64,000 bases of DNA from Streptomyces sp. H27-H1 (GTDB lineage Bacteria; Actinomycetota; Actinomycetes; Streptomycetales; Streptomycetaceae): assembly GCF_026627445.1 (NCBI RefSeq), contig NZ_JAPNLJ010000001.1, positions 1 through 64,000 of the forward strand, read 5' to 3'. The notes beneath the pieces are model-generated. The model had not been told where the DNA came from, did not search any database, and saw only the letters and a list, made by a program, of their open reading frames with translations. The first letter of the stretch is position 1, and each line of letters starts with the position of its first letter. The translations under genes were made by a program, and so were the position numbers. Positions 1 to 64,000 of the stretch are shown in pieces.

Positions 1-37
1 TGGCCTCCCGGCCGACCAGCAGGGGCACGGTCTGACC

Positions 38-121
38 TCAGAAGTCGATGCTTCCGGCGTCGAAAGTGCTCACCTGCTGGCGGCTACGGAACCAAGCATT
101 CCCCGGTTCCGCAGCTCCCAT
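38..121 (-). CDS. possible 27-residue small protein coupled to the nitrilase gene
   Basis: The reading frame begins with an ATG that shares one base with the TAA stop of the nitrilase-family gene (TAATG) and runs 27 codons to a TGA, ending in SIDF. The stop/start overlap is the usual arrangement for translational coupling, and nothing else occupies this stretch. No family is recognised, there is no signal peptide or membrane segment, and so short a frame could easily be chance in such GC-rich DNA. Confidence 0.2.
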   Translation of the reverse strand: MGAAEPGNAWFRSRQQVSTFDAGSIDF

Positions 122-909
122 TAGGCGTCGCCGAGCGAGAGGCGGCGGTCCTTCAGGGCCGGGAACTGCTCGCGGGTTTCGGCGACCTTCTTCGGGTCGA
201 GGTCCACCGTCAGGACCTCCTCCCCCGGGCCCGCCTCCGCCAGGACCTCGCCCCACGGGTCCACGACCAGGCTGTGGCCGGCCTGCTCGACACCGCCGTT
301 GGTGCCGGCCGACCCGCAGGCGAGGACGTACGACTGGTCCTCGACGGCCCGGGCCCGGTTCAGCAGCGTCCAGTGGCCCCGGCGGCGGGCCGGCCAGCCC
401 GCGGAGACGACCATCGTCGTCGCCCCGGCGTCGACCAGCCCGCGGAACAGCTCCGGGAAGCGCAGGTCGTAGCAGGTGGCGAGGCCGAGGGTCTGCTCCG
501 GCAGGGTGACCGTGGTCAGGGACTCGCCCGCGGACATCAGGACGGCCTCGCCCTGGTCGAAGCCGAAGCGGTGGATCTTGCGGTAGGTGGCGGCGAGCTC
601 GCCCGTCGGGGAGAGGACGAGAGCGGTGTTGTAGAGCGAGCCGTCGCCCGCGCGCTCCACGAAGGAACCGGCGTGCAGCCAGACCCCGGCGTCCCGGGCC
701 GCCGCGGACATCGCCCCGTAGGTCGGGCCGTCCAGCGGCTCGGCCTCCGTCTCGAACTGCTCGTAGGCGAAGGCGCCCACGGTCCACAGCTCGGGCAGCA
801 CGACGAGGTCCGAGCCCGACTGTTCCCGTACGAGGTCAGCGGCCCTGGAGCGGCGGGAAACCACCGACTCCCCCTCATTCACCGCGATTTGGATCAAGGA
901 AGCGCGCAC
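121..909 (-). CDS. carbon-nitrogen hydrolase (nitrilase superfamily)
   Basis: Hydrolyses a non-peptide C-N bond (amide or nitrile) in the cytoplasm; the substrate is not known. The 262-residue protein has the complete Glu-Lys-Cys triad of the nitrilase/amidase superfamily: Glu40 in VVLPELW, Lys111 in YRKIHRF, and Cys146 in ATCYDLRFPELF. The spacing and DLRFPE motif resemble the Nit2/omega-amidase-like branch (deaminated glutathione or 2-oxoglutaramate amidase), but that assignment is an inference. Start is a GTG preceded by GGTGG. It is divergent from the MDMPI-like gene with a 140 bp gap that should hold both promoters, though no convincing -10/-35 pair stood out. Confidence 0.85.
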   Translation of the reverse strand: MRASLIQIAVNEGESVVSRRSRAADLVREQSGSDLVVLPELWTVGAFAYEQFETEAEPLDGPTYGAMSAAARDAGVWLHAGSFVERAGDGSLYNTALVLSPTGELAATYRKIHRFGFDQGEAVLMSAGESLTTVTLPEQTLGLATCYDLRFPELFRGLVDAGATTMVVSAGWPARRRGHWTLLNRARAVEDQSYVLACGSAGTNGGVEQAGHSLVVDPWGEVLAEAGPGEEVLTVDLDPKKVAETREQFPALKDRRLSLGDA

Positions 910-1072
910 AGTACCACCGTCCTGGCTTTCAAGCCGTCAACTCGGGCCTACGATCGTCACACGAAAGCACTGCCGGGGGGCTCACCGGCAGCGTAGTTTT
1001 GAAGCCATTGCACAAGCTTCCAGAACGCGCCAATGCGCCAACGCGCCAATGAACAGCACGCGAGGGGTCCCG

Positions 1073-1903
1073 TTGACCGTCCATCCGCATCCCAGCCTTC
1101 AGCCCTATGCCGACGCGTGGACCCACTCCATCGAGGCGATATCCGAGCTGGTCCTTCCGCTGACGGAAGGCGAGTGGAACCGGGCGACGCCCTGCCCCAA
1201 CTGGTCCGTGCGCGACATCGTGTCGCACGTCATCGGCATCGAGTGCGAGCAACTCGGCGACCCGCGGCCGATCCACACCCTGCCGAGGGACCTGCGGCAC
1301 GTGGTCGACGAGTTCTCCCGGTACATGGAAGTACAGGTCGACGTACGGCGTCACCACACCGCGCCCGAGATGACCTCCGAGCTGGAGTACACGATCATCC
1401 GCCGCTCGCGGCAGCTGCGGAACGAGAAGCGGGATCCGGACACGATGATCCGCGGCCCGCTGGGCGAGCCCGCGACGCTGGAGGACTCGCTGCGGCTGCG
1501 CGCGTTCGACGTGTGGATGCACGAGCAGGACCTGCGGGCGGCGCTGGGCGCACCCGGGAACTGGGACTCCCCCGGGGCCCAGGTGGCACGGGACGTGCTG
1601 CTCGCCGGGCTGCCGAAGGTGGTCGCGAAGAAGGCGGGCGCGCCCGCGAACTCGGCCGTCGTCATCGACGTGCACGGGGCGCTGGAGTTCATGCGGACCG
1701 TACGGGTCAACACGGAAGGCCGCGGCACCATCGACAAGGCCCCCTCGCTGGGGCCCGCGGTGACGCTGACCCTCGACTGGGAGACCTACGTACGCCTCGC
1801 GGCCGGCCGGGTGCGTCCGCACACCGTCGCCGACCGGGTGAAGGTGGAGGGCGACCAGGCGCTGGCCGAGGCGATCCTGACGCAGTTCTCCGTGACTCCG
1901 TGA
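1073..1903 (+). CDS. maleylpyruvate isomerase N-terminal (DinB-like) family protein
   Basis: Actinobacterial member of the mycothiol-dependent maleylpyruvate isomerase/DinB superfamily (four-helix bundle, TIGR03083-like). The N-terminal half carries the typical CPNWSVRDIVSHVIGIE segment with the family histidine; substrate unknown, possibly a mycothiol S-transferase or only a structural relative. A TTG start at 1073 (LTVHPHPSLQPYAD) is preferred because GAGGGG sits 5 nt upstream; an in-frame ATG at 1049 would add 8 residues but has no ribosome-binding site. The last codons lie in a four-copy 8-bp tandem repeat that also supplies the stop codon. Confidence 0.75.
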   Translation: MTVHPHPSLQPYADAWTHSIEAISELVLPLTEGEWNRATPCPNWSVRDIVSHVIGIECEQLGDPRPIHTLPRDLRHVVDEFSRYMEVQVDVRRHHTAPEMTSELEYTIIRRSRQLRNEKRDPDTMIRGPLGEPATLEDSLRLRAFDVWMHEQDLRAALGAPGNWDSPGAQVARDVLLAGLPKVVAKKAGAPANSAVVIDVHGALEFMRTVRVNTEGRGTIDKAPSLGPAVTLTLDWETYVRLAAGRVRPHTVADRVKVEGDQALAEAILTQFSVTP

Positions 1904-1924
1904 CTCCGTGACTCCGTGACTCCG
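1893..1924 (+). repeat. 4 x 8-bp tandem repeat (TGACTCCG) across a stop codon
   Basis: Four perfect copies of TGACTCCG follow one another. The stop codon of the MDMPI-like gene (1901-1903) is the first three bases of copy two, so the protein ends ...SVTP. Because 8 is not a multiple of 3, copy-number slippage would change frame downstream of the first copy, but the early TGA keeps the protein end unchanged unless copy one is lost. Confidence 0.9.
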
Positions 1925-1951
1925 TAGGCCCCGAGCACCGTACGGGGCCTA
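1925..1951. terminator. bidirectional stem-loop terminator
   Basis: Perfect 9-bp stem TAGGCCCCG / CGGGGCCTA with a 9-nt loop lies between two convergent genes and includes the stop codon of the MFS gene on the minus strand. There is no U-tract, as is common for Streptomyces terminators. Confidence 0.65.
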
Positions 1952-3370
1952 CGCGCCGGCCGGGCCGGCCCCGGACATCACCGGGCCGGCCGGCTGCGGG
2001 GGAAGGGCCACCGAGGCCACCGCCACCGGCACTCCCGTCCGGTCGCGTTCGCGTTCGCGTTCGCGGGCCAGGGCGCGGCGGCGCAGGCGCAGGATCTGGG
2101 TGATGCCCAGGAGTTCGAGGAAGAAGACCGACGAGAACGCGATGCGGTAGTTGTCCCCGGTGGCGTCCAGCAGCAGGCCCACCGCCAGCAGGGTCGTCAT
2201 CGACGCGATGAAACCGCCCATGTTGGTGATCCCGGAGGCGGTTCCCTGACGTTCGGCCGGGTTGGCGGGGCGCGCGAAGTCGAAGCCGATCATCGAGGCC
2301 GGCCCGCACGTGCCCAGCACCAGGCAGAGCCCGATCAACAGCCACATCGGCGCGTGGTCCCCGGGGTAGGCCAGGACCGAGCCCCACAGCAGGGCGGTGA
2401 GGGCGACCGTGCCCAGCGCGAGCGGGATCCGGGACGACTGGCGCCGGCCGACGATCTGGCCGTAGACCAGGCCGAGCGCCATGTTCGAGGCGACCACCAG
2501 CGTCAGCAGGCCGCCCGCGGTGGTCCGCGACAGCCCCTGGGCCTCGACGAGGAACGGCATGCCCCACAGCAGCAGGAACACCATCGCCGGGAACTGCGTC
2601 GTGAAGTGCACCCACAGGCCGAGCTTGGTCCCCGGCTCCTTCCAGGAGTCGGCGATCTGGCGCCGTACGAAGCCTCCTGTCCCGGCGGCCGCCGGTGGCG
2701 CGGGCTCGTGCCCCTCGGGGTGGTCGCGCAGGAACAGCACGAGCGGGACCAGGACGACCAGCCCCGCCACCGCGCTGCCCGCGAACGCCGGCACCCAGCC
2801 GACCCCGTGCAGCACGGGAGCCAGCACCAGCGTGGAGATCAGGTTGCCGGCCATCCCGACCAGCCCGGCCAGCTGCGCCATCAGCGGCCCCCGGCGGGCC
2901 GGGAACCAGCGGGTGCCGAGCCGCAGCACGGAGATGAAGGTCATGGCGTCCCCGCAGCCCAGCAGGGCGCGGGCGGCCAGGGCCATCTCGTAGGAGGGGG
3001 AGAGAGCGAAGCCGATCTGGCCGGCGGTGAAGAGCACTGCGCCGAGGGTGAGCACCTTCTTGGTGCCGAGCCGGTCCACCATCAGGCCGACGGGTATCTG
3101 CATGCCCGCGTAGACCAGCAGCTGGAGCAGGGAGAAGGTGGACAACGCCGAGGCGTTCACGTGGAAGCGGTCCGCGGCCTCCAGCCCGGCGACGCCGAGG
3201 CTGGTGCGGAAGATGACCGCCACGAAGTAGACGGCGACGCCGATCGACCAGACGAGCACCGCCTTGCGGCCGCCCGGGGGGTCTCTGAACACCGGGGCCA
3301 CCGGGAGGGCGGGCGCGGAGCCGGTGGAACCGGGGCCGGCCGGTCCGGAGACGGTGGGCGCGGAGCTCAT
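1949..3370 (-). CDS. MFS transporter
   Basis: Twelve-helix major facilitator family transporter of 473 residues in the cytoplasmic membrane; substrate unknown. After a Pro/Gly/Ser-rich cytoplasmic N-terminus of about 35 residues the first helix starts at about residue 37, and the family loop 2-3 signature is visible as VDRLGTKKV. The ATG at 3370 overlaps the TGA of the upstream GntR gene (ATGA), so the two are co-translated. An FCD-type GntR regulator in the same operon points to uptake of an organic acid or sugar acid, but this is inference only. Confidence 0.85.
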   Translation of the reverse strand: MSSAPTVSGPAGPGSTGSAPALPVAPVFRDPPGGRKAVLVWSIGVAVYFVAVIFRTSLGVAGLEAADRFHVNASALSTFSLLQLLVYAGMQIPVGLMVDRLGTKKVLTLGAVLFTAGQIGFALSPSYEMALAARALLGCGDAMTFISVLRLGTRWFPARRGPLMAQLAGLVGMAGNLISTLVLAPVLHGVGWVPAFAGSAVAGLVVLVPLVLFLRDHPEGHEPAPPAAAGTGGFVRRQIADSWKEPGTKLGLWVHFTTQFPAMVFLLLWGMPFLVEAQGLSRTTAGGLLTLVVASNMALGLVYGQIVGRRQSSRIPLALGTVALTALLWGSVLAYPGDHAPMWLLIGLCLVLGTCGPASMIGFDFARPANPAERQGTASGITNMGGFIASMTTLLAVGLLLDATGDNYRIAFSSVFFLELLGITQILRLRRRALARERERERDRTGVPVAVASVALPPQPAGPVMSGAGPAGA

Positions 3371-4017
3371 CGGCCGGGCCCCCGCACCAGTTCCCCGACC
3401 CGGCCCACGTGGGCCCGTACCGCCGCGGCGGCCGTGTCGGCGTCTCCCGCGCGCAGGGCGTCGAGGATCTCCCGGTGCTCGGCCAGCGTCCGCTCCACCC
3501 GCTCGGGGTGCGCGTGCAGCAGGGCCACGCCCATGCGCAGCTGGCGGTCGCGCAGTTGGTCGTAGAGGCGGCAGAGGATCTGGTTGCCGGCGCTGCGCAC
3601 GATCTCCGCGTGGAAGGCCCGGTCGGCGGCCATCATCGCCCCGAGTTCGCCCGCGTCGCCGAGCCTGCGCTGCTCCTCGAGCAGTTCCGCGAGCCGCTCC
3701 AGCAGTCCGGCCGGGGCTGGCACGGCCTGGCGGACGGTGAACTCCTCGACCAGCAGCCGGGTTTCGATCACGTCGGTGATCTCCTGGGCGGAGACCGCGA
3801 GGACGAGGGCGCCCTTCTTCGGGTACAGCTTCAGCAGCCCCTCGGTCTCCAGCCGCAGCAGCGCCTCGCGGACCGGTGTGCGGGAGACCCCGACGGCGAC
3901 CGCGAGCTCGCCTTCGGTCAGCAGCACCCCGCCCTCGTAGCGGCGGTCGAGCACCGCCTGCTTTACGTGTTGGTATACGCGTTCGGCGGCGGTCACGGTG
4001 GCACTGGCGGCTGGCAT
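3367..4017 (-). CDS. GntR/FadR-family (FCD domain) transcriptional regulator
   Basis: DNA-binding repressor-type protein of 216 residues: N-terminal winged helix (VYQHVKQAVLDRRYEGG, then GVSRTPVREALLRLETEGLL) followed by an all-helical FCD effector domain with conserved histidines that usually bind a metal and a carboxylate ligand. The ATG at 4017 is preferred; a TTG at 4047 would add ten poorly conserved residues. It overlaps the downstream MFS gene by four bases, so it probably controls that transporter and itself. The 79 bp upstream contain the AT-rich stretch GTTGTATCTATGCTGTG, unusual for this genome and a plausible operator/promoter. Confidence 0.85.
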   Translation of the reverse strand: MPAASATVTAAERVYQHVKQAVLDRRYEGGVLLTEGELAVAVGVSRTPVREALLRLETEGLLKLYPKKGALVLAVSAQEITDVIETRLLVEEFTVRQAVPAPAGLLERLAELLEEQRRLGDAGELGAMMAADRAFHAEIVRSAGNQILCRLYDQLRDRQLRMGVALLHAHPERVERTLAEHREILDALRAGDADTAAAAVRAHVGRVGELVRGPGR

Positions 4018-4096
4018 GCGCACAGCATAGATACAACAGAGGTGCAACCCGGACGGCGTCCACGATGTGGACCTTGAACGTCGCGGCCGCTCCCGG

Positions 4097-4411
4097 CTAC
4101 CCCCCGGCCCCCGAGACCGTCACGTCCAGGACGAACTCGTCGTACGGGGCCTCGTCCGGATACGGCGGCCGGACCTGCGCGAAGCGGATCCGCGCCCGGC
4201 CCGCTGCCCGCCCGCGCACGGCGTACACCCGCTCCACCGTCGCCCCGGGCAGCGCCGGCTCCGCGGCATCTGCCGGCGGGCCCTCGGCCACCGAGACGGC
4301 GTCCGCGTCGCCCGACACCCGCCAGGTCCAGACGTAGCCCCGCGCACCGCGCCCGGTGAGCCGCAGCTCGTACGGCTCACCGGGGGCGAGCGTCACCTCG
4401 CGCACCTCCAC
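4097..4411 (-). CDS. chagasin-type (I42) cysteine protease inhibitor
   Basis: Predicted 104-residue immunoglobulin-fold inhibitor of papain-like proteases. Three loops of the family can be traced: the N-terminal GEPYELRLTGRGARGYVW segment stands where chagasins have the NPTTGY-x-W loop, followed by a central loop, and VRPPYP stands where they have the RPW loop. The GTG start is fixed by a strong GGAGGAGAGGAG 5 nt upstream. The gene begins 44 bp after the stop of a papain-like protease gene on the same strand, so the pair is almost certainly one operon: protease first, inhibitor second. There is no signal peptide, so it would act in the same compartment as the equally leaderless protease. The family call rests on pattern and context, not on a search. 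Confidence 0.7.
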   Translation of the reverse strand: MEVREVTLAPGEPYELRLTGRGARGYVWTWRVSGDADAVSVAEGPPADAAEPALPGATVERVYAVRGRAAGRARIRFAQVRPPYPDEAPYDEFVLDVTVSGAGG

Positions 4412-4455
4412 GCGGACTCCTCTCCTCCGGGAAACCACGCCGGGTCCTACGGGAA

Positions 4456-6396
4456 CTACGCCGGGCCGATCACCGCCCCCTCGTGCCAGCCCGCACCGTC
4501 GCGCCAGTAGTGCTGGAGCAGCCGGTCGGTCCGCAGGACGATCACCTCCAGGTTGAACCCGAAGCTGCCCTGCAGCATCCCGGTGACCGCCAGCACGTCG
4601 TGGCCGAAGACCGCGGAGCGCTGCCAGCCGGCGCCGCCCGCGTTGCCGCGCCACCAGTGCTCGACGCGGCCGCCCTCGCCCGTCACGCACAGCTCGTAGT
4701 TCCCCGCGGTGTCCTCGTCGGCCGCCCCGTGCTGCGCCTCGATCAGGCAGGGCGCGGAGGTGATGCCGGCGGCGAAGACCTCGCCGGGACGCCAGACGAA
4801 CCCGTTCGGGTCGTCGCGCCACCACAGCTGCATCCGGCCGTCGGTACGGGTGGCGACCAGGTCCAGGTGGCGGGCGCGGGTCTGGACCAGGGCCGGGCCG
4901 AAGTGGGCGATGCCGGAGGCGAAGCGGCCGCCGTCGTTCCAGGTCCAGGGGGCGCCGTTGATCCGCCACCAGTGGTTGAGGCGGCCGTCGGCGGTGCGCA
5001 CGACCACCTCGAAATTTCCGGGCGCCCCGTAGTCGCTCTGGATGAAGGCCGGGGTCGAGCCGACCGCCGCGTCGCCGGGGCCGAAGGCGCCGCCGTCACG
5101 CCAGGCGCCACCGAAATGCTCGTAGTACCAGTGGCGGAGCCGGCCGCCGGTGGTGACGTGCAGCGACTCCATGTTCCGGTTGTACGTGGTTCCCGTGAAG
5201 GCCGGCTGGCCCGAGGCGTCGGAGGCGAAGCTCCGGGCGCGGGTCCAGGCATGGGGGGCGTCGCCGTCCCGCCACCAGTGGTGGAGGGCGCCCTTGTCGG
5301 CGCTCCCGCCGCCGAGCGAGGCCATCTCGAAGTTGCGGTGGGCGCGGCCGTTGCCGCTCTCGTAGACGTTCCCGGTGTGCAGGCGGCGCTTGCTCCACGG
5401 GTCGATGTTGGTGTCCTGCAGCCCGCACTTCGCCCAGTGGTCGATCCGCACCTCGCCGTACCCGATCCGGCCGTAGCCGCCCACGTGGTAGCCGGTCCCC
5501 CAGGAGTTCTTGAACAGCCAGCAGCCGGCCGCGTCGTCGTAGCCGGTGATCAGGACGCAGTGACCGCCCGCGAGCCGGTCGCTGGTGCGGTGATAGACCC
5601 CGGAGCCGAGGCCGAAGAAGTCCTCGTACACGTCGAAACAGGCGGTCAGCGGGCCCACCGTGTCCAGCCACACCTTCTGCTGCTCCACATCGCCGAGCCG
5701 GACGTGGTCCTTGATGCGGACGGTCCGCCCGGAGCGGTCCCAGCTCGGGGTGTACTCGGCCCGCCAGGCCTCCCGGCGGTCCACGGGAGTCCCGGGCGGC
5801 GGCGGCGAGTACGGCCAGCAGCCCGGGTCGGCGACTCCCCCGTTGGTCCGGATCCAGTCCAGGGCCGCCTCGGGGCTGCCCGTCCGCCCGCACGGGGCCT
5901 TCAGCCCGTCGTGGACGTCCCCCTCGGACCGCTCGGCCCATACGTGGTGCTCGATGCGGGCCATCGACTCCACCAGACCGGCCGCCCCGAACGCCCAGCA
6001 GGAGCTGCACGGGTTCTGGTCCTTCACCTTCGTGAGCCAGGCCCATCCCCACCGGCTGCGCCAGTCCACGGCGGACGGCCGGGCCGCCCCCAGGGCGCCC
6101 GTACCCGTCGTGCCAGTACCCGTGCCCGGCAGCAGCCCGTGCGCCGCCCTGCGCCGGTTGAGGTGCGGATTGCCGCCGGCCCGGCCTACGAGGCCGCGCA
6201 GATCCACCGGCGGCGCGGCCTCCGCGGAGGTGAGACCGGCCCCCGAGGACGCACCCGTGCCGAGGCCCAGCGCGGGCCTCGGCACGGGATCGCCGTCGGC
6301 GAGGTGTTCGCTCACGGACCAGCGCGCCCCACGGGCCGCGAGCAGCGCCCGCAGCTCCCCCGCCGTCTGGACACGCCGCTGCGACTGCTCCGGCAT
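4456..6396 (-). CDS. papain-like (C1A) cysteine protease with C-terminal lectin-like propeller repeats
   Basis: The 646-residue protein has a papain fold in its first half: catalytic Cys133 in CSSCWAFGA, His279 in GGHCVLITGYDD, and Asn297 in FKNSWG. From about residue 335 to the end, about six repeats of 45-50 residues follow, each with a HWWR(D/G)- or HYWRDG-type core and a terminal W..G..F; these resemble blades of PLL-type sugar-binding beta-propellers. No signal peptide or Tat motif is visible. The N-terminal 120 residues could be an inhibitory propeptide. Start taken at ATG 6396; a TTG at 6414 is in frame. A chagasin-like inhibitor follows in the operon. Role unknown; self-protection, toxin-like or developmental proteolysis are all possible. 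Confidence 0.8.
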   Translation of the reverse strand: MPEQSQRRVQTAGELRALLAARGARWSVSEHLADGDPVPRPALGLGTGASSGAGLTSAEAAPPVDLRGLVGRAGGNPHLNRRRAAHGLLPGTGTGTTGTGALGAARPSAVDWRSRWGWAWLTKVKDQNPCSSCWAFGAAGLVESMARIEHHVWAERSEGDVHDGLKAPCGRTGSPEAALDWIRTNGGVADPGCWPYSPPPPGTPVDRREAWRAEYTPSWDRSGRTVRIKDHVRLGDVEQQKVWLDTVGPLTACFDVYEDFFGLGSGVYHRTSDRLAGGHCVLITGYDDAAGCWLFKNSWGTGYHVGGYGRIGYGEVRIDHWAKCGLQDTNIDPWSKRRLHTGNVYESGNGRAHRNFEMASLGGGSADKGALHHWWRDGDAPHAWTRARSFASDASGQPAFTGTTYNRNMESLHVTTGGRLRHWYYEHFGGAWRDGGAFGPGDAAVGSTPAFIQSDYGAPGNFEVVVRTADGRLNHWWRINGAPWTWNDGGRFASGIAHFGPALVQTRARHLDLVATRTDGRMQLWWRDDPNGFVWRPGEVFAAGITSAPCLIEAQHGAADEDTAGNYELCVTGEGGRVEHWWRGNAGGAGWQRSAVFGHDVLAVTGMLQGSFGFNLEVIVLRTDRLLQHYWRDGAGWHEGAVIGPA

Positions 6397-6543
6397 TCCG
6401 GCCCCCCAATGCAACCGTACGGATCCGAGCCCCGGGAGCGTCCACCTGGCCAGGAGGGCGCGTCAAGGGGGTCCGTACGGTCGCGCGGCGGCACGCCGGT
6501 CGCACACCGGGGCGCGGGGGCGCTGCCACTGCTGGAACGGGAG

Positions 6544-6584
6544 CGCCGGGGCGCTGCCGCCGCTTGAACGGGAGCGCCCCGGCG
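6544..6584 (-). terminator. stem-loop downstream of the Pro-rich secreted protein gene
   Basis: A 12-bp perfect inverted repeat (CGCCGGGGCGCT / AGCGCCCCGGCG) with a 17-nt loop starts 6 bp beyond the stop of the minus-strand gene at 6591. No T-run follows. The flanks also carry a direct repeat of GAACGGGAGCGCC. Likely the transcript end. Confidence 0.55.
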
Positions 6585-6590
6585 TGGGCG

Positions 6591-7370
6591 CTACTGGACG
6601 GGGACCGGGAGCGGCGGCGCCGGGACCGGCAGCGGCGGCAGGCCCGGCAGGCCGAGGCCCGTCAGCAGGGCGACGAGGGCGGCGACCAGGTCGGTCACCA
6701 CGTCCGTGGCCTTGGCCTTGGCGTCGGTGGAACACCCGCAGGGCCCGGCGACCTTGGTCAGCCCGTCGAGGGAGCCCTTGAGCTTGTCGATGGCGCCGGT
6801 GGCCAGGTCCAACGGACCGGCGGCGGCCCTGTTGACGGCGACGGGCAGCGCGACGGGCGGCTTCGGAGCCGCGACGGGGAGCTTGGGAGCCGCGACGGGC
6901 AGCTTCGGAGCCTCGACGGGGAGCGCCGGCGCGTCCACCGGCAGCTTCGGCGCCTCCACCGGGAGCGGCGGAGTCTCGACCGGGAGCTTCGGCGGATCCA
7001 CCGGGAGCTGCGGCACGTCCACGGGCGGGAGCGGTACGGGCAGGGCCGGGGTGGCGGGCAGGCTCTTCTTCAGGTCCGCGACCGCCGCGTCGATCTTCTC
7101 CTTGAACGCGGCCAGGTCCGCCTCCGGGAGCTTGCCGTCAGGGGACTTGAGGATGGCGGCCAGCAGGTCGGTGACGGGTTTCAGCAGCCCGCCGATGCCG
7201 CCCAGCGACTGCACCTGCGCGAGCAGCGCTTCGGTTCCGGGGATGGCCTTGCCGGCCACCGTGGCCTGCGGCTTCGCCTGCGCGGAGGTGGCCGACGCGA
7301 GACCGGGGGACGCGGTCAGCAGGGTCAGGCAGAGGGCGGCGGGGACGGTGTAGCGCGTGATGCGGTGCAA
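6591..7370 (-). CDS. secreted protein with Pro-rich heptad repeats
   Basis: Unrecognised 259-residue exported protein. A signal peptide is clear (LHRITRYTVPAALCLTLL, cleavage probably after GLASA). The mature part has an alpha-helical domain of about 90 residues, then eight tandem 7-residue repeats of the PKLPVEA type, then a C-terminal helical region with a single GPCGC cysteine pair. The repeat may span the cell wall as a stiff stalk. The TTG at 7370 is chosen as start because GGAGAG lies 5 nt upstream and the signal peptide begins there; longer GTG/ATG extensions would bury the signal sequence. No enzymatic motif is visible. Confidence 0.7.
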   Translation of the reverse strand: MHRITRYTVPAALCLTLLTASPGLASATSAQAKPQATVAGKAIPGTEALLAQVQSLGGIGGLLKPVTDLLAAILKSPDGKLPEADLAAFKEKIDAAVADLKKSLPATPALPVPLPPVDVPQLPVDPPKLPVETPPLPVEAPKLPVDAPALPVEAPKLPVAAPKLPVAAPKPPVALPVAVNRAAAGPLDLATGAIDKLKGSLDGLTKVAGPCGCSTDAKAKATDVVTDLVAALVALLTGLGLPGLPPLPVPAPPLPVPVQ

Positions 7371-7675
7371 CGGAGCTCTCCTGTCGAGGGGCCACGGCAC
7401 GGGACGTACCGGGGGACATGAGGTGGGACGGGACATGGGACGTGTCCCAGCCCACTCATTGGCACCCCGCCAACTCCCGCAACCGGAGCCCCTGAACCAC
7501 CGCGAAGGACACGCCGCGCAACCGGCCCACACGCCTCCCTGACCTGCACGGACACCATCACCCTCAGCCAATGCCCCGTCAGGCGGCCGCCGGATGGCGA
7601 TCGCGTCGCCGGGACTGCCGGACGTGTCGGTCCCGCAGCAGGATTTCTCGTCCGGCGCGGGGGCGCCGACCGGCG

Positions 7676-7830
7676 CTACGCCTCCCGCCCGCCTGTGCGG
7701 TCACGGTCGTGCGGGAGGTGGGCGAGGGTGATGGTGCGGAGCAGCCATTCCACCGGGCCGTAGCGGTGGGTGGCCATCAGCTTCTTGCTGAGTGTGCTGG
7801 CGGATCTCGGCAGAGCCCTCAGCTCGGTCT
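7676..7830 (-). pseudogene. C-terminal remnant of a DUF418 (YeiB-like) membrane protein
   Basis: Translated on the minus strand, the last codons before a TAG at 7678-7676 read KKLMATHRYGPVEWLLRTIT, which matches the very conserved C-terminal GP(L/V)EWLLR signature of DUF418 membrane proteins. Upstream of about 7830 the frame loses any resemblance and none of the expected transmembrane helices are present, so only the tail survives. Identification is from the motif alone. Confidence 0.4.
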
Positions 7831-7938
7831 TCCGCCGGCGCCGTCTCGGCCGCTGTTGGCGGCCGAATCTCCGGCAGATGGTCGGTGATGGCCTGTGCGT
7901 ACTCGGCGAGGAGAGCGGCCGAGCGAGTCCGCGAAAGA

Positions 7939-7973
7939 GAGGAACCCCAGCCGACGCGCGGCTGGGGTTCCTC
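7939..7973. terminator. perfect 15-bp stem-loop
   Basis: GAGGAACCCCAGCCG and its exact reverse complement are separated by ACGCG. It is located 102 bp after the stop of the GH62 gene on the minus strand, so it could end that transcript; it lacks a T-run on either side. Confidence 0.6.
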
Positions 7974-8074
7974 GATGCGGTGAGTATCGGTCAGCAGGTG
8001 GAGTTGCCCACGTAAACAACTCGTCTACGCGTCGGCGGACCGCACCACATTGCGATCACCGTGGATCAGGCGGG

Positions 8075-9625
<1,551 letters not shown>

Positions 9626-9727
9626 GTATCGAGCAACTGGACAGCAGCTCGTGCAGGACGAAGCGGGTACCTCAGCCACGGCGGGGACACAGGCCGTTGG
9701 GCCTGCGGCCCCGCTCGGGCGCTGGGG

Positions 9728-12388
9728 TCAGGACGGGTCGCCGTACTGGAGGCCGCGTCCGTTGGTGCCGACATAGACACGCCCGAAGGTGTCGGGGTCG
9801 CCGGTGATGACGCCGCCGCCGCTGATGTTGCCCCACTGGTGGGCGTCGTCGTTGATGCGGACCCAGGTGGCTCCCTTGTCGCTGGAGCGGAAGACTCCGG
9901 TGACGTCCTTGACCGTGCCGATCAGGTACAGGGCCTGGTAGGAGGCGCCCGGCGCCGCCTTGCCGAAGCCGACGGCGGAGGCGGACTTCACCGTGGTGAG
10001 CGCGGTGAAGTTGCGGCCGCCGTCGGTCGAGTGCAGCAGTCCCTTGCCACCGCCGGAGATCCACAGGTCCCCGGCGATGCCAGGGACGGCCACGAGCCGG
10101 CCGGCGGGCAGGTTGGTGGCGCGGGCGGTGAAGCTCGCGCCGCCGTCGGTGCTGGCGTAGAGCGTGCCGCCGGCCAGTGAGTAGAAGGTCCTGGCCGAGG
10201 AGCGGTCGGCGACGACCACGGCGCCGGTGCTCAGGCCGCCGACCCTCGACCAGCTCGCCCCCTGGTCGGTCGAGCGGTACGGAGCCTGCCCCTCCGGGGT
10301 CCAGACGATGGCGGAGCCGTCCGCAGAGAGCGCGACCTGCCCGCTGTCGGAGCTGCCCACCGGCTCCGATTTGAAGCCGCTCCAGTTGCTGCCGCCGTCG
10401 GTGGAGTAGGCGCCGTCCTGCGAGCCGCCACGGCCGACGCGGACCATCATCGAGGGGTTGGACTGGGCGAAGTCGATGTCCGTACTGGTGATCATCAGCG
10501 GGTTCTTCAGCCGCCCTGCGGGCACTTTGGCCAGGGAACTGGAGGAGCTGTAGTGGAAACCGCCCAGGTCTCCCATGGAGGAAATGACGGCGGCGCCGCC
10601 GGGCGGGGCTACCGCGTCCTGCACCGCGGTCTCCTCCAGTCCTCGGGACCCCACGGTCCAGTGGCTGGTGCCGCCGTTGTCGGTGGCGCCCGCGTCCTTG
10701 CTGCGCCAGATGCCGCTTCCGGTGCCGTACAGCACGTGCCCGGAGTTGAAGGGGTCGATGGCCATGGCGGTCATCCAGTGCCCGGTGCTGGTACCGACGT
10801 AAGGGGCGGCGGAGGTGTCCCGCTTCGACTTCGAGGCCAGTGCCTTCCAGGAGGTGCCGCCGTCGGTGGTGCGGTAGATCTCGTCCTCGGGCCACCAGCG
10901 GTCGAGGGTGGTGACCATCACCGTGGACGGCTTCTGCGGGTCGACGGCCAGACCGGAGAACCCGTAACTGCCCTTGGACGGGGAGACGTTCTTCCACGCT
11001 CCGCCCGCCGGCGTGTGCTTCCACACCGAACCCGCCGTCACGCCGTTGGGGCCGACGGCGTTGGTGTACGTCAGGTACAGCGAGCCGTCACCGGAGAGCA
11101 CGCCGTGCTGCGGCATCTCGCCGGTGGGCTGACCGGATACGGCCTGCCAGGTGCTGCCGCCGTCGGTGGAGCGGTACAGGGAGGTGGACTTGTCGGCGAC
11201 ACCGGCGTAGACCGTATTGCTGCCGGCCGGGCCGTACGTCACGAAGGCGATGCCCGCACCGCTGCTCGCCCCGTCCTTGACGGGGAACGAGGAGACCTGA
11301 CTCCATGTCACGCCGTGGTCGGTGCTGCGCCACAGGCCGTTCTTGCGGGTGCCCAGCAGCAGCGTTCCGTTGTCCGCGGGGTTGATCGCCAGCCGTTCGC
11401 CCGCCCCGCGGCCGTCCTCGTTCGCGCCCAGCTTGAAAGGCAGAGCGGTGCGCTTGAAGGTGCGGCCCCGGTCGGTGGAGCGCAGAAGCTCGGCGTTGCC
11501 CGCCCAGCCGTTGGTGTAGGTGCCCGCCGCGGCGTAGAGCCGGCCGGGGTCGACGGGGTCGGTGGCCAGCGAATCGATGCCCAGCAGGTTCCAGTCCTTC
11601 TCGCCGACCCAGTCGGTGAGCGGGAGCCACTGCTCGGCTGCCGCGTCCCAGCGGTAGGCGCCGCCCATGTCGGTGCGCGCGTACAGAAGGCCCTTCTCGC
11701 GCGGGTTGAACACCAGCCCGGTGACGTAACCGCCGCCCACCACCTGGGCGTTTTTCCACACGTACGGTCCGGCCGCGGTCTGATCCGCGCCGCCGGCCCC
11801 GGCCGCCTGGGCCGGGGCCGATCTCACAAGCTTCCACTGCTGGTTGGTGCTGTGCCTGTCGGGATACTGCATGACCGTCGCACCCTGGGCCGTGGAGCCT
11901 CCGGAGACGTCCAGGACCAAGCCGCTCTTGCGGGAGGTGAAGGTGACGCCGTCGGATCCGCTCACTTCGTCGATTCGCCACTCCTGGGAGGCGGAGGAGC
12001 TGTCGGTCTGCTGCTCGGCGGCGGCCTTCTCGGCGGTCGAATCACCCGCTATGCCCAGCACTTTGCCGCTGTTGCGGTTCACCAGCTCGTAGTAGCCGTC
12101 CCTCCCGGTGGACCTCAGCCTCCACTGCTGGTTGGCGGTGTTCTGGTCGGTCCACTGCTGGATGCGGGTGCCGTCGGCGGTGGAGAAGCTGTTGACATCC
12201 AGCACCTTGCCGCTGCGCACGGAGACCAGCCGGTAGTAGGCCGCGCCGTCGACCGTCGCGGCCTGCGAATCCTCCTGCACGAACAGGAAATACGGCACGA
12301 CGATGGCGGGCACGCCGAGCAGCAGACCGGTCGCGGTCCAGCGACGGCGGTGACGTCCGCGGTTCCCGCCATTCGTGGGGTTGTTCAT
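9728..12388 (-). CDS. secreted GH74 xyloglucanase with N-terminal ricin-type lectin domain
   Basis: Extracellular endo-xyloglucanase of 886 residues. An N-terminal hydrophobic segment (about residues 17-36, after RGRHRRRW) acts as signal peptide or anchor; residues about 45-185 hold a ricin-B-like lectin module (three Q(Q/E)W repeats); the rest is a tandem seven-bladed beta-propeller of GH74 with many Asp-box motifs (STDGGSTW, TTDGGTSW, STDQGASW). The two catalytic aspartates of the family are expected in YARTDMGGAYRW and SSMGDLGGFHY. ATG 12388 is directly preceded by a run of eleven C, and GAGGAG sits 16 nt upstream, an unusually long spacing. No better start exists, and a longer GTG frame at 12478 would hide the signal peptide. 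Confidence 0.92.
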   Translation of the reverse strand: MNNPTNGGNRGRHRRRWTATGLLLGVPAIVVPYFLFVQEDSQAATVDGAAYYRLVSVRSGKVLDVNSFSTADGTRIQQWTDQNTANQQWRLRSTGRDGYYELVNRNSGKVLGIAGDSTAEKAAAEQQTDSSSASQEWRIDEVSGSDGVTFTSRKSGLVLDVSGGSTAQGATVMQYPDRHSTNQQWKLVRSAPAQAAGAGGADQTAAGPYVWKNAQVVGGGYVTGLVFNPREKGLLYARTDMGGAYRWDAAAEQWLPLTDWVGEKDWNLLGIDSLATDPVDPGRLYAAAGTYTNGWAGNAELLRSTDRGRTFKRTALPFKLGANEDGRGAGERLAINPADNGTLLLGTRKNGLWRSTDHGVTWSQVSSFPVKDGASSGAGIAFVTYGPAGSNTVYAGVADKSTSLYRSTDGGSTWQAVSGQPTGEMPQHGVLSGDGSLYLTYTNAVGPNGVTAGSVWKHTPAGGAWKNVSPSKGSYGFSGLAVDPQKPSTVMVTTLDRWWPEDEIYRTTDGGTSWKALASKSKRDTSAAPYVGTSTGHWMTAMAIDPFNSGHVLYGTGSGIWRSKDAGATDNGGTSHWTVGSRGLEETAVQDAVAPPGGAAVISSMGDLGGFHYSSSSSLAKVPAGRLKNPLMITSTDIDFAQSNPSMMVRVGRGGSQDGAYSTDGGSNWSGFKSEPVGSSDSGQVALSADGSAIVWTPEGQAPYRSTDQGASWSRVGGLSTGAVVVADRSSARTFYSLAGGTLYASTDGGASFTARATNLPAGRLVAVPGIAGDLWISGGGKGLLHSTDGGRNFTALTTVKSASAVGFGKAAPGASYQALYLIGTVKDVTGVFRSSDKGATWVRINDDAHQWGNISGGGVITGDPDTFGRVYVGTNGRGLQYGDPS

Positions 12389-12399
12389 GGGGGGGGGGG
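12389..12399 (-). repeat. homopolymeric C(11) tract between ribosome-binding site and start codon
   Basis: On the coding strand eleven consecutive C residues separate GAGGAG (12410-12405) from the ATG of the GH74 gene. Such tracts are prone to slippage, which here would alter the SD-ATG distance and not the protein; they are also prone to sequencing error. Confidence 0.85.
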
Positions 12400-12503
12400 T
12401 TGTTCTCCTCGCATACCGTTCACAAGCCAAAGGGGGATCCAGGCTCCGGATTGGCCGGATCCGACTCCTTGTGGTCACAGGCTCCGCAAAGGGTTGCCTC
12501 GAG

Positions 12504-12518
12504 CCGGAAACTTTTCGG
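12504..12518. promoter_or_regulatory. possible LacI-type operator upstream of the GH74 gene
   Basis: CCGGAAACTTTTCGG is an imperfect palindrome about 120 bp upstream of the GH74 start. It resembles the GAAA-N-TTTC sites that LacI-family regulators of xylan and xyloside genes use in actinomycetes, with one extra T in the right half. Resemblance and position only. Confidence 0.3.
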
Positions 12519-12585
12519 CCGCCTCGTGGTGCGGTAGGCGCTGATCAGGAGAACTACGCCGAGCCGGGGCCGGAGGGGGTCCCAA

Positions 12586-12645
12586 TCAGGTGGCGCCCGG
12601 TCAGGTGGCGCCCGGTCAGGTGGCGCCCGGTCAGGTGGCGCCCGG
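12586..12645 (-). repeat. 4 x 15-bp tandem repeat abutting a stop codon
   Basis: Four exact copies of TCAGGTGGCGCCCGG (plus strand). The next TCA, at 12646-12648, is the TGA stop codon of the gene at 12646-13395, so on the coding strand the array begins just after the stop. Each unit itself contains a TGA in that frame, so each would act as a fresh stop after readthrough or contraction. Confidence 0.9.
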
Positions 12646-13395
12646 TCAGGGCAGCCGGGGTCGCAGCGCCGCCCAGGCGTCCGCCGCCACCGCCAGGGGA
12701 TCGCTCGCGGCGAGGTACGGCCGGGCCGGGGCCATGCAGGGAATGAGATTCTTGATGCGGCGCAGCCGCTGGATGGCGGGGCGCGGCAGCTCCCGCCAGG
12801 CGCGGGACTGCTCCGCCGCCTGGGCCGGGGTCAGCTCGAAGCCGGCCAGCACGTCCCGGCAGAGCCCGGCGGGGTCGCGGTCGGGGTCCGCGGTGTCTCC
12901 GGGGCCGAAGCTCTGGATCAAGTAGCTGCGTACGTATGGTTGTTCCTCCGGACGGCCGGCCCGGTCGAGGGCGGCCAGCGCGATCCGGCCCCAGCGCAGC
13001 CGCATCCCGTCGGGCAGGGCCTCGTCCTGCATCCTGGCGGTCGCGAGGGCGCGCAGCGGGCCCGGATGCGGCTCGTCCAGCAGCTCCGGCCCGGTGGCCA
13101 GCCACGCCTCGACCTCCACCAGGGCGTGCCCGCCGGGCGGTACGTACGTCAGCACCTGCCCCCGGGCGAGCAGCGCGACCACGGCCCCCGTGAGGTGGAC
13201 CCTGGCGGTGTGCCCGGCATCGACGGACTCCGCCACCCGCCCGTACCGCTCGATCCGCCGCAGCCCGACCCTGAGCTCCCCGGCCGCGTAGACCTGCCCG
13301 GCGCGCGCCACACCGCCGACGCACCGCACCACGCACACGCCACCCGTGGCATCGGCCGTCTCGACTGCGTACACCTGCAACTCGGCGATGGACAC
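12646..13395 (-). CDS. hypothetical protein
   Basis: A 249-residue soluble protein without signal peptide, membrane segment or motif I can name. It starts VSIAELQVYAVETADA (GTG at 13395, preceded by GGGGCAGG); its first half is beta-rich with repeated short hydrophobic strands, its second half helical with charged residues and LRRIKNLIPC near the end. Codon-position GC is normal for this genome, so it is a real gene. It is transcribed towards the GH74 gene and may share a transcript with nothing else. Confidence 0.6.
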   Translation of the reverse strand: MSIAELQVYAVETADATGGVCVVRCVGGVARAGQVYAAGELRVGLRRIERYGRVAESVDAGHTARVHLTGAVVALLARGQVLTYVPPGGHALVEVEAWLATGPELLDEPHPGPLRALATARMQDEALPDGMRLRWGRIALAALDRAGRPEEQPYVRSYLIQSFGPGDTADPDRDPAGLCRDVLAGFELTPAQAAEQSRAWRELPRPAIQRLRRIKNLIPCMAPARPYLAASDPLAVAADAWAALRPRLP

Positions 13396-13503
13396 CCTGC
13401 CCCACCCCTTTCCGGGGCGGGAGGCTACCGGTTCGCGGTCACCGGCAGGTGCCGGTTCCACGATCTCACCGCGCTCCGGGCCGACTTGCCGTCACGCGGG
13501 GAC

Positions 13504-14484
13504 CTAGGCGGGGGCCTGGGCGGGGGCCTGGGCGGGGGCCTGGTCCGGGTCCGGGGACGCCTCCAGCACCAGGCGGATCTCCGTGACCTCGTAGCCCGCG
13601 CGGCTGAAGGCGGCGGCCATCGGGGCGTTCACGGTGTCCGTCGTGGCGGTGATGCGCTCGGCGGCCTCGGAGGCGTGGAAGCGGGTGATCTCCGCGAGGA
13701 TCTCGTCGATCAGCCCGCGGCCGCGCTGTTCGGGGACGACGCCGAGGTAGCCGACGTTGCGGTGGTACGGGGTCGCCGAGGGGATGGCCATACCGGCGAG
13801 GGTGCCGTCCGGAAGGTGGGCCAGGCGCCACCAGGAGCGCTCGCCCGGGCAGTCGGTGTAGAAGGCGATGTCCGCGCGGGCCAGTTCCTCGGCGTCGCTC
13901 GTGCGGAGCTCGCTCTGCGTGTGCAGGTCCAGGCTGCCCTGCGAGAGGCGGACGAAGGCGTCGAGGAACTCCTCGTCGGTGCCCTCGCGGAAGACCAGGC
14001 GGCCGGTGGGCTCGACGGTCCCGGCGGCCGGGGTCCACTGGAAGCGGAGCCGCTCGATCGCGCGGGTCAGGCCGGCCTCGGAGGCGGCCTTGCGGCGCCA
14101 GGCCACCGCGTCGGCCACGCCGTCCGGGGCGGTGCGCCAGTCGCGCGGGAGCGAGATGTTGTAGCCCGGGAGCGTGCCGAGGGCCTTGTGCCCGGCGGCG
14201 AGCAGCCCGGCGGCGACGGAGCCCGGGTCGGCCACGGAGCCGCGTACCTGGAGGCAGTCGAGCGCGATCGGCTGCTCGCTGTCGCCGCGGCCCCACCACA
14301 GGGCGCGGGCCAGGATCTCGCCGTTCTCGTCCTCGGCGAACCAGGTCCACTCGGGACGCATCTGGTGCGCGGCGAGCTCTTCCCGGATCTTCTCGGTGGC
14401 GAGGGCGGGGACGGGGCCGTCGGCCTGGTAGGCGAGGGCGCGGTCCATGTCGGTGGGGTCTGCGGTGGCAGCACGGAAATCCAT
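13504..14484 (-). CDS. GNAT-family N-acetyltransferase (two-domain)
   Basis: Predicted acetyl-CoA-dependent acyltransferase of 326 residues. The C-terminal GNAT domain shows the acetyl-CoA loop VVPEQRGRGLIDEIL (the R/Q-x-x-G-x-G/A motif) and a final strand with GYEVTEIRLVLEA; the N-terminal half is a second degenerate GNAT-like domain, the layout also found in mycothiol synthase relatives. The extreme C-terminus is a low-complexity (APAQ)n tail encoded by a short tandem repeat at 13505-13543. Start ATG 14484 (MDFRAATADPTD). Substrate unknown. Confidence 0.8.
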   Translation of the reverse strand: MDFRAATADPTDMDRALAYQADGPVPALATEKIREELAAHQMRPEWTWFAEDENGEILARALWWGRGDSEQPIALDCLQVRGSVADPGSVAAGLLAAGHKALGTLPGYNISLPRDWRTAPDGVADAVAWRRKAASEAGLTRAIERLRFQWTPAAGTVEPTGRLVFREGTDEEFLDAFVRLSQGSLDLHTQSELRTSDAEELARADIAFYTDCPGERSWWRLAHLPDGTLAGMAIPSATPYHRNVGYLGVVPEQRGRGLIDEILAEITRFHASEAAERITATTDTVNAPMAAAFSRAGYEVTEIRLVLEASPDPDQAPAQAPAQAPA

Positions 14485-14630
14485 GGGCCGATGATCACAC
14501 CAAAGAGGGGCCCGACCCAAGGGATTTGCGCCCGCCGGTGGGCGGGTGAGGGCGCCGGGCGGGCGAGGGCGCCGGGCGGATGAGCGCGGCGGGCAGGCGA
14601 GCGCGGCGGGCAGGCGAGGGCGGCGGACCG

Positions 14631-16064
14631 TCAGGACCAGGTGATCAGACGGCGGGGGTGCTCCAGGACGGCGGCGATGTCCGCGAGGAAGCGGGAGCCG
14701 AGCTCGCCGTCGATGAGGCGGTGGTCGAAGGACAGCGCCAGGGTGGTGACCTGGCGGGCCTTGACCTTGCCCTTGTGGACCCACGGCTGGAGCTTGATCG
14801 CACCGACCGCGAGGATCGCGGACTCGCCGGGGTTCAGGATGGGCGTACCGGTGTCGACGCCGAAGACGCCGACGTTGGTGAGGGTGAGGGTGCCGTTCTG
14901 CATGTCGGACGGCGAGGTCTTGCCCTCGCGTGCCGTACCGACCAGCGCGGACAGGGCCTCGGACAGCTCGGGGAGCGTCTTGGCGTGGGCGTCCTTGATG
15001 TTCGGGACGATCAGCCCCCGGGGCGTGGCCGCGGCGATGCCCAGGTTCACGTAGTGCTTGAGCACGATCTCCTGAGCCGCCTCGTCCCACGAGGCGTTGA
15101 CCTCGGGATTGCGGCGGACGGCCACGAGGACGGCCTTGGCGATCAGGAGCAGCGGGTTGATCCGGAGCCCCGCGAGGTCCGGGTCCGCCTTGAGCTCCTG
15201 GACCAGCTTCATCGTGCGGGTCACGTCGAAGGTGATGAACTCGGTGACGTGCGGCGCGGTGAAGGCGGAGCCGACCATGGCCTGGGCGGTGACCTTGCGG
15301 ACGCCCTTGACCGGGATACGGGTCTCCCGGGCGGCCGTCCCGGCCGGGACCGGAGCCTGGGCCTGGGACGCGGCCGGAGCCGCCGCCGGAGCCGGAGCGA
15401 CCGGAGCCGGAGCCACGGCCTGCGGGGTGAGCGCCGCGGCGGCCGCCGCGTGCACGTCCTCGCGGGTCACGACCCCGCCGTCGCCGGTGGCCACGACGGC
15501 CGCCAGGTCGATGCCGAGGTCCTTGGCGAGCTTGCGCACCGGCGGCTTGGCCAGTGCCTTGGCGCCGGAGCCGCCGGCGGTGCCGTTCTGGGCCGGGAGC
15601 ACGGCGGCCGGGGCCGCCACAGCCGCGGCCGGGGCCGGCTGGGCCACGCCCGTGCCGTTCTGCGCGGCCACCGCCGGCTGCGGGGCCTTGCGCGGGCGGC
15701 GCTTCGTAGAGGCGGTGGAGACTCCGTAGCCGACCAGGACGGGCTGGCGGGCCACGGGGGCCTCCGGCTCCGCCTCGGCGGACGCCGTCGCCGCGGCGAC
15801 GGCCTCGGCCGGAGCCTCGTCCCCCGCCGTCCGGACGGAGATGATGACCTGGCCCACATCGACCGTGACGCCCTCCTCGAAGAGGAGTGCGTGCACGACT
15901 CCGTCGAAGGGGATCGGCAGCTCGACGGCCGCCTTCGCCGTCTCGACCTCGCAGACGACCTGGCCATCGGTGACCGTGTCACCCGGCTGGACGTACCACT
16001 TGAGGATCTCGGCCTCGGTGAGGCCCTCGCCCACATCGGGCATCTTGAATTCGCTGATCGTCAT
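14631..16064 (-). CDS. bkdC: branched-chain 2-oxoacid dehydrogenase E2 (dihydrolipoamide acyltransferase), set 1
   Basis: E2 core of the branched-chain 2-oxoacid dehydrogenase, transferring isobutyryl, isovaleryl or 2-methylbutyryl groups from E1 to CoA. The 477-residue protein has a single lipoyl domain with lipoyl Lys44 in EVETAKAAVE, a long Ala/Pro linker (about 85-165), an E1/E3-binding peripheral domain (KPPVRKLAKDLGIDL...GVVTREDV, about residues 175-210), and a catalytic CAT domain ending in SFDHRLIDGELG, which carries the active-site His and Asp. ATG 16064 has GAGAG 7 nt upstream and lies 13 bp after the E1-beta stop. Last gene of the first BCKDH operon. Confidence 0.92.
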   Translation of the reverse strand: MTISEFKMPDVGEGLTEAEILKWYVQPGDTVTDGQVVCEVETAKAAVELPIPFDGVVHALLFEEGVTVDVGQVIISVRTAGDEAPAEAVAAATASAEAEPEAPVARQPVLVGYGVSTASTKRRPRKAPQPAVAAQNGTGVAQPAPAAAVAAPAAVLPAQNGTAGGSGAKALAKPPVRKLAKDLGIDLAAVVATGDGGVVTREDVHAAAAAALTPQAVAPAPVAPAPAAAPAASQAQAPVPAGTAARETRIPVKGVRKVTAQAMVGSAFTAPHVTEFITFDVTRTMKLVQELKADPDLAGLRINPLLLIAKAVLVAVRRNPEVNASWDEAAQEIVLKHYVNLGIAAATPRGLIVPNIKDAHAKTLPELSEALSALVGTAREGKTSPSDMQNGTLTLTNVGVFGVDTGTPILNPGESAILAVGAIKLQPWVHKGKVKARQVTTLALSFDHRLIDGELGSRFLADIAAVLEHPRRLITWS

Positions 16065-16077
16065 CGCAGGGCTCTCC

Positions 16078-17058
16078 TCAGTACGCCAGCGAGCGGTCGA
16101 CTGCGTCGAGCACCCTGTCCAGGCCCGGCAGGTACTCGTCCTCCAGGCGGGCCGGCGGGTACGGGGCGTGATAGCCGCCCACCCGCAGCACGGGCGCCTC
16201 CAGGTGGTAGAAGCACCGCTCCGTGATGCGAGCGGCGATCTCCGAACCCACTCCGAGGAACACCGGTGCCTCGTGGACGACCACGAGCCGGCGGGTCTTC
16301 TCCACCGACGCCTGGATCCCGTCGAAGTCGACCGGGGACATCGAGCGCAGGTCCACGACCTCCACCGACTTGCCCTCCTCGGCGGCCGCCGCGGCGGCCT
16401 CCAGGCAGACCTTCACCATGGGCCCGTAGGCCGCCAGCGTGATGTCGGTGCCCGTACGGGCCACCCGCGAGCCGTGCAGCGCGTCGGGGATGGCCTCGAC
16501 GTCGACCTCGCCCTTGTCCCAGTAACGGCGCTTCGGCTCGAAGAAGATCACCGGGTCGTCGCTGAGGATCGCCTGCTGGAGCATCCAGTAGGCGTCGTTC
16601 GCGTTGGACGGCGAGACCACCTTGAGGCCCGGGACGTGCGCGAACAGCGTCTCCGGGGACTCCGAGTGGTGCTCGACCGCGCCGATGCCGCCCGCGTAGG
16701 GGATGCGGATGACGACCGGCATCTTGATGGTGCCGAGCGAGCGCGCGTGCATCTTGGCGAGCTGCGTGACGATCTGGTCGTACGCCGGGAAGACGAACCC
16801 GTCGAACTGGATCTCCACGACCGGCCGGTACCCGCGCAGGGCCAGGCCGATCGCGGTGCCGACGATGCCCGATTCGGCGAGCGGGGTGTCGATGACCCGC
16901 TCCTCGCCGAAGTCCTTCTGCAGCCCGTCGGTGATGCGGAAGACGCCGCCCAGCTTGCCGACGTCCTCACCCATGATCAGGACCTTCGGGTCCGTCTCCA
17001 GGGCCTTGCGCAGCGAGTCGTTGAGCGCCTTCGCGATGGTGAGCTTCTGTACGGCCAT
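16078..17058 (-). CDS. bkdB: branched-chain 2-oxoacid dehydrogenase E1 beta subunit, set 1
   Basis: Beta subunit (326 residues) of the thiamine-diphosphate-dependent E1 decarboxylase. N-terminal transketolase pyrimidine-binding domain (IMGEDVGKLGGVFRIT, FVFPAYDQIVTQ) and C-terminal transketolase domain (EVVDLRSMSPVDFDGIQASV). ATG 17058 has GGGGAG 8 nt upstream; a GTG at 17067 overlapping the E1-alpha TGA is an alternative that adds three residues. Works with the alpha subunit encoded just upstream. In streptomycetes this complex supplies branched starter units for fatty acids and some polyketides. Confidence 0.92.
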   Translation of the reverse strand: MAVQKLTIAKALNDSLRKALETDPKVLIMGEDVGKLGGVFRITDGLQKDFGEERVIDTPLAESGIVGTAIGLALRGYRPVVEIQFDGFVFPAYDQIVTQLAKMHARSLGTIKMPVVIRIPYAGGIGAVEHHSESPETLFAHVPGLKVVSPSNANDAYWMLQQAILSDDPVIFFEPKRRYWDKGEVDVEAIPDALHGSRVARTGTDITLAAYGPMVKVCLEAAAAAAEEGKSVEVVDLRSMSPVDFDGIQASVEKTRRLVVVHEAPVFLGVGSEIAARITERCFYHLEAPVLRVGGYHAPYPPARLEDEYLPGLDRVLDAVDRSLAY

Positions 17059-17063
17059 GACGG

Positions 17064-18284
17064 TCACTCCCCGCCTTCGAAGGACGCGAGGTAGGCGGCG
17101 AACTGCGCGCGCTCCTCGTCGACGAGCGCGTGCCCGTCCGCGTAGACGTTCTCGAAGATCGCCATGGTGTCCGGGTCGGGCATCGAGCGCACGACCTCGC
17201 GCACCCGCTTGCCGAGGATCTCGCTCTCGGCCTCCAGCTCCTGGAAGTACGCCTCGTCGGCGCCTCCGGTGGCCACCAGGTGGGCCTTCAGGCGCAGGAT
17301 CGGGTCCTTGGCCTCCCAGGCCGCCGTCTCCTCGTCGCGCCGGTACTTCGTCGGGTCGTCGGAGGTCGTGTGCGCGCCCATCCGGTACGTGAAGGCCTCC
17401 ACCAGGGTGGGTCCCTCTCCCCGGCGGGCCCGCTCCAGTGCCCAGCGGGTGACCGCGAGGCAGGCCAGGACGTCGTTGCCGTCCACCCGGACGCCCGGGA
17501 AGCCGAAGCCCTGCGCGCGCTGGTAGAGCGGCACGCGCATCTGGCGCTCGGTGGGCTCGGAGATGGCCCACTGGTTGTTCTGGCAGAAGAACACCACGGG
17601 CGAGTTGTAGACGGCCGAGAAGGTGAAGGCCTCCGCGACGTCGCCCTGGCTGGACGCGCCGTCGCCGAAGTAGGCGATGACGGCCGAGTCGGCGCCGTCC
17701 TTGGCCACGCCCATCGCGTACCCGGTCGCGTGCAGCGTCTGGGAGCCGATGACGATCGTGTACAGGTGGAAGTTGTTGGTGGTCGGGTCCCAGCCACCGT
17801 GGTTCACACCGCGGAACATGCCCAGCAGGTTGGTCGGGTCGACCCCGCGGCACCAGGCCACACCGTGCTCGCGGTAGGTCGGGAAGACGTAGTCGTCGTC
17901 CCGCAGGGCCCGGCCGGAGCCGATCTGCGCGGCCTCCTGGCCGAGCAGCGAGGCCCACAGGCCCAGCTCGCCCTGGCGCTGGAGGGCGGTCGCCTCGCCG
18001 TCGAAACGGCGGGTCATGACCATGTCGCGGTAGAGACCGCGCAGGTCATCGGTGGTGATGTCGGCGACGAAGGGGGCGAACTCGGCGATGTCGGGGTTGT
18101 CCGCAACCTCGACCCGGTCCCCCTCGGGCGTCAGCAGCTGTACGAACTGGGGCTCGGCTACATGCGTCTGCGCGGTGGCAGCGGCGGCGGCCTTGCCGGC
18201 CTTGGCGGCGCTGGCCGCGCCTGCCGGCCGCTTGGCGCCGCTGCTGCGTCGCGGCTTGCGCGCGGCAGTGCTCTCCACGGTCAC
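17064..18284 (-). CDS. bkdA: branched-chain 2-oxoacid dehydrogenase E1 alpha subunit, set 1
   Basis: Alpha subunit (406 residues) carrying the thiamine diphosphate-Mg motif FGDGASSQGDVAEAFTFSAV...QNN (about residues 205-235). Its N-terminus has an extra Ala/Lys/Arg-rich stretch of about 40 residues (KPRRSSGAKRPAGAASAAKA) not needed for catalysis. First gene of the operon alpha-beta-E2; the 307 bp upstream separate it from a divergent response-regulator gene and must contain its promoter. Confidence 0.93.
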   Translation of the reverse strand: MTVESTAARKPRRSSGAKRPAGAASAAKAGKAAAAATAQTHVAEPQFVQLLTPEGDRVEVADNPDIAEFAPFVADITTDDLRGLYRDMVMTRRFDGEATALQRQGELGLWASLLGQEAAQIGSGRALRDDDYVFPTYREHGVAWCRGVDPTNLLGMFRGVNHGGWDPTTNNFHLYTIVIGSQTLHATGYAMGVAKDGADSAVIAYFGDGASSQGDVAEAFTFSAVYNSPVVFFCQNNQWAISEPTERQMRVPLYQRAQGFGFPGVRVDGNDVLACLAVTRWALERARRGEGPTLVEAFTYRMGAHTTSDDPTKYRRDEETAAWEAKDPILRLKAHLVATGGADEAYFQELEAESEILGKRVREVVRSMPDPDTMAIFENVYADGHALVDEERAQFAAYLASFEGGE

Positions 18285-18591
18285 GATTGCTCCTCCGTCG
18301 GTCCGGAACCCGGGTTCTCCGGGGACCAGTGCGGCTCACCTGCATCCCTGCCCGCGCACGGGGTGGGTGCGCTTCGGGTCTGGGATTCAGGCGTGACAGG
18401 TGCCCCGGCGAGTGCCCTGCGCAATGCACGTTACCCAGTGCGTCGCATAACTGCGAAACCCCGTTTGACCTGCGATTTTGCTTGGATTTCCAAGTAAATC
18501 CGCGGAAGCGGGAACAACTACTGGTCACAGCCTTGCAGGGGGCCGGAACAACGGCACGTTATCCCGGTCGCCACCGGCAGGGAAGGGGTGA
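18285..18591. other. 307-bp divergent promoter region
   Basis: Non-coding gap between the first BCKDH operon and a DevR-like regulator gene. It contains TTGACC (18465-18470) and the palindrome at 18481-18494, both in a locally AT-rich stretch. No coding frame is supported. Confidence 0.5.
18481..18494. promoter_or_regulatory. palindrome CTTGGA-TT-TCCAAG, candidate operator
   Basis: A 6-bp perfect inverted repeat with a 2-bp spacer, set in AT-rich flanks (GATTTTG ... TAAATC) that extend the symmetry. It begins about 195 bp upstream of bkdA and ends about 100 bp upstream of the divergent regulator gene. It could serve either; an Lrp-type regulator such as BkdR likes such AT-flanked dyads, but there is no direct evidence. 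Confidence 0.35.
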
Positions 18592-19275
18592 GTGTGTGAA
18601 ACTGAGTTCGTGCGCGAAAACGGAAAAATCAAGGTATTCCTCCTGGACGACCACGAAGTGGTACGTCGCGGTGTTCACGAGCTGCTGTCGATGGAATCGG
18701 ACATCGAGGTCGTGGGTGAGGCCGGAACGGCCGCCGACGCACTCGTCCGCATCCCCGCCACCCGCCCCGACGTGGCCGTTCTCGACGTCCGGCTGCCCGA
18801 CGGCAGCGGCGTGGAGGTGTGCCGCGAGGTTCGCTCCCAGAACGAGGACATCAAGTGTCTGATGCTCACCTCGTTCGCGGATGACGAAGCACTGTTCGAC
18901 GCGATCATGGCCGGCGCCTCGGGCTATGTACTGAAGGCGATCCGCGGAAACGAGCTGCTCAACGCGGTGCGGGACGTGGCGGCCGGCAAGTCGCTGCTTG
19001 ACCCCGTCGCCACGGCCCGGGTGCTGGAGCGGCTGCGCGACGGCAAGAACGGCAAGGGCGACGACCGGCTCTCCAACCTCACCGACCAGGAGCGCAAGAT
19101 CCTCGACCTGATCGGCGAGGGCCTGACGAACCGCGTGATCGGCGAGCGGCTGCACCTGGCCGAGAAGACGATCAAGAACTACGTCTCCAGCCTGCTGTCC
19201 AAGCTGGGCATGGAGCGCCGGTCCCAGGCCGCCGCGTACGTGGCCCGCCTGCAGGCCGAGAAGCAGCGCCGCTAG
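18592..19275 (+). CDS. DevR/DosR-like response regulator (NarL/LuxR family)
   Basis: Two-component response regulator of 227 residues. Receiver domain with acidic pair Asp19-Asp20, phosphoacceptor Asp65 in VAVLDVRLP, switch Thr in MLTSF and Lys in YVLKAI; C-terminal LuxR-type helix-turn-helix ([40 protein letters not shown]). This sequence type is the DevR/DosR class that responds to redox or hypoxia via GAF-domain kinases; no kinase gene is adjacent, so it is an orphan here. Start GTG 18592 has GGGAAGGGG upstream; a GTG at 18610 is a shorter alternative. The following PNPOx-like gene fits a redox or dormancy theme. Confidence 0.85.
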
Positions 19276-19453
19276 CCTCTCCGGCTCCCGGCTCCCGGCT
19301 CCCGGTTCCCGGTTGCTCTAAGGCTCCCGGCTCCTCCCATTCGCTACACAGCGTTACGCCCCGTGGTCGCACACAAATTCGGGACCAACGTCCCCGAACT
19401 GCGGGGCGGGCTCCTCTTTCCCGGCGCCGTGTCGGTACCGGAAAGTGGGTGAC

Positions 19454-19876
19454 ATGTCCCCAGAGGAACTCCACGCCATCGAACTGCTGCGCCGCGTGCC
19501 GTACGGCCGAGCCGCCACCAGCATGCGCGCGCTGCCCTTCCTCGCCGTCGCGCGCCATATCGTGGTGAACGGCAAGGTCGTCCTGAGAATGCACGCCGGT
19601 TTCGGCTACCACCAAGCCTGCAACGGCAGCGTGGTCTCGTACGGAGCGGACAATTTCAATTCCGACGAGCCCCAGCTGTGGTCGGTGCAGTTCACCGGCA
19701 CCGCGAACATCATCGAACCCACCACCGCCGAACTGGAGCTGTTCGGACCCGGCCCGCACTTCGTGGACGGCGCGGTCTTCGACCCCGTCTACATGCGGAT
19801 CGAGCCGCACCTCGTCACGGTGCACACCCTCGCGGGCAACCTGGACCGGCGGTACCAGCACCAGCACGCGCTCTGA
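19454..19876 (+). CDS. pyridoxamine 5'-phosphate oxidase-like (split-barrel flavin-binding) protein
   Basis: A 140-residue split-barrel protein of the PNPOx/F420- or FMN-binding family, judged by the strands LPFLAVARHIVVNGKVVLRM, GSVVSYGADNF and LWSVQFTGTANII. Members in the mycobacterial DosR regulon have the same size and lie close to DevR-like regulators; here it follows one by 178 bp. Cofactor (FMN, F420 or haem) cannot be told from sequence. ATG 19454 preferred over GTG 19445 because GGAAAG is properly spaced for the ATG. Confidence 0.7.
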   Translation: MSPEELHAIELLRRVPYGRAATSMRALPFLAVARHIVVNGKVVLRMHAGFGYHQACNGSVVSYGADNFNSDEPQLWSVQFTGTANIIEPTTAELELFGPGPHFVDGAVFDPVYMRIEPHLVTVHTLAGNLDRRYQHQHAL

Positions 19877-19900
19877 GCTCCCGAGGGACCTCGGTCCCGT

Positions 19901-19938
19901 GAAGAACGGCCCGGCGGAATTCCGCCGGGCCGTTCTTC
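19901..19938. terminator. perfect 38-bp palindromic bidirectional terminator
   Basis: GAAGAACGGCCCGGCGGAA is followed directly by its exact reverse complement, giving a stem with a GAATTC centre. It sits between two convergent genes (PNPOx-like, stop 19876; protein kinase, stop 19964) and has T-rich ends (TTCTTC) on both strands, so it can end transcription from either side. Confidence 0.85.
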
Positions 19939-19963
19939 ATGACTCAGGGCTACGCCCCGTCCG

Positions 19964-21526
19964 CTACGGAACCTCTTCCCCTTCGGGGTCGGGCGTCTTG
20001 GACGGGGATGCCGACACCGACCTCGTCGGTGTGGGCGTCGGCGAATGCGTGGGCGAGGACGACTTCGACTCCGACGGCGACTCCGACGGAGTCGAACTCG
20101 GCGAGTAGCTCGGCGTCGAGGACCTGCTGCGGGTCGGCGGCGGCGTGTAGGTGTACGTGTTCTCCGGCGTCGACCTGGACGGCGTGATCTCCGGCGTCTT
20201 GTCGTCGGGGGTCACGAGGTCCGAGGAGGACGAGGAGGAGGACGAGGCCGGCGGGGTCACGCCCGTACTGGGCTTCTTGTCGTTGCCGAGGCCGTTGACC
20301 GCGTACGCCACGCCGCCCGCGACCGCGAGGATCGCGAGGACGGCGAACAGCCACAGCTTCCAGCGGCCGCCGCCGGAACGGTCGTCGTACCCGTCGTGCC
20401 CGCCGGGGCCGCCCTGTCCGGGGCCGTTGCCGCCCCCACCGGGGTAGGCCGAGCCGTCGTCCGGGTTGATCGGCGGCACCATCGGCTGCTGGAACTGCGA
20501 GGTCGTGGAGTGCGAGCCGTACGGGGGCTGGCCGTACGGGGGCTGGCCGTGCCCGGGCGTCGTCATCGCCGTGGTCTGCGCGGGACCGCGGCCGTGCGGC
20601 AGCGACATGGTGACCGGGCCGGTGTTCCAGGTGCCGCTGTTCGGTCCCTGGTCGTGCAGCATCTGCAGGGAGTACTGGACCAGCCCGCGCATCTCCTCGG
20701 CGCTCTGGAACCGGTCGTCCGGGTCCTTGGCCAGCGAGCGCATGACGAGCCCGTCGAGCTCCTGCGGGATCTGGCCGCCCTCCGGCAGCTGCGAGGGCGG
20801 GATCGGCGCGTCCTGCACGTGCTGGTAGACCACCGACAGCGGGGTCTCCCCGGTGAACGGGGGACGCAGCGCGAGGAGTTCGTAGAGCAGGCAGCCCGTC
20901 GCGTACAGGTCGGAGCGGTGGTCCACGGCCTTGCCGAGGGCCTGTTCGGGCGAGAGGTACTGCGGCGTGCCCATGACCATTCCGGTCTGGGTCATCGTCG
21001 ACTGCGCGCCGTGCAGGGCGCGCGCGATGCCGAAGTCCATCACCTTGACCGCGCCGGTGTCCGTGATGATCACGTTGGCGGGCTTGATGTCACGGTGCAC
21101 GATGCCGTGCTGGTGCGAGTACGCGAGCGCTTCGAGCACGCCGGAGACGATGATCAGCGCCTGGTCGGGGCCCGGGGCCTCGGCGCTGATCAGCAGGTCG
21201 CGGATGGTGCGGCCCTCGACCAGTTCCATGACGATGTAGGGGACGACGTTCGGACCGATGCGGTCCTCGCCCGAGTCGTACACGGCCACCACGGCATGGT
21301 GGTTGAGGCCGGCGACCGACTGCGCCTCGCGCGTGAAGCGGGCCTTGGACACCGGGTCCTCGGCGAGGTCCGGGCGCAGCAGCTTGACGGCGACGGTCCG
21401 GCCCAGCCGGACGTCCTCGGCCGCGAAGACCTCGGCCATGCCACCTCGGCCCAGACGGTGGGTCAGCCGGTAACGGCCGTCTCCCACCAGGCCGCCGGCG
21501 CCCCAGTGCTCAGGACCTTCTGCCAT
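19964..21526 (-). CDS. Ser/Thr protein kinase with one membrane helix, no PASTA domain
   Basis: Eukaryotic-type kinase (520 residues): glycine loop LGRGGMAEVF, catalytic Lys48 in VAVKLL, HRDIKPANVI, DFGIAR, and an activation segment with two threonines (TMTQTGMVMGTPQYLSPEQ). Kinase domain about 20-275, a Pro/Gly-rich juxtamembrane linker, one transmembrane helix (LWLFAVLAILAVAGGVAYAV), and an extracellular tail of about 110 residues made almost only of Ser, Thr and Pro. ATG 21526 has GGAGG; ATG 21559 would add 11 residues. Divergent from a second kinase gene, 273 bp apart. Confidence 0.88.
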   Translation of the reverse strand: MAEGPEHWGAGGLVGDGRYRLTHRLGRGGMAEVFAAEDVRLGRTVAVKLLRPDLAEDPVSKARFTREAQSVAGLNHHAVVAVYDSGEDRIGPNVVPYIVMELVEGRTIRDLLISAEAPGPDQALIIVSGVLEALAYSHQHGIVHRDIKPANVIITDTGAVKVMDFGIARALHGAQSTMTQTGMVMGTPQYLSPEQALGKAVDHRSDLYATGCLLYELLALRPPFTGETPLSVVYQHVQDAPIPPSQLPEGGQIPQELDGLVMRSLAKDPDDRFQSAEEMRGLVQYSLQMLHDQGPNSGTWNTGPVTMSLPHGRGPAQTTAMTTPGHGQPPYGQPPYGSHSTTSQFQQPMVPPINPDDGSAYPGGGGNGPGQGGPGGHDGYDDRSGGGRWKLWLFAVLAILAVAGGVAYAVNGLGNDKKPSTGVTPPASSSSSSSSDLVTPDDKTPEITPSRSTPENTYTYTPPPTRSRSSTPSYSPSSTPSESPSESKSSSPTHSPTPTPTRSVSASPSKTPDPEGEEVP

Positions 21527-21712
21527 CCCGCCTCCGCTTCCCTCGGGTTCGGGTGCCATCAGTCCTCGCCGTCGTCTGTCCAGGCCGCCGCTCAGCGGTA
21601 GGTCCCCATCGTGTGCTCCGACGAACGCTACAGCCTCGCAACCGGTCGGTGTTCGGACAAGGAGGCCCTGTGGACCCCCTGTGGCCTTGTGGTCACGGAA
21701 CGGGAACCTGGC

Positions 21713-21740
21713 TTGACGTGTGCTTGCCCTCCGGCAGACT
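21713..21740 (+). promoter_or_regulatory. probable sigma-HrdB-type promoter of the second kinase gene
   Basis: TTGACG (21713-21718) and CAGACT (21735-21740) are 16 bp apart, about 60 bp upstream of the ATG at 21800. Good -35, fair -10. Confidence 0.45.
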
Positions 21741-21799
21741 GAGCCCGACATGCGCTCAGCCAGAGGCGTAGAGACACATCCCGAGGGGAAGCAACAGTC

Positions 21800-23485
21800 A
21801 TGAGCCAGGACGGCACTCAGGGCCAGTACGCGGGCGGCTCTTTGGCCGGTGGCCGTTACCAGCTAAGGGATTTGCTCGGCGAGGGCGGCATGGCCTCGGT
21901 CTATCTCGCCTACGACTCCGCGCTCGACCGGCAGGTCGCGATCAAGACCCTGCACAGCGAGCTCGGGCGCGAGCAGTCCTTCCGCGAGCGCTTCCGCCGC
22001 GAGGCCCAGGCTGTAGCGAAACTGTCGCACACCAATATCGTCTCGGTCTTCGATACCGGCGAGGGCGTCGTCTCCTTCGCCAACCCCTCGATGGCCGACG
22101 GCGCGGTCATGCCGTACATCGTCATGGAGTACGTGGAGGGGCAGCCGCTCGGCTCCGTCCTCGACGGCGACATCAGGCAGTACGGGGCCATGCCGGCCGA
22201 CAAGGCGCTGAAGGTGACGGCCGACGTGCTGGCGGCTCTGGAGAGCAGCCACGAGATGGGGCTGGTCCACCGCGACATCAAGCCGGGCAACGTCATGATG
22301 ACGCGACGCGGCCTGGTCAAGGTCATGGACTTCGGCATCGCCCGGGCCATGCAGTCGGGGGTCACCTCGATGACGCAGACCGGCATGGTCGTCGGCACCC
22401 CGCAGTACCTCTCCCCCGAGCAGGCGCTCGGGCGGGCCGTGGACGCCCGTTCCGACCTGTACTCGGTGGGCATCATGCTCTTCGAGCTGCTGACCGGGCG
22501 GGTCCCCTTCGTCGCCGACTCGGCCCTGGGCATGGCGTACGCGCACGTGCAGGAGGAGCCGGTCGCGCCCTCCTCCATCAACCGCTCGGTCACCCCGGCC
22601 ATGGACGCGCTGGTGGCGCGCGCCCTGAAGAAGAACCCGAACGAGCGTTTCCCCACCGCCGCCGTCATGCTCGGCGAGGTCGCGCGGGTGGCGGGCGCCG
22701 GGTACGCGGCGGCCCCGGTCATCGTCCCGGGCGCGCACCCGACGAACAGCGGTGCCGGGCTGGGCTCGGCCGTGTTCCCGCCGGTGGACTCCGCTCTGCA
22801 GGCGCCGCCGCACTCGGTGCAACAGCCCTACCAGCCCCCGCAGCACACACCGGCGCCGTCCCCGTACGCGCCGACGCCGGCGCCTTCGTACGGGTACCCG
22901 CAGCAGCACCAGCAGCCCGCGCACTACCAGCCGCAGGCGCAGACCCCGGCGCCGTACTCGGCCGCGACCCCGCCGCCGTACACGCTCTCGCCGCAGGGCG
23001 GGCAGAGCGGACAGGGCCCGGCCGCGGCCTCCCGGAAGAAGAACGCCCCGATCATGGTCGGGGCCGTCGTGGTGGCGCTGCTGGCGGTGGGCGGCCTGGT
23101 CGCCGCGCTGAACGGCGACGACGACAAGGACAAGGACAAGGCCGCCGATCCGGCCTCCTCCGCCTCGGCCTCGGCGTCCGGCTCGGCGAACGCCGGGCAC
23201 AGGGGTCCTGACCTCTCGCGGACGATCGACGAGGCCAAGTGCAAGGAACCGCAGAAGCACTACAGCGACGCGACCAAGGTGGAGGCGCCGGACTTCCGCA
23301 ACATCAACCAGATCTCGGTGAAGGCGTGCATCCGGGCCGGCGGCTGGAAGTACGACGAGAAGTCCAGGGACGAGGCGGTCTACGGCGAGGGAACCGTCCT
23401 GGAGCAGCAGCCCGTCCCCGGCGCCAAGATCGACCCGAAGGACACCACCTTCACCCTGTGGATCTCCACCGGCGACCCGGAGTGA
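21800..23485 (+). CDS. Ser/Thr protein kinase with a C-terminal PASTA-like domain
   Basis: Membrane kinase of 561 residues. Kinase domain about 20-280 with LGEGGMASVY, Lys49 in VAIKTL, HRDIKPGNVM, DFGIAR and the TGMVVGTPQYLSPEQ activation loop; a long Pro/Gln-rich linker (about 310-410); one helix (IMVGAVVVALLAVGGLVAAL); and an extracytoplasmic part ending in a single PASTA-like module (VLEQQPVPGAKIDPKDTTFT) that in relatives binds muropeptides or lipid II. RBS GAGGGGAAG upstream of the ATG. Paired head-to-head with another kinase whose extracellular part differs completely. Confidence 0.9.
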   Translation: MSQDGTQGQYAGGSLAGGRYQLRDLLGEGGMASVYLAYDSALDRQVAIKTLHSELGREQSFRERFRREAQAVAKLSHTNIVSVFDTGEGVVSFANPSMADGAVMPYIVMEYVEGQPLGSVLDGDIRQYGAMPADKALKVTADVLAALESSHEMGLVHRDIKPGNVMMTRRGLVKVMDFGIARAMQSGVTSMTQTGMVVGTPQYLSPEQALGRAVDARSDLYSVGIMLFELLTGRVPFVADSALGMAYAHVQEEPVAPSSINRSVTPAMDALVARALKKNPNERFPTAAVMLGEVARVAGAGYAAAPVIVPGAHPTNSGAGLGSAVFPPVDSALQAPPHSVQQPYQPPQHTPAPSPYAPTPAPSYGYPQQHQQPAHYQPQAQTPAPYSAATPPPYTLSPQGGQSGQGPAAASRKKNAPIMVGAVVVALLAVGGLVAALNGDDDKDKDKAADPASSASASASGSANAGHRGPDLSRTIDEAKCKEPQKHYSDATKVEAPDFRNINQISVKACIRAGGWKYDEKSRDEAVYGEGTVLEQQPVPGAKIDPKDTTFTLWISTGDPE

Positions 23486-23703
23486 CCCGGCGCCGACAGG
23501 GGTGAAGGGCGCAGGGCGCGGCAGTACGCGGGGGTCCGGCTCCACACGCTGGGACCACGCGGGCCGCTCGCACGATTGACCCCGACGTCCGAACCGGCGC
23601 GGGAACGGAAGCGGCCAGAGCGGGGAGACCCTCCCGGCATCTGCTGCAGCCCGACCGGCCCCTACGAGATGCCGGTTTTGTCCCGTTATGCAAATCTGAG
23701 TCC

Positions 23704-24222
23704 GTGACCTACGCCCGCGCGTTGCGCTGGACCGCCGGGGCAGCGATGGCAACCACCACGCTGCTGATCTCGGCGCCCGCGCACGCCGGGCCGGCGCCGC
23801 TCGTCCGCGCCCACGCCCACGCCCACGCATCCGCTGGCGCCGCCGCGCACACCGCCGCTTCCGCCCGTTCCGCGCCGTCCGCCGACGCCGCGCCCGCGGC
23901 CGACGTGGCGGACCGGGCCTTCGAGGATCTCGCCGGAAGCGCCGCCGGGGCCGGGCGGGAGCGGCCCGGGCGCCCGGTGGGCGAGCCCGCCAATCCCGAG
24001 ACCGTGCTCGCCGCGCGGCCCGTCCCGGCGCGCCCGCGCACCGAGCCCACCCTTCCGGCCCCGGCGACTTCTCCCCCGCCCGAGGTGATCGGCGCGCTCG
24101 GCACCGGGCCGAACGAGCGGGCCGCCGATCTGGCCGCGCGCATGGTGCCGCTCGGAACGGGATTCGCCCTGCTGGGACTGGGTCTGGGCTTCATGGGAAT
24201 GCGGCTGCGCCGGGGTCCGTAG
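23704..24222 (+). CDS. small exported protein with C-terminal membrane anchor
   Basis: A 172-residue protein with a signal peptide (GTG start at 23704; AAMATTTLLISAPAHA cleavage region), a low-complexity Ala/His/Pro-rich middle with an (AH)n stretch, and a C-terminal hydrophobic helix (MVPLGTGFALLGLGLGFMGM) followed by RLRRGP, i.e. a positive-inside anchor. This is the layout of cell-surface proteins, but there is no LPxTG motif. Function unknown. Confidence 0.6.
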   Translation: MTYARALRWTAGAAMATTTLLISAPAHAGPAPLVRAHAHAHASAGAAAHTAASARSAPSADAAPAADVADRAFEDLAGSAAGAGRERPGRPVGEPANPETVLAARPVPARPRTEPTLPAPATSPPPEVIGALGTGPNERAADLAARMVPLGTGFALLGLGLGFMGMRLRRGP

Positions 24223-24281
24223 CTCCCTCCCCCGACGGACCCGGCGCGCGGATCCCTCCTACGGCCTACGCCTCAGGATGG

Positions 24282-24325
24282 TTGCGGAGATCGACATACT
24301 CGGTATACATACTCAGTATGTCGAT
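24282..24325. promoter_or_regulatory. PadR operator overlapping promoter and start codon
   Basis: ATCGACATACT (24290-24300) and AGTATGTCGAT (24315-24325) form a perfect 11-bp inverted repeat centred on a GTATAC core, with ATACTC repeated in between. This is the dyad expected for PadR regulators. A promoter can be read inside it: TTGCGG (24282-24287), 16 bp, TATACA (24304-24309). The gene's ATG (24318) lies in the right arm 9 bp after the -10, implying a leaderless transcript and direct autorepression. Confidence 0.75.
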
Positions 24326-25004
24326 CCGCCACGGCCTTCTCGCCCTGCTGGAACGGGGCCCGCGGTACGGCTCCCAACTGCGTACCGAATTCGAGTCCCG
24401 CACCGGTTCCACCTGGCCGCTCAACGTCGGGCAGGTGTACACCACGCTCGCCCGTCTGGAGCGCGACGGCCTCGTCGCCCCCGGCGGCGAGGACACGGCC
24501 GGGCACACCCTCTACGCCATCACCGAGACCGGGCGCCACGAACTGCGCGGGTGGTACGAGCGTCCCGTCGACCGGGCCAACCCGCCCCGCGACGAGCTCG
24601 CCATCAAGCTCGCCATGGCCGTCGGCGCACCCGGCGTGAACATCCGCGCCGTCATCCAGTCCCAGCGGCACGCCACCGTCCAGGCCATGCAGGACTACAC
24701 CCGGCTCAAGGCCCAGGCGCTCGCCGCCATCGAGAGCGGGCGCGGCAGCGAGCGCGACGACATCGCCTGGCTGCTGGTCCTGGAACAGCTGATCTTCCAG
24801 ACCGAGGCCGAGGCCCGCTGGCTCGACCACTGCGAGTCCCGACTCGTACGGCTCTCCGCACGCGGGGATCTCGCACCGGTCGAGGCCGAGCCACCCGAGG
24901 GCCGCCCCGCCGCCGACCCCACCACGGCCTCAGCCACGACGACACCCACGACCACGCCCACCGACCGGCCTCTGCCCCGTACCGCCCGCATGCGGCGGGG
25001 CTGA
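24318..25004 (+). CDS. PadR-family transcriptional regulator
   Basis: Winged-helix repressor of 228 residues: MSIRHGLLALLERGPRYGSQ and PLNVGQVYTTLARLERDGLV are the classic PadR wing-helix segments, followed by a helical dimerisation domain (VIQSQRHATVQAMQDY) and a low-complexity Thr-rich tail. No ribosome-binding site precedes ATG 24318, consistent with a leaderless mRNA. It lies 32 bp ahead of an ABC ATPase/permease pair, so it probably represses that exporter and releases it on binding an antimicrobial or other ligand. Confidence 0.88.
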   Translation: MSIRHGLLALLERGPRYGSQLRTEFESRTGSTWPLNVGQVYTTLARLERDGLVAPGGEDTAGHTLYAITETGRHELRGWYERPVDRANPPRDELAIKLAMAVGAPGVNIRAVIQSQRHATVQAMQDYTRLKAQALAAIESGRGSERDDIAWLLVLEQLIFQTEAEARWLDHCESRLVRLSARGDLAPVEAEPPEGRPAADPTTASATTTPTTTPTDRPLPRTARMRRG

Positions 25005-25036
25005 ACAGCGCTCCACGTCCCAGGGGGGAACCCTTC

Positions 25037-25764
<728 letters not shown>

Positions 25765-25768
<4 letters not shown>

Positions 25769-28620
25769 TCTCCTGGTACCACTCCTGGATCGCGGCCATC
25801 CGGATAGCCCGCCGCGACGCCTGGCGCTCCAAGGGCCGCAGCGCCCTCGTCCTGGCCATGATCGCCCTGCCGATCGTCGGCGTGAGCGCCGTCGACCTCA
25901 CCGTGCGCAGCTCCCAGCTCTCCCCCGAGCAGCACGTCGGGCGGGTGCTCGGCGCCGCCGACGCCAAGGTGACCGACCCGGGCATGGACACGCCCCTCTA
26001 CCAGAGCCCCGACGCGCAGAGCTACGCGCCGGTCGGCGGCTACGACAAGTACGAGCCGAGTCCCGGCAGCCGGGGCGAGGAGACCGCCGATCCGGCGCCC
26101 GAACTCCCGGCCGGAGCCGAGTCCGTCAAGGACAGCACGGCCTACGGCAAGGTCCGGACCCGGTACGGGATCCTCGACAGCGAGCTGCGGGAGATCGACC
26201 CGGCGAGCCCGCTGGTCAAGGGCCTGTGGACGCTGGACCGCGGCCGGCTGCCGAAGGGGTCCGGCGAGGTCATCGCCACCAACGCCTTCCTGGAGGAGTC
26301 CGGTTACTTCGTCGGGTCCACCGTGACCCCGCGCGGGTCGAAAACCTCGTACAAGATCGTCGGCGCCTACGAGATACCCGACGCCCTGAAGCAGCCGCAG
26401 CTCCTCGCCCCTCCCGGCACCCTGCTGTCCGCGCTCGACCGGGACCTGACGGGCGCCGGCAGCCCGGGGGTGCGCACCCAGGACGAGTACCTGGTGAAGG
26501 TCGGCGGCGAAGGTTTCACGTGGAACATGGTCAAGGCCGCCAACGCCAAGCACCTCCTCGTCGAATCCCGCGTCGTACTGCTGGACCCGCCGGCCGACTC
26601 CCAGGTGCCGCTCTTCACTGAGCAGCCCGGGGACGCGTGGCAGCCCAACTCCACCATCGGCACCACCGAACTCGCCATCGTCTCCACCGTCGTCGGCCTC
26701 GCCATGCTGGAGATCTGCCTGCTGGCCGGACCCGCCTTCGCGGTCGGCGCCCGGCGCTCGCGCCGTCAGCTCGGCCTCGTCGGCGCCAACGGCGGCGACC
26801 GACGGCACATCCGGGCCATCGTGCTCTCCGGCGGCCTCGTCATCGGCGCCGCGGCCGCGGTCAGCGGCACCGCCGTCGGCATCGCCCTCACCCTCGGGCT
26901 CCGCCCGCTGCTCGAGGAGACGATCGGCACGCGGTTCGGCGGCTTCGAGGTCCGCCCGCTGGAACTCCTCGCCATCGGCCTGCTCGCCGTCCTGACCGGG
27001 CTGCTCGCGGCCATCGTCCCGGCCGTCAACGCCTCCCGGCAGACCGTGCTCGCCTCCCTCACCGGCCGCCGCGGCGTACGCCGGGCCAACCGGGTGCTGC
27101 CCGTCCTCGGTCTGCTCGCCATCGCGGGCGGGGCCTCCATCGCCCTGTTCGGCTCCGTCTCCGAGATGGGCTCCACCGTCGTCGCGGGCGGCAGCGCCAT
27201 CGCCGAGCTCGGGATCGTCGCCCTCACCCCCACCCTGGTCGGCCTGTTCGGCCGGGCCGGCCGGTGGCTGCCGCTGTCTCCCCGCCTCGCGCTGCGCGAC
27301 GCCGTCCGCAACCGTGGGCGTACCGCGCCGGCCGTGGCCGCCGTACTGGCCGCCGTCGCCGGCACCGTCGCGGTGGCCACGTACGAGCACAGCAGGGAGG
27401 TCCAGGCGCGGCACAACTACGTCGCCGATCTGCCCTTCGGGACCGGCATGATCGAGACCAACGAGAACTCCGCCTTCCGGGAAGTGACCTCGATGCGCGA
27501 GATCCTCTCGAAGGAACTCCCGGTGGCCGTACGGGCCGACGTGGACCGCCTCGTCGTCGGCAAGCCCGGCTGCTCCCCCTACTCCGCCAGTCCCGACTGC
27601 GGGCGGGCCGAGGTCATCATCCCGAAGGAACAGCGCTGCCCCCTCTACACGGCCGTGAGCGGCCCCAGCTCCTTCACCGTGCAGCAGCAGAAGGAACTGC
27701 GGAACGACTGGCGGTGCCAGGACGGAAACTTCGGCGTCCAGGTCCCCCTGGTCATCGCCGACGAGAAGCTGCTCTCGGTCCTGTCGATCGAGGATCCGGG
27801 CGCCGCGGCCGCGCTGAAGGACGGCAAGGCCGTCTCCTTCAGGAAGCAGGACGTGCGCGACGGCAAGGTCACCGTCCGGCTGATCATGAGCAAGGACGAG
27901 GAGGCCTCCGGCAACATCGCGCCCGGTGAGTCCCCGCCCGGCAAGGACAAGGTGTTCGCCACGTACCAGGCACCCGAATCGGCGAAGGGCTACGGCCTGC
28001 AACTGGTGCTGCCGCCCTCGGCCGCGAAGAAGGCCGGCATCGCCACCGCGCCCTTCGGCTCGTACTTCACCCTCGACGGGGACGCGAGCTCCGAACAGCG
28101 GCAACGGCTGGAAGGGGCCCTCGACAAATCGGGCCTGGACGCGTCCGTGAACATCGAGAAGGGCTACGAGGGCGACGACAGCCTGGTCATGCTCGTCCTG
28201 ACCGTCTTCGCCGGCCTGGTCACCATCGGCGCGGCCGGCATCGCCACCGGCCTGGCCCAGGCGGACGCCGAGGGCGACCTGAAGACCCTGGCCGCGGTCG
28301 GCGCACCGCCGCGGGTGCGGCGTACGCTCAGTGGCTTCCAGTGCGGGGTGGTCGCCTTCATGGGCGTGCTCCTCGGCTCGGCGGCCGGGATCCTGCCCGC
28401 TGTCGGACTCCGGCTCACCGAGCGGCGGGCCAAGGCCGACATGATCCGGTCGGGCATCGAGAACGGCTACGCGGCGGCTTCCGAAGTCGCGCCCTACATC
28501 CCGATCGCGGTGCCGTGGCCCACGCTGGCCGGACTGCTGATCGCGGTACCGCTGGGCGCGGCGCTTCTGGCGGCCCTGGTCACACGTTCGAGTGGAGCAC
28601 TGGCACGCCGCGAGGTCTGA
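25765..28620 (+). CDS. FtsX-like ABC permease
   Basis: Large permease of 951 residues. First helix at about 28-45 (ALVLAMIALPIVGVSAVDL), a big extracytoplasmic domain of about 250 residues, three helices (about 295-440), a second half with its own N-terminal helix (TAPAVAAVLAAVAGTVAVAT), another extracytoplasmic domain and a final helix trio ending at about 945. This is the duplicated FtsX/MacB mechanotransmitter layout typical of antimicrobial-peptide or lipoprotein exporters. The GTG overlaps the ATPase stop (GTGA). An imperfect parS lies inside the gene at 26513. Confidence 0.88.
26513..26526. other. degenerate parS site inside the FtsX permease gene
   Basis: GTTTCACGTGGAAC differs from the parS core GTTTCACGTGAAAC by one base. 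The flanks continue as in parS (G before, A after). Confidence 0.4.
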
Positions 28621-28652
28621 CGCGGCCGGAGTCCTCGTCGGTGCCACAGTTG

Positions 28653-28692
28653 GTGCCCCCGCACAGGGTGGATCACGCCCGTGCGGGGGCAC
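28653..28692 (+). terminator. stem-loop terminator after the ABC operon
   Basis: Perfect 12-bp stem GTGCCCCCGCAC / GTGCGGGGGCAC with a 16-nt loop, 32 bp after the permease stop and 37 bp before the Bpa start. Confidence 0.65.
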
Positions 28693-28729
28693 ACCGTGTG
28701 AATACGAAGGTATGCGACAGAATGACGGC

Positions 28730-29269
28730 ATGGAGATGCCGAGGAGTGAACGGTCGCAGGACAGCCCCCCACACGGTCTGATCGTGGGCCAGGACGGGAT
28801 GCCGGTCGGCGGCGCCGATGACGAGTCGCGCGAGGTCCCGGTGACGGAGATGGTCGAACAGCCCGCCAAGGTCATGCGGATCGGCAGCATGATCAAGCAA
28901 CTCCTGGAAGAAGTGCGCGCCGCACCTCTGGACGAGGCCAGCCGGGTCCGTCTCAAGGACATCCACGCGGCGTCGGTGAAGGAGCTGGAAGACGGCCTGG
29001 CTCCCGAACTCGTGGAAGAACTGGAGCGCCTCTCCCTCCCCTTCACGGAGGAGGCCATCCCCTCCGAGGCGGAACTACGCATCGCCCAAGCCCAATTGGT
29101 GGGCTGGTTGGAAGGCCTGTTCCACGGCATCCAGACGGCCCTGTTCGCGCAGCAGATGGCGGCGCGAGCCCAGCTGGAACAAATGCGCCGCGCCCTCCCG
29201 CCCGGCTCCTCCCACGAGGACGACGAGGACGGCCCCCACGGCGCCATCCGCTCGGGCCCCTACCTCTAA
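28730..29269 (+). CDS. bpa: bacterial proteasome activator Bpa/PafE
   Basis: ATP-independent ring-forming activator of the 20S proteasome (DUF2587). The 179-residue protein contains the highly conserved core VEQPAKVMRIGSMIKQLLEE, DEASRVRLKDIH and LRIAQAQLVGWLEGLFHGIQ, shared almost word for word with the mycobacterial protein. It ends in GPYL, where the mycobacterial protein has GQYL, the tail that docks into the proteasome alpha-ring. Start: ATG 28730 (MEMPRSERSQ) chosen; ATG 28712 is 6 codons upstream but GAAGG lies only one base before it. Monocistronic between two terminators. Confidence 0.93.
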   Translation: MEMPRSERSQDSPPHGLIVGQDGMPVGGADDESREVPVTEMVEQPAKVMRIGSMIKQLLEEVRAAPLDEASRVRLKDIHAASVKELEDGLAPELVEELERLSLPFTEEAIPSEAELRIAQAQLVGWLEGLFHGIQTALFAQQMAARAQLEQMRRALPPGSSHEDDEDGPHGAIRSGPYL

Positions 29270-29288
29270 ACCACCCCGCCACCCCACC

Positions 29289-29311
29289 GGGGCCGCCCTT
29301 CGGGCGGCCCC
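29289..29311. terminator. strong stem-loop terminator after bpa
   Basis: GGGGCCGCCC-TTC-GGGCGGCCCC, a perfect 10-bp stem with a 3-nt loop, 20 bp after the bpa stop. Confidence 0.75.
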
Positions 29312-29392
29312 GCACCCATACGATCCAGCCCCAGCGCCGCCGCCCCAGACCCTGCACCTCCGCCGGGCAATTCCGGCCCCGCCGGCCTATAT

Positions 29393-29545
29393 CCAGCCCC
29401 GCCGACGTGCCTCCCAGCGGTAGCCGGGGAAGTTTGAGGCGCGGGGTCCGGGGCGGAGCCCCAGGGTCTGTTCAGCCCGTCCGGCGTTTGAGGACCGGGT
29501 CAGGGCCGGGCCCTGGGAACGGTGGAAGGGCGGGGAGGGGACTTC
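29393..29545 (+). repeat. dispersed intergenic repeat, copy 1
   Basis: The gap between bpa and mobA carries the motif series CCAGCCCCGCCG...GTTTGAGGCGCGGGGTC...GGGGCGGAGCCCCAGGG...AAGGGCGGGGAGGGGAC. The same order of motifs recurs at about 44,140-44,225 in the window. It is strongly self-complementary and non-coding. Streptomyces genomes carry many such intergenic elements; function unknown. Here the core is interrupted by a second GTCCGGCGTTTGAGGAC unit. Confidence 0.7.
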
Positions 29546-29641
29546 GCCCGCGCAGCGGCAACGCACGGTGGTCAGCCCGGACCTCAAGAATCCGGTAAAC
29601 GGCGAAGCCCATCCGTCCACGACCCCCCGCATACTCGGGTC

Positions 29642-30550
29642 ATGACCTACGACGCCATCGTCCTGGCCGGCGGCGCCGCACGGCGACTCGACGGAGCCGA
29701 CAAACCCGGCCTCCTGGTCGGCGGCCGCCGACTCCTCGACCGCGTCCTGGACGCCTGCGCGGACGCCCGCACCACCGTCGTCGTAGGCAGCCGCAGGCAA
29801 ACGGCCCGGCCCGTGCACTGGACCCGGGAGGACCCGCCCGGCGGCGGCCCCCTCGCCGCGCTGGACGCCGGGCTCCGGCACACCACCGCCCCGCTGGTCC
29901 TCGTACTCTCCGCCGATCTGCCGTTCCTGGACCGGGAAACCGTCCACTCCCTGCTCCAGGCCCTCGACGCGCCCGGACACGACGCCCGCGACGGAGCCCT
30001 GCTCCGGGACCCGGGCGGCCGCGACCAGCCCCTGGTCGCCGCGTACCGCGCCGAGCCCCTGCGCAGGGAAATCGCCCTGCTGGCCGCCGAACACGGCTCG
30101 CCGGCCGGTCTCCCCCTGCGCGCCCTCACCACCGAACTCGACCTCACCCCGGTCACCGCAGCTGCGCCACTCGCCTCCTTCGACTGCGACACCTGGGATG
30201 ATCTCGCCGCCGCCCGAGCCCGAATCAGAGAGCATGGAACCGTGCTGGACCAATGGATCACCGCCGTCAAGAACGAGCTGGGCATCGACGTCGCCGTCGA
30301 CACCAAGACCCTGCTCGACCTCGCCCGTGACGCCGCGCACGGCGTCGCCCGGCCCGCCGCCCCGCTGACGACCTTCCTCGTCGGCTACGCGGCGGCCCAT
30401 GCCGAAGCCACCGGCGCCGACCCCGCGCAGGCCGTGGCCGAGGCCTCGCGCAAGGCCGCCGAACTGGCCCTGCGCTGGGCCGCGGAAGGCGAGGCCGCGG
30501 AAGGCGCCGGCCCCGAGGCCACCGGCCCCGAAGCGACCGGCTCCGGATGA
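29642..30550 (+). CDS. mobA: molybdenum cofactor guanylyltransferase fused to a DUF6457 domain
   Basis: Transfers GMP to molybdopterin-Mo to make bis-MGD. Of 302 residues, 1-195 are the nucleotidyltransferase: IVLAGGAARRLDGADKPGLLV (start; GG-x-RR-x-G..K pattern), the base-binding LVLSADLPFLD with its Mg-binding Asp, and FDCDTWDDLAAA. Residues about 200-285 (VLDQWITAVKNELGID...) are a small helical domain of the DUF6457 type, which is usually a separate protein in actinomycetes; here it is fused. Overlaps the moeA gene by ATGA. Confidence 0.85.
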   Translation: MTYDAIVLAGGAARRLDGADKPGLLVGGRRLLDRVLDACADARTTVVVGSRRQTARPVHWTREDPPGGGPLAALDAGLRHTTAPLVLVLSADLPFLDRETVHSLLQALDAPGHDARDGALLRDPGGRDQPLVAAYRAEPLRREIALLAAEHGSPAGLPLRALTTELDLTPVTAAAPLASFDCDTWDDLAAARARIREHGTVLDQWITAVKNELGIDVAVDTKTLLDLARDAAHGVARPAAPLTTFLVGYAAAHAEATGADPAQAVAEASRKAAELALRWAAEGEAAEGAGPEATGPEATGSG

Positions 30551-31884
30551 CCGCCGACCCCGGAGCCGGCACCGGAACCGGCACCGACTCCGACGCCGAC
30601 CGCGCCCTGGACCAGGCCCTCGCGCTGGTCAGCCGCGACCCCCGTGGTCCCGCCGCCGACGGCGGCCACCTCGCCGCGACGTGGCTCCGGGCCCGGGAGA
30701 GCGCCACCCGCGCCGGTTCGGCCGTCCGCGGCCGCACCCACCGGGTGCCCCTGCCGGCCGCCCTCGGCGAGGTGCTGGCCGCGTCCCTCGACGCCCTGGG
30801 CGACCTGCCGTCCTTCGACACCTCCGCGATGGACGGCTGGGCCGTGGCCGGGCCCGGCCCCTGGACCATCCGCCCCGGCGAGAGCGCACTGGCCGGGAGC
30901 GAACGCCCCGCTCCCCTCGCGGACGGCGAGGCCCTGCGGATCGCCACGGGTGCCCGGATCCCCGCGGACACCACCGCCGTGATCCGCAGCGAGCATTCCC
31001 GCGAGGCCGGCACCCTGCTGTACGCCGACCGGCCCGTCGCCACCGGCCAGGACATCCGCCCGCGCGGCCAGGAGTGCCGCTCCGGCGACCTGTTGCTGCC
31101 GGCCGGCTCCCTTGTGACCCCGGCCGTCCTCGGCCTCGCCGCGGCCGCCGGGTACGACGAGCTCACCACCCGGCCCCGGCCGCGCGTGGAAATCCTGGTG
31201 CTCGGCGACGAACTGCTCACCGAGGGGCCCCCGCACGACGGCCTCATCCGCGACGCGCTGAGCCCCATGCTGGGCCCCTGGCTGACCCGGCTCGGCGCCG
31301 AGGTGATCGCCGTCCGCAGGCTCGGCGACGACCCGGCGGGCGTCGCAGCACTGCTGGCGGCCGTCACCGGCTCGTCCGCCGACGTGGTCGTCACCACCGG
31401 CGGTACCGCCTCCGGCCCCGTGGACCACGTACACCCCGTACTGGCCGAGGCCGGCGCGGAACTGCTCGTCGACGGGGTCTCCGTACGCCCCGGGCACCCG
31501 ATGCTGCTGGCCCGCCTCGGCGGAGCACCCGGCCAGGGCCCGGTCCGCCACCTGGTGGGCCTGCCCGGCAATCCGCTGGCCGCCGTCTCCGGACTGCTCA
31601 CCCTTGCCGAGCCGCTGCTGCGCGCCCTCGCCGGCCGGCGCCCGCGGCCCCGGTACGTGGTGCCCGTGGAGGGCGACGTACCGGGCCACCCGCACGACAC
31701 CCGGCTCGTACCGGTCCTGCTGACCGAGGATCACGCCGTACCGCTGCGCTACAACGGACCGGCGATGCTGCGCGGGGTGGCCGCCGCGGACGCGCTCGCC
31801 GTCGTACCCCCGCACGGGGCCAGGTCCGGGCAAGAGCTGGAGATCCTCGATCTCCCATGGGCCTCAGGGGGATGTTTCACGTGA
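30547..31884 (+). CDS. moeA: molybdopterin molybdotransferase
   Basis: Inserts molybdate into adenylylated molybdopterin. The 445-residue protein shows the MoeA signatures SFDTSAMDGWAV (N-terminal substrate domain), GARIPADTTAVI, the MoaB/Mog-like central domain with VLGDELL and VTTGGTASGPVDHVHP, and GLPGNPLAAV. Translationally coupled to mobA. The stop codon TGA is part of a parS sequence, so the last residues (CFT) are set by that DNA site. Confidence 0.9.
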   Translation: MTADPGAGTGTGTDSDADRALDQALALVSRDPRGPAADGGHLAATWLRARESATRAGSAVRGRTHRVPLPAALGEVLAASLDALGDLPSFDTSAMDGWAVAGPGPWTIRPGESALAGSERPAPLADGEALRIATGARIPADTTAVIRSEHSREAGTLLYADRPVATGQDIRPRGQECRSGDLLLPAGSLVTPAVLGLAAAAGYDELTTRPRPRVEILVLGDELLTEGPPHDGLIRDALSPMLGPWLTRLGAEVIAVRRLGDDPAGVAALLAAVTGSSADVVVTTGGTASGPVDHVHPVLAEAGAELLVDGVSVRPGHPMLLARLGGAPGQGPVRHLVGLPGNPLAAVSGLLTLAEPLLRALAGRRPRPRYVVPVEGDVPGHPHDTRLVPVLLTEDHAVPLRYNGPAMLRGVAAADALAVVPPHGARSGQELEILDLPWASGGCFT

Positions 31885-32972
31885 AACTTCACGGATCCGA
31901 TGCGATGGCACGCGGCGCCGACGAGAAGCTCGTCTCGCGCCGCATCAAACTGCCCAAGCGCGTCGTCGAAAAACCGCTCCGGCAGGTCACCCGGCGACTG
32001 CTGATGGCACTGTTCGTGATGTCCCTGACGGTCCTGATCGTGTGGATCGACCGCGACGGCTATCACGACAACGCCAACAACAAGGTCGACTTCCTCGACT
32101 GCGTCTACTACGCCACCGTCACACTGTCGACGACCGGCTACGGCGACATCGTCCCGTACAGCAACAGCGCGCGGCTGATGAACGTCCTGCTGATCACCCC
32201 GCTGCGCGTGCTGTTCCTGATCATCCTGGTCGGCACCACCCTGGAAGTCCTCACCGAGCGGACCAGGGAAGAGTGGCGGCTCAGCCGCTGGAGGAATAAC
32301 TTGCGTGACCACACGGTCGTCGTCGGCTTCGGCACGAAGGGCCGCTCCGCCCTCCAGACGCTGCTGGCCACCGGCCTCAGCAAGGAGCAGGTCGTCATCG
32401 TCGACCCCAGCGCCAAGGTGATCGACATCGCCAACGCGGAGGGGTTCACCGGGGTCGTCGGCGATGCCACCCGATCCGATGTCCTGCTGCGGGCCGAGAC
32501 CCACAAGGCCCGTCAGATCGTCATCGCCACCCAGCGCGACGATACGGCGGTCCTGGTCACCCTGACGGCCCGCCAGCTCAACCGCGTCGCGAAGATCGTG
32601 GCGGCCGTCCGGGAAGAGGAGAACGCGCCGCTGCTGCGCCAGTCGGGCGCCGACGCGGTCATCACCAGCGCCAGCGCGGCCGGCCGGCTGCTCGGGCTGT
32701 CCGTGCTCAGCCCGAGCGCGGGCACGGTGATGGAGGACCTCATCCAGCAGGGCAGCGGGCTCGATCTGATCGAGCGTCCGATCACCAAGGCGGAGGTCGG
32801 CAAATCGGTCCGGGACACCGGCGACCTCGTCGTCAGCGTCCTGCGCGGCCACCGGCTGCTCCCGTACGACGATCCGCACGCGAGCCCCCTCCAGCTGACG
32901 GACCGTGTGATCAGCATCGTCCGTGCGGCCCCGCCGACCGGCCCGCAGGTGGTGCTGGGCCCGGCCGACTAG
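31872..32972 (+). CDS. potassium channel with TrkA-N (RCK) domain
   Basis: Two-helix K+ channel, 366 residues. First helix about 42-60 (LLMALFVMSLTVLIVWI), pore helix and selectivity filter STTGYGDI at about 86-93, second helix about 105-125, then a cytoplasmic Rossmann-type RCK domain starting VVVGFGTKGRSALQTLLA with GDATRSDVL, and a TrkA-C-like end. Three starts are possible: ATG 31857, ATG 31872 (MFHVKLHGSD, encoded by parS; AGGGGG directly adjacent) and ATG 31905 (MARGADEKL). 31872 is adopted with little certainty. It regulates K+ or membrane potential, probably ligand-gated through the RCK domain. Confidence 0.85.
   Translation: MFHVKLHGSDAMARGADEKLVSRRIKLPKRVVEKPLRQVTRRLLMALFVMSLTVLIVWIDRDGYHDNANNKVDFLDCVYYATVTLSTTGYGDIVPYSNSARLMNVLLITPLRVLFLIILVGTTLEVLTERTREEWRLSRWRNNLRDHTVVVGFGTKGRSALQTLLATGLSKEQVVIVDPSAKVIDIANAEGFTGVVGDATRSDVLLRAETHKARQIVIATQRDDTAVLVTLTARQLNRVAKIVAAVREEENAPLLRQSGADAVITSASAAGRLLGLSVLSPSAGTVMEDLIQQGSGLDLIERPITKAEVGKSVRDTGDLVVSVLRGHRLLPYDDPHASPLQLTDRVISIVRAAPPTGPQVVLGPAD
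31873..31888. other. parS: parS (ParB-binding) site
   Basis: TGTTTCACGTGAAACT matches the 16-bp parS consensus TGTTTCACGTGAAACA at 15 of 16 positions with an intact 14-bp core. It spans the moeA stop codon and the region where the channel gene starts. Confidence 0.88.
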
Positions 32973-33070
32973 TTGTCGTGGCCGCGATGGTCCGTCGTGA
33001 CCCGGTGAACCCCGCCTGCCACAGAACTGGTGCTGTGGCCGGCCGATGGTCGGAGCGGTAGCCTCCGGCC

Positions 33071-34048
33071 ATGCATGCGATCACCATCGAACAGCCCGGC
33101 GGCCCCGAGACCCTGGTGTGGGCCGAAGCACCCGATCCGGTGGCCGGAGACGGCGAGGTCGTCGTCGAAGTGGCGGCGAGCGCCGTGAACCGCGCCGACG
33201 TCCTGCAGCGGCAGGGCTTCTACAACCCTCCGCCCGGCGCCTCCCCCCATCCCGGCCTGGAGTGCTCAGGGCGGATCTCCGCGATCGGGCCCAGGGTGTC
33301 CGGCTGGTCGGTCGGCGACGAGGTGTGCGCGCTGCTGGCCGGCGGCGGGTACGCGGAGCGGGTGGCCGTACCGGCGGGCCAACTGCTGCCGGTACCGGCG
33401 GGCGTGGACCTGGTGACGGCCGCGGCCCTGCCGGAGGTCGTCTCCACGGTCTGGTCGAACGTGTTCATGGTGGCCGGACTGCGCCCCGGCGAGACCCTGC
33501 TGGTGCACGGCGGATCGAGCGGCATCGGGACGATGGCGATCCAGCTCGCCAAGGCCGTGGGCGCGCGGGTCGCGGTCACGGCGGGCGGCAAGGAGAAGCT
33601 GGCACGCTGCGCGGAGCTGGGTGCGGACATCCTGATCGACTACCGCGAGCAGGACTTCGTGGAGGAGATCCGGGCGGCCACGGGCGGCGCCGGGGCGGAC
33701 GTGATCCTGGACATCATGGGCGGGAAGTACCTGACGCGGAACGTGGACGCGCTGGCCGTGAACGGCCGCCTCGCGATCATCGGGCTGCAGGGCGGGGTCA
33801 AGGCCGAACTCAACCTGGCCACCCTGCTGGCGAAGCGGGCGGCGATCACCGCCACCACGCTCCGGGCGCGGCCCCTGGACGAGAAGGCGGCGATCGTCGC
33901 GGCCGTACGGGAGCACGTGTGGCCCCTGGTCGCGGCGGGCCGGATCCACCCGGTGGTGCACGCCACCTACCCCATGGCGGAGGCGGCCGAGGCGCACCGC
34001 GTCCTGGAGTCGAGCGCGCACGTGGGCAAGCTGCTGCTGACCACCTGA
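33071..34048 (+). CDS. NAD(P)H:quinone oxidoreductase (zeta-crystallin/PIG3 type MDR)
   Basis: Medium-chain dehydrogenase/reductase without zinc ligands, 325 residues. Typical PIG3-like quinone reductase features: AVNRADVLQRQGFYNPPPGAS, substrate loop LLAGGGYAERVAVP, NADPH-binding VHGGSSGIGTMAIQLAKAVG at about residues 143-162, and a C-terminal TYPMAEAAEAHRVLESSAHVGK. Reduces quinones with NADPH. Convergent with the second BCKDH operon across a strong terminator. No clear ribosome-binding site precedes the ATG. Confidence 0.88.
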   Translation: MHAITIEQPGGPETLVWAEAPDPVAGDGEVVVEVAASAVNRADVLQRQGFYNPPPGASPHPGLECSGRISAIGPRVSGWSVGDEVCALLAGGGYAERVAVPAGQLLPVPAGVDLVTAAALPEVVSTVWSNVFMVAGLRPGETLLVHGGSSGIGTMAIQLAKAVGARVAVTAGGKEKLARCAELGADILIDYREQDFVEEIRAATGGAGADVILDIMGGKYLTRNVDALAVNGRLAIIGLQGGVKAELNLATLLAKRAAITATTLRARPLDEKAAIVAAVREHVWPLVAAGRIHPVVHATYPMAEAAEAHRVLESSAHVGKLLLTT

Positions 34049-34076
34049 GCAACGGCCGCGCTCCGGACCCGGAGCT

Positions 34077-34104
34077 CCGGCGGGGCTGATTCCAGCCCCG
34101 CCGG
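34077..34104. terminator. bidirectional stem-loop terminator
   Basis: CCGGCGGGGCTG-ATTC-CAGCCCCGCCGG: perfect 12-bp stem, 4-nt loop, between the convergent quinone reductase (ends 34048) and the second E2 gene (ends 34114). Confidence 0.8.
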
Positions 34105-34113
34105 GGTCCCGGG

Positions 34114-35484
34114 CTACAGGCCGCGCAGCAGCACGGCCGGGGACTCGACACAGTCGGCGACGTACCGCAGGAAGCCGCCCGCCGTGCCGCCGTCACACAC
34201 CCGGTGGTCGAAGGTCAGGGACAGCTGCACGACCTGGCGGACCGCCAGCTCGCCCCCGTGCACCCACGGCTTCGGGATGATCCGGCCCACTCCGAGCATC
34301 GCCGCCTCGGGGTGGTTGATGATCGGCGTGGAGCCGTCGACCCCGAACACCCCGTAGTTGTTCAGAGTGAAGGTGCCGCCGGTGAGGTCGGCCGGGGCGA
34401 GCTTCCCCGCCCGGGCCAGCTCGGTGAGCCGGGCGAACTCGGCCGACAGCGATTCGGCGCTGCGCGACTGCGCGTCCCGGACCACCGGGACCATCAGACC
34501 CCGCTCCGTCTGCGCGGCGAAGCCGAGGTGCACGGCGGGTAGCCGGACAATCTCGTTCGCCGCCAGGTCCACCGTGGAGTTGAGCTCCGGGTGGCTGGCC
34601 AGTGCCGCCGTGCAGATTCGGGCGAGCAGCGCGAGCACCGAGATCTTGGGCCCGCCCGCGGCATTCATCGCCGCCCGGGTCGCCATCAGTTCGGTGGCGT
34701 CGGCGTCGACCCAGCAGGTGGCGTCAGGTATCTCGCGCCGACTGCGCGACAGCTTGTCCGCGACCGCCCCGCGCACCCCCTTGAGGGGGATCCGCGTGGC
34801 GCCCTGCTGGGCGGTGACGGCGGCGGCCGTGGCGGCGGATCCGGCTGCCGGCTGCGCCGGGGCGCGCAGCGCGGCCTCGACGTCCGAGCGCAGAATCAGG
34901 CCCTCGGGGCCCGATCCGTGCAGGGCGCGCAGGTCCACGCCGTGATCCCGGGCCAGCTTGCGCACCAGCGGCGAGATGACCGGCACGGGGCCGGAGCCCT
35001 GCACGGGGGCAGGCGCCTGGGCCGCGGGCCGAACGGCGGTCCGGGCGGCGGCCGGAGCCACGGAGCCGGCCGGCGCGGCGGCCGCACCCGTGTGAGTACC
35101 TTCCGGCACGGCGGAGCCGGGTCGCACCCGCCTCCGACGTGCCGGACGTGAATGGTCCGTGCCGTATCCGACCAGGACGTTGCCCGATCCGGAATCGGAC
35201 GACGGAGCCTGCGCGGGCTCGTCGGACGCCTCGGTGGCCGCCCCCACCGCCACGGTGATGAGCGGTGCGCCGACGGGCAGTTCCGTCCCCTCCTCGCCGA
35301 AGCGGGCGGTGACCACGCCCCCGTAGGGACAGGGCACCTCGACCATCGCCTTGGCCGTCTCGACCTCGACGACCGGCTGGTCGATGGCGACGACGTCGCC
35401 GACCGCCACCAGCCAGCGGACGATCTCCGCCTCGGTCAGCCCTTCCCCCAGGTCCGGCAGCTTGAACTCCATGACCTGCGGCAT
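34114..35484 (-). CDS. bkdH: branched-chain 2-oxoacid dehydrogenase E2, set 2
   Basis: Second E2 acyltransferase, 456 residues: lipoyl domain with Lys45 in EVETAKAMVE, Ala/Pro linker, peripheral subunit-binding domain (ISPLVRKLARDHGVDLRAL), and a CAT domain with LTFDHRVCDGGTAGGFL. ATG 35484 shares a base with the E1-beta stop (TGATG). It is as complete as set 1 and shows no decay, so both complexes are likely functional. Confidence 0.92.
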   Translation of the reverse strand: MPQVMEFKLPDLGEGLTEAEIVRWLVAVGDVVAIDQPVVEVETAKAMVEVPCPYGGVVTARFGEEGTELPVGAPLITVAVGAATEASDEPAQAPSSDSGSGNVLVGYGTDHSRPARRRRVRPGSAVPEGTHTGAAAAPAGSVAPAAARTAVRPAAQAPAPVQGSGPVPVISPLVRKLARDHGVDLRALHGSGPEGLILRSDVEAALRAPAQPAAGSAATAAAVTAQQGATRIPLKGVRGAVADKLSRSRREIPDATCWVDADATELMATRAAMNAAGGPKISVLALLARICTAALASHPELNSTVDLAANEIVRLPAVHLGFAAQTERGLMVPVVRDAQSRSAESLSAEFARLTELARAGKLAPADLTGGTFTLNNYGVFGVDGSTPIINHPEAAMLGVGRIIPKPWVHGGELAVRQVVQLSLTFDHRVCDGGTAGGFLRYVADCVESPAVLLRGL

Positions 35485-36497
35485 CAGTTCTCCCACTGCA
35501 GACGGGCCACGGTGTCCAGGATCCGGTCCACGCCGGGCAGGTGGTGCTTCTCCAGCATCGGCGGCGGGTAGGGGATGTCGAAGCCGGTCACGCGCAGCAC
35601 CGGCGCCTCCAGGTGGTGGAAGCACCGCTCCGTGACCCGGGCGGCGATCTCCGCGCCGGGGCCGCCGAAGCCGCCCGACTCGTGGACCACCACCGCGCGT
35701 CCGGTCCGGCGTACGGAGGCCACGACGGTCTCCTCGTCGAAGGGGACCAGCGAGCGCAGGTCCACGACCTCGAGGTCCCAGCCCTCCTCGCGCGCCGCCT
35801 CGGCCGCCTCCATGCACACCGGCAGGGAGGGCCCGTAGGTGATCAGCGTCGCGCTCGTGCCGGTCCGCCGGACGAGGGCCTTGCCGATGCCGGGTACCTC
35901 CGCGGGCGCCTCCGGCGACCATTCGGCCTTGGACCAGTACAGCCGCTTCGGCTCCAGGAAGACCACCGGGTCGTCGCTGGCTATCGACGCGCGCAGCAGT
36001 CCGTACGCGTCCTCGACCGTCGCCGGGGTCACGACCGTGAGCCCGGGCGTGGCCACGTAATACGCCTCGGAGGAGTCGCTGTGGTGTTCCACACCGCCGA
36101 TCCCGCCGCCGTACGGCACCCGGATCGTGATGGGCAGCGGCATCGCGCCCCGCGTGCGGTTGCGCATCTTCGCCACGTGCGAGATCAGCTGCTCGAAGGC
36201 GGGGTACGCGAACGCGTCGAACTGCATCTCCACGACCGGCCGCAGCCCGTACATGGCCATGCCGACGGCCGCGCCGAGGATGCCGGCCTCCGCCAGCGGG
36301 GTGTCCGTACAGCGGTCCTCGCCGAACTCCTTCGCGAGTCCGTCCGTGATGCGGAAGACCCCGCCGAGGGCGCCCACGTCCTCGCCCATGACGTGGACGG
36401 TCGGGTCCTCGGCCATCGCGTCGCGCATCGCCCGGTTCAGGGCCTGCGCCATGGTCGCCGGCTTCGTGGTCGCCGGCTTCGCCGCCACCGTGGTCAT
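35484..36497 (-). CDS. bkdG: branched-chain 2-oxoacid dehydrogenase E1 beta subunit, set 2
   Basis: Beta subunit of 337 residues with a Lys/Ala/Thr-rich extra N-terminus (AAKPATTKPATMAQALNRAM), VMGEDVGALGGVFRIT and FAYPAFEQLISHVAK. The start ATG overlaps the E1-alpha stop by ATGA; its own stop overlaps the E2 start. The three genes are therefore tightly coupled, unlike set 1, where E1-beta and E2 are separated by 13 bp. Confidence 0.92.
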   Translation of the reverse strand: MTTVAAKPATTKPATMAQALNRAMRDAMAEDPTVHVMGEDVGALGGVFRITDGLAKEFGEDRCTDTPLAEAGILGAAVGMAMYGLRPVVEMQFDAFAYPAFEQLISHVAKMRNRTRGAMPLPITIRVPYGGGIGGVEHHSDSSEAYYVATPGLTVVTPATVEDAYGLLRASIASDDPVVFLEPKRLYWSKAEWSPEAPAEVPGIGKALVRRTGTSATLITYGPSLPVCMEAAEAAREEGWDLEVVDLRSLVPFDEETVVASVRRTGRAVVVHESGGFGGPGAEIAARVTERCFHHLEAPVLRVTGFDIPYPPPMLEKHHLPGVDRILDTVARLQWEN

Positions 36498-37645
36498 GAC
36501 GGATCTCCCTCTTCCTGCTCGGCCGCGTCCAGCTCGGCACGGAGCATGGCCGCCTGTTCGCGCAGCCGGCCGGTCTGCTGCGCGTAGACGTTTTCGAAGA
36601 GGTCCATCGGGTCGAGCACGGGCTGTGCGTTCATCCCGTCGCGGAGCGCCGCAGCCATCGCCTCGGCCGCGTCCTTGGCGGCCTGGATGCCCGCCTCGTC
36701 CAGCAGCCCGCGCGAGGTCAGCTCGCGTTCCAGCAGCTCGACCGGGTCGTGCGCCTTCCAGGCCTCGACCTCGGCGTCGCCCCGGTAGCGGGTGGCGTCG
36801 TCGGCGTTGGTGTGGGCCTCGATGCGGTACGTGACGGCCTCGATCATGGTCGGGCCGCCGCCGGACCGGGCCCGCCGGACGGCCTCGGACAGCACCTCGT
36901 GCATGGCGGCGATGTCGTTGCCGTCGACGAGGCGGCCCGGCATCCCGTACCCCACGGCCTTGTGGGCCAGGGTCGGGGCGGCGGTCTGCTTGGCGAGCGG
37001 GACGGATATCGCGAAGCCGTTGTTCTGCACGAGGAAGACGACCGGGGCCTCCCAGACGGCGGCGAAGTTCATGGCCTCGTGGAAATCGCCCTCGCTGGTG
37101 CCGCCGTCGCCGACCATGGCGAGGGCCACCACGTCGTCACCGCGCAGCCGGGCGGCGTGCGCCAGACCGACCGCGTGCGGCAGCTGGGTGGCGAGGGGGG
37201 TCGAGAGGGGGGCTATCCGCCGCTCTCGCGGGTCGTACCCGGTGTGCCAGTCGCCGCGCAGCAGCGTCAGCGCCTCTACGGGGTCCAGTCCGCGTGCCAC
37301 GGCCGCGAGGGTGTCGCGGTAGCTCGGGAAGAGCCAGTCCCGCTCCTCCAGGACCAGGGCGGCGGCGATCTCGCACGCCTCCTGTCCCACGGTGGAGGGA
37401 TATACCGCCAGACGGCCCTGCCGGGTGAGGGCGGTGGCCTGGGCGTTGTAGCGGCGGCCGCGCACCAGCTCGGCATAGCACCGGCGCATCAGCTCGGGGT
37501 CGAGCCGGTCGGCGGCCGGGGTGCCCAGCACCCGGTACGGCTCGGGGTCCGGGAGCAGCGGGGCGGCATCCGTGCGGGGCCTCCAGGCGGGCGGCGGGGT
37601 GGAGCGGTGGGACGCACCGGCACCGGGCAGCTCTTGGACCGTCAT
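36494..37645 (-). CDS. bkdF: branched-chain 2-oxoacid dehydrogenase E1 alpha subunit, set 2
   Basis: Alpha subunit (383 residues) with the thiamine diphosphate motif VGDGGTSEGDFHEAMNFAAV...QNN at about residues 178-208 and the phosphorylation-loop-like YRIEAHTNADDATRYR. ATG 37645 is preferred: GAGGAG stands 12 nt upstream, whereas the GTG at 37657 abuts it. First gene of the second BCKDH operon; divergent from the Lrp-type regulator gene across 178 bp that carry two operator candidates. Confidence 0.92.
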   Translation of the reverse strand: MTVQELPGAGASHRSTPPPAWRPRTDAAPLLPDPEPYRVLGTPAADRLDPELMRRCYAELVRGRRYNAQATALTRQGRLAVYPSTVGQEACEIAAALVLEERDWLFPSYRDTLAAVARGLDPVEALTLLRGDWHTGYDPRERRIAPLSTPLATQLPHAVGLAHAARLRGDDVVALAMVGDGGTSEGDFHEAMNFAAVWEAPVVFLVQNNGFAISVPLAKQTAAPTLAHKAVGYGMPGRLVDGNDIAAMHEVLSEAVRRARSGGGPTMIEAVTYRIEAHTNADDATRYRGDAEVEAWKAHDPVELLERELTSRGLLDEAGIQAAKDAAEAMAAALRDGMNAQPVLDPMDLFENVYAQQTGRLREQAAMLRAELDAAEQEEGDPS

Positions 37646-37692
37646 GGCGGCGTACACCTCCTCGTGGGAAGCGGGCGGGGAGGACCCCGGGT

Positions 37693-37706
37693 GTGAGGCG
37701 CCTCAC
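37693..37706. promoter_or_regulatory. 14-bp perfect palindrome, candidate operator of the second bkd operon
   Basis: GTGAGGCGCCTCAC lies 48-61 bp upstream of the bkdF start, just downstream of the predicted -10. A dimeric regulator (perhaps the adjacent Lrp-type protein) bound here would block transcription start. Confidence 0.4.
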
Positions 37707-37733
37707 CTACCGATTGTTCGGTTGTCCGGGCAA
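37704..37733 (-). promoter_or_regulatory. predicted bkdF promoter overlapped by a PaaR-like box
   Basis: On the minus strand TTGCCC (37733-37728) and TAGGTG (37709-37704) are 18 bp apart. The sequence ACCGATTGTTCGGT (37709-37722) fills the 3' part of this spacer and is one base away from the PaaR-type operator core ACCGNNCGNNCGGT. Confidence 0.45.
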
Positions 37734-37823
37734 TTTGGCTACAGGCGGCTCCAGGCTGTGGACAAAGTGGCGCCGACGCCCTGGTATGGGTGCAGGACGT
37801 CCAGGAGAGGCAGGCATCGGGCG

Positions 37824-38459
37824 ATGGCGGATGAACAAATGGCCGGAGCGGGTTCCGCGACGGGCCCGGGGGCGGGCTCCCCGACGGGCCCGGGGGCGGG
37901 CTCCCCGACGGGCCCGGGGGCGGCTTCCCCGACGGGGCCACCGGCGGGCGCACCCGGCACCCCACAGGCCCCACAGCTCCCGCCCCGCCCCTTGGACCCG
38001 ATCGACCGGTCGATCGTGCGCCTCCTCCAGGCGGACGGCCGCGCCTCGATACGCTCCGTCGCCGAGCAGGTCCACGTCTCCCGGGCCAATGCCTACGCCC
38101 GGATCAACCGGCTCATCGACGACGGGGTGATCCGGGGGTTCACCGCCCGCGTCAACCACGAACGGGCCGGCCAGGGCGCCTCCGCCTACATCACCCTGAA
38201 GATCGTCCAGAACTCCTGGCGCACGGTCCGCGAACAGCTCCGCGAGCTCCCCGGCGCGGCCCACATCGCGCTGGTCAGCGGCGATTTCGACGTCCTGCTG
38301 CTGGTCCACACCCCGGACAACCGCACCCTGCGCGAACTCGTCCTGACCCGCCTCCAGTCCATCCCCGAGGTCCTCTCCACACGCACCCTGCTGGTCTTCG
38401 AGGAAACGGATCTCCTGGCCCGCGACCCGGCCGCCGGTCCGACGATCACCGAGGACTGA
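37824..38459 (+). CDS. bkdR: Lrp/AsnC-family regulator of the branched-chain dehydrogenase (BkdR-like)
   Basis: Transcription factor of 211 residues: helix-turn-helix LDPIDRSIVRLLQADGRASI / VHVSRANAYARINRLIDDGV, then an Lrp ligand-binding domain (ASAYITLKI, VSGDFDVLLLVHTPD). Divergent from bkdF and so the likely regulator of that operon, sensing amino or keto acids. The N-terminal 45 residues are a Gly/Ala/Pro/Thr-rich spacer (TGPGAGSP)n encoded by a 24-bp tandem repeat and absent from usual Lrp proteins. ATG 37824 or 37839 are both possible starts. Confidence 0.85.
   Translation: MADEQMAGAGSATGPGAGSPTGPGAGSPTGPGAASPTGPPAGAPGTPQAPQLPPRPLDPIDRSIVRLLQADGRASIRSVAEQVHVSRANAYARINRLIDDGVIRGFTARVNHERAGQGASAYITLKIVQNSWRTVREQLRELPGAAHIALVSGDFDVLLLVHTPDNRTLRELVLTRLQSIPEVLSTRTLLVFEETDLLARDPAAGPTITED
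37861..37940 (+). repeat. 3.3 copies of a 24-bp tandem repeat inside bkdR
   Basis: Units 37861-37884, 37885-37908 and 37909-37932 (one substitution region) plus a partial fourth. Being 24 bp, changes in copy number only lengthen or shorten the (TGPGAGSP)n linker. Confidence 0.9.
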
Positions 38460-38578
38460 AGCCCCGCCCCCGGGCAAGATCCGAAAGAGACGGCCTGGCG
38501 GCGGGACCGTGGCAGCCTGGCAGGCCACCGCGACGTCCCCGCGTCGCGGAACGAGCCGACCGCCACCGGAGAGCCCCC

Positions 38579-39196
38579 GTGATCCCACCCCGCCTGCTCC
38601 CCCTGCTCGAGCAGTTCGACTTCGCGCGCGAGCGCCTCACCGCCCGCTTGACGGGTCCCGTCATGGACAGCGGCGACGGATCCGACACCGAGGTCGGCCC
38701 GATGACCGACGCGGAGTACTTCTGGGAGCCCGTGGCGGACTGCTGGTCCGTGCGCGAACGCGCGGCCGGACCGGGGCCGCGCGCGACCCTGCTGGCCGGT
38801 GCGGGCCCCTGGGGGCGCGACGCCGCGGCCCACCCGCACCCCTGGCCGCCGCCGGTCACCACGATCGCGTGGCGGCTCAGCCACCTCGGCGAGATGATCG
38901 CCCTGCGCGCCGACCACGTGGCGGGAAGCCGCACGCTGACCCGCGAGGTCCACCCGGTCCCGGGGAGCGCCGCGGAGGCGGTCGCCGCCTTCGACGCGGC
39001 CGCCGGGGCCTGGCACGCGGCCCTGCTGGGCGCCGACGACACCGCGCTGGACACCGTCGGGTACTCCAGCTACCCCCACGGCAGCGATCCGGAGGACGTC
39101 TTCGTCGACGTCGTGTGGTGGGTCAACCAGGAACTGCTGCACCACGGGGCCGAGATCGCGCTGCTCCGCGACCTCTACCGCGCGCGACCGCGCTGA
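38579..39196 (+). CDS. DinB-superfamily protein
   Basis: A 205-residue four-helix-bundle protein of the DinB_2 type: PVADCWSVRERA, then TIAWRLSHLGEMIALRADH with the first metal-site His, and WWVNQELLHHGAEIALLRDL with the last two. Such proteins bind a divalent metal and, in actinomycetes, several are thiol-S-transferases using mycothiol. GTG start with GGAGAG 5 nt upstream. It sits between bkdR and the paaR-paaH operon; no direct link to them is visible. Confidence 0.75.
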   Translation: MIPPRLLPLLEQFDFARERLTARLTGPVMDSGDGSDTEVGPMTDAEYFWEPVADCWSVRERAAGPGPRATLLAGAGPWGRDAAAHPHPWPPPVTTIAWRLSHLGEMIALRADHVAGSRTLTREVHPVPGSAAEAVAAFDAAAGAWHAALLGADDTALDTVGYSSYPHGSDPEDVFVDVVWWVNQELLHHGAEIALLRDLYRARPR

Positions 39197-39241
39197 GGCG
39201 CCGAGCCGCGCAACCCGCCGGCCGGGGGCGCACCGCGGCCC

Positions 39242-39829
39242 TCAGCGCTGCGTGCGCAGGCCGTCCAGGGCCATGCTGACCACCGCGTCCGCCAGCTGGT
39301 CGGAGGTGGTGCCCGGGTGCGGGCGGTACCACTCGACCAGGGAGTTGACCATGCCGAAGAGCAGCCGGGTGGCGAGCCGGATGTCGACGTCCGCCCGCAG
39401 GTCGCCCTCTGCGGCGGCGGCCTTCAGCAGCTCCGCGACCTGCTGGTCGAACTCGCGGCGGCGCTCCAGGGCCCAGCGCTCGGTGCGGGTGTTGCCCCGG
39501 ACGCGCAGCAGCAGGGTCACGTAGGGGAGTTCCGCGACGAGGACCTCGACCGTGCGGCGCGTGACGTACTCGACGCGTTCGACCGCGCGGCCCCGTATCG
39601 CCCCCGTCTCTCCCAGGACCGCGAAGAGCTCGTCCAGTGCCCGGCTGACGGCGCGCTGGAGCAGTTCCTCCTTGCCGGCGACGTGGTGGTAGATCGAGGA
39701 CTTCGAGATGCCGGCCGCCTTGGAGAGGTGCTCCATCGAGGTGCCGTCGTAGCCGCGCTCGTTGAAGACCTGGACGGCTACGGACAGGAGCGTCTCGGGC
39801 GTGTACGTGTCCCGCTTGGCCGTGGTCAT
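39242..39829 (-). CDS. paaR: TetR-family regulator of phenylacetate catabolism (PaaR-like)
   Basis: TetR repressor of 195 residues: N-terminal helix-turn-helix TLLSVAVQVFNERGYDGTSM / LSKAAGISKSSIYHHVAGKE, then an effector domain. It is co-transcribed after paaH (ATGA overlap; its GGGGAG ribosome-binding site lies inside the end of paaH). Operators of the form ACCGNNCGNNCGGT, the core known for actinobacterial PaaR, occur at the paaH/paaN and paaA promoters, supporting this identity. The expected inducer is phenylacetyl-CoA. Confidence 0.82.
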   Translation of the reverse strand: MTTAKRDTYTPETLLSVAVQVFNERGYDGTSMEHLSKAAGISKSSIYHHVAGKEELLQRAVSRALDELFAVLGETGAIRGRAVERVEYVTRRTVEVLVAELPYVTLLLRVRGNTRTERWALERRREFDQQVAELLKAAAAEGDLRADVDIRLATRLLFGMVNSLVEWYRPHPGTTSDQLADAVVSMALDGLRTQR

Positions 39830-41385
39830 TCCGTCTCCCCCGGCTCGTGGTCCGCCTCGTCGTCCACGTCGTCGTCCGCGCCGCCGTCCTCGTCCCCCGC
39901 CGCGTAGCCCAGCTTGTACAGGGCCAGCGAAGGCGCGTACCGGCCGCCCGGGCAGCGCTCGTCGAGGTGGTGCAGCAGGTCGTACGCCCAGTCGCGGCCG
40001 AGCCGGTCGTGCCATTCGGCGGGGCCCGCCGGGTAGTTGGCGCCGAGCCGCATGGCCGTGTCGATGTCCTCGGCGCCGGCCACCCCGCGGGCAACGGCGT
40101 TGGCGGTGAGGTCGATCAGCATCGCGACCGTCCGGGCGACGATCATGCCGGGGACGTCGCCGATGACGGAGACCTTCTTGCCGAGCTTCTGGAACAGTCC
40201 GACGGCCTCGGCGAGCGTCTGCTCGCTGGTGTCCTCACTGGCGGAGAGTGCGATCCGGGTGGCGCCGCGGTAGTCGTAGGCGAGGTCGAAGTAGACGACG
40301 TCGGCGAACTCGATCGAGGTCTTGCCGTCGGCGAGCACGAGCTGGCCCTCGCCGGGGAGCTGGATGTACGGGCCCCCGTGCGCGACGGCCGCGACCTCGA
40401 TCCCGGCCTCCTCCAGCAGGTCGACGAGGTCCGCGGCCGGCCCGAGGTCACCGACGACGGTCACCTTCGCGGGCGCGTCCTGCGGGCCCGCGGTGTGCGG
40501 GGCCGGGGCCTTCGCGTCCGGGCCGTACGGGTACCAGCCGTGGCCCGACTTTCGGCCGAGGCGGCCCGACTGGACCAGGCGGCGCTGGGCGAGGGACGGG
40601 GTGAACTTGGGGCTGCGGAAGAAGGACTCCCACACGGAGCGGGTGACGGCCTCGTTGACGTCGTGGCCGATCAGGTCGGTCAGCGCGAAGGGGCCCATCT
40701 TGAAGCCGCCGCTCTCGCGGAGCACGGCGTCGATGGTGGCCGGATCGGCGCCCTGCTCCTCGTACACCGCGAAGGCCTCGGCGTAGAAGGGGCGGGCGAT
40801 CCGGTTGACGATGAAGCCCGGGGTGTCGGCGCAGCGCACCGGCGTCTTCCCCCAGCCGAGCAGGGTGCCGTACGCGATGTCGGCGGCGGCCGGGTCGGTC
40901 GCGAAACCGGAGACCACCTCGACCAGCGGGAGCAGCGGGGCCGGATTGAAGAAGTGCAGGCCCAGGAAGCGGCCCGGGTGCACGAGGCCCGCGGCGAGCT
41001 CGGTGACGGAGAGGGAGGAGGTGTTGGTGGCCAGCAGCGCGTCCGGCGAAACCACCTCTTCCAGTGCCGCGAAGAGCGCCCGCTTGACGGTGGCGTCCTC
41101 GACGACCGCCTCCACGACGAGGGCGGCGCCGGCCAGCTCCGACAGTTTGGCCGCCGAACCGATCCGGCCGATCGCGTCCTCGGCCTCGGTTCGATCCAGC
41201 CTGCCCTTTGCGGCCATCCGCTCGACCCGGTCCTGCACGAAACCGACCGCGTCGGCGGCGAGCGCGGCGGCGATGTCGTAGATCAGCACGCGGTGACCTG
41301 CGAGAAGCGCGACCTGGGCGATGCCCTGACCCATGGTGCCGGCGCCGACGACCGCCACTGTGCGGGACCGCTCGATTGCTGTCAT
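39826..41385 (-). CDS. paaH: 3-hydroxyacyl-CoA dehydrogenase (PaaH-type, double C-terminal domain)
   Basis: Oxidises 3-hydroxyadipyl-CoA to 3-oxoadipyl-CoA in the phenylacetate pathway. The 519-residue protein has an N-terminal NAD-binding Rossmann fold (VAVVGAGTMGQGIAQVALLAG), the catalytic His in LGLHFFNPAPLLPLVEVV, a 3HCDH C-terminal domain (DTPGFIVNRIARPFYAEAF), and a second such domain after about residue 410 (DVPGMIVARTVAMLIDL), as in PaaH of other bacteria. The acidic C-terminal tail (DEDGGADDDVDDEAD) is unusual. First gene of the paaH-paaR operon, divergent from paaN. Confidence 0.88.
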   Translation of the reverse strand: MTAIERSRTVAVVGAGTMGQGIAQVALLAGHRVLIYDIAAALAADAVGFVQDRVERMAAKGRLDRTEAEDAIGRIGSAAKLSELAGAALVVEAVVEDATVKRALFAALEEVVSPDALLATNTSSLSVTELAAGLVHPGRFLGLHFFNPAPLLPLVEVVSGFATDPAAADIAYGTLLGWGKTPVRCADTPGFIVNRIARPFYAEAFAVYEEQGADPATIDAVLRESGGFKMGPFALTDLIGHDVNEAVTRSVWESFFRSPKFTPSLAQRRLVQSGRLGRKSGHGWYPYGPDAKAPAPHTAGPQDAPAKVTVVGDLGPAADLVDLLEEAGIEVAAVAHGGPYIQLPGEGQLVLADGKTSIEFADVVYFDLAYDYRGATRIALSASEDTSEQTLAEAVGLFQKLGKKVSVIGDVPGMIVARTVAMLIDLTANAVARGVAGAEDIDTAMRLGANYPAGPAEWHDRLGRDWAYDLLHHLDERCPGGRYAPSLALYKLGYAAGDEDGGADDDVDDEADHEPGETE

Positions 41386-41407
41386 GACCCGATCCTCCCG
41401 CACCGAC

Positions 41408-41416
41408 TTATCCACA
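41408..41416 (+). promoter_or_regulatory. DnaA-box-like 9-mer in the paaH/paaN gap
   Basis: TTATCCACA is the classic DnaA box. It is a single box, 23 bp downstream of the paaH start on the paaH-divergent side and 25 bp from the PaaR box. Confidence 0.35.
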
Positions 41417-41432
41417 GGTCTGCCGGGCCCTC

Positions 41433-41460
41433 TTGTCCCGACCGATCGTTCGGTTACTCT
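41433..41460 (+). promoter_or_regulatory. paaN promoter with embedded PaaR operator
   Basis: TTGTCC (41433-41438) and TACTCT (41455-41460) are 16 bp apart, and the perfect palindrome ACCGATCGTTCGGT (41441-41454) fills the spacer. This matches the PaaR core ACCGNNCGNNCGGT exactly. Binding would shut off paaN and, across the 157-bp gap, probably paaH-paaR. Confidence 0.7.
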
Positions 41461-41542
41461 AGCTCCAGTCTGCTCTTCTTCATCCCTTCTTGCCCGACCC
41501 GATCGCCTGATCCCGCCCGGCTCAACGAGGAGTTGGTCCCTG

Positions 41543-43225
41543 ATGGCCGCCGAGCTCACCGTCCCCCAGCTGTCCGCCAAGCACCGGCCCACCCTGGACC
41601 AGGCACTGGCCACGATCCGCAGCCGCGCCTACTGGTCCCCGCACCCCGAGCACCCCAAGGCGTACGGGGAGAGCGCGCCTGCCGACGGGCTCGCCGCCTT
41701 CGAGGCGCTGCGCGGCACCCGGCTGGACCTCGGGCAGCCCGGCACCGACGGCTGGACGGGCGCCGAGACCTCCCCCTACGGCGTGGAGCTCGGCGTCGAG
41801 TACCCGCACGTGGACGCGGACGTGCTGCTGCCCGCGATGCGGGCCGGCATGAGCGCCTGGCGGGACGCCGGTCCCGAGGCGCGCGCCCTGGTCTGCATCG
41901 AGATCCTGGCCCGGATCTCGGCGCGCACGCACGAGTTCGCGCACGCGGTCATGCACACCAGCGGCCAGGCCTTCATGATGGCGTTCCAGGCGGGCGGCCC
42001 GCACGCGCAGGACCGCGGCCTGGAGGCGGTGGCCTATGCGTACGAGGAGCAGACCCGTGTCCCGGGGCAGGCCGACTGGTCGAAGCCACAGGGCAAGAAG
42101 GACCCGCTGGAGCTCGGCAAGACCTTCACCGCCGTCCCGCGGGGCATCTCCCTGATGATCGGCTGCAACACCTTCCCCACCTGGAACGGCTACCCGGGGA
42201 TCTTCGCCTCCCTCGCCACGGGCAACCCGGTGCTGGTCAAGCCGCACCCGCGCGCCGTGCTCCCGCTGGCGCTGACCGTCCAGGTGGCCCGCGAGGTCCT
42301 GGCGGACTCCGGCTTCGACCCGAACCTGGTCGCGCTGGCCGTGGAGCGGCCGGGCGAGGGCATCGCCAAGGAGCTCGCCCTCCGTCCCGAGGTCAAGGTC
42401 ATCGACTACACCGGGTCCACCGAGTTCGGTGAGTGGCTGGAGGCCAACGCCCGCCAGGCGCAGGTCTACACGGAGAAGGCCGGCGTCAACACCGTCGTCC
42501 TGGACTCCACCGACAACTACAAGGGGATGCTGTCCAACCTGGCCTTCTCGCTGTCCCTTTACAGCGGCCAGATGTGCACCACCCCGCAGAACCTGCTGAT
42601 CCCGCGCGACGGCATCGAGACGGACGCCGGGCACAAGGGGTACGACGAGGTCGTCGCCGACCTCGCGGCCGCGGTCGGCGGCCTGCTCGGCGACGACGCG
42701 CGGGCCAACGCGCTGCTCGGCGCGCTGGTCAACCCGGACGTCAAGGCCCGTCTGGAGGCCGCGGCCGGGCTCGGCGAGGTCGCGCTGGCCTCGCGCGAGG
42801 TGACGAACCCCGATTTCCCGGGCGCGGTGGTGCGCACACCGGTGATGGTGAAGCTGGACTCGGCCAAGCCGGACGACTCCGCCCCCTACCTCTCGGAGTG
42901 CTTCGGGCCGGTCTCCTTCGCGGTGGCGGTCGACTCCACGGCGGGCGCTCTCGAACTGCTGCGGCGCACCGTCCGCGAGAAGGGCGCGATGACGGTCGGG
43001 GCGTACACCACGTCCGCGGACACCGAGCGGGCCATCGAGGAGGTCTGCCTGGAGGAGTCGGCGCAGCTCTCGCTGAACCTGACGGGCGGGGTCTATGTGA
43101 ACCAGACCGCGGCCTTCTCCGACTTCCACGGCTCCGGCGGCAACCCGGCGGCGAACGCGGCGCTGTGCGACGGGGCGTTCGTGTCGAACCGCTTCCGCGT
43201 GGTGGAGGTCCGCCGCCAGGGCTAG
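41543..43225 (+). CDS. paaN: phenylacetic acid degradation aldehyde dehydrogenase PaaN
   Basis: Aldehyde-dehydrogenase-fold enzyme of 560 residues of the actinobacterial PaaN/PaaZ type, thought to oxidise the ring-opened oxepin-CoA semialdehyde. Unlike PaaZ it has no MaoC-like hydratase domain. Features: the NAD-binding VLVKPHPRAVLPLALTVQVA, YTGSTEFGEWLE, the catalytic Cys in SGQMCTTPQN, and FGPVSFAVAV. Long N-terminal extension of about 100 residues characteristic of PaaN. ATG 41543 with GAGGAG 10 nt upstream. Confidence 0.85.
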   Translation: MAAELTVPQLSAKHRPTLDQALATIRSRAYWSPHPEHPKAYGESAPADGLAAFEALRGTRLDLGQPGTDGWTGAETSPYGVELGVEYPHVDADVLLPAMRAGMSAWRDAGPEARALVCIEILARISARTHEFAHAVMHTSGQAFMMAFQAGGPHAQDRGLEAVAYAYEEQTRVPGQADWSKPQGKKDPLELGKTFTAVPRGISLMIGCNTFPTWNGYPGIFASLATGNPVLVKPHPRAVLPLALTVQVAREVLADSGFDPNLVALAVERPGEGIAKELALRPEVKVIDYTGSTEFGEWLEANARQAQVYTEKAGVNTVVLDSTDNYKGMLSNLAFSLSLYSGQMCTTPQNLLIPRDGIETDAGHKGYDEVVADLAAAVGGLLGDDARANALLGALVNPDVKARLEAAAGLGEVALASREVTNPDFPGAVVRTPVMVKLDSAKPDDSAPYLSECFGPVSFAVAVDSTAGALELLRRTVREKGAMTVGAYTTSADTERAIEEVCLEESAQLSLNLTGGVYVNQTAAFSDFHGSGGNPAANAALCDGAFVSNRFRVVEVRRQG

Positions 43226-43297
43226 CCGACGGGGCCTGCCGGCGGTTCTGGCCGGCGGGTCTGACCGGCGGGGCCGAGTTCGGGCCGCGCCCGTGAA

Positions 43298-44086
43298 CTA
43301 GTCCACAGGCCGGTCCGCCGACCACTCGTCGGGCCGGGGCCCGCCCCAGTGGAAGAGGGTCATCGCCACGCTGGTGGCCAGGTTGTAGCTGGAGACTTGC
43401 GGACGCATCGGCAGGGACACCAGGTGATCGGCGCGGGCGAGCAGCTCGGGTGAGATGCCGTGGCGTTCCGAGCCGAAGGCGAGCAGCGCATCGTCCGGGA
43501 GGGTGAGGGAGCGGATGTCCTCGCCCTCCGGGTCGAGCGCGTACAGCGGGCCGGGCGGCAGCGTACCGAGCTCCACCCGGTCGACGGTGGTGGCGTAGTG
43601 CAGCCCCGCCCCGGCCCGGACCACGTTGGGGTGCCAGGGGTCTAGGTCCCCCCGGGTGACCACGCCGGTGACGCCGAAGCCGGCGGCGAGCCGGACGACG
43701 GCGCCGACGTTGCCGAGGTTGCGGGGGTTGTCGAGGACCACGATCGGGGCGGTCCTGCGCCGTGCGTCGAGCCGGGCCCGCCCCTCCGCCCGGTCGGGCC
43801 GGACCGCGAGCGCCGCCACCCCGGTGGGGTGCACCCGCGCGAGCAGCCCCTTGAGCGGGGCCTGCCTCACCAGCCGGGCCACGTCCGCCTCCACGTCCGG
43901 AGCCAGCTCGCGCGCGAGGCCCCGTACGGCCTCCGGTTCCTCGGCGACGGCCAGCCGCACATCCGCCCCGAAGCGCAGGGCATGCTTCAGCGCGTGGAAC
44001 CCGTCGAGGAGTACGAGATCTTCCCGCCCCGCGGCCTCCCGCCACTGCCGTTCGGTGGCCTCGGCGTCCCCATGCTGCTCACTCAT
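43298..44086 (-). CDS. RNA 2'-O-methyltransferase (SpoU/TrmH family)
   Basis: SPOUT-class methyltransferase, 262 residues, acting on rRNA or tRNA ribose. Motif 1 is visible as VVLDNPRNLGNVGAVVRLAA, motif 2 as LLAFGSERHGIS, and motif 3 as LPMRPQVSSYNLATSVAMTL, the knot region. An N-terminal RNA-binding-like domain (LLDGFHALKHAL...) precedes it. Target nucleotide unknown. Convergent with paaN; the two stops are 72 bp apart with GCCGGC-rich inverted repeats in between. Confidence 0.85.
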   Translation of the reverse strand: MSEQHGDAEATERQWREAAGREDLVLLDGFHALKHALRFGADVRLAVAEEPEAVRGLARELAPDVEADVARLVRQAPLKGLLARVHPTGVAALAVRPDRAEGRARLDARRRTAPIVVLDNPRNLGNVGAVVRLAAGFGVTGVVTRGDLDPWHPNVVRAGAGLHYATTVDRVELGTLPPGPLYALDPEGEDIRSLTLPDDALLAFGSERHGISPELLARADHLVSLPMRPQVSSYNLATSVAMTLFHWGGPRPDEWSADRPVD

Positions 44087-44139
44087 ACCGCCGACCCTAC
44101 GTTCCCCACAGACCCCGCCGCCGTACGAGGCAACCTCCA

Positions 44140-44225
44140 GCCAACTCCAGCCCCGCCGGCGTTTGAGGCGCGGGGTCTGGGGCGGAGCCCCAGGGAACGG
44201 GCGAAGGGCGGGTAGGGGACAAGCC
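44140..44225 (+). repeat. dispersed intergenic repeat, copy 2
   Basis: CCAGCCCCGCCGGCGTTTGA...GCGCGGGGTC...GGGGCGGAGCCCCAGGGAACGG...AAGGGCGGGTAGGGGAC: the same motif order as copy 1 near 29.4 kb, here uninterrupted. Located between the TrmH start and the HTTM gene end. Confidence 0.7.
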
Positions 44226-44242
44226 CCCGCAGGGCCAGGGGC

Positions 44243-45472
44243 TCAGCGCGGGACCGGGCTGGGGAGCGCAGGGTCCGGGTCCGGGTCCGGATCGGGGTCC
44301 GGATCCGGGTCCGGATCGGGGTCCGGATCCGGGTCCGGATCGGGGTCCGGGTGCGGAACGGCCCGCCCCCCACCGACCCGCCGCGCAGCGACCCACGCGC
44401 CGACCCAGACCAGAAATCCGGTCGGCAGAAACACCGCGTCAGCGGCAATCATCGCCATGGAAAAGAACGGCAGCCCCAGCAGCACGGCGATCCCCGCATG
44501 CTCCAGCATCATCAGTGCCAGCAGCACGTTCTTGATCCGCCGGTTGAACAGCGTGAACGGGAAGGCCACCTGGACCGCGACCGTCCCGTAGGACAGCAGC
44601 ATGACCAGCGTGCCACTGCTCGCGAGCAGGGCGGAGACCCCGGGCCACGGGGTGAAGTAGTCCAGGCCCAGCGGGTAGTACAGCGCCGTGCCGTCCTGCC
44701 ACCGCGAACCCTGGATCTTGTACCACCCGGCCGTCGCGTAGATCAGGCACACCTCCGCCATGATCACCAGCATCCCGGCGTTGTGCAGCAGGTTGGCCAG
44801 GACGTCGAGGACCGCCCGCCCCTCCCCCTCCGGCTCGTAGCGGTCGACCGTCCACCAGAGCGCGGCGATCACCCACAGGGCCGCGAAGATCACCACCCAG
44901 TTGGTGCTGAACCGCCCGGTCGCGGCCCCGTACGCGAAGAGCGCGCCGAGCCCGGCCCATAGCGCCGACCCCGCCCGCCCGGCCGTGGCCGCGCCGAGGC
45001 GGCGGGCGCGGCGGGCGTCCAGCGACCACACCTGCGCGCACCTGGTCAGTACGAGGTAGATCGCCATCAGGTGGATGACGTTGTCGCCGCCGTCGCCCAT
45101 GAAGACGCTGCGGTTCTGCAGGGACAGCACGCCGATCATGAAGACCACGGAGGTCGCCCGGGTGCGCCAGCCCAGCATCAGCAGGGCGGACGAGAGCACG
45201 GCCACGGCGTAGACGATCTCGAACCAGAGCGCCGAGTCCGACCACATCAGCACCGTGAAGGCGTGGTTCGAGTCGATCAGCCGCTGCGCCAGCTCCCAGC
45301 TCCACGGCCCGTCCGGCCCGTACAGCTCGTGGCGGTGGGGGAACTCCCGCAGCAGGAAGAACAGCCAGGTGCCGGCGAAGCCGATGCGGACCACGGCGCT
45401 CTGGTACGGACCCAGCGCCTGCCCGCTGACCTGGGCGAGAGCCCGGCCGGCGGCGGCCTTGAGCCCCCTCAC
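44243..45472 (-). CDS. HTTM (vitamin K-carboxylase-like) membrane protein with Asp-Pro repeat tail
   Basis: Polytopic membrane protein of 409 residues with the HTTM domain, related to the membrane part of gamma-glutamyl carboxylase (LREFPHRHELYGPDGPWSW, SLQNRSVFMGDGGDNVIHLM). The catalytic ability of bacterial members is unproven. Its C-terminus is a run of about 15 Asp-Pro dipeptides encoded by a tandem repeat, then ALPSPVPR. GTG 45472 overlaps the TGA of the DUF5819-type gene (GTGA), so the two are made together and probably form a complex. Confidence 0.82.
   Translation of the reverse strand: MRGLKAAAGRALAQVSGQALGPYQSAVVRIGFAGTWLFFLLREFPHRHELYGPDGPWSWELAQRLIDSNHAFTVLMWSDSALWFEIVYAVAVLSSALLMLGWRTRATSVVFMIGVLSLQNRSVFMGDGGDNVIHLMAIYLVLTRCAQVWSLDARRARRLGAATAGRAGSALWAGLGALFAYGAATGRFSTNWVVIFAALWVIAALWWTVDRYEPEGEGRAVLDVLANLLHNAGMLVIMAEVCLIYATAGWYKIQGSRWQDGTALYYPLGLDYFTPWPGVSALLASSGTLVMLLSYGTVAVQVAFPFTLFNRRIKNVLLALMMLEHAGIAVLLGLPFFSMAMIAADAVFLPTGFLVWVGAWVAARRVGGGRAVPHPDPDPDPDPDPDPDPDPDPDPDPDPDPALPSPVPR
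44271..44351 (-). repeat. Asp-Pro-coding tandem DNA repeat
   Basis: Six-base GGTCCG/GGATCC/GGATCG units are arranged in a higher-order 24-bp period (44289-44312, 44313-44336 identical). All changes are synonymous for Asp-Pro on the minus strand, so the protein repeat is under selection or the array expanded very recently. Confidence 0.9.
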
Positions 45473-46185
45473 ACCGTCCACCACGGCAGCTCCCGGTAGT
45501 ACGTCTGGGTGTCGGCCTTCTCGTCGGACCATTTGGGCGCGGCGACCTCCGTGGTCGCCCCACGCAGCTGGATCCGTACGATCCTGCCCTCCGCCAGGTG
45601 CGGGCCCTTGCCGATGGCCGTGTCGGCGTCCGTGCGCGGGTCCAGCCGGTCCAGCCGGTCCAGCCGGTCCAGGGCGATCCGGCGGAGGTACTGCTCGGCG
45701 AGTTCGCCGCGGTCGCCGTTGGCCTTGTTGTCCTCGTCGTGGGAGTTCGTGAAGAAGTCCCAGGCGCGGCGGAGCTCGTTCTGCTCGGTGTGGCTCGGCA
45801 GCAGGCTGTGGCGGATGGCCGCGCCGTCCTCGGCGGACAGATCGCGCCAGTTGCCCGTCACCAGCAGGCCGTCGTGCGTCCGCACTTCCGCGCGCACCTC
45901 CACGGCGATGTTCTGCTGGAGCGGGTTGGGGGCGAAGAGCTTCCAGTTCTGTTCGAGCTCGGGGTAGATCCAGTAGTCGATCATCCGCGCATGCCGCTTG
46001 CTCACCGTGTTGGACGGGGCCACGTGCAGGAAGACGAGGGCCAGGTGCGAGCAGGCGGCTACCGCCACCGCTCCGAGGGCGAGGGCCGTGACGACCCGGT
46101 ACGGGGTGGACAGGCCGGCGATTCCGGGCGCCCTGGGCGGGGGTGGAGCCCCTCCGTCGAGGCGCTCGCGCTCGTTCGAATCCAT
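45469..46185 (-). CDS. DUF5819-type membrane-anchored protein, HTTM partner
   Basis: A 238-residue protein with one N-terminal transmembrane helix (VVTALALGAVAVAACSHLALVFLH) and an extracytoplasmic domain beginning PSNTVSKRHARMIDYWIYPE and LEQNWKLFAPNP, the pattern of the DUF5819 family that regularly sits next to HTTM genes. DRL repeats (DRLDRLDRLD) near residue 190 come from a 9-bp tandem repeat. ATG 46185 with GGGGCGGG. Divergent from paaA; the shared gap holds a PaaR operator. Confidence 0.7.
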   Translation of the reverse strand: MDSNERERLDGGAPPPPRAPGIAGLSTPYRVVTALALGAVAVAACSHLALVFLHVAPSNTVSKRHARMIDYWIYPELEQNWKLFAPNPLQQNIAVEVRAEVRTHDGLLVTGNWRDLSAEDGAAIRHSLLPSHTEQNELRRAWDFFTNSHDEDNKANGDRGELAEQYLRRIALDRLDRLDRLDPRTDADTAIGKGPHLAEGRIVRIQLRGATTEVAAPKWSDEKADTQTYYRELPWWTV

Positions 46186-46269
46186 CCCGCCCCGATCATC
46201 CGGTGTCCACAGGGTTGACCACAGAGGTTGACACCCTACGGCCCGTCGTCCCACCATTGAAGAGTACGA

Positions 46270-46283
46270 ACCGAACGATCGGT
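46270..46283. promoter_or_regulatory. PaaR operator upstream of paaABCDE
   Basis: ACCGAACGATCGGT, the exact reverse complement of the operator in the paaN promoter, lies 47-60 bp before the paaA start and 85 bp upstream of the divergent DUF5819-type gene. Confidence 0.68.
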
Positions 46284-46329
46284 CGGTCGGGCGGGACGAG
46301 GCGGTAGAGACCTCTGACAGGGGGCCGTG

Positions 46330-47391
46330 ATGGTGGCAGTGACCCCGGCAGTGACCTCGGGGGCGGGGCAGGCAGCGGGGCGGGACGCTGAGATCGGCGT
46401 GAACGCCGACCTCGGTGCTCAGCTCGCGGCGGCGTTCGACGCGGCCGTGGCGGCCGACGAGCGGGTGGAGCCGCGCGACTGGATGCCGGACGAGTACCGC
46501 GCCTCCCTGGTCCGCCAGATGGCCCAGCACGCCCATTCCGAGATCATCGGCATGCAGCCCGAGGCGAACTGGATCACCCGCGCGCCCTCACTGCGCCGCA
46601 AGGCGATCCTGATGGCGAAGGTCCAGGACGAAGCAGGCCACGGCCTGTACCTGTACAGCGCCGCCGAGACCCTCGGCACCAGCCGCGACGAGCTCCTCGA
46701 CAAGCTCCACGCCGGGAAGCAGAAGTACTCCTCGATCTTCAACTACCCCACGCTGACCTGGGCCGACGTCGGCGCGATCGGCTGGCTCGTGGACGGTGCG
46801 GCGATCACCAACCAGGTCCCGATCTGCCGCTGCTCCTACGGGCCGTACGCGCGGGCCATGGTCCGGATCTGCAAGGAGGAGTCCTTCCACCAGCGCCAGG
46901 GGTACGAGCTGCTCCTCGCCCTCTCGCGGGGCACCGAGGCCCAGCACGCCATGGCGCAGGACGCCGTCGACCGCTGGTGGTGGCCCTCGCTGATGATGTT
47001 CGGCCCGCCGGACGGCGAGTCGGCGCACTCGGCGCAGTCGATGGCCTGGCGGATCAAGCGCCACTCCAACGACGACCTGCGCCAGCGCTTCGTGGACATC
47101 GCCGTCCCGCAGGCCGAGTCGCTGGGGCTGACCCTGCCCGACCCGGACCTGAAGTGGAACGAGGAGCGCGGGCACCACGACTTCGGAGCCATCGACTGGA
47201 CGGAGTTCTGGGAGGTGCTGAAGGGCAACGGCCCGTGCAACGAAGACCGGATCGGGCAGCGCCGGGCGGCGCACGAGGAAGGCGCCTGGGTACGCGACGC
47301 GGCCGCGGCGTACGCACAGAAGCAGACGGCGGCGAAGGCGTCGACAGCGGCGGCAACGGAAGCGGCAATCGGAAGCGAGGCTCGGGTATGA
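46330..47391 (+). CDS. paaA: phenylacetyl-CoA epoxidase catalytic subunit PaaA
   Basis: Di-iron oxygenase subunit that epoxidises the ring of phenylacetyl-CoA. The 353-residue protein has the carboxylate/His ligand motifs expected of the family ([28 protein letters not shown]) and the substrate-side segment [12 protein letters not shown]. It has an Ala-rich C-terminal tail. ATG 46330 has AGGGGG 5 nt upstream. First gene of a tightly overlapping paaABCDE operon. Confidence 0.95.
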
Positions 47392-47672
47392 CGCAGAACT
47401 GGCCCCTGTGGGAGGTGTTCGTCCGCTCGCGGCGCGGCCTCTCGCACACGCACGCGGGCAGCCTGCACGCCCCCGACGCGGAGATGGCTCTGCGCAACGC
47501 CCGCGATCTCTACACCCGGCGCGGCGAGGGCATCTCCATCTGGGTGGTGCCCTCCACGGAGATCACCGCTTCCTCCCCGGACGAGCGGGACCCGTTCTTC
47601 GCCCCTTCGGCCGACAAGCCGTACCGGCACCCGACCTTCTACGAGATCCCCGAGGGGGTGAACCACCTGTGA
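47388..47672 (+). CDS. paaB: phenylacetyl-CoA epoxidase subunit PaaB
   Basis: Small bridging subunit (94 residues) of the epoxidase, recognised by [20 protein letters not shown] and [23 protein letters not shown] overlaps the paaA stop (ATGA) and its own stop overlaps paaC (GTGA). Confidence 0.95.
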
Positions 47673-48412
47673 CCAGCACCGAAGCGGGTACGGCCACGGT
47701 GGCGGCGGCGCTGGCCCTCGGCGACGACGCGCTGATCCTCTCGCACCGCCTCGCCGAGTGGGCGGGCCACGCGCCCGTCCTGGAGGAGGAGGTCGCCCTC
47801 GCCAACATCGCCCTCGACCTGCTCGGCCAGGCCCGCGTCCTGCTGTCGACGGCCGGAGACGAGGACGAGCTGGCCTACCTCCGCGAGGAGCGGTCCTTCC
47901 GCAACCTCCAGCTGGTCGAGCAGCCGAACGGCGACTTCGCCCACACCATCGCGCGCCAGCTCTACTTCTCTCTCTACCAGCACGAGCTCTACGGGGAACT
48001 GGCGCTTGGAGACGGTCCGTTCGGGCCGCTCGCCGCCAAGGCGGTCAAGGAGACCGCCTACCACCGCGACCACGCCGAGCAGTGGACGCTGCGGCTCGGT
48101 GACGGCACCGAGGAGAGCCGCGCCCGGATGCGGGCCGCGCTCGACGGGCTGTGGAAGTACACCGGGGAGATGTTCCGGCCCGTGGACGGACTCGAAGGCG
48201 ACGACGGAGTCGACTGGGCCGCCCTGGAGGTCCGTTGGCTCGCCGCGGTCGGCGGCGTGCTGGAGCAGGCCGGACTGGAACTGCCCCAGGGGCCGCGCCA
48301 CGGCGCCTGGGCCGCCGGAGCCGGCCGGCAGGGACTGCACACCGAGTCGTTCGGCCGTCTCCTCGCGGAGATGCAGCACCTGCACCGCAGCCACCCGGGG
48401 GCATCGTGGTGA
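47669..48412 (+). CDS. paaC: phenylacetyl-CoA epoxidase structural subunit PaaC
   Basis: Ferritin-like subunit (247 residues) that pairs with PaaA but lacks a functional di-iron site. Typical segments: LGDDALILSHRLAEWAGHAP, ALDLLGQARVLL, RQLYFSLYQHELY and KETAYHRDHAEQW. GTG start within the paaB stop. Confidence 0.94.
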   Translation: MTSTEAGTATVAAALALGDDALILSHRLAEWAGHAPVLEEEVALANIALDLLGQARVLLSTAGDEDELAYLREERSFRNLQLVEQPNGDFAHTIARQLYFSLYQHELYGELALGDGPFGPLAAKAVKETAYHRDHAEQWTLRLGDGTEESRARMRAALDGLWKYTGEMFRPVDGLEGDDGVDWAALEVRWLAAVGGVLEQAGLELPQGPRHGAWAAGAGRQGLHTESFGRLLAEMQHLHRSHPGASW

Positions 48413-48909
48413 CCGGCACCGGGCAGACCCGGCTGGAGGTGGAGCTCGCCGCGCTGGCCGGCTCCGTCCTCGACCCCGAACTGCCCGTGCTCACCCTCGC
48501 CGAGCTCGGCGTGATGCGCGGGGTGCGGATGTACGAGGACGGCCACGTGGAGGTCACCCTGACCCCCACCTACACCGGCTGCCCGGCCGTCGAGGCCATG
48601 TCCGCCGACATCGAGCGGGTCCTGACCGACCACGGCATACCGGACGTCCGGGTACGGACCGTGCTGGCCCCCGCCTGGTCCACCGACGACATCAGCGCCG
48701 AAGGCCGCCGCAAACTGGCGGAGTTCGGCATCGCCCCGCCGCGGCCGCACGCCGCCGGCGGACCGGTTCCGCTCACCCTGTCGGTCCGCTGCCCCCACTG
48801 CGGATCGACCGACACCGAGCTGCTCAGCCGGTTCTCCTCCACCGCATGCAAGGCGCTGCGCCGCTGCACCGCCTGCCGCGAACCGTTCGACCACTTCAAG
48901 GAGCTGTAG
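48409..48909 (+). CDS. paaD: epoxidase maturation protein PaaD (MIP18-like)
   Basis: Assembly factor of 166 residues thought to help insert metal or Fe-S into the epoxidase or its reductase. N-terminal DUF59/MIP18 domain (DPELPVLTLAELGVMRGVRM, LTPTYTGCPAVEAM) and a C-terminal zinc-ribbon with CPHC and CTAC. GTG 48409 overlaps the paaC stop (GTGA); GTG 48406 is an equal alternative. Confidence 0.92.
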   Translation: MTGTGQTRLEVELAALAGSVLDPELPVLTLAELGVMRGVRMYEDGHVEVTLTPTYTGCPAVEAMSADIERVLTDHGIPDVRVRTVLAPAWSTDDISAEGRRKLAEFGIAPPRPHAAGGPVPLTLSVRCPHCGSTDTELLSRFSSTACKALRRCTACREPFDHFKEL

Positions 48910-50085
48910 ATGGCCGTGTCACCGCCGTCGCCCACGCTGGGGTCCGCGAGCCCGGTGCGCCCCGCGCGCCACGGCGCGTTCCACACCTTGACGGTGACGG
49001 CGGTCGACCGGCTCACCGAGGACTCCGTGGCCCTGACCCTGGCCGTCCCGCCGGAGCTGCGCGCCGAGTACCGGCACGCCCCCGGCCAGCACCTGACCCT
49101 GCGCCGCGGAGCCGCCGGGGACTCCGGCCGGCCGGAGGTGCGGCGTACGTACTCGATCTGCTCCGCCGCCCCGGCCGCCGACGCGCCCGGCCCCGCCGCG
49201 CTGCGGGTCGGAGTGCGGCTGGTGGAGGGCGGGGAGTTCTCCTCCTTCGCCCACAAGGAGATCGCCGCCGGGGACGTCCTGGACGTGATGGTCCCGGCCG
49301 GCCGGTTCATCCTGGACCCCGCGGCGGCGCCGGCCGCCGCGCACTACGCCGCGATCGTCGGCGGCAGCGGCATCACCCCGGTGCTGTCGATCGCCGCCAC
49401 CCTGCTGGCGGCCCGCCCCGACGCCCGGTTCTGCCTGGTGCGCAGCGACCGCAGCGCGGCCTCGACGATGTTCCTGGAGGAGGTCGCCGACCTCAAGAAC
49501 CGCTATCCCGACCGGTTCCAGCTCGTCACCGTGCTCTCCCGGGAGGAGCAGGAGGCCGGACTGCCCTCGGGGCGCCTCGGCGAGGAGCGGCTGACGGAGC
49601 TGCTGCCGGCCCTGCTGCCGGTCGCGGAGGTGACGGGCTGGTTCCTGTGCGGGCCGTACGGCCTGGTGACGGGAGCGGAGCAGGCGCTGAGCGCGCTCGG
49701 CGTCGTCCGGACCCGGGTGCACGAGGAGATCTTCCACGTCGCGGACACCACGACGCCGGCCCCGTCGGACCTGTCGGGCGCGGCCCCGGCGGGCGCGGCC
49801 GCCACCACCAGCGGCCGGGTCACGGCGCGGCTCGACGGCCGCTCGGGCACCTGGCCGGTGCGCGACGGCGAATCCCTGCTCGACGCGGTGCTCCGGGCCC
49901 GCGCGGACGCCCCGTACGCCTGCAAGGGCGGGGTGTGCGGCACCTGCCGGGCGTTCGTCGTATCGGGCGAGGTGCGGATGGACCGCAATTTCGCGCTGGA
50001 GGAGCAGGAGACCGAGGCCGGGTTCGTGCTGGCCTGCCAGTCGCACCCGGTGTCGGAGGAGGTGGAGATCGACTTCGACCGCTGA
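48910..50085 (+). CDS. paaE: phenylacetyl-CoA epoxidase reductase PaaE
   Basis: Supplies electrons from NADPH to PaaA. The 391-residue protein has an FAD domain (RRTYSICSAAP), an NAD(P) domain (GGSGITPVLSIAATLL, WFLCGPYGLVTGAEQAL) and a C-terminal plant-type 2Fe-2S ferredoxin with CKGGVCGTCRA plus a distal Cys in VLACQSHP. The ATG follows the paaD TAG without a gap. Confidence 0.94.
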   Translation: MAVSPPSPTLGSASPVRPARHGAFHTLTVTAVDRLTEDSVALTLAVPPELRAEYRHAPGQHLTLRRGAAGDSGRPEVRRTYSICSAAPAADAPGPAALRVGVRLVEGGEFSSFAHKEIAAGDVLDVMVPAGRFILDPAAAPAAAHYAAIVGGSGITPVLSIAATLLAARPDARFCLVRSDRSAASTMFLEEVADLKNRYPDRFQLVTVLSREEQEAGLPSGRLGEERLTELLPALLPVAEVTGWFLCGPYGLVTGAEQALSALGVVRTRVHEEIFHVADTTTPAPSDLSGAAPAGAAATTSGRVTARLDGRSGTWPVRDGESLLDAVLRARADAPYACKGGVCGTCRAFVVSGEVRMDRNFALEEQETEAGFVLACQSHPVSEEVEIDFDR

Positions 50086-50140
50086 GCCGGGCGCCGACCC
50101 GGCCCGCGCGGTCGTCCCTGCCACCCCCCTGTCAAATTTC

Positions 50141-50154
50141 CAGAACGTGTTCTA
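50141..50154. promoter_or_regulatory. palindrome resembling a KstR operator
   Basis: CAGAACGTGTTCTA differs in one end base from the KstR consensus TNNAACNNGTTNNA (AGAACGTGTTCT is a perfect 12-bp palindrome). It lies 53 bp before the acyl-CoA dehydrogenase start, in an AT-richer patch, and ATCTTGAC follows. Confidence 0.5.
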
Positions 50155-50206
50155 TCTTGACGCACCGTCAGGCAGAGCACGATCCGGGTACGCGGGAGGA
50201 CAGGCA

Positions 50207-51349
50207 GTGGACTTCACCTTCACCGAGGAGCAGCAGGCCGCCGTCGAGGCGGCCAAGGCCGTGTTCGCGGACGTGGCCCCCGACGGCGTGCCCAGCCCCG
50301 CACTCACCCCGAGGGCCGTGGCCGACGAGTTCGACCGCGAGTTGTGGGCCAAGCTCGCCGACTCCGACCTGCTGAGCCTGGTCCTCGCCGAGGAGCACGG
50401 CGGCTCCGGACTCGACGTCATCGCCCTGTGCCTGGTCCTGCGCGAATCGGCGAGGGTACTGGCCCGGGTCCCGCTGCTGGAGCACTGCGCCACCGCCATG
50501 ACCGTCCAGGCCCACGGCGGCCCCGAACTGGCCGCCGCCCTGCTGGACGGAGCCGGGCACGGCAGCGTCGTCCTCACCGTCGCCGCGCACGGTCGCAGCG
50601 GCCACGACCCCGCCGAACTGGCCGTCACCGCACGGCGGGACGGCGACGCCTGGGTTCTGGAGGGCCTCCAGACGGCCGTCGCATGGGCGCACAGCGCCGA
50701 CTGGACGGCCGTACCGGCCCACACCGGGGAGGGCGAGGCAGTCCTCGCGTTCGTCCCCCGGGGCGCCGAGGGCCTGTCCCTCGCGGAGCAGTACTCCACC
50801 AGCGGGGAGCGGCTCGGAGAGCTCACCCTCGACGGGGTACGGGTCCCGGCCGCGCACCTGATCGAGGAGCCCGGCGTCTGGGACCACCTGCGCCAGCTCC
50901 TGGCCACCGGGACCTGCGCGCTCGCGCTCGGTCTCGGCGAGAACGTGCTCACGATGACCAGCGAGTACACCAGCAAGCGCGAGCAGTTCGGCTTCCCGGT
51001 GGCCAGCTTCCAGGCCGTCGCCGTCCAGGCCGCCGACCGCTTCATCGACCTGCGCGCCATGGAGGTCACCCTCTGGCAGGCCGCCTGGCGGCTCGACGCC
51101 TCCACGGGCGGAGCGGGCGGACCGCTGCCGAGCGCCGGCGACGTGGCCGTGGCCAAGATCTGGGCCTCCGAGGGCGTACGGCGCGTCGTGCAGACCGCAC
51201 AGCACCTGCACGGCGGCTTCGGTGCCGACACCGACTACCCGCTGCACCGCTACCACGCCTGGGCCAAGCAGCTGGAGCTCCAGCTCGGCCCGGCCGCGGC
51301 GCACGAGGAGGCGCTGGGCGACCTACTGGCCGCCCACCCCCTCGCCTAG
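50207..51349 (+). CDS. acyl-CoA dehydrogenase
   Basis: FAD-dependent alpha,beta-dehydrogenase of 380 residues: helical N-terminal domain (LLSLVLAEEHGGSGLDVIAL), a short middle beta-domain, and C-terminal domain with YTSKREQFGFPVASFQAVAV and VVQTAQHLHGGFGADTDYPL. In the region that normally carries the catalytic Glu the sequence reads GGFGADTDYPLHRY, with no obvious Glu, as in the second subunit of the heterotetrameric steroid-type enzymes; this needs an alignment. GTG start with GGGAGGA. It follows paaE by 121 bp, with its own palindromic operator. Confidence 0.85.
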   Translation: MDFTFTEEQQAAVEAAKAVFADVAPDGVPSPALTPRAVADEFDRELWAKLADSDLLSLVLAEEHGGSGLDVIALCLVLRESARVLARVPLLEHCATAMTVQAHGGPELAAALLDGAGHGSVVLTVAAHGRSGHDPAELAVTARRDGDAWVLEGLQTAVAWAHSADWTAVPAHTGEGEAVLAFVPRGAEGLSLAEQYSTSGERLGELTLDGVRVPAAHLIEEPGVWDHLRQLLATGTCALALGLGENVLTMTSEYTSKREQFGFPVASFQAVAVQAADRFIDLRAMEVTLWQAAWRLDASTGGAGGPLPSAGDVAVAKIWASEGVRRVVQTAQHLHGGFGADTDYPLHRYHAWAKQLELQLGPAAAHEEALGDLLAAHPLA

Positions 51350-51411
51350 CCCGTCCCAGACAGCCCGTCTCAAGCAGTCCTACCCAGACAGCCCGTCCCA
51401 GACAGCCCGTC
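51350..51411 (+). repeat. imperfect tandem repeat between convergent genes
   Basis: Four degenerate copies of CAGACAGCCCGTCYCA fill the whole gap between the acyl-CoA dehydrogenase and rhodanese stops. No stem-loop terminator is present there. Confidence 0.75.
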
Positions 51412-51756
51412 TCAGACGACGAAGCCCGGGGCGCCCGCGTCGGTGACGACCGGGCGGCCCGCGGCCTCCCAGTCCTGCATGCCGCCGTCCACGTTCACGG
51501 CTTCGATGTCCTGGCCCCGCAGGTACTGGGCCACCTGGGCGGAGCGTCCACCGACCCGGCACATCACGTAGACCGGGCGGTCGTCCTCGATCTTCTCGGT
51601 CAGCTCACCGATGCGCGCCACGAACTCGCTCATCGGGATGTGCAGCGCGCCCTCGGCGTGGCCGGCCGCCCATTCGTCGTTCTCGCGAACGTCGAGGACA
51701 AAGGCCTCGGAGGGCAGTGCGGAGGCGGCCACCGAGGGAAGCGGTCCGGAGTTCAT
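51412..51756 (-). CDS. rhodanese-like sulfurtransferase
   Basis: Single-domain rhodanese of 114 residues with VLDVRENDEWAAGHAEGALH and the catalytic Cys in YVMCRVGGRSAQVAQYL. The six-residue active-site loop CRVGGR fits sulfur transfer rather than phosphatase activity. ATG 51756; no neighbour suggests the acceptor. Confidence 0.88.
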   Translation of the reverse strand: MNSGPLPSVAASALPSEAFVLDVRENDEWAAGHAEGALHIPMSEFVARIGELTEKIEDDRPVYVMCRVGGRSAQVAQYLRGQDIEAVNVDGGMQDWEAAGRPVVTDAGAPGFVV

Positions 51757-51817
51757 AGCTGTCGCCTTCTCTCGTCACGGATAGGTGAGCCAACCTATCC
51801 GACGGGTTCTTCGCGGC

Positions 51818-52723
51818 TCACGGAGTGAGCAGCGCCGCCAGTTCCGCTTCGCGCTTCGCGACATCGGAGAGCAGTTGCTCCGCGATCTCCTCCAGCAGCC
51901 GGTCCGGGTCCTCCGGCGCCATCCGCAGCATCGACCCGATCGCGCCTTCCTCCAGCTCCCGGGCGACCACCGACAGCAGTTCCTTGCGGCGCGAGAGCCA
52001 CTCCAGCCGCTCGTACAGCTCCTCGCTCTCGCTCAGCCGCACGGCGGCCGGCGCCGGGCCCTGCGCCCATTCCTGCGCGAGCTCGCGCAGCAGCTGCTCC
52101 TCGCCGCGCCCGTACGCCGCGTTGACCCGCGCGATGAAGGCGTCGCGCCGCTCGCGTTCGGCCTCGTCCTGGGCGAGGTCGGGATGCGCCTGGCGGACCA
52201 GCTCGCGGTAGAGGCGGCGTACCTCCTCCGTCGGGCGCACCCGCTCCGGGGGCCGCACCGCGCGGTCCGTGAGCATCGCGGAGGCGTCGTCGGACAGCCC
52301 GTCCGAGTCCAGCCAGTCGTGGAACAGCTCGTCCACCCCGGGCATCGGCATCACCATCGCGCGAGCCTCGCGCGCACGGCGCAGGTCCTCCGGGTCGCCC
52401 GTGCTCGCCGCCTTCGCCTCGGCGATCTGGGCGTCCAGCTCGTCGAGCCGCGAGTACATCGGTCCGAGCTTCTGGTGGTGCAGGCGGGAGAAGTTCTCCA
52501 CCTCCACCCGGAAGGTCTCCACCGCGATCTCGAACTCGATCAGCGCCTGCTCGGCCGCCCGCACGGCGCGCTCCAGGCGCGCCTCGGGCCGCTCGTCGGC
52601 AGCGGGGCCGGAACCGGGCTCGGGCTGGACCTCGGGTTGCGGCTCGGACTGGACCTCGGGCTGCGGCTCAGACGGCGGCTCGGACTGGGGCTCGGGCGAT
52701 TCGGGAACACTCTGCTCGCTCAC
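51818..52723 (-). CDS. J-domain-like (DnaJ-related) acidic protein
   Basis: A 301-residue cytoplasmic protein. N-terminal 40 residues are Glu/Pro/Gln repeats (PEPQSEPPSEPQPEVQ); a coiled-coil-like helix follows (LERAVRAAEQALIEFEIAVE ...); residues about 165-210 contain LYRELVRQAHPDLAQDEAER with the HPD tripeptide of J-domains and VNAAYGRG, i.e. a DnaJ-like fold that could stimulate a DnaK. The C-terminal helices are charged. GTG start 52723. Two parS sites lie directly upstream in its probable promoter. Confidence 0.7.
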   Translation of the reverse strand: MSEQSVPESPEPQSEPPSEPQPEVQSEPQPEVQPEPGSGPAADERPEARLERAVRAAEQALIEFEIAVETFRVEVENFSRLHHQKLGPMYSRLDELDAQIAEAKAASTGDPEDLRRAREARAMVMPMPGVDELFHDWLDSDGLSDDASAMLTDRAVRPPERVRPTEEVRRLYRELVRQAHPDLAQDEAERERRDAFIARVNAAYGRGEEQLLRELAQEWAQGPAPAAVRLSESEELYERLEWLSRRKELLSVVARELEEGAIGSMLRMAPEDPDRLLEEIAEQLLSDVAKREAELAALLTP

Positions 52724-52752
52724 CCGGCCAGCCTAAGGCCCTCCGGGCCGGG

Positions 52753-52768
52753 TGTTTCACGTGAAACA
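52753..52768. other. parS: parS site, perfect consensus
   Basis: TGTTTCACGTGAAACA, identical to the 16-bp ParB-binding consensus. Confidence 0.95.
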
Positions 52769-52774
52769 TGCACC

Positions 52775-52790
52775 GGTTTCACGTGAAACA
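52775..52790. other. parS: parS site, second of a pair
   Basis: GGTTTCACGTGAAACA: 15 of 16 with an intact 14-bp core. Its centre is 22 bp from that of the preceding site, about two helical turns, so two ParB dimers would sit on the same face of the DNA. Confidence 0.93.
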
Positions 52791-52831
52791 TCACGCCCGC
52801 GGGCGCGAACCCCGACCGTCCGGACCGCGGC

Positions 52832-54280
52832 TCAGACCCCGGTCGTCGCCGCGATCCGCCCCGACCGCACGGCCGCCACGAGCACCGCGTGGTCGGCCTC
52901 GCTCCGGTCGGCATAAGCCACGGCGAAGCCGGCGATGGCCTCGTCCAGCTCGTCGTTCTTACCGCAGTACCCGGCCAGCAGCCGCGGATCCGCGCTGTGC
53001 GCGTGCGCCCTCGCCAGCAGGGCTCCGGTCATCCGCCCGTAGTCGTCGAACTGCTCGGCGGCCAGCGCCGTCGGGTCCACGCTGCCCTTGCGGTTGCGGA
53101 ACTGGCGGACCTGGAAGGGTCGCCCCTCCACCGTCGTCCAGCCCAGCAGGATGTCGGAGACCACCTGCATCCGCTTCTGCCCGGCCACCACCCGGCGGCC
53201 CTCGTGCTCCTCCGGCGGGGAGACGAAGCCGAGCCCGGGCAGGTGCGGCAGCAGCGCCGACGGCCGGGCCTCCTTCACCTGGAGGACCAGCGCCTCACCC
53301 CTGTGGTCCAGCAGCAGCACCACGTACGAGTGGGTACCGACACTGCCCGTCCCCACCACCCGGAAGGCCACGTCGTGGATCGTGTACCGGGCCAGCAGCG
53401 GCAGCCGGTCCCCCTGCAGCGTCCCCAGGTACGGGCCCAGCGCGGCCGCCACGGCCGCCGCCTCCCCGTCCCCGACCCGGCGCAGCACGGGGAGCGCGTC
53501 CACGAAGGCCCGGCCCCCGTCGGGCGTGAGCTCGGTGGACTTGGCGGCGAACCGGGCGGAGGTGTTGTTGCGGGCCTTCTCCGAAACCCGTTCCAGCGTG
53601 CCCAGCAGGTCACGGGCATCGGTGTGCGAGACCAGTTCCTCGTCCGGGATGGCGTTCCAGGCGTCGAGGGCCGGCAGTTTGGCCAGCAGCCGCATCGTGC
53701 GCCGGTAGGCACCCGCCGCGTCGAGCGCTGCCGCCCGGCAGGTGTCCTCGTCCGCACCGGCCACCCGGCCGGCCAGGACCAGCGAGGTGGCCAGCCGCTT
53801 GAGGTCCCACTCCCACGGGCCGAAGACCGTCTCGTCGAAGTCGTTGAGGTCGATGACCAGGCGGCCGCGCACGTCCCCGTACAGGCCGAAGTTGGCCGCG
53901 TGGGCGTCCCCGCAGATCTGTGCACCGATCCCGGTCACGGGACCGCCGGAGAGGTCGTGCGCCATCAGCCCGGCCGCCCCGCGCAGGAACGCGAAGGGGT
54001 TGGCCGCCATCCGGCCGACCCGTATCGGCGTCAGCTCGGCGACCCGACCGACGTTGGACTCCTCCACCGCCCGTACCGCGTCCGGACGGTCCGCCGGTGC
54101 CTCGAACCGGGCGTGCTCCGCCCGGGGCACCCGCGTGCGCAGCGCCTTGCCCGCCTCCCGGGGCGAACCGGCGCCCCGCGCCGTCGGCCCGGCGGCGTAC
54201 CGCGGGGCGAAGCCCTCGACCACCGGGATCCGGCCCGTCGCCCGTGTTTCCACGCCGCGCTGTTCCTCTACCGCCGTCAT
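52832..54280 (-). CDS. DUF2252 family protein
   Basis: A 482-residue protein with the DUF2252 signature: RVGRMAANPFAFLRGAAGLM, then AQICGDAHAANFGLYGDVRG and LVIDLNDFDETVFGPWEWDL, which resemble the catalytic loop and DFD-type metal motif of aminoglycoside-phosphotransferase-like kinases. Then GTGSVGTHSYVVLL and VVAGQKRMQVVSDILLGW. Substrate unknown; probably a small-molecule kinase (inference). No signal peptide or membrane segment. Confidence 0.82.
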   Translation of the reverse strand: MTAVEEQRGVETRATGRIPVVEGFAPRYAAGPTARGAGSPREAGKALRTRVPRAEHARFEAPADRPDAVRAVEESNVGRVAELTPIRVGRMAANPFAFLRGAAGLMAHDLSGGPVTGIGAQICGDAHAANFGLYGDVRGRLVIDLNDFDETVFGPWEWDLKRLATSLVLAGRVAGADEDTCRAAALDAAGAYRRTMRLLAKLPALDAWNAIPDEELVSHTDARDLLGTLERVSEKARNNTSARFAAKSTELTPDGGRAFVDALPVLRRVGDGEAAAVAAALGPYLGTLQGDRLPLLARYTIHDVAFRVVGTGSVGTHSYVVLLLDHRGEALVLQVKEARPSALLPHLPGLGFVSPPEEHEGRRVVAGQKRMQVVSDILLGWTTVEGRPFQVRQFRNRKGSVDPTALAAEQFDDYGRMTGALLARAHAHSADPRLLAGYCGKNDELDEAIAGFAVAYADRSEADHAVLVAAVRSGRIAATTGV

Positions 54281-54322
54281 GCACCCGCCCCTTGGATCGC
54301 CGTCATTCGGCCCAGACCGTAT

Positions 54323-54982
54323 CTAGAGCCCGGCGTCCCTGGCCAGCAGCGCCGCCTGCACCCGGTTCTCGCATTCCAGCTTCGCCAGGATCCGGCTCAC
54401 GTACGTCTTCACCGTGGCCTCGCTCATGTGCAGCCGCCGTCCCGCGTCCGCGTTCGACAGCCCCTCCCCCAGCAGCGCCAGCACCCCGCGCTCCCGCTCG
54501 CTCAGTTCGGCCACCAGACGCCGGGCCTCCTCGTCGCGGGCGGCCGTCCGGCCGGACGCGAGCTGGTCCACCACGTGCCGGGTCGCCGCCGGAGACAGGT
54601 ACGCGTCCCCCGCCGCGGCCGCCCGTACGGCGCCGATGAGTTCACCGGGCGCCGAGTCCTTCAGCAGGAACCCCGCGCCGCCCCCGCTCAGCGCCCGCAG
54701 CACGTTCTCCTTCTCCCCGAAGGTGGTCAGGATCAGCGCCCGTACCTCCGGCACCGCCCGCCCCAGCTCGGCCAGTGCCGTCAGCCCGTCCATCACCGGC
54801 ATCTGGATGTCCAGGAGCACCACGTCCGGGCCGTGCGCCCGGGCCAGCTCCACCGCCTCCCGGCCGTTCGCCGCCTCCGCGACGACCTCGATGTCCGCCG
54901 CCGAGGTCAGGATCATCCTGATCCCGGCCCGGATCAGCGGTTCGTCGTCAGCGATCACCACGCGGATCACCCTGGTTGTCAC
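54323..54982 (-). CDS. NarL/LuxR-family response regulator
   Basis: Two-component regulator (219 residues): Asp12-Asp13, phosphoacceptor Asp58 in VVLLDIQMP, Thr in ILTTF, Lys in FLLKDS; C-terminal helix-turn-helix SERERGVLALLGEGLSNADA and SEATVKTYVSRILAKLEC. GTG start with GGGAGCAGGG. It follows the histidine kinase gene by 24 bp on the same strand, the normal pair arrangement. Confidence 0.9.
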   Translation of the reverse strand: MTTRVIRVVIADDEPLIRAGIRMILTSAADIEVVAEAANGREAVELARAHGPDVVLLDIQMPVMDGLTALAELGRAVPEVRALILTTFGEKENVLRALSGGGAGFLLKDSAPGELIGAVRAAAAGDAYLSPAATRHVVDQLASGRTAARDEEARRLVAELSERERGVLALLGEGLSNADAGRRLHMSEATVKTYVSRILAKLECENRVQAALLARDAGL

Positions 54983-55006
54983 CCCTGCTCCCCCTTCTCG
55001 GCCCGG

Positions 55007-56713
55007 CTACTCGGCCTGGTACGCCTGCTTGTCGACGAGCTTGCCGTCCTTGAAGCAGAACCGGAAAACGCTGTCGCTGCCCAAGTCGGAATCATCGTCC
55101 GCGAGCAGGGCCAGGCACGTGGTTCCCTGTGGACGGGGCGGGCCCTTTCGGTCGAGCCCTTCGGTCAGGATGCTGTCCCCGCTGGGCAGCCGCGAACGCA
55201 CCGTGCTCTCCGGTTCGCCCACCTGGGCGCCGTCGTAGTCGGCCCGGTCGATCGTCGCGTCGCTCACCGAACCGACGAGCAGCGCCACTGCCGCTCCGAT
55301 CACGATCAGCAGCACCACCACGGCCGCGACCGCGATCCCGCAGCCCAGCGCCACGCCCCCGGACCGGCCGCCTCCGCGCAGCAGTCTCTTGTCGATGACA
55401 GCCCAGTCCACCGGCTCCGCGCCGCCGACCGCGGTCCGGGCCCGCAGCTGCTGTCCGAAGTCGTCGGCGACGGCGCCCGCCCCGCCCTCCAGGGCCCCGG
55501 TGACCTCGGCCCCCGCCGGCTCTGTCCCGTACGGAAGCACCCCGGCCACCCGGAAGCCCCCGCCGTCCACGGCGCCCGCGTAGACCATGCCGCCGACCAG
55601 CCGGGCCCGTTCGCGCAGCCCGGTCAGACCCTGCCCTCCGGAGACCACCTCGCCGGCGCCCGGGCCGGCGGCCCGGCCGTTGGCGATCTCCACGACCAGT
55701 GAGTCGTCCTCGTACCTCAGCTCCACCATGATCGGCGCGCCCGGCGCGTGCTTGTAGGCGTTGGTCAGCGCCTCCTGCGCGATCCGGTACGCCGCGTGGT
55801 CGCACGCCGCGACCAGCGGCCTGGGCTGCCCCGTGGTCCTGAGCCCTACGTCCGTCCCCGCGCTGCGCGCCGACTCCACGAGCCCGGCGATGCCCGCCAC
55901 CCCGCGCGCGGCGGGCTGCGCCTCCTCCACCGGCTGTGGCGCCTCCACCCCGTCCCGCAGGATGCCGACGACCTCGCGCAGCTCGTGCATGGCCGCGACC
56001 GAGGCCTGGCGCAGCACTCCCACCGCCTCGCGCTGCCGGTCGGTCAGTACCGGGTCCACCTCCAGCGCCCCGGTGTGCACCGAGATCAGGGCGAGCTGGT
56101 GGCCGAGGCTGTCGTGCATGTCCTGGGCGATGCGCTGGCGTTCGCGCAGTCTGGCCTGGCCCGCGACCATCGCCCGCTCGCGCAGCAGCTGGGCGTTGCG
56201 TTCCTGCAGGGCGCGCAGGAGCGTACTGCGCTGGGACCAGTAGCGGCTGGCCAGACCGGGCATGACCACCGTGGCCAGGAACATCAGCGTGCTGAAGACG
56301 ATGATCAGCACCGGCCGGCCCTGGGACGCCTCCTTGACCACGCTGAGGGCGAGCGCCGCGACGAAGGCCGTGGTGAAGGCGCCGAGCGCCCGTCCGACGC
56401 CGACGATGCGCCGCCCCGCCGACCAGCCGAGGGGGATCGCCACGAGGAAGGCCCCGGGCAGGTACACGCCCACCGCCGAGCCGACCACCAGGGTGACCAC
56501 CGGCAGCCGCCGCCGCAGCAGGGTCAGCACCACCACGGCAAGGGCGCCGGCCAGCATCCGCGCCGGCGAGCCGTTGTCGAGTTCCTCGACCCCCAGCCCG
56601 AGCAGCGCCAGCGTCCCGGCCATCGCCAGGTCCCCCGCCAGCATCCGCCGGGTCCAGGGCTCGGGCCCCTTCACCCAGTCCCGTCCCGCACGCACCCTCG
56701 CCGTCACGTCCAC
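55007..56713 (-). CDS. sensor histidine kinase (HisKA_3) with an extra C-terminal membrane segment and exported domain
   Basis: Kinase of 568 residues. Four to five N-terminal helices (about 25-165), coiled-coil linker, HisKA_3 with His200 in QDMHDSLGHQLALI, and HATPase_c (YRIAQEALTNAYKHAPGAPI, GGQGLTGLRERARLVGG). Beyond the normal end at about residue 405 it carries DWAVIDKRLLRGGGRSGGVA, another transmembrane helix (CGIAVAAVVVLLIVIGAAVALLVG) and about 85 extracytoplasmic residues with GEPESTVRSRLPSGD, two Cys and a BamE/SmpA-like look. The tail may sense the wall or be a fused accessory. GTG 56713 assumed. Confidence 0.85.
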   Translation of the reverse strand: MDVTARVRAGRDWVKGPEPWTRRMLAGDLAMAGTLALLGLGVEELDNGSPARMLAGALAVVVLTLLRRRLPVVTLVVGSAVGVYLPGAFLVAIPLGWSAGRRIVGVGRALGAFTTAFVAALALSVVKEASQGRPVLIIVFSTLMFLATVVMPGLASRYWSQRSTLLRALQERNAQLLRERAMVAGQARLRERQRIAQDMHDSLGHQLALISVHTGALEVDPVLTDRQREAVGVLRQASVAAMHELREVVGILRDGVEAPQPVEEAQPAARGVAGIAGLVESARSAGTDVGLRTTGQPRPLVAACDHAAYRIAQEALTNAYKHAPGAPIMVELRYEDDSLVVEIANGRAAGPGAGEVVSGGQGLTGLRERARLVGGMVYAGAVDGGGFRVAGVLPYGTEPAGAEVTGALEGGAGAVADDFGQQLRARTAVGGAEPVDWAVIDKRLLRGGGRSGGVALGCGIAVAAVVVLLIVIGAAVALLVGSVSDATIDRADYDGAQVGEPESTVRSRLPSGDSILTEGLDRKGPPRPQGTTCLALLADDDSDLGSDSVFRFCFKDGKLVDKQAYQAE

Positions 56714-57028
56714 CCGCCCGACCCTAGACACCGCCCCGCCTCCGGGCCGTCCTCTTTCGTCGCGCCCCCCGCTACGAAAGTCTCCCGGCACAGTCCGGAC
56801 CTGGTGCGGGCGATTTCATTCCGCTGGGAGGAGGGCCCGCGATTCTCCGCTGCAGACGGCCTGCCTCCGCGGGGGAATATCCGCCTACATCTTTCGAGGC
56901 ATCACCGGGATCGCCGGGCCGCTCCGCCTGGTGAGCCCCGTCCCTCGTACCTAAGGTCCTGCCATGACCGAACGGAATGGATCACGCGGGGAAACCGGCG
57001 GCGGAGAAGAACTGCGGGAGGAATCGGC
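56714..57028. other. 315-bp gap between a kinase gene and a MerR-like gene
   Basis: Divergent promoter region. It contains one 27-codon frame (ATG 56964 to TGA 57047) that overlaps the start of the MerR-like gene in another frame and is preceded by TAAGGT; I do not regard it as an established gene. Nothing else was recognised. Confidence 0.4.
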
Positions 57029-57349
57029 GTGCAGCTACCGGAACTGAGCGCCGAGATCCGCATACCCGTCCGTGCCCTTCAGCTGTATATACGCATGGGG
57101 CTGCTCCCCGCCCTGCCCGTATACGACGAGTCCCACGTCCGCAGAGCCGTACTGGTCCGAACCCTGCTGGACGTCGGCGGTCTTTCGTATTCCGCAAGGC
57201 CCGGATGGCCCTGCCCCTGCGCCGGCCGGATCCTGGGCCGCCGCCTGATGCACGAGGTGCACACGGGCTCGGTGCTCGGGGATCCCGCGCTGCTGCCGGA
57301 CCGCGGCAGGGGCTGGGACCCCCTGGCGGCGTCCCGCGGGACGCGGTGA
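57029..57349 (+). CDS. short MerR-like regulator, possibly truncated or frameshifted
   Basis: The first about 55 residues (LSAEIRIPVRALQLYIRMGL, YDESHVRRAVLVRTLLDVGG) are a MerR-type winged helix with a GTG start and a good GGGAGGA ribosome-binding site. After LSY the sequence becomes Pro/Arg/Gly-rich (ARPGWPCPCAGRILGRR) and no longer looks like a MerR dimerisation helix, suggesting a frameshift near 57190 or a degenerate tail. Total 106 residues against 120-250 usual. Overlaps the TetR scrap by GTGA. Confidence 0.5.
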   Translation: MQLPELSAEIRIPVRALQLYIRMGLLPALPVYDESHVRRAVLVRTLLDVGGLSYSARPGWPCPCAGRILGRRLMHEVHTGSVLGDPALLPDRGRGWDPLAASRGTR

Positions 57350-57510
57350 GGCCGAGCGCGGCCGAACGCCAGGAGAGCGTGCTGCGGGCCGCCGTCGCCG
57401 AGTTCGCCACCGGCGGCTACCACGACACCTCGACCGAGGTCACGGCTTTCTTCGCGCACGAGGCACTGGCGGACACGCGAGCGGCCGTGGCCCGGCCGCC
57501 TGCGCACTGA
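57346..57510 (+). pseudogene. TetR-family regulator with its centre deleted
   Basis: A 54-codon frame starts SAAERQESVLRAAVAEFATG and GYHDTSTE, the first helix and turn of a TetR DNA-binding domain, then jumps directly to VTAFFAHEALADTRAAV, which matches the C-terminal FFAHGMLLN-type end of the same protein class. About 130 residues in between are missing, as expected from an internal in-frame deletion. GTG start overlaps the stop of the MerR-like gene, so the two were probably an operon before decay. Confidence 0.55.
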
Positions 57511-57554
57511 CCGGCCCGCGCCGGCGCCGAGACCCTCGTCACGCCCACGACCCC

Positions 57555-57601
57555 GGAAAAAAGAAGAACCCCCGCTCCGGATCTCTCCGGAGCGGGGGTT
57601 C
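57555..57601 (-). terminator. Rho-independent terminator of the tRNA-Leu gene
   Basis: Perfect 16-bp stem (GAACCCCCGCTCCGGA and complement) with a TCTC loop and, in the direction of tRNA transcription, TTCTTCTTTTTT directly after the stem: a canonical intrinsic terminator, rare in this genome. Begins 10 bp after the tRNA. Confidence 0.92.
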
Positions 57602-57610
57602 TCTCACTTG

Positions 57611-57693
57611 TGCGCGAGGGGGGATTTGAACCCCCACGTCCCGAAGGACACTGGCACCTGAAGCCAGCGCGTCTGCCGTTCCGCCACTCGCGC
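57611..57693 (-). tRNA. tRNA-Leu (anticodon CAG)
   Basis: The cloverleaf folds: 7-bp acceptor GCGCGAG/CTCGCGC, discriminator A, anticodon stem CTGGC/GCCAG around loop TTCAGGT (CAG at 34-36), a long class-II variable arm (TCCTTCGGGA), and T-arm GGGGG-TTCAAAT-CCCCC. CCA is not encoded. It reads CUG, the commonest Leu codon here. No integrase or attachment duplication flanks it. Confidence 0.95.
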
Positions 57694-57985
57694 AAGTGGC
57701 TACCAGCGGTTCTCCCCTTGCGGGCCGTTCCCCTGGCGACATCGGAACATTAGCACGTCGGAAGGGGTGGATTCACATCGCTTTTCGTGCTCTCCCGGCC
57801 CCGGCCGAGGACCGCCCCTCCCGCACTCGACCGCCGGTGCGGGACACTGTCCTCGGGGCGCCCCTACGATCGCTTGTGAGGACCAACACTCATGCGCACG
57901 TGAGCGATGGGGAACCACCCGAATCCGCCACGCGTGGATACGATCAGTAAGCAGTACAGGGCGACAACGACGGAGGAGGTGCCCC

Positions 57986-58858
57986 ATGGGAGTCCTGAAG
58001 CGGTTCGAGCAGCGACTCGAAGGTCTGGTGAACGGCACCTTCGCCAAGGTGTTCAAGTCCGAGGTCCAGCCGGTGGAGATCGCAGGCGCCCTCCAGCGCG
58101 AGTGCGACAACAACGCCACCATCTGGAACCGCGAGCGGACCGTCGTCCCCAACGACTTCATCGTGGAGCTGAGCACGGGCGACTACGAGCGCCTGAGCCC
58201 CTACTCGGGCCAGCTCGGCGACGAGCTCGCGGGCCTGGTCCGCGACTACGCCAAGCAGCAGCGCTACAGCTTCATGGGCCCCATCAAGGTCCAGCTGGAG
58301 AAGGCGGACGATCTGGACACCGGGCTCTACCGGGTCCGCAGCCGCACGCTCGCCGCCAGCACCTCCCAGTCCCCGGGCCAGCCCGGTCAGGGACAGGGAC
58401 AGGGCCAGGGCCAGGGCCAGGGACACCAGGCCCCCCCGGCCCAGCCCGGCGGCTACGGGTACCCCCCGGCCTCCGCGCCGCCCATGCCCGCCGGTCCGCC
58501 CCCGGGCGGACCCGGCGCACGCCGGCCGGGCCCCGGCGGACCGGGCGGACCGGCCCCCGTGGCCACCGGAGGCACCGTCAGGCGCCACTGGATCGAGATC
58601 AACGGCACCCGCCACCAGATCTCGCGCCCTACGCTCGTACTCGGCCGTAGCACCGAAGCCGACGTGCGGATCGACGACCCCGGCGTATCGCGCCGGCACT
58701 GTGAGATCCGGACCGGAACGCCCTCGACGATCCAGGATCTCGGGTCCACCAACGGCATCGTGGTGGACGGGCAGCACACCACCCGCGCTACGCTCCGCGA
58801 CGGTTCGCGGATCGTCGTGGGCAGCACCACCATCATTTATCGGCAAGCCGAAGGGTGA
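57986..58858 (+). CDS. fhaA: FhaA-like FHA-domain protein
   Basis: Phosphothreonine reader of 290 residues in the growth-signalling operon. N-terminal DUF3662 domain (MGVLKRFEQRLEGLVNGTFA, residues 1-115), a Gly/Pro/Gln linker with a (GQ)n run (about 130-147) encoded by a 6-bp repeat, and a C-terminal FHA domain with LVLGRSTEADVRIDDPGVSRRHCEI and DLGSTNGIVVDG. In mycobacteria the homologue binds MviN and elongation enzymes once phosphorylated. ATG has a strong GGAGGAGG. Confidence 0.92.
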   Translation: MGVLKRFEQRLEGLVNGTFAKVFKSEVQPVEIAGALQRECDNNATIWNRERTVVPNDFIVELSTGDYERLSPYSGQLGDELAGLVRDYAKQQRYSFMGPIKVQLEKADDLDTGLYRVRSRTLAASTSQSPGQPGQGQGQGQGQGQGHQAPPAQPGGYGYPPASAPPMPAGPPPGGPGARRPGPGGPGGPAPVATGGTVRRHWIEINGTRHQISRPTLVLGRSTEADVRIDDPGVSRRHCEIRTGTPSTIQDLGSTNGIVVDGQHTTRATLRDGSRIVVGSTTIIYRQAEG

Positions 58859-58868
58859 AGCGGGGGCA

Positions 58869-59372
58869 ATGTCAGAGCTGACCCTGACGGTCATGCGGTT
58901 GGGTTTCCTGGCCGTTCTGTGGCTGTTCGTCATCGTGGCCGTCCAGGTCATCCGCAGCGATCTCTTCGGTACGAGAGTCACGCAGCGCGGTTCCCGACGC
59001 GGCGGGGGCGCCGCCGGCGCACCCCAGCAACAGGGCCGCCAGCCGGCGGCTCCACCGCAGCAACGCCAGCGCCGCGGTGCGCCGACCAAGCTCGTCGTGT
59101 CCGAGGGCACCCTCACGGGTACCACGGTGGCCCTCGCCGGCCAGACGATCACCTTGGGCCGCGCCCACGACTCCACGATCGTGCTGGACGACGACTACGC
59201 CTCCAGCAGGCATGCCAGGATCTACCCGGACCGTGACGGTCAGTGGATCGTCGAGGATCTCGGGTCCACCAACGGCACGTATCTCGACCGGACCCGGCTG
59301 ACCACCCCGACGCCCATTCCGCCGGGCGCACCGATCCGCATCGGCAAGACCGTCATCGAGCTGCGGAAGTAG
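58869..59372 (+). CDS. fhaB: FhaB/FipA-like FHA-domain protein
   Basis: Membrane-anchored phosphothreonine reader of 167 residues: one N-terminal helix (LTVMRLGFLAVLWLFVIVAV), a Gln/Arg-rich linker, and an FHA domain (ITLGRAHDSTIVLDDDYASS, RHARIY, EDLGSTNGTYLD). Ten bases after fhaA. Confidence 0.93.
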   Translation: MSELTLTVMRLGFLAVLWLFVIVAVQVIRSDLFGTRVTQRGSRRGGGAAGAPQQQGRQPAAPPQQRQRRGAPTKLVVSEGTLTGTTVALAGQTITLGRAHDSTIVLDDDYASSRHARIYPDRDGQWIVEDLGSTNGTYLDRTRLTTPTPIPPGAPIRIGKTVIELRK

Positions 59373-59465
59373 TAAGAGAATGAGCGAGCGGAGCGAGCGA
59401 GCCGCAGTGGTCCGTCCCACCGGGGACCCGGATCCGAGCGCGCTCCCGACCGGAGGGTGGGCAGT

Positions 59466-60989
59466 GTGGCTCGTGACCGGTTGTACCCCGAGGCGTCGAC
59501 AGGGCAGGTGCGCATGAGTCTGTCCCTGCGGTTCGCCGCCGGATCGCACAAGGGCATGATCCGCGAGGGCAACGAGGACTCCGGCTACGCCGGTCCCCGT
59601 CTCCTCGCGATCGCCGACGGCATGGGCGGCCAAGCCGCCGGTGAAGTCGCCAGCTCCGAGGTGATCTCCACACTCGTGCAGCTCGACGACGACGTGCCGG
59701 GCTCCGACATCCTCACCGCGCTCAGCACTGCCGTGCAGCGCGCCAACGACCAGCTGCGCGTCATGGTCGAGGAGGATCCCCAGCTCGAGGGCATGGGCAC
59801 CACGCTCACCGCCCTGCTGTGGACGGGCCAGCGCCTCGGCCTGGTCCACGTCGGCGACTCCCGCGCCTACCTGCTCCGCGACGGCATCCTCACGCAGATC
59901 ACCCAGGACCACACCTGGGTGCAGCGGCTCGTCGACGAGGGCCGGATCACCGAAGAGGAAGCCACCACCCACCCGCAGCGCTCCCTGCTGATGAGAGCCC
60001 TGGGCAGCGGCGACATCGTCGAGCCCGATCTCTCCATCCGCGAGGTCCGGGTCGGCGACCGCTACCTCATCTGCTCCGACGGGCTCTCCGGCGTGGTCTC
60101 CCACCAGACCCTGGAGGAGACCCTCGCCGACTACCACGGTCCCCGCGAGACCGTGGCCGCGCTCATCCAGCTCGCGCTGCGCGGCGGCGGCCCCGACAAC
60201 ATCACCTGCATCGTGGCCGACGTCCTCGACACCGACAGCGGCGACACCCTGGCCGCGCAGGTCAACGACACCCCGGTCGTCGTCGGTGCGGTCGCCGAGA
60301 ACCAGCACCACCAGCTCTTCGACGGCGGCAACGCCATGCAGACCCCGGCCGGCCGCGCCTCCGGGCTCGGCCGCCAGGCCTCCCCGCCCGCCGGCGCCTT
60401 CGGCCCCCCCGGCAGCGGCGAGGCCCCGGGTTACGGCGGCTACGGCGACCAGGGACAGGGCGGCGGAGCCGACGGGTACGGCAGCTACGGCGAGCCCGAC
60501 CCGTACGACGGCGACTCCGGCTACGAGGACACGTACGACCACCCGCGCCGGCGCCGCGGCAAGGGCCGCAAGTGGACGACGCGCGCGCTGACCCTGCTCG
60601 TGATCCTCGGTGTCATCGGCGGCGGCCTGTACGCCGGCTACCGCTGGACGCAGACGCAGTTCTACATCGGGGTCAAGGGCGAGCACGTCGCGCTGTTCCG
60701 CGGGATCAGCCAGAAGCTGGGGCCGCTGGAACTCTCCAAGGTGGAGACCGACCGGCCCGACATCGAACTGAAGTACCTGCCGGCCTTCAAGCGCAAGCAG
60801 GTCGTGGACACGATCAGCGAGGGCAACCTCGACACCGCCCGCGAGAAGATCGATCAGCTCGGCACCCAGGCCTCCGCGTGCAAGAAGGACGAGGAGCGAC
60901 GGGCCGCCGAGGCTCAGGGCAACCAAACGCCGGGCCCCGTCCTGACTGCCGCGGAGCAGCAGGTCGTCAGCCTGTGCGAGAAGCAGTAG
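59466..60989 (+). CDS. pstP: PP2C-family Ser/Thr phosphatase PstP
   Basis: Reverses the phosphorylation set by PknA/PknB-type kinases. The 507-residue protein has a PP2C domain (residues about 15-260) with metal ligands in REGNEDSGY, AIADGMGGQAAGE, SDGLSGV and GGGPDNITCIV, a Pro/Gly/Tyr-rich linker, one membrane helix (ALTLLVILGVIGGGLYAGY) and an extracytoplasmic domain of about 115 residues. Starts GTG 59466 (GGAGG 9 nt upstream) or ATG 59514 are both possible. The 93-bp gap after fhaB has GAGCGAGCG repeats. Confidence 0.93.
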   Translation: MARDRLYPEASTGQVRMSLSLRFAAGSHKGMIREGNEDSGYAGPRLLAIADGMGGQAAGEVASSEVISTLVQLDDDVPGSDILTALSTAVQRANDQLRVMVEEDPQLEGMGTTLTALLWTGQRLGLVHVGDSRAYLLRDGILTQITQDHTWVQRLVDEGRITEEEATTHPQRSLLMRALGSGDIVEPDLSIREVRVGDRYLICSDGLSGVVSHQTLEETLADYHGPRETVAALIQLALRGGGPDNITCIVADVLDTDSGDTLAAQVNDTPVVVGAVAENQHHQLFDGGNAMQTPAGRASGLGRQASPPAGAFGPPGSGEAPGYGGYGDQGQGGGADGYGSYGEPDPYDGDSGYEDTYDHPRRRRGKGRKWTTRALTLLVILGVIGGGLYAGYRWTQTQFYIGVKGEHVALFRGISQKLGPLELSKVETDRPDIELKYLPAFKRKQVVDTISEGNLDTAREKIDQLGTQASACKKDEERRAAEAQGNQTPGPVLTAAEQQVVSLCEKQ

Positions 60990-61020
60990 ACATACGCGGG
61001 CACAGGGGGCCCGTCACACC

Positions 61021-62457
61021 ATGAGCGTTGTCACGAACACGACCACCATCGGCGCCATCGAGCTGCCGAGCCGGCGGAACACCGAGCTCCTGCTGCTCGT
61101 CTTCGCCGTGGTCATCCCGATCTTCGCCTACGCCAACGCAGGCCTGGCGATCGACGGAAAGCTGCCCCCGGGCATGCTCACCTACGGGCTCGGCCTCGCC
61201 GTCCTGGCGGGCATCGCCCACTTCGTCGTACGGCGCTACGCCAAGTACGCCGACCCGCTGCTGCTGCCGATCGCCACGCTCCTCAACGGGCTGGGCCTCG
61301 TCCTGATCTGGCGACTGGACCAGTCCGCGCGCCTGCAGAACCTCGCGAAGCGCAGCTACGGGACGTTCACCGAGTCCGCGCCCCGGCAGATGCTGTACAC
61401 GGCGCTCGGCATCGCCCTGTTCGCCGGCGTGCTGCTGTTCCTCAAGGACCACCGCATCCTGCAGCGGTTCACCTACATCTCGATGGTCGCGGCCCTGGTG
61501 CTGCTCCTCCTGCCGCTCGTCCCCGGCCTCGGCGCGGACGTCTTCGGCGCCAAGATCTGGATCCGCGTCGCCGGATTCTCCATCCAGCCCGGCGAGTTCG
61601 CGAAGATCGTCCTCGCGGTGTTCTTCGCCGGCTACCTGATGGTCAAGCGCGACGCCCTGGCCCTGGCCTCCCGCCGGTTCATGGGCCTCTACCTGCCGCG
61701 CGGCCGCGACCTCGGCCCGATCCTGGCGATCTGGGCGATGAGCCTGCTCATCCTGATCTTCGAGAACGACCTCGGCTCCTCGCTGCTGTTCTTCGGCATG
61801 TTCGTGATCATGCTGTACGTGGCTACCGAGCGGACCAGCTGGATCATCATCGGCCTTCTGATGTCGGTCGGCGGCGCCGTCGTGGTCGCCTCCTTCTCCA
61901 GCCACGTCGGAGCCCGGGTCAGCGCCTGGCTGGACCCCTTCGGCTGCTGGGCGCGACGCGGCGACGACGCCGGAGCCTGCGAGCAGATCGCCCAGTCGAT
62001 CATGAGCTTCGGCTCGGGCGGGGTCCTCGGCACCGGCTGGGGACAGGGCCACTCCGACCTCATCCAGTTCGCCGCCAACTCCGACTTCATCTTCTCCACC
62101 GTCGGCGAGGAGCTCGGCCTCGCCGGGGTCATGGCCTTCCTGCTGCTCTACGGCCTGATCATCGAGCGGGGCGTGCGCACCTCCCTCGCCGCCCGCGACC
62201 CCTTCGGCAAGCTCTTCGCGATCGGCCTCTCCGGCGCCTTCGCGCTGCAGGTCTTCGTGGTCGCCGGCGGAGTCATGGGCCTCATCCCCCTGACCGGCAT
62301 GACCATGCCCTTCCTCGCGGCCGGCGGCTCGTCCGTCCTCGCGAACTGGATCCTCATCGCCATCCTCATCCGGATCAGCGACACCGCACGCCGCCCTGCC
62401 CCGGCCCCGGCACCGTCCCCCGACTCCGAGATGACCCAGGTGGTCCGCCCGTCATGA
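61021..62457 (+). CDS. rodA: SEDS-family peptidoglycan glycosyltransferase (RodA/FtsW)
   Basis: Polymerises lipid II during elongation. A 478-residue protein with about 12 membrane helices; SEDS hallmarks include IQPGEFAKIVLAVFFAGYLM, LIFENDLGSSLLFFGMFVIM (with the catalytic Asp), VGEELGLAGVMAFLLLYGLI and GLIPLTGMTMPFLAAGGSS. Has an N-terminal extension typical of the actinobacterial form. Its stop overlaps pbpA (ATGA), its cognate transpeptidase. Confidence 0.94.
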   Translation: MSVVTNTTTIGAIELPSRRNTELLLLVFAVVIPIFAYANAGLAIDGKLPPGMLTYGLGLAVLAGIAHFVVRRYAKYADPLLLPIATLLNGLGLVLIWRLDQSARLQNLAKRSYGTFTESAPRQMLYTALGIALFAGVLLFLKDHRILQRFTYISMVAALVLLLLPLVPGLGADVFGAKIWIRVAGFSIQPGEFAKIVLAVFFAGYLMVKRDALALASRRFMGLYLPRGRDLGPILAIWAMSLLILIFENDLGSSLLFFGMFVIMLYVATERTSWIIIGLLMSVGGAVVVASFSSHVGARVSAWLDPFGCWARRGDDAGACEQIAQSIMSFGSGGVLGTGWGQGHSDLIQFAANSDFIFSTVGEELGLAGVMAFLLLYGLIIERGVRTSLAARDPFGKLFAIGLSGAFALQVFVVAGGVMGLIPLTGMTMPFLAAGGSSVLANWILIAILIRISDTARRPAPAPAPSPDSEMTQVVRPS

Positions 62458-63920
62458 ACAAGCCCCTGCGCCGCATCTCGATCTTCTGCGGGCTGCTCGT
62501 CCTGGCACTGCTCGTGCGGACCAACTGGCTCCAGTACGTGAAGGCCGAGGAGCTGAGCACCCGCAAGGAGAACCGCCGGGTCCAGATCGCTCAGTACGCC
62601 ACCGAACGCGGCAACATCATCGTCGAGGGCAACCCGATCACCGGCTCCACCGTCACCGACGGCAGCGACTACAAGTACAAGCGGAAGTACCTGGACGGTC
62701 CGCTCTGGTCCCCGGTCACCGGCTACGCCTCGCAGGCCTTCGGATCCACGCAACTGGAATCCCTCGAGGACGGCATCCTCACCGGCAACGACGACCGGCT
62801 CTTCTTCGACCGCACCATCGGCATGTTCACCGGTGAGAAGCGGCAGGGCGGCAACGTCGTCACCACGCTCAACGCCGCCGCCCAGAAGGCCGCGTTCGAC
62901 AAGCTCGGCTCGAAGAAGGGCGCCGTCGCGGCGATCGACCCGCGCACCGGCGCGATCCTCGCCCTGGTCAGCACCCCCTCGTACGACCCCACCGCCTTCG
63001 CCGGCAACTCGAAGACGGACGAGAAGGCCTGGGTCGAGCTCAAGGACAGCGAGGACAAGAAGCTGGTCAACCGCGCCCTGCGCGAGACCTACCCGCCCGG
63101 CTCCACCTTCAAGGTGGTCACGGCCGGCGCGGCCCTGGAGCACGGCGTCGTCAAGGACATCAACGCGCCGACGGACACCCCCGAGCCGTACATCCTGCCG
63201 GGCACCACCACCCCGATGGTCAACCACGCCAGCGGGTGCGAGAAGGCCAGCCTCATGAAGGCCCTCGAAGTCTCCTGCAACTCCGTCTTCGCCAACATGG
63301 GCAACCAGGTCGGGCGGGACAACATGGTGAAGACCGCCGAGAAGTTCGGCTTCAACAACGCCGAGATCGACACCCCGGTCCGCGCCTTCGCCAGCGTCTA
63401 CGACAAGAACATGGACAAGCCCAGCAACGCCCTGAGCTCGATCGGCCAGTTCAACACCGCGGCCACCCCGCTGCAGATGGCCATGGTCACCGCCGCCATC
63501 GCCAACAACGGCAAGCTGATGAAGCCGTACATGGTCAAGCAGCTGGAATCGCCCGGCCTCGACGTCATCGAGAAGCACGAGCCGGAGGAAATGAGCCGGC
63601 CCCTCTCCGTCGAGAACGCCAAGAGGGTCCGGGACATGATGGTCAACGTCGTCGACAACGGCACCGGCGGCAACGCCAAGATCAGGGACGTGAAGGTCGG
63701 CGGCAAGACCGGCACCGCCCAGCACGGCGAGGGCAACAAGAAGCGCCCGTACGCCTGGTTCATCTCCTACGCCGAGAACCCCGACGGCAGTTCCCCGGTC
63801 GCCGTCGCCGTCGTCATCGAGGACAGCGGAGCGGAACGCGAGGACATCTCCGGCGGCGGTCTCGCGGCCCCCGTGGCGAAGGCGGTCATGGAAGCCGTGC
63901 TCAAGAGCAACAAGGGGTAA
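62454..63920 (+). CDS. pbpA: class B penicillin-binding protein PbpA
   Basis: Transpeptidase of 488 residues that crosslinks peptidoglycan with RodA. One N-terminal membrane helix (ISIFCGLLVLALLVRTNWL), a dimerisation/pedestal domain, and a transpeptidase domain with Ser217-x-x-Lys220 in PPGSTFKV, Ser274-Cys275-Asn276, and Lys418-Thr-Gly in GGKTGTAQ. Intact with all three motifs. Substrate of the kinase pair expected downstream in this operon. Confidence 0.95.
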   Translation: MNKPLRRISIFCGLLVLALLVRTNWLQYVKAEELSTRKENRRVQIAQYATERGNIIVEGNPITGSTVTDGSDYKYKRKYLDGPLWSPVTGYASQAFGSTQLESLEDGILTGNDDRLFFDRTIGMFTGEKRQGGNVVTTLNAAAQKAAFDKLGSKKGAVAAIDPRTGAILALVSTPSYDPTAFAGNSKTDEKAWVELKDSEDKKLVNRALRETYPPGSTFKVVTAGAALEHGVVKDINAPTDTPEPYILPGTTTPMVNHASGCEKASLMKALEVSCNSVFANMGNQVGRDNMVKTAEKFGFNNAEIDTPVRAFASVYDKNMDKPSNALSSIGQFNTAATPLQMAMVTAAIANNGKLMKPYMVKQLESPGLDVIEKHEPEEMSRPLSVENAKRVRDMMVNVVDNGTGGNAKIRDVKVGGKTGTAQHGEGNKKRPYAWFISYAENPDGSSPVAVAVVIEDSGAEREDISGGGLAAPVAKAVMEAVLKSNKG

Positions 63921-64000
63921 CGGGCGGGGCAGAACGCCACACGAGAGCCGCAAGGGACACACAGATGTGATCCGGGTCACTACTCCTGCCCGGATCCGAG
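63921..64000 (+). other. right edge, start of the next gene not resolvable
   Basis: 80 bp after pbpA with no convincing coding start. GATCCGGGTCACTACTCCTG and a following GGATCC form an inverted repeat. Comparison with the usual order predicts a Ser/Thr kinase gene beyond the edge. Confidence 0.3.

What the first reader, a model, noticed from the sequence alone, without database searches (positions are those of the whole stretch)
12386..12410. C(11) tract sets the ribosome-binding-site spacing of the GH74 gene
Eleven C between GAGGAG and ATG give a 16-nt spacer, too long for good translation. Slippage by a few bases would tune or switch expression of a secreted xyloglucanase without changing its protein, i.e. 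a possible phase-variable or bet-hedging control rarely described in Streptomyces.
Basis: partly seen in the sequence, partly recalled or inferred. Interest (0 to 1): 0.5.

Follow-up and report, generated by a model that had tools for sequence, protein, structure and literature searches.

The report
Private C-run expansion before xyloglucanase gene
A run of eleven C's pushes the ribosome-binding site unusually far from the start of a secreted plant-cell-wall-degrading enzyme gene, but no relative examined has it, so it looks like a one-off copying slip (or assembly miscount) rather than a built-in expression switch.

Summary
On the minus strand GAGGAG, AACAA, C11 (12399-12389) and ATG (12388-12386) give a 16-nt spacer before a secreted RicinB-GH74 xyloglucanase. 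C11 is not beyond chance here: 36 of 100 dinucleotide shuffles of the window contain one. The switch interpretation gains no support from relatives. In 150 other distinct orthologue leaders the spacer C run never exceeds 7 and the AGGAG-ATG spacer is 10-12 nt in 145, 7-9 in 5; all 150 read CAAGGAG where this genome reads CGAGGAG. The three leaders grouping nearest have spacers of 10, 11 and 11 nt. GGAG-N2-8-C9+-RTG occurs in 7 of 392 genus genomes, against 3 matches of the reversed control. Most likely this is a private slippage expansion of a C4-C6 spacer in an actinobacterium with NucS and no detected MutS, probably lowering translation; the coding sequence shows no consistent sign of relaxed constraint. 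A homopolymer miscount in this draft assembly is the main rival. Within-strain variation could not be tested.

The parts
12389..12399 (-). C11 homopolymer between Shine-Dalgarno and start codon
   Evidence: read directly
12405..12410 (-). Shine-Dalgarno GAGGAG; the corresponding 7-mer is CAAGGAG in 150 of 150 other distinct orthologue leaders (AGGAG itself was required by the selection) and CGAGGAG here
12400..12404 (-). AACAA, the non-homopolymer part of the 16-nt spacer
9728..12388 (-). secreted RicinB-GH74 xyloglucanase gene, 886 aa, ATG start
   Evidence: the start aligns with orthologues; secretion is inferred from the N-terminal sequence
12385..12414 (-). possible 9-codon upstream reading frame (ATG CGA GGA ...) that at C11 ends in TGA overlapping the GH74 ATG as ATGA; not conserved, speculative
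12455..12498 (-). upstream element GGCAACC-N15-GACCAC...GGATCCGG, a candidate ECF-type promoter; its position would imply a leadered mRNA (inference)
   Evidence: GGCAACC-N15-GACNAC exact in 69 of 150 other leaders, with N13-17 in 86 of 150; single copy in own genome at up to 3 mismatches

Best explanation
The tract is a private, probably recent replication-slippage expansion of an ordinary C-rich RBS spacer. The ancestral leader was CAAGGAG + about 11 nt ending in C4-C6 + ATG; in this genome the C run grew to 11, and the SD also changed from AAGGAG to GAGGAG. Slippage is expected because the genome has NucS and no detected MutS. The effect, by inference, is a graded loss of translation initiation for the xyloglucanase, not a programmed switch. 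Shown: sequence, spacer, comparative distribution, presence of NucS and no MutS_V match, no consistent sign of relaxed constraint on the coding sequence. Inferred: slippage as the mutational mechanism, the ancestral state, and the direction of the effect on translation.
For: 150 of 150 other distinct leaders have a spacer C run of 7 or less; spacer 10-12 nt in 145, 7-9 nt in 5, window 16 nt. The window groups with L114, L111 and L112 in a tree of 17 chosen sequences (support 0.995) and of 59 (support 0.699; 0.975 for the wider group of six); their spacers are 10, 11, 11 nt with C6, C4, C3. One relative, L139, has the same AACAA followed by C6, a plausible precursor form. NucS_C best match 8.2e-43; no MutS_V match in the own genome, while the same search finds it in 11 of 14 control genomes; NucS does not repair 1-2 bp indels in M. 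smegmatis (PMC11551767, passages). S. lividans RBS spacing 4-9 nt (PMC8079986, passages). The window-lineage aa/syn ratio is not raised consistently: 0.94-1.58 against 1.12-2.00 on the sister side in 15 comparisons; lower than the sister's in 12 and higher in the 3 that use L118 as outgroup. Predicted SD accessibility is 0.41-0.43 for every tract length from 4 to 14.
Against: No same-species strain could be compared, so the tract may be polymorphic or stably long within the species. The assembly may have miscounted the homopolymer. Among 118 relatives, leaders with C6 or more do not vary more in spacer length than those with fewer C (variance 0.68, n=38, against 0.70, n=80), so slippage leaves no visible signature at shorter tract lengths. 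Predicted accessibility of the AUG is not flat: 0.32 at C6, 0.41 at C11, 0.44 at C13, so a longer tract might partly help. A leaderless mRNA, for which the spacer would not matter, is not excluded: 22.2% of S. avermitilis transcripts are leaderless (PMC8780764, passages). MutL was not searched. No expression data.
Confidence: 0.72

Rival explanations
1. Assembly or sequencing artefact: the true tract is shorter (for example C6-C8) and the length was miscounted in a draft assembly.
For: Draft of 176 contigs. Of 20 runs of 10 or more C, one (C45) ends a contig and three have N within 30 nt, so poly-C trouble exists in this assembly. All 150 other orthologue leaders are C7 or less.
Against: The tract lies inside a 367-kb contig with flanks on both sides that align to orthologues. 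The SD base change beside it is a substitution that homopolymer error does not explain. Sixteen of the 20 runs, this one included, have no N in the 30 nt printed on either side and do not end a contig.
Confidence: 0.18
2. Phase-variable or bet-hedging control: slippage in the tract reversibly changes SD spacing and so xyloglucanase output.
For: The place is right and NucS-type repair is reported to leave indels. In M. tuberculosis, +1 in a 7G tract in the espR 5'UTR raises EspR translation (PMC11898584, abstract, passages and section 8).
Against: No examined relative has a spacer run above C7; the architecture recurs little above the control (7 of 392 genomes, with 3 control matches); plus or minus one base at 16 nt would be graded at most (inference); the espR effect is attributed to leader folding, whereas here predicted SD pairing is unchanged for C4-C14, though AUG pairing shifts modestly.
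Confidence: 0.07
3. Coupled mini-ORF: the ATG that abuts the SD opens a short frame (9 codons at C11) whose TGA overlaps the GH74 ATG only when the tract is C5, C8, C11 or C14 (lengths 4-15 tried), so tract length modulo 3 sets coupled, fused or out-of-frame translation.
For: Reading-frame arithmetic.
Against: Of 150 other leaders, 95 lack an abutting ATG; where present it is in frame 0, 1 or 2 in 36, 11 and 8. No AGGAG-like site is seen in the roughly 20 nt before that ATG (read; not scanned further).
Confidence: 0.03

Closest known systems
Mycobacterium tuberculosis espR 5'UTR 7G tract (PMC11898584; abstract, passages and section 8 seen)
   Same: Actinobacterial homopolymer in a 5' leader; length can change translation without changing the protein.
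   Different: There the tract lies 144 bp upstream, is proposed to act through leader folding, and is polymorphic across clinical isolates with reversions; here it is inside the SD-ATG spacer, seen in one genome, and its length does not change predicted SD pairing.
Homopolymer phase variation in Neisseria (PMC5320596, PMC5084427; search listing with start of abstract only)
   Same: Homopolymer whose slippage could change expression.
   Different: Those systems rest on recurrent tract variation; no such variation could be shown here, and the relatives examined lack the tract.
Ordinary Streptomyces Shine-Dalgarno leaders (S. lividans map, PMC8079986, passages)
   Same: AGGAG-type SD upstream of ATG.
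   Different: Spacer 16 nt against 4-9 nt reported there (counted from a hexamer, so 5-10 on my scale) and 7-12 nt in GH74 orthologues.

Membership tests
Simple-sequence phase-variable gene | Tract placed where a length change could alter expression | tested here: met
   Between SD and ATG, 16-nt spacer; effect on expression inferred
Simple-sequence phase-variable gene | Long tract maintained at the orthologous place in relatives | tested here: not met
   Maximum C7 in 150 other distinct leaders
Simple-sequence phase-variable gene | Length polymorphism among strains or within a population | not testable with these tools
   One genome per species held; no reads
Simple-sequence phase-variable gene | Repair background that leaves indels unrepaired | tested here: inconclusive
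   NucS_C present, no MutS_V match; NucS inactive on 1-2 bp indels is shown for M. smegmatis, not for Streptomyces; MutL not searched
Simple-sequence phase-variable gene | Reversible expression change | not testable with these tools
   Needs reporter assay
GH74 xyloglucanase | Homology to characterised GH74 xyloglucanases | tested here: met
   6p2o E 2.7e-186 over residues 209-885
GH74 xyloglucanase | Catalytic activity on xyloglucan and catalytic residues | not tested
   Residues not mapped

The most novel reading that the evidence does not exclude
In this species the C tract is truly hypermutable, and its length both spaces the SD and (modulo 3) decides whether a short upstream frame is coupled, fused or out of frame with the xyloglucanase, giving cell-to-cell variation in a secreted public-good enzyme in an actinobacterium whose NucS repair would not be expected to correct indels.
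Probability: 0.04. Interest if true: 0.6.

Novelty: new member of a known kind. Interest (0 to 1): 0.15.

Why it matters
If only a slippage expansion, it is a small example of leader drift in a genus where small indels are probably poorly repaired, and a caution against reading any long homopolymer as a switch. If the tract were variable, it would be a simple test case for stochastic output of a shared extracellular enzyme in Streptomyces.

Tried and rejected
An exact 26-base leader pattern found nothing in genome contigs. Rarity of the run as evidence was rejected: C11 occurs in 36 of 100 window shuffles. Change of SD pairing as the lever was rejected: SD unpaired probability 0.41-0.43 for C4-C14; AUG unpaired probability does move, 0.31-0.44. 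Translation through the tract from an upstream in-frame start was rejected: the spacer is 10, 11 or 12 nt in 26, 85 and 34 of 150 relatives, so the frame is not kept. Gene decay was rejected as far as testable: the window-branch aa/syn ratio exceeds the sister's only in the 3 of 15 comparisons with L118 as outgroup. No Rfam element was found in the leader: one match below its cut-off, on the + strand at 12571-12634. Greater spacer variance in C6+ leaders, expected if short runs slip often, was not seen.

Literature: five searches on homopolymer, phase variation, slippage and Shine-Dalgarno terms showed no title on a homopolymer between SD and start in Streptomyces; the listings were capped (15 of 16, 6 of 6, 10 of 20, 1 of 1 and 10 of 810 papers) and the library lacks most subscription journals, so this is not a claim of absence from print.

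Rows dropped: of 201 loci given, two had no tblastn hit (L224, L225), one had no AGGAG with a start (L222), duplicates were merged to 156 distinct leaders, and 5 below 70% identity over the aligned part of the first 110 aa were set aside. In one search the five below that line (L218-L221, L223) had spacers of 6-8 nt with C5-C6, and two of them (L218, L223) read CGAGGAG as the window does. Not given: L071-L090 (a partial match and GH74 homologues of about 50% identity) and L226 (own-genome paralogue region). The rule needed AGGAG in the last 25 nt, so a spacer over 20 nt would have been missed. The tree used 16 of the 80 named loci, chosen by me; one search used 58 of 80, 22 being skipped because the frame read from the match start was short or cut off by the locus end.

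Full report
Observation. The minus strand reads GAGGAG-AACAA-C11-ATG at 12410-12386, a 16-nt spacer. The ATG opens an 886-aa protein with an N-terminal ricin-B lectin part and a GH74 part matching solved xyloglucanases down to E 2.7e-186. It is the only C or G run of 8 or more in the window.

Chance. C11 appears in 36 of 100 dinucleotide shuffles of the window (mean 0.64). Runs of 8 or more are depleted: 4 overlapping matches, all in this tract, against a shuffle mean of 17.6. The assembled genome has 20 separate runs of 10 or more C (93 overlapping matches; runs printed). One of these ends a contig and three have N within the 30 nt printed, which raises a homopolymer-error caveat; the present tract is inside a 367-kb contig.

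Comparison. Leaders came from a genus draw of 392 genomes, 61 relatives including the own genome, the best 80 of 492 relatives in named genomes and a family draw of 394 genomes, with further stretches fetched. Of 201 loci analysed, 156 distinct leaders resulted, 151 of them in the orthologue group including the window (counts repeated). In the 150 others the spacer is 7, 8, 9, 10, 11 and 12 nt in 1, 1, 3, 26, 85 and 34; the window has 16. The longest C run in the spacer is 7 or less in all 150; the window has 11. The 7-mer ending in the required AGGAG is CAAGGAG in all 150; the window has CGAGGAG. Two of the five more distant leaders set aside also read CGAGGAG.

Relatedness. The window groups with L114, L111 and L112 in a tree of 17 chosen sequences (support 0.995) and of 59 sequences (support 0.699; 0.975 for a wider group of six that adds L154 and L116). 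Their spacers are 10, 11 and 11 nt with C6, C4 and C3. No closer relative was available; records very near the window's genome may be left out of the named collection.

Recurrence. The pattern GGAG-N2-8-C9+-RTG is found in 7 of 392 genus genomes, one match each, including this one; the reversed control gives 3 matches in 2 genomes. Of the other six, three precede open frames of more than 100 aa (149, 191 and at least 229 aa), three only 62, 23 and 8 aa. I see no recurring architecture.

Mechanism. The genome has a strong NucS_C match (8.2e-43; two further matches lie at or below the cut-off) and no MutS_V match. In M. smegmatis NucS does not repair 1-2 bp indels (PMC11551767, passages); extension to Streptomyces is inference. 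A spacer such as AACAACCCCCC in L139 could expand by slippage to C11. S. lividans RBS spacers range 4-9 nt, mean 6.37, counted from an RGGAGn hexamer within 20 nt of the start (PMC8079986, passages). So 16 nt should weaken initiation, but the GH74 family baseline is already about 11 nt. Predicted SD accessibility is flat across C4-C14, while AUG accessibility moves between 0.31 and 0.44 (0.32 at C6, 0.41 at C11). The coding sequence shows no consistent excess of amino-acid change on the window branch: the aa/syn ratio is below the sister's in 12 of 15 comparisons and above it in the 3 with L118 as outgroup. So the gene is apparently still used. Against slippage as a frequent process at this site: C6+ leaders do not vary more in spacer length than the rest. 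A leaderless mRNA, common in S. avermitilis (22.2%, PMC8780764, passages), would make the spacer irrelevant; the conserved SD in 150 leaders speaks against it, with the reservation that AGGAG was part of the selection rule.

Upstream. A block GGCAACC-N15-GACCAC...GGATCCGG lies at 12498-12455. GGCAACC-N15-GACNAC is exact in 69 of the 150 other leaders and with N13-17 in 86; the alignment of 90 leaders was of leaders picked partly for GGATCCGG or TCCGGC, and I viewed 25 of its rows. In the own genome it is single at up to 3 mismatches. It resembles an ECF-type promoter (my recall of the class); sigma-E targets in S. coelicolor carry GGCAAC-like -35 boxes but mostly CGTC-like -10 boxes (PMC6767563, passages), so sigma-E itself is not indicated. 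If it is the promoter, the mRNA is leadered and SD spacing matters (inference).

Verdict. A real spacing anomaly, found in one genome only, best read as a slippage expansion of a normally 10-12 nt spacer, with assembly miscount as main rival. Phase variation is unproven and comparatively disfavoured, though within-strain variation could not be tested.

Noticed in passing
window 12455-12498 (-): Upstream element GGCAACC-N15-GACCAC...GGATCCGG; GGCAACC-N13-17-GACNAC in 86 of 150 other GH74 leaders, single copy in own genome; candidate ECF promoter.
   Followed up: partly
window 12586-12650: Perfect tandem repeat, 15-bp unit TCAGGTGGCGCCCGG x4.3, about 90 bp beyond the upstream element.
   Followed up: no
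L093, L098, L100, L102: Own-genome poly-C runs of 10-45 at a contig end or within 30 nt of N: possible assembly artefacts.
   Followed up: partly
L095 about 1001-1010: C10 directly upstream of a GAGGAG Shine-Dalgarno-like sequence of another possible own-genome gene.
   Followed up: no
G000:C109:57297-59450: Second GH74 homologue in the own genome, 48% identical over residues 190-885.
   Followed up: no
leaders such as L062, L115, L127: In 42 of 150 relatives the leader holds a CTCACCCTGCAGCGCTGA-like sequence that looks like the end of another gene, and none of these 42 has the upstream element in the form GCAAC-N16-GRCNAC: a different gene neighbourhood.
   Followed up: partly
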